Position numbers and translations under genes: made by a program. From Candidatus Omnitrophota bacterium (GTDB lineage: Bacteria > Omnitrophota > Gorgyraeia > 2-02-FULL-51-18 > JAGOUK01): 10,760 nt of DNA. The notes under the pieces were generated by a model that did not search any database, was not told the DNA's origin, and saw only the letters and a list, made by a program, of their open reading frames with translations. The stretch is from assembly GCA_020058965.1 (NCBI GenBank), contig JAGVCY010000282.1, forward strand, positions 1-10,760. The letters run 5' to 3'. Of this stretch, positions 1-10,760 are shown in pieces. Position 1 is the stretch's first letter; the number at the start of each line of letters is the position of its first letter.

Positions 1-3000
1 GTGCCGACAAATCGGCGGTCGCATTGATCACGGCCTTGAAGTCCGAAGGAAGCAGAATGCCATCTTTTGACGCCGTGAGTTCGATAAGAGTAAAATGCGT
101 CGCGCCCAACTGCTTGACGGTTTCCGAAACAAAACCGCTTAAATTTTCGTCACTCAAACTCGCCGGAGCAAAAAGCACATCGATTTTGCGGTTAAGTTCC
201 CGGCTAAGCGCCTGAACCTGAAATTTGATTTTCTGCATTTGATCGGACAATATTAAAAATTCCGCGGTCGCTTGCTTGGGCATCTGCACAATGATCAATC
301 CCTTGGACTCATCCGCCCGCACCGGCTGGCCCGAAGATTGACCCGCTTCCGACCTCTCCACCAACCGCGCACCCGGAGAAGGCACAATGACTATGTTCTG
401 CTCCGCTTTTTTATCAACTCCGGAAAAATCGCCAAATTGGCCCGAGCTACCCCATGTTATGGTTCCAGTGACCGATTTTGGTGTAAATTCGACTTCATAA
501 CCATTCTGTCTAGTCGCACCAGCCAACTGTTTTAAAACGGTTGCCCAATTTATCCCAGGGAATCTTACGCGGTTTGCTGAATATGAATCTTCCCAGCCAG
601 AACTTGGATGGTTCACATCATTTTCATACAGATCTCCGGATACTTTTTTAAGCTTCGCCAAAAACTCCGGCACGAGTCCAAGATACATGCCGACATCGTG
701 TTTACTGTTCGATATTTTCAAAATTTCCGTGACAATAAAATCTGCATCATCGGCTAAATCTTTCGGCAAAGCCGCTCTGATTTTTTCCACATCTTCGTCG
801 TGACCCACTAAATGAGTGCGCATGTTCGCGACATGCTGGGCGACGCGCTCTTCTTCGACCTGTCTCGCGGCTTCTTCTGCTTTTGATTTTATATGCGCTA
901 CAATCGTCCGGACAATCCCAACAAGCCCCGCCAGTCCAAGCGCCGCCAAGAACCAATGCTCCCGGACCCACTCAAACCCGCCGGCCAATCGAGCTCCATT
1001 TGGCAAAACAACTAGAACTGATCCCAGATTTCGAAGAGCTGGTATTTTTCCATTTGCTGGAACGGTAAGCACTTTCGTCAAGTTGCTTCCGGGTCTGCCT
1101 TCGGCTGTCTCGATTCTACCGCCGCGGTTACTGGCCACATCCATACTGGTTCCGGTCAGCAGCACACGATCAATCTCCATTGGCGGCACTGTTTGCGCGG
1201 CAGACTCTCCGGAAAACCCTTCTTTCAAGGTGCGCAGCGCAGCATCAAAATGAAACAGAGACGGGTCTGTTTCCGACCTCTCTCCTATGAGTTGAATAAT
1301 AACTACCTTGTGATCCGGCATAACAGATATGGCCGAGTAGGACTGCTGATGTTTCCCATTGAGAGCGGTTGGACTCCAACTGACCGAACCGCTGCCATTT
1401 ATGGCCGGGGCCTGTCCCAGAATCAGCTCGGAGACTAATCGTCCGGTACCTTTGGCCGCTTGGAGTTGCTGCACGATGCTATAGGGGTCGGTCACTTGGG
1501 GTCCGGTCAAATCGCCCGCTTTTGGCGCGCGGCGAATCAGCGGTCCGGTAAAGCCATTGGTGAGCGGCAAAACAGTATTTGATCCGTGCTTGGATTCATT
1601 CCTAACTTCTACTGAAATACCGTCCATTGTTTTGATCCAAAAAACTTTGCCGCCTTCCATTTTCATCATCCACTCTTCGACTAATTTTCCACCTACCCTG
1701 TCTTCGCCCGGCAGCCGCGTTAGCTCAAACTCAAATACTCCAAGTTTTTTTGGATCCAAATTGATTGCCCAGAAAGTTCCGCCGATCACCGCGGGGCGAT
1801 CCATGCTGTCGTTAAGCCCCGTCACATTTGATGGCTTCATGTACATTCTCGGGACCCCATCTCCGTGCGTTTCAAATGCCACTGAATTTTTATCAAGAAA
1901 CAGTCCTTGATCCGCATTGAAGAGTGCAACATCCGCGAGGTTGGTCCCTACTAGCTCTGTCAATTGCGCGGGCCATTGCGCAAGTGTAAATCCGGCGGGG
2001 TCGCCCGCGCGGACCTGAAGGCTATTCATAAGACGGGTGGCTTCATTGTGCCTGTGACGCATCTGCAGCTTCTTGAGATCTATCGTCCACACGCGTCCTT
2101 GGGCCAAAACTCCGGGCCCATCAACCTTGAATACACGTCGCTGAATACCTGTTTTTGGATTGGTTGTTTTGGGATTAACCCTCACATTGATCGGCTGCCC
2201 ATCAAAATATTCCGTGTGCGAAGGCCAGTCTTGCGCCGCCAACCGAGCGCCCTCTGTAGCTATAGAGCCTCCCCTTTCGATCGACAATTTCTGATGGCTT
2301 AAAATATCTTCATGTCTACCTTCTTCCGGTCTCGTAAATGCCGGGACGGCAGACCCGTCAATTGTCCAGCCATTTTGGAAATAATCATCCTCCATCCTGT
2401 CAATATCTTCTCTGGTAAGGACATAGCTTTGTATTGTCGTGGGGGCGTATATCACTTTATAACCATAACCTTGTTTCTTGTATTCGGATATCGTACCCAG
2501 CCAAGAAACCCAGTCGACCCCACCGAGATACACCTTCTTGGCAGTGTCATTATCTTTAAACCACAAACCTTGAGCCTCCGCCTTAATGGCTTCCAGTAAT
2601 TCAAATGCATTATTTAAGTTCGCCAATATCTGCTCACTTGAAGTGGATATATCCACAATACTGTTCACAATGCTATTGAGAACCGCAGCCATTTCCGAAT
2701 TTTCACGCACAAGTCCTTCGAGACGCTTATACGCCGATAGGTGATCACGCATCATGAACTTCCTCATGGGAGCCCGGCGTAATTCATGTTGTTCCTGCGC
2801 TTCCGCTCTCTTCCGATACTCATCTTCACGATGCAACTGCTCGGACGCCCGCCGCTCAGATTCAAGCCTTAATCGTGCCGAGTTCTTATGACGAGCATAG
2901 GCCGCCCACGCGAAGATTAGGAGCGGCGCGATTGCCCATTTGGCGATGGTCGCCCAAGTCTGGGCATCCGCCAAGCGGGCACCTTGAGATCGTGCATCAC

Positions 3001-6000
3001 TTGAACGATTCGCGTCTCCGGAATTTGCCGCGGAAATATTATCGGGAGTATTTGGTGTTGTTTTGTTCGCGATGCGCTTCACGCCGTCGATAGCCATGCT
3101 GATCACCCCAACAACCGCCCCGACGCCCACATTCACGAACATGATCGTTAGCATATTGCCGAAGAAGTCGAAGAAATAGGCGCTCGCCTTACGCGCAATA
3201 ACGCCGGGAAGATTGACCGGATGCAGCCATGAGCGATCCGGATTATTCAGCTTGTTGTCAGCGGCGGCGGATTTTCTGAAGTAATTGAAGTTGGCCTTTT
3301 TGATCTTCATGTCACGGATGACGAATCCCCACCAGGTTTGCCATTTTTGAGACCAGCTCTTGACGTAACCATCTCCGGGTTCGGTGTAGGCATTGCCGGG
3401 GGTCCATCCGTGATTATTGACCACCACGCCAATGACCCAGATAACACTGATCAACAGGAACGGCACCGCAAACACCAAGGCCCAGGCCTGCCACAAAAAT
3501 GAACCTACGATACCGATCGCTCCAACCACGCCTGAAATTGCAAACGGGAACTTGAACACCTGCAGCATATCGTGTGATGCGTCCTGATTGTCGATGCCCG
3601 GCTTACGAGGGCTCGCCGGGAAGAATGCCTTGCCCTTGAGGCCTTTAAAAACACCCATCGCAAAAATAACAGCCAGTGTTCCGTGATAAACGGCCTTGGC
3701 CGGGGTGGTGGCGATCCATATGAGCGTCCCTTGCATCAAACCGTGCCGCTCTGCCCGCCATGCCAATCCGCTGACCATAATGATCACTGACAGCACCAGT
3801 CCCGAAAGACCCAGCAGGAGGGGTAACGAAGCCGCAGCGAACGGGCTCAATCCCGCAAACACCACGATCACAATGAACGCAGGGATCATGACCGCCGTGA
3901 TGACATGCATGAAGAAGAAGGATAGGGACATGAGCATTACGAGCGATGTGAAGAAAGGCGCCTCAGCAAAGTAGCGCCTGAAAGACGGACTGAGCACCAA
4001 TTCCGCCGCGCTCATGCCGAATTTAAAGTAAGCGATCGTCTGCAATAGGAGGGTCTCGCCGCGGCTCTTGCCCATCCGCGTGATCTGAGCCAATTCACCG
4101 GTGAGTTTATTGCGCGTAAGCTCAACCGCCTGGATCAAGTCTTCCGCCACACGGAACTTGAACATCGACAGATTCGTCAAATGCGCATGAGCGATCGCAT
4201 AACCATGCCCGTAAATACCTAAGGCATTAGCCAACCATAAGAATACATATTTGACCGTTGTAAAGGTTTCGTCCGCGTCTGCCGCCGGCATTGCATACTT
4301 GCCATAATCCTTCGAGGTAATATATTCCCTAAATCCCATAAAACCATGGTTTTTGTTGCGCTTGTGCTGGGCGAGGTCTTCCAATAAGTGATCTGCCTGG
4401 CCCTGTTCGATGTCCATTGTGGCATCGATCATGACCATCATTTTATTCCGGGCGATGGTGAGCAAAACCTGGGCAAAACTGGACGGCTTACCCACCTGCA
4501 GGGCCGAACCCGCTAACTCGACCCGAACTTTTTCAGCTCCGAACGAATCGCCATGTTTTGTTTTGTAGACAACGGTTTTGCCTTGCGGATCGATCTTGCC
4601 TTCACGGGTGGACGCAATCATGAGCCACGGATATCTGGCCTGCATCATGCGGATCGCCTTGATCTCTGGATCGCCTTTCTTCGAATCATACTTATTAGGA
4701 TCCGAAGCATCATACTTACTCTTATCGATGGTCCCGTGTTTGGCATAATAAAGTACGTATTCCGACCTCGCGTCGACGATCTTTTCAAGGGCTTGTTTGT
4801 AATCCGATTCGCTCATGTCGGCGGGCTTGGAATAGCCGCTCATTCTCAGCTTCCAGACGTCCGAATTCCTCGTGCGGACCATGCCCATGATCGTGCGATA
4901 GATCACGAACCGCCGCATGTTGATCCAGTGTTCGACATACGTCGTGAAGGCCCGAAGCATTTGTGGCGACCAGCCATCGGGCATCGTGATAGGCCCATCA
5001 ATGTTGCGAATGGTCTCCAGGAACGCTTTGAACTTCATTCTTTCCTGATCGGTAAACGCGCCGAAGGTCTCCTGTTCGCGAAGTTCGTCTTGTAGGTACT
5101 TCCCGTCGGATTTAAGACTCATCAACGCCAAGGCATTGTTCCACTCCACCTGACCGTTCTTCTGCACATTCACGAGGTGCTGGATTAAGGTGTTACCCGT
5201 GTTGGTCTTTTTGTTCGCGTCTTCAAATGTGTCCATCAGAGATTCAAAAGCCGCCAGCGACATCATGGTTCTCTCGGGCACTTCGTCCCACGTAGCGGCT
5301 TCCCAATCCACGGAATGAAGTTGGATGGTTTTGAGCTTCAAAAACCAGATGGGTTCTTCCGACATGGGCTTTTGAGCAGCGAAGACATCATCCCGCTCCC
5401 AGATCGCCGCCTTCATCAGTTCAAATTCATCAGGGGATATCCGGCCATCGACCGCGTGTTGTAAGACGATGTATTCCAAGCGCCTCTTGGCTTCAGTCAG
5501 ACGCTCGGCCTTAGGCATGGTTGCCGGCACGGTCTTGGCTGCCATTTGAGACTCAAGACCGCCCTCACCTTGCAGAGCCGACCAGTCTTTGTCTTTTTGG
5601 CCGATTCCGTTAAATTTGCTGTTGCCCTGCATTGCCGAGATGAGAAACGATAGAATGCCCTCGCTCAAGAAAAGACTACTCATGATATCTACCGTCGTCA
5701 CGGCCTGAAGCACGATCCACATCAATCCGATAATGCCCACCGTGACCAAAACAGGCCAACCCAAAGCCGCCAACGCCGCTGAATAAATAAGGAAGTAATA
5801 GATCAATGCTGTGCTAAAAGCGATTTTAAAGATCGCCGTGAACAGCATATGGAAGCCGCTAAATTGGTTGCCTGATCTCTGTGCTGCTTTGAACGCCTCC
5901 GGGTCGCGGCCTTGCTCGTTGCCAGTCGGAAGTACGGATACTGTTTTTTGGGTGTTCTTAATCGAGATCGGTCTCATGATTGCAGCGGCTAGGATGATCA

Positions 6001-9000
6001 CGGCAACGATTCCGGCCGCCATCAATGTAAATGGAGCCGCCAGTCCGAGCGCCAAAGCCGACCCTATGACCCAAGGCAATCCGAACGCCACCGCAAAGAA
6101 CAGCATCAGGGGACTTATGTTGCGCATGAAGGTTAGAACACCCTTGTACGCCATGAACCCGCCCTGCTTTTCGGGATCGATCTTGGTGAACATGGATTTT
6201 TGACTGACCCAGTTAAGGTACTTCTCATAATCCCTGGCTTCACGGGTCTTCTTGAGCTGGCTCATGATTTCCGCCTTAGCGACCGCTACTGGCTGCACAG
6301 ATTCCTGACTGAAGAAAAGAACATTGAAGAATTCGGCGATGGGCCACACAAAACGCCTGACAGAAAGACTCCGTGGACTCTTCAGTGACGGAACCGCCTC
6401 CAATACCCGTCTGTTATAACGGCCTATTTCATTAGGATCTCCAGTGACCAGGATCGGAGAAGTTTTGATCTTCTCCTTCAGATCATCCGAAACGGATTTT
6501 AGCGGTTGATCTAGAATGGTCTTTCCGAGAATCTGCTCCCGGAATTCTTTTTTGGCCAGGGCTTCATTGATCTTATCGATCAAATCCGAGGCCTCTTTGT
6601 CGCGGTCGAACGCGCCCTGATCGGGGCCCAAAGCAGGCAGCGCAACACCCAGATCCAGGAGCGACTGATAAAATTTACGGACATCCTCCAAGCTCGCAAA
6701 CTCGTGAGAATCAAATTTGGACGGACCATAAATAAAAGTGGTTACAAGACGTCCTAACTTGCTATTGCGGATGCCGACCGCGATTTTTTTGAAAAATCCG
6801 GGGTTCGCCTTCTTAGCGGCGGCCACGGCTTCAGCGCTGGCCTTGGCTTTGGCTTCGGCCTGAGCTCTCAAACTTTTCGGACTTCCAAGCGTCGGGATCG
6901 CCTCGATCACGCGTCTGCTGTAGCGTCTGACTTCGATGGGATCTTCGGTGAAAGGAAGAGGCGAGGCCTCCAGGGCTGCCGTCAAGACCGTCTTTAGTTC
7001 CTTCAAACGCTTCTTTAACTCGGCAAGCGAGTCTTCGTCCGACACAACTTTATTAACGCCGTCGATCATCGATGTTTCCGGCGCATCCGGCATCAGGCCG
7101 GACATCGCAAAACCTAGAGCAGAAATCAATCGGTGCATCCGGCCGATCACCTTGGGATCGGACGCCGCCGTGACCCCAAAGCCGGTCGCGGCCTGCCCGC
7201 CAATCACCTTCTCAAGCTCGGCAAAATCACCTTTAAGCTCGGCGATAAACTCTTTTTTACCCAACGCCCCATTGATGGCCTTGAGCATATCGTCGGCCGT
7301 TGTAGATGGGGTCGTTGTGGGCAGCGCAAAACCTGCGGCACGCATCCGCTCATAGAACCGCACGATCTCTTCCGGAGCGGCAAACTCATCCGGTCCGAAC
7401 CTGGACTCGGCCACAGCCGCGGCATCCGACTTGGGACTCTTCGGACAATCTATCGGAAGGAGCGTTTCTAATACCCGTCTGTTGTATTGCTTCACTTCTA
7501 TCGGATTCTCTGAGGGCTTGGGCAGAGCGTCAACCGCCGCAGTCTGCGCGGCCGAAAGATTCATTAACTGTGCGCGAAATTCTTTTTTGGACAAGGCTTC
7601 GTTGAGGTCGACGATCAGCTGCAAGGCCTCCTTGTCGCGTTCCACCGCATCCTGTCCTTTTTGGGCGGGAGCCATTGCCGGCAAATTGACACCAAGGTCC
7701 CGTATCGACTGATAGAACCGCCGAATACCTTCGAGATCCGAGAATTCATCAACGGCAAATCCGGTCCTGGCCTTAAATTCAGCCCTCGCACGCCGCTCCG
7801 CCTTTCCGGCGGTCCATCCCCTCGCTTCTTCTTCGCGAACCTTTTCGGCAAGCGTTTTGGTCGTTCGAAGTATCTTGACGGCCTCGTCGTTGAATCCCGT
7901 GGGCCATCCGGAAGGACCCTGCGTTGCTTTGCTCAGATCAAAGTCGGACCGGATCAGTGACCTCACGCGGCTCAAGTCCTGGAACCAGGCGGTCAAATCA
8001 TCATCGTAGGTCGGGTGATTCTCTCGTGTGATGAGAAGTTTTTTGACATTCGGGTTGTCGTACTCGATAAAGAGGCGGAAGAGCTCTTCAATAAATTGTA
8101 CCCGGGCCTGATAGACGCCTCCGATCTTCTTGAGTTGATCAAGGTTGCTCGTGCCCTTGTAGCGGCGGGTGTGGATCATCGCCTGCGTCAGCCACTCCAT
8201 GCGCATCGGCGGCGAGTACGCGCCAAGAAGATTGCTCGAGTTCACGAAGATCAAGCTGTCGAGCATGACATCCTCAAGCGTCACGGTCTTCAGATCCACA
8301 TCTTTGGGATCGTACTGAGAGTCGCCTTTAAAGAGCTGTTCCCGATGGACGGTCAAAAAGTGATGTAGAGGCGAGCCCACATCGTTCAGGAGAGGGCTAT
8401 CGCTGCCATTGATGAACGCGTTGAATTTATTGAACTCAGGGTTCGCCTCGTCCGTGACCTGATCGAACAACGCGTCGACCGAAGTCGCGATATTGTTTTT
8501 TTCTTTATAGCTCGTCAGCAACACCCGGATGTAATCCGCGTTCAAACCGGCAGAAGCTGTGGCATTATTTGTGTTGAACCCGTAGTTGCCCTTTTTCTTC
8601 AGGTAGCCGTCGATCTTCGTACCTAATTTATCGTTTAACTCCACATTCTGGAGCGCTTGACGGACAACCGCCATACGAGCGCCTGCCGGACCTTCCTGCT
8701 TGGGCTCAACCGTCGTCGGCGCTACAGACGCCACGGCTTTGGAGGTGGTGGACGGAAGGCCCTTTCTGGCAGCAGCTAACTTCTTATTAATAAACGCATA
8801 GCCGATCGCAAACACCACTCCCACGAGTCCAACTATGGCCGCAACAAAACCAAGTAGGATTATCGGCATATCGCGGAAATAAGTCGCAAACGGCACGCTG
8901 TCGGGTTGGGATCTTCCATCCTGATTGATTCGGGTGACATCCACGAAGACATCCGTGGCTGGGTTTTCGCGATGGACCACTGATTCAGTGATCTGAGATT

Positions 9001-10760
9001 TTCCGGAAGGAGTGTCCTTGATACTATAGACCGTGCTCAGATGTTCGCTAATCTTGGTCCATTGTGCACCTTTTAATCTAATGTTAGGCCTATCCTTAGC
9101 CAAGCTTTCTACCGGGAACATTCCCTTGGCGGCTTTTTGGGTGTCGTACAGCACCCATTCGCTGAAGTCTTTTTTGCTTTCCGGGTCGTAACCATTTTTG
9201 AGTATCCCTTTGCCATAAACCGCACCGTTTGCGATCGCAACAAACACCCGCTCATAGACCTCGACGATCGGAAACCCTTCCCCGGAAAGGATCACATTGC
9301 GTTTCGTGTGCGTGGATTCTTGAGTCGACGGACGCACTGAATACAGGTATCCGAGTGAATATCCTTCCTTTTTGTATTGCTCGATTTCCGCGTAAGACGG
9401 GTGATGGTTTAAATAACGGTTATTTTTGACATCCACCACGCTCCCGTTGGTCCGAGAAAGCGTTTTGTAAAGCACCGGGCGTTCATATTCAATTTTTTCG
9501 AGAATCGTTTTACCGTCTCCATTGTCGGATACGGCGTAATAAGCTCCCGGCATAGCTCCGAACGGAATGCTGGAGGGCTTATACTGAAGTGCGTCATAGA
9601 TATTGCCTGTTTCCGATGTCGGCATTTCGACGTTACGATTTGCGGAAATGGTGCTATCTTCCCACCAGCGGTCCCACATCATGTCACCGCTCTGCATGTC
9701 GGAGCTTAGGTACTTAATTGCAAGAGTGTCGCCGGCCGGAGACCCGGGTCGCAGAAAGATTTTATTAAAGCGCCGGCCGCTGGTGTCACGAATGCTTTCG
9801 GCGTCATCGCCTTTCCCCACCTTGAACGCGGGGATCTCGATCATAACTTCAATATCTGTGTTCCCGGTGATCCCAAGCTCAACCCTAGCTTTCTCAAGAT
9901 AACCGGCCGCAATTTCCCTGAACTCTTTGGTCTTATTTGGAAATGCGCTGATGATCTCGTCAAATTTAACCTTCCCCGCGCTGCGATACTCCGCCAAAAG
10001 CTTGATTCTTGCATCAAGCTTGAAACTCTGTACCGGGCTTCCTTGATTATTCCAGTCGACCGAAACGATCCAATTACCAAAAACATTAGAGAGAATATTG
10101 CGGCCCAATGGATCGCCCGGCATTCTATAGTGCGTCCAGCTCAATCCATTTGTGACATTGATGGTGGTTGCGGGCTGCAGTAGCAATTGTTCATTATCTA
10201 TGCCCGCAGCCTCCATATCCGCATGAACATAATCAGGCAAAGAATTCCAATTGGAAGATCCGCCCATTGCTTGTGCAGCGGTCTGCTTTGAGCCAAAGGT
10301 GGTGATCCAGCGAAGATTATCCTTTGCCATGAGATGAGCATTATTCACATCATTCGTTACGGGCTTCTTATCCACAAATAGTTTAGAGATCGTAGCAACG
10401 TCATAACCATCGCGGAAGCTTTGATCAGCGTTAAACTCGGTAACTTCACCGTATTTGACATTGGCACCAGCGTCAATCCAGACCTTGGTGCGGCTTTCGA
10501 GGGTTTGGTCGAGGTCCACGATGCGGACCTCACGGATGATTGGTGCGTCCTTGGTGCCAAGAGCGGCTCCTTTGACCGGAACGTCCGTGAAGATCACGCG
10601 GGCGCGGTCGTCTTTGTAGATCGCGTGGGTGGGGTCATCTTTGCTGGGATCAACAAATTCACGTCTGATATCTGCGATTTTTTGGTCTGGCGTGCCGTCA
10701 GCGGTGACGCTGTACTTCTCGATGGGCTGCTTGAGGTTAAGATCTCGTTGGGAAGCAGGA
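1..10760 (-). CDS. Giant membrane protein with GT48-like glucan synthase core (internal fragment, both ends open)
   Basis: One minus-strand frame is open across the whole window: 3,586 codons without TAA, TAG or TGA, entering from beyond position 10760 and leaving beyond position 1. The other frames are broken throughout; the longest alternative is about 180 codons. The translation reads as ordinary protein, with discrete hydrophobic segments, charged helices, beta-rich stretches and recognisable family motifs in order. The architecture is ectodomain, anchor, FKS1_dom1-like domain, helical repeats, membrane bundle, GT48-like catalytic domain, membrane bundle, then two further anchor-plus-ectodomain modules. 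Because no stop interrupts it, I treat it as one gene and not as an operon. TGA is absent in frame, so the standard bacterial code fits. Start site, promoter and terminator lie outside the window. True length is unknown but exceeds 3,586 residues. The likely role is synthesis or export of a beta-glucan-like polymer (inferred). Confidence 0.95.
2..739 (-). other. C-proximal module, start of a further repeat (residues 3341-3586, right end open)
   Basis: The stretch contains a helical part, then GINW (3402-3405) and NGYEVEFTP (3419-3427), matching GVDW...GYGYKVIYAP in the preceding module. The distance from GARLA to the GxxW motif is 147 residues here and 154 there. After a short strand region and a Ser/Gly/Glu-rich linker (about 3447-3486), the sequence turns into alternating strands and helices (LIIVQM, IDVLFAPA, ATHFTLIEL), suggesting a small alpha/beta domain that continues beyond the window. 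I cannot name it. Confidence 0.55.
740..997 (-). other. GARLA motif, membrane segment and charged coil, copy 2 (residues 3255-3340)
   Basis: GARLA (3255-3259) is followed by EWVREHW, a hydrophobic helix (about 3269-3287, FLAALGLAGLVGIVRTIV) and a charged helix HIKSKAEEAARQVEEERV (3289-3306). MRTHLVGH (3313-3320) then parallels MRDHLSAY of the first copy. The order and spacing match copy 1, so a tandem duplication of an anchor-plus-coil unit is likely. Confidence 0.7.
962..2581 (-). other. Second beta-rich domain (residues 2727-3266)
   Basis: This is a large region without membrane segments, starting with a GVDW...EYKKQGY motif (2747-2765) and continuing as strands rich in aromatic, Gly and Asp residues. 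FNADQ (2947-2951), a YMKP strand (2973-2976) and GTFWAINLD (2994-3002) resemble, in the same order, FNADQ, YRMP and GNWIVSVD in the N-proximal ectodomain, although the first has 71 more residues between the outer two motifs. A second GARLA occurs at 2837-2841. The C-terminal part is strand-rich and ends in SVLVVLPNGARLAGG, immediately before the next membrane segment. I recognise no named family. Its likeness to the first ectodomain argues for an extracytoplasmic position, but the flanking segments do not clearly give that topology. Confidence 0.55.
2690..2983 (-). other. GARLA motif, membrane segment and charged coil, copy 1 (residues 2593-2690)
   Basis: GARLA (2593-2597) precedes a short hydrophobic helix (about 2606-2621, WAIAPLLIFAWAAYA), then RHKN and a long charged helix with SERRASEQLHRED and EYRKRAEAQEQHELRR (2634-2662), probably a coiled coil. 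MRDHLSAY (2670-2677) follows. The order GARLA, hydrophobic helix, charged coil, MR-x-HL recurs at 3255-3316. The positive flank after the helix suggests that the coil is cytoplasmic. Confidence 0.7.
3065..3961 (-). other. Second membrane bundle and Trp-rich tail of GT48-like unit (residues 2267-2565)
   Basis: Hydrophobic helices lie at about 2268-2288, 2289-2305, 2307-2333, 2347-2370, 2405-2423 and 2427-2446. Between them TTPAKAVYHGTL (2351-2362) and a basic FKGLKGKAFF loop (2371-2380) sit where callose synthases have a GTKTHYYGRTLLHGGAKY-like helix and GRGF loop. After the last helix, VNNHGW (2447-2452) corresponds to the family FNPSGFEW region. The Trp-rich KSWSQKWQTWWGF (2467-2479) parallels the W-rich cytosolic stretch of the plant enzymes. 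Another hydrophobic segment, YFFDFFGN...VISMAI (2528-2556), closes the unit, followed by a Thr/Asn/Ser/Asp-rich linker (2567-2590). The second half of this region is a weaker match than the catalytic domain. Confidence 0.75.
3962..5392 (-). other. GT48-like 1,3-beta-glucan synthase catalytic domain (residues about 1790-2266)
   Basis: GT48 enzymes use UDP-glucose to build 1,3-beta-glucan at the cytosolic face of the membrane. The family's landmark motifs appear here in the right order: VEWNN (1871-1875); RTIMGM (1955-1960), family RTVRGM; GDP...RYP (2029-2031, 2042-2044); VGKP (2089-2092), family EGKP; MIDATMD (2110-2116), family IDMNQD; GFREYI (2142-2147), family GxREHI; ETFTT (2164-2168); LANALGIYGH (2176-2185), family LANPL...HYGH; HLT (2193-2195); AED (2205-2207), family SED; MGKSR (2229-2233), family VGKGRD; AELVLS (2252-2257), family GEQxLS. 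Hydrophobic helices start at about 2268, as in callose synthases. RGG, NQNH and part of NQDN are missing or altered, so activity is uncertain. The comparison rests on remembered family motifs. Confidence 0.85.
5642..6121 (-). other. First membrane bundle of GT48-like unit (residues 1547-1706)
   Basis: Roughly four to five hydrophobic helices are visible: about 1551-1570, 1571-1596, 1638-1666 and 1667-1686, with an amphipathic segment near 1690-1706. A short hydrophilic loop lies at 1597-1636. The segment FHMLFTAIFKIAFSTALIYY (1636-1655) parallels the family pattern in which a Lys-Ala/Leu-Phe-Ser-Tyr helix precedes the callose synthase catalytic domain. GIIGLMWIVLQ (1675-1685), followed by VDIMSSLF...GILSFL (1690-1706), parallels the next two family helices. 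The bundle appears smaller than in eukaryotic enzymes. In this family the bundles frame a channel for the growing glucan; whether that holds here is inferred. Confidence 0.8.
6362..6721 (-). repeat. Repeat unit D (residues 1347-1466)
   Basis: This last and well-conserved unit has FDSHEF (1349-1354), RKFYQS (1361-1366), LGVALP (1370-1375), INEALAKKEF (1397-1406), RYNRRVLE (1447-1454) and SPRS (1461-1464). It is directly followed by the RRFVW...FF hydrophobic stretch that leads to the first membrane bundle. Confidence 0.8.
6866..7159 (-). repeat. Degenerate repeat unit C (residues 1201-1298)
   Basis: The unit begins with GRMHRLISALGF (1206-1217 region), which partly resembles both the terminal NRRVLE motif and the FY-LG helix of the other units. 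A charged helix ELKKRLKELK (1247-1256) follows where NEAL-KKEF would be. It ends with a good terminal motif, EVRRYSRRVIE (1276-1286), and GSPKS. It accounts for the extra spacing in the middle of the array. It is followed by an Ala/Lys-rich helix (1299-1325). Confidence 0.5.
7160..7402 (-). repeat. Repeat unit B (residues 1120-1200)
   Basis: This unit has FGPDEF (1121-1126), VRFYER (1133-1138), FALP (1144-1147) and GALGKKEF (1164-1171). It lacks a good terminal YNRR motif and runs directly into unit C. A Thr/Pro/Ser-rich loop (TTTPSTT, 1148-1154) replaces the Ala/Pro/Gln stretch of unit A. Confidence 0.65.
7424..7759 (-). repeat. Repeat unit A (residues 1001-1112)
   Basis: This is the first unit of the array. 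It contains VDEF (1003-1006), RRFYQS (1013-1018), LGVNLP (1022-1027), NEALSKKEF (1053-1061), QYNRRVLE (1091-1098) and KSPKS (1107-1111). It is the closest match to unit D, both in protein and in DNA. Confidence 0.8.
7760..7924 (-). other. Charged helical connector (residues 946-1000)
   Basis: A linker of about 55 residues joins the FKS1_dom1-like domain to the repeat array. The first part is Gly/Pro/Trp-containing (QGPSGWPTGF). The rest is strongly charged helix with EEEARG and AERRARAEFKAR, probably a short coiled coil. No domain is recognised. Confidence 0.6.
7925..8554 (-). other. FKS1_dom1-like cytoplasmic domain (residues about 736-945)
   Basis: FKS1_dom1 is the conserved N-terminal cytosolic domain of eukaryotic 1,3-beta-glucan and callose synthases, lying before the first membrane bundle. 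Here, as in that domain, a helix with FNKFNAFING (777-786) precedes an IFVNSSNLLGAYSP segment (837-850). That segment sits where the family has a YLLIWGEAANLRFMPE-like motif. A helical segment with FIEELFRLFIEY (889-900) then sits where the family has its 'VVTPIY' helix, and YDDDLTAWF (918-926) matches the family YDDLNEYFW motif. The WGEA signature itself is not conserved, so no single motif is decisive. The collinear order, and its position upstream of a GT48-like core in the same chain, make the match credible. The comparison is from memory of the family, not a computed alignment. The domain could otherwise be an unrelated helical domain. Confidence 0.6.
8789..8869 (-). other. Single transmembrane anchor (residues 631-657)
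   Basis: About 27 residues are almost entirely Ile, Leu, Val, Ala, Gly and Phe, then come INKKLAAARK, a typical positive-inside flank. The segment places residues 1-626 outside and the following 800 or so residues in the cytoplasm, which agrees with the cytosolic location of FKS1_dom1-type domains. It is followed by a Thr/Ser/Pro/Val-rich linker (667-690) that looks disordered. Confidence 0.85.
8882..10760 (-). other. N-proximal beta-rich ectodomain (residues 1-626, left end open)
   Basis: This part of the giant protein has no hydrophobic segment long enough to span a membrane. It is rich in alternating hydrophobic/polar strands, Asn, Gly and aromatic residues, as in secreted beta-sandwich or polysaccharide-handling regions. 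It ends at a membrane anchor followed by Lys/Arg, so it probably lies outside the cytoplasm. FNADQ at 109-113, YRMP at 211-214, and a GNW...VD strand at 228-235 recur in similar order in the ectodomain near 2947-3002, which suggests the two are paralogous. A second motif, QYKKEGY (461-467), resembles EYKKQGY at 2759-2765. A helical stretch (about 247-300) separates two beta-rich parts. I recognise no named domain. Carbohydrate binding is a guess from the neighbouring synthase, not seen in any motif. Confidence 0.6.

Follow-up and report, generated by a model that had tools for sequence, protein, structure and literature searches.

A predicted divergent GT48-type synthase domain in a giant open frame of Candidatus Omnitrophota

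Results

A single giant open frame with a synthase-like core

The window, that is, the whole 10,760-base contig analyzed here, is occupied by one minus-strand open frame (2..10759) of 3,586 codons with 0 stops, which is open at both ends and forms part of a giant protein. The earlier note had called the protein probably bacterial, and its host is a bacterium: a contig of a same-class genome (G041) agreed letter for letter with a stretch of a named Candidatus Omnitrophota record. Hydropathy predicted a lone membrane span at residues 625-663 (8771..8887, minus strand). A repeated module lies upstream of the synthase core (6368..7759, minus strand). It occurs at residues 1001-1108 and again at 1349-1464, and a weaker copy separates these two. 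The copies were 43% identical (E 6e-24) when BLAST compared piece against piece, where one of two piece pairs gave the repeat and the other none; BLAST of the whole frame against itself printed no repeats. FKS1_dom1 (PF14288) had no Pfam match in the 3,586-residue frame, which is open upstream. The GARLA DNA pattern showed no genome-wide enrichment (16 vs 22 in the reversed control); it was restricted to CGN/CTN codons and missed all of the window's own copies, and is therefore a poor test. In the window's own genome, galU gave sub-threshold matches only and GH16 was not found, results that carry little weight because this genome is 72% complete.

Twelve landmark motifs of the eukaryotic 1,3-beta-glucan synthases had been reported in the correct order at 3065-6142, and all of them were found on the minus-strand frame: VEWNN (residue 1871), RTIMGM (1955), GDP..RYP (2029), GKP (2090), IDATMD (2111), GFREYI (2142), ETF (2164), LANALGIYGH (2176), HLT (2193), AED (2205), GKSR (2230), and ELVLS (2253). 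Since ETF,.ED, and E..LS have further copies elsewhere within the core, the short motifs by themselves are weak proof. Hydropathy confirmed the two hydrophobic bundles described around the core. Bundle 1 (residues 1541-1710; 5630..6139) was matched, in a structure alignment starting from Fks residue 444, to the Fks helices preceding the glycosyltransferase domain, and bundle 2 (residues 2264-2557; 3089..3970) is predicted to form a share of the glucan channel. Between them, profiles, the AlphaFold2 model, and the structure alignment place a predicted GT48-like GT-A domain (residues 1735-2256; 3992..5557). All three features are on the minus strand, and the AlphaFold2 model and structure alignment also support both bundles.

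In the structural comparison with yeast FKS1 proposed earlier, the AlphaFold2 model of the core matched yeast Fks1/Fks2 (Gsc2), the GT48 1,3-beta-glucan synthases (PDB 9wy1, 9wzs, 8jzn, and others), before all else. The best match placed model residues 1-1026 on Fks 444-1770 at about 15% identity. Fks structures mostly ranked above BcsA and CesA, the lowest Fks structure being level with BcsA, in a ranking that covers the listed fold families only. The predicted architecture is thus the Fks fold, in which two multi-helix membrane bundles enclose an inserted GT-A domain.

Profile similarity to GT48

Taken alone, the window scored under the curated cut-off of Pfam PF02364 (Glucan_synthase; 37.2 bits), reaching 15.6 bits at best (E 0.0046, 467-residue slice), 6.5 bits (E 2.7) with the 1,026-residue core, and 7 bits with a 710-residue cut. 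A profile built only from eight eukaryotic sequences gave it 6.8-11.3 bits vs 5.8 bits for the best block shuffle, and NCBIfam gave no significant match. Database searches using the window's own core directly found nothing, so relatives were sought via genomes of the window's class. A profile of 12 Omnitrophota proteins that clearly match GT48, with the window and its subgroup left out, gave 139.5 bits for the window frame. The best of 500 shuffles reached 4.3 bits and the best of 500 block shuffles 3.5 bits, with scores listed at E<=1000 only (238 shuffles and 363 block shuffles). Another GT48 profile with the same exclusions gave 180.1 bits. In profile-profile comparison with a eukaryotic GT48 profile (seven land-plant-type sequences and one fungal), the window-like set gave E 2.7e-45 and the canonical bacterial set E 3e-105; plant and stramenopile callose synthases of GT48 are thus similar to both sets at the profile level. 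The Pfam match anticipated in the earlier note therefore held through the bacterial members but not for the window by itself, and the link to GT48 is transitive because the divergent window falls under Pfam's cut-off. GT48/Fks ranked first by both profiles and folds, and the window is supported, by sequence comparison, as a divergent GT48 homologue.

Bacterial relatives

PF02364 was matched in 36 of 384 sampled genomes of the same class (best 2.6e-80), and a copy reached the cut-off in 32 of the 384. The matching frames ranged from 1,448 to 42,913 codons. In 34 of the 36 genomes the match contained no inside stop; G100 had one, and a weak match in G297 had several. Among named loci with a match, 17 of 19 belong to Candidatus Omnitrophota. 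In G007, a relative from the window's order, a single frame encodes the GT48-like domain together with domains of three other kinds: ARMT1-like phosphatase, guanylate kinase, and NUDIX. Around the 3,129-codon frame of G095, inspection of the open frames by eye recognized no polysaccharide operon. The class-wide matches and the named loci support the suggested prokaryotic branch of GT48, and the window's many bacterial relatives show that this branch is diverse. In the open-access papers searched we found no description of bacterial GT48, the family being treated in them as eukaryotic only.

Active-site residues

We aligned 63 rows (11 window-like, 33 other bacterial, and 19 eukaryotic); the counts lean slightly on copies, since three bacterial rows repeat others (G041/P0024, L045/P0025, L068/L101). 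In yeast Fks1, K1082 has a role with UDP-glucose, and E1221-D1222 is the catalytic ED (PMC12715860). The counterpart of K1082 in the window is Lys 2091 (4487..4489, minus strand, as for all positions below), and K occupies this position in every row (window-like 11/11, other bacterial 33/33, eukaryotic 19/19). Glu 2206-Asp 2207 (4139..4144) corresponds to the catalytic ED, where D is found in 63/63 rows and E in 62/63. Asp 2112-Ala-Thr (4418..4426) corresponds to the DAN of Fks1 (D1102-A-N1104) and reads DAT in the window. The D is invariant (63/63), and the third residue is N in 42/44 rows from bacteria and 19/19 from eukaryotes. GKSR (residues 2230-2233; 4061..4072) corresponds to GKGR, with K in 62/63 rows and R in 61/63. 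The histidine of YGH (residues 2183-2185; 4205..4213) is present in 63/63 rows, partly by construction, as YGH served as the cutting point for the rows and two that lacked it were removed. Thus, the counterparts of K1082, D1102, and E1221-D1222 are all kept in the window. Y849, N1085, and N1104 have also been reported as important in Fks1; their counterparts in the window are A, S, and T, so that the complete set of DAN, N1085, and Y849 is absent. Among the 33 other bacterial rows, N1104 was kept in 33, N1085 in 25, and Y849 in 5 (with 4 gaps).

Phylogeny with eukaryotic GT48

All sampled eukaryotic rows formed one clade, and bacterial and eukaryotic rows lay on the two sides of a single branch with support 100. 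The window sits in a divergent subgroup on a long branch. Rows left out comprised three stray pieces, two without YGH, 24 identical to another around YGH, and six short or partial ones. In a reduced tree of 58 of the 63 rows, the rows with the three longest branches were omitted, as were two of <=550 residues; P0030 yielded no cut. When the tree was rooted with GT2, the eukaryotic clade fell inside the bacterial tree. The two rooted runs used 34 and 33 hand-picked rows of the 63 plus an outgroup of three or two far GT2 rows (262 or 265 columns). In both runs, none of the 200 bootstrap trees (0%) had a single bacterial clade, but the AU test did not reject that topology (p 0.306). The proposed phylogeny thus set the eukaryotic rows apart but did not secure their nesting among bacteria, which we do not retain as a firm result given the AU value and the small, distant outgroup. 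A lateral transfer, the other option in the earlier note, may have run in either direction.

Relation to GT2 and alternative explanations

A GT2-type synthase (cellulose-, hyaluronan-, or OpgH-like) could resemble GT48 through a shared old fold and make another polymer, for example, a beta-1,4- or mixed glycan. BcsA and related GT2 synthases do resemble the window in having a GT-A core and membrane helices of the channel type, and they share with it both the ED and the D of DxD. Relatives in the window's subgroup match GT2: PF13632 scored 37.7 bits in G095, 32.8 in G083, 29.6 in G075, and 24.0 in G009. An in-house GT2 profile gave 6.5-36.7 bits for 9 of 11 subgroup members, five of which exceeded the best canonical bacterial copy (15.7). 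G075 matched GT2 without a GT48 match, G009 had 13.2 bits for GT48, and G083 and G095 were above the cut-offs of PF02364 and of a GT2 family alike. The three altered donor-site residues and the lowest Fks structure, level with BcsA, point the same way. The window itself, however, gave -0.8 bits with the in-house GT2 profile run without filters, vs 132-143 bits with the GT48 profile, and its core and cuts had no match to PF13632, PF13641, or PF00535 at E<=10 (HMMER filters drop most matches above 0.1). Similarity to GT48 extended over 694 columns, membrane parts included, vs 158 for GT2. The QxxRW that follows ED is absent from the window (LLLQTIAYFKFGMS vs FKQQFRWAMG in GT2 rows L081 and L082), and most Fks structures outranked BcsA and CesA. 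A better match to another family, considered in the earlier note, thus did not appear among the families compared, and we regard a GT2-type enzyme as unlikely. Because some members of the divergent subgroup also match GT2, the family seems to bridge GT2 and GT48 in sequence.

The domain might instead be GT48-like but degenerate and inactive, retained because it scaffolds a giant adhesin or polyprotein in the membrane. Its long branch and the A, S, and T at the Y849, N1085, and N1104 positions would fit such decay, as would the proposal that Omnitrophota giant proteins serve as adhesins or coats (PMC10066038). We nevertheless consider this improbable, as the window retains every one of the counterparts of K1082, D1102, E1221, D1222, the YGH histidine, and GK.R, and its frame runs through 3,586 codons without a stop. 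That eukaryotic DNA was binned into bacterial genomes is hardly credible: the match in one named locus, L079 (Verrucomicrobiaceae), is divided between two open frames like a gene with introns, whereas the stop-free matches in 34/36 class genomes, in frames of up to 42,913 codons, the well-supported branch separating bacterial from eukaryotic rows, and the company of the domain in the G007 frame all argue for bacterial genes.

Discussion

We propose, with a probability of roughly two in three, that the window encodes a divergent GT48-type synthase domain within a giant Omnitrophota frame, predicted to polymerize UDP-glucose into beta-glucan and export the chain. This reading brings together the homology, the motif order, the kept K, D, and ED, the two hydrophobic bundles, and the wide set of clear-scoring bacterial relatives. 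The domain would take up UDP-glucose, its probable donor, on the cytosolic face and join glucose units into beta-glucan, and the growing chain would pass through the domain's own membrane channel. The linkage would be beta-1,3, less surely so in the window's divergent subgroup than in canonical Omnitrophota copies. The giant protein would be located in the cell envelope and the polymer outside, perhaps contributing to the coat or contact surface that has been suggested for cells of this kind.

The window has in common with Fks the motif order, the predicted GT-A domain with a membrane bundle on either side, and the K1082/D1102/E1221-D1222 counterparts. It differs in its low identity, the three substituted residues, the lack of an FKS1_dom1 match, and its far longer frame. 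The eukaryotic GT48 matches have 1,395-1,948 residues and group apart, whereas the bacterial frames reach 42,913 codons. Like the window, the Omnitrophota giant proteins described in PMC10066038 are huge uninterrupted frames with membrane spans, the protein of Velamenicoccus archaeovorus having 39,678 residues. That description gives them few annotated domains, adhesin types included, in contrast to the GT48-like domain here, and its main text does not contain the word 'glucan'.

GT48 enzymes are a target of echinocandins (PMC12715860). Callose and laminarin are GT48 products. A link between GT2 and GT48 has been drawn in a review on the basis of their shared fold, and the diverse bacterial branch, with the double-scoring G083 and G095, adds sequence intermediates to it. 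It is conceivable, although we hold it only tentatively, that the eukaryotic 1,3-beta-glucan synthases (fungal Fks, plant callose synthase, and stramenopile laminarin synthase) came from a GT2-derived bacterial family that persists, with intermediates, in Omnitrophota giant proteins, the window representing a deep, GT2-near part of it. With a bacterial branch of GT48, the origin of eukaryotic glucan synthesis becomes testable by phylogeny, and part of the giant Omnitrophota proteins, described with few annotated domains in PMC10066038, gains a likely function.

GT48 homology of the window

A single minus-strand frame of 3,586 codons, stop-free and open on both sides, spans the whole window, and therefore the gene extends beyond it. 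The window makes up an entire contig (G000:C283, 10,760 bases) of a fragmented bacterial genome (307 contigs, 72% complete); no tRNA was found in the window. Hydropathy analysis of the frame indicated a single membrane span (residues 625-663), two membrane bundles (residues 1541-1710 and 2264-2557) and a last span near residues 3270-3288. The ordered GT48 motifs described in the earlier note were all present, in the order claimed. Upstream of the synthase lie two copies of a module some 110 residues long, at residues 1001-1108 and 1349-1464 (window 6368-7759, minus strand; 43% identity, E 6e-24); a third, weaker copy sits between them, and the module had no match in Pfam.

The whole 3,586-codon frame matched no Pfam family convincingly. 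Of the 99 genomes searched with the core, ten were hit, one of them the genome of the window; in the other nine, E ranged from 3.1e-23 to 5.4e-5 and the frames had between 1,993 and 21,496 codons. Eight of these ten core sequences, the window not among them, matched the Glucan_synthase profile PF02364 at E<=1 (best 6.6e-75). A profile of all ten retrieved the yeast synthases Fks1 and Gsc2 from PDB with E 4e-69, followed by cellulose synthases (5e-6). To avoid circularity, test profiles were built without the window and without its subgroup. The window alone stayed under the PF02364 cut-off of 37.2 bits (a 467-residue slice scored 15.6 bits, the 1,026-residue core 6.5), whereas a profile of twelve strong Omnitrophota copies scored its frame at 139.5 bits and one of 52 canonical bacterial and eukaryotic rows at 180.1 bits; the best score of any shuffle or block shuffle with these two profiles was 6.3 bits. 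A profile of eight eukaryotic sequences alone gave 6.8 to 11.3 bits (best block shuffle, 5.8), so the link between the window and GT48 passes through bacterial intermediates. The proposal of a GT48 core inside a giant bacterial protein is thus upheld, and the conclusion stands that a bacterial giant-protein branch of GT48 exists, of which the window carries a divergent homologue.

Distribution of bacterial GT48

PF02364 matched at E<=0.001 in 36 of 384 genomes sampled from the window's class (32 above the cut-off; best 2.6e-80) and in none of 14 prokaryotic control genomes. A second, overlapping sample of 384 genomes from the phylum also gave 36 matches, 32 above the cut-off (best 6.5e-89), with three of the matching genomes outside the class. 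In 34 of the 36 class genomes the match had no internal stop; one weak match (G297) had several, and another genome (G100) had one, a TAA within the match of locus L055, attributable either to sequencing error or to decay of this copy. The longest match-bearing frames in the class had 42,913, 32,526 and 23,462 codons, and the match was stop-free in the two longest (L049 of G154 and L048 of G103). Two strict peptide patterns, run over the genomes of named species, hit 19 loci, 17 of them from Candidatus Omnitrophota (15 named as such and two from candidate genera assigned there by the tree tool). One of the Omnitrophota records contains 8,022 bases that recur identically in G041, a genome of the window's class, and this assigns the class to the phylum. 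Of the other two loci, L070 is labelled Planctomycetales and clusters with Omnitrophota rows in trees; L079, labelled Verrucomicrobiaceae, has a match divided between two frames and is possibly eukaryotic. The eleven prokaryotic-type matches (P0001-P0011) in the protein database, which ranked ahead of twelve eukaryotic-type ones, comprised seven named as Omnitrophota, one named just 'bacterium', two without organism name, and one labelled Njordarchaeales archaeon (P0010), on a 4 kb contig that may be misbinned. Six of the seven Omnitrophota proteins were annotated as 'hypothetical protein' and one as 'phosphodiester glycosidase family protein'. The suggestion of a prokaryotic branch of GT48 is supported by the class and phylum genomes, the named loci and the protein-database matches.

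Among the open-access papers listed, judged by their titles, the opening of their abstracts or the text consulted, no description of bacterial GT48 was found; nor was any open-access paper found that joins Omnitrophota or Omnitrophica with glucan synthase. The portions consulted of PMC10066038, PMC12057145, PMC12419801, PMC12715860, PMC11573180, PMC3797821, PMC7965971 and PMC8581802 do not describe it. The sole 'glucan synthase' in the consulted text of PMC8581802 is a cyclic beta-1,2-glucan synthase, and that of PMC12419801 mentions polysaccharide biosynthesis enzymes among gigantic Omnitrophota proteins, with no family named.

Active site and relation to GT2

A review of Fks structure (PMC12715860) lists Y849, E851, K1082 and N1085 for UDP-glucose, D1102-A-N1104 as the DAN motif and E1221-D1222 as essential. 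We aligned 63 rows (11 window-like, 33 other bacterial, three bacterial rows being repeats, and 19 eukaryotic). K1082, D1102, D1222 and the YGH histidine, for which the rows were selected, were conserved in all 63, and E1221 in 62. The window retains E851, K1082, D1102, E1221, D1222 and the YGH histidine, and carries A at Y849, S at N1085 and T at N1104; Y849 is uncommon among bacteria (5 of the 33 non-window-like bacterial rows). The window domain is probably active, with its donor and linkage less certain than for canonical copies.

When the window, eight relatives from its subgroup and one broken copy were each scanned singly against Pfam, mixed affinities emerged. G095 and G083 exceeded the cut-offs of both PF02364 (101.5 and 54.4 bits) and the GT2 family PF13632 (37.7 and 32.8 bits), G075 matched GT2 without GT48, and G009, of the window's order, was below both cut-offs (GT2 24.0 vs GT48 13.2 bits). 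L051, L054 and L058 had good GT48 matches and weak or no GT2 matches. With a GT2 profile, built on three synthases encoded in genomes of the window's order, 9 of 11 subgroup members reached 6.5 to 36.7 bits, and five of them exceeded the best of the 33 other bacterial copies (15.7 bits, median -0.4); the window scored -0.8, G009 0.4, and the 19 eukaryotes at most -0.2. In profile-profile comparison, the subgroup matched GT2 with E 1.2e-10 over 158 columns (canonical set, 8.5e-5) and eukaryotic GT48 with E 2.7e-45 over 694 columns. On these scores, plain GT48 stands at one end of the family and GT2-like forms at the other, and the sequence of the window itself belongs to the GT48 side.

Architecture of the giant frames

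In G007, of the same order, one frame of 9,108 codons (L024/L025) carries an ARMT1-like phosphatase, a guanylate kinase and NUDIX ahead of the GT48 part, and so at least some Omnitrophota giant proteins, as read from their frames, join ordinary enzymes in series. In the giant frame L085 (G005, same order), a MobA-like NTP transferase stands together with GT2, and CheR is matched below threshold. The window product would be an envelope protein that synthesizes and extrudes a beta-glucan.

The window frame contains five copies of GAR[LM] (window 8672-8683, 2972-2983, 2240-2251, 986-997 and 362-373, minus strand; shuffle mean 0.15, maximum 3 of 2,000), of which those at residues 693 and 2593 flank the synthase on both sides. 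The G007 frame has 12 GARL copies (shuffle mean 0.54, maximum 3 of 300), including those at 3305, 4004, 4492, 4928 and 5184, before, between and after enzyme domains. G009 has five GAR[LM] copies and L085 three, and seven frames of other families have 0 or 1. Across the window, G007, G009 and L085, the motif mostly reads GARLA and often falls between recognisable domains. It looks like an order-specific inter-domain signal, and the sites could be linkers or cutting sites. If they were cut, the piece between 693 and 2593 would have about 1,900 residues, close to the size of Fks1. The G007 copy at 6972, directly after the GT48 match and ahead of the second membrane bundle, counts against cutting.

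Origin of the family

All ten eukaryotic sequences of an unrooted 50-row tree formed one group (support 100), as did 19 in a 58-row tree (a fungus, land plants, a green alga, oomycetes, and brown and yellow-green algae). The window fell in an eight-row subgroup (support 95) on a very long branch that, as flagged by the tree tool in the 50-row tree, joins a second long one. Rooting with GT2 placed the window-like branches deepest and nested the eukaryotes within the bacterial tree; across two runs of 200 bootstrap trees each, the share that united the bacteria in one clade was 0%. Far outgroups draw long branches, several inner branches of the rooted tree are weakly supported, and one bacterial clade was not rejected by the AU test (p 0.306); for these reasons a bacterial source stays a candidate. 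Transfer may have run in the opposite direction, from eukaryotes to bacteria, or the eukaryotic GT48 enzymes may have come from a bacterial source.
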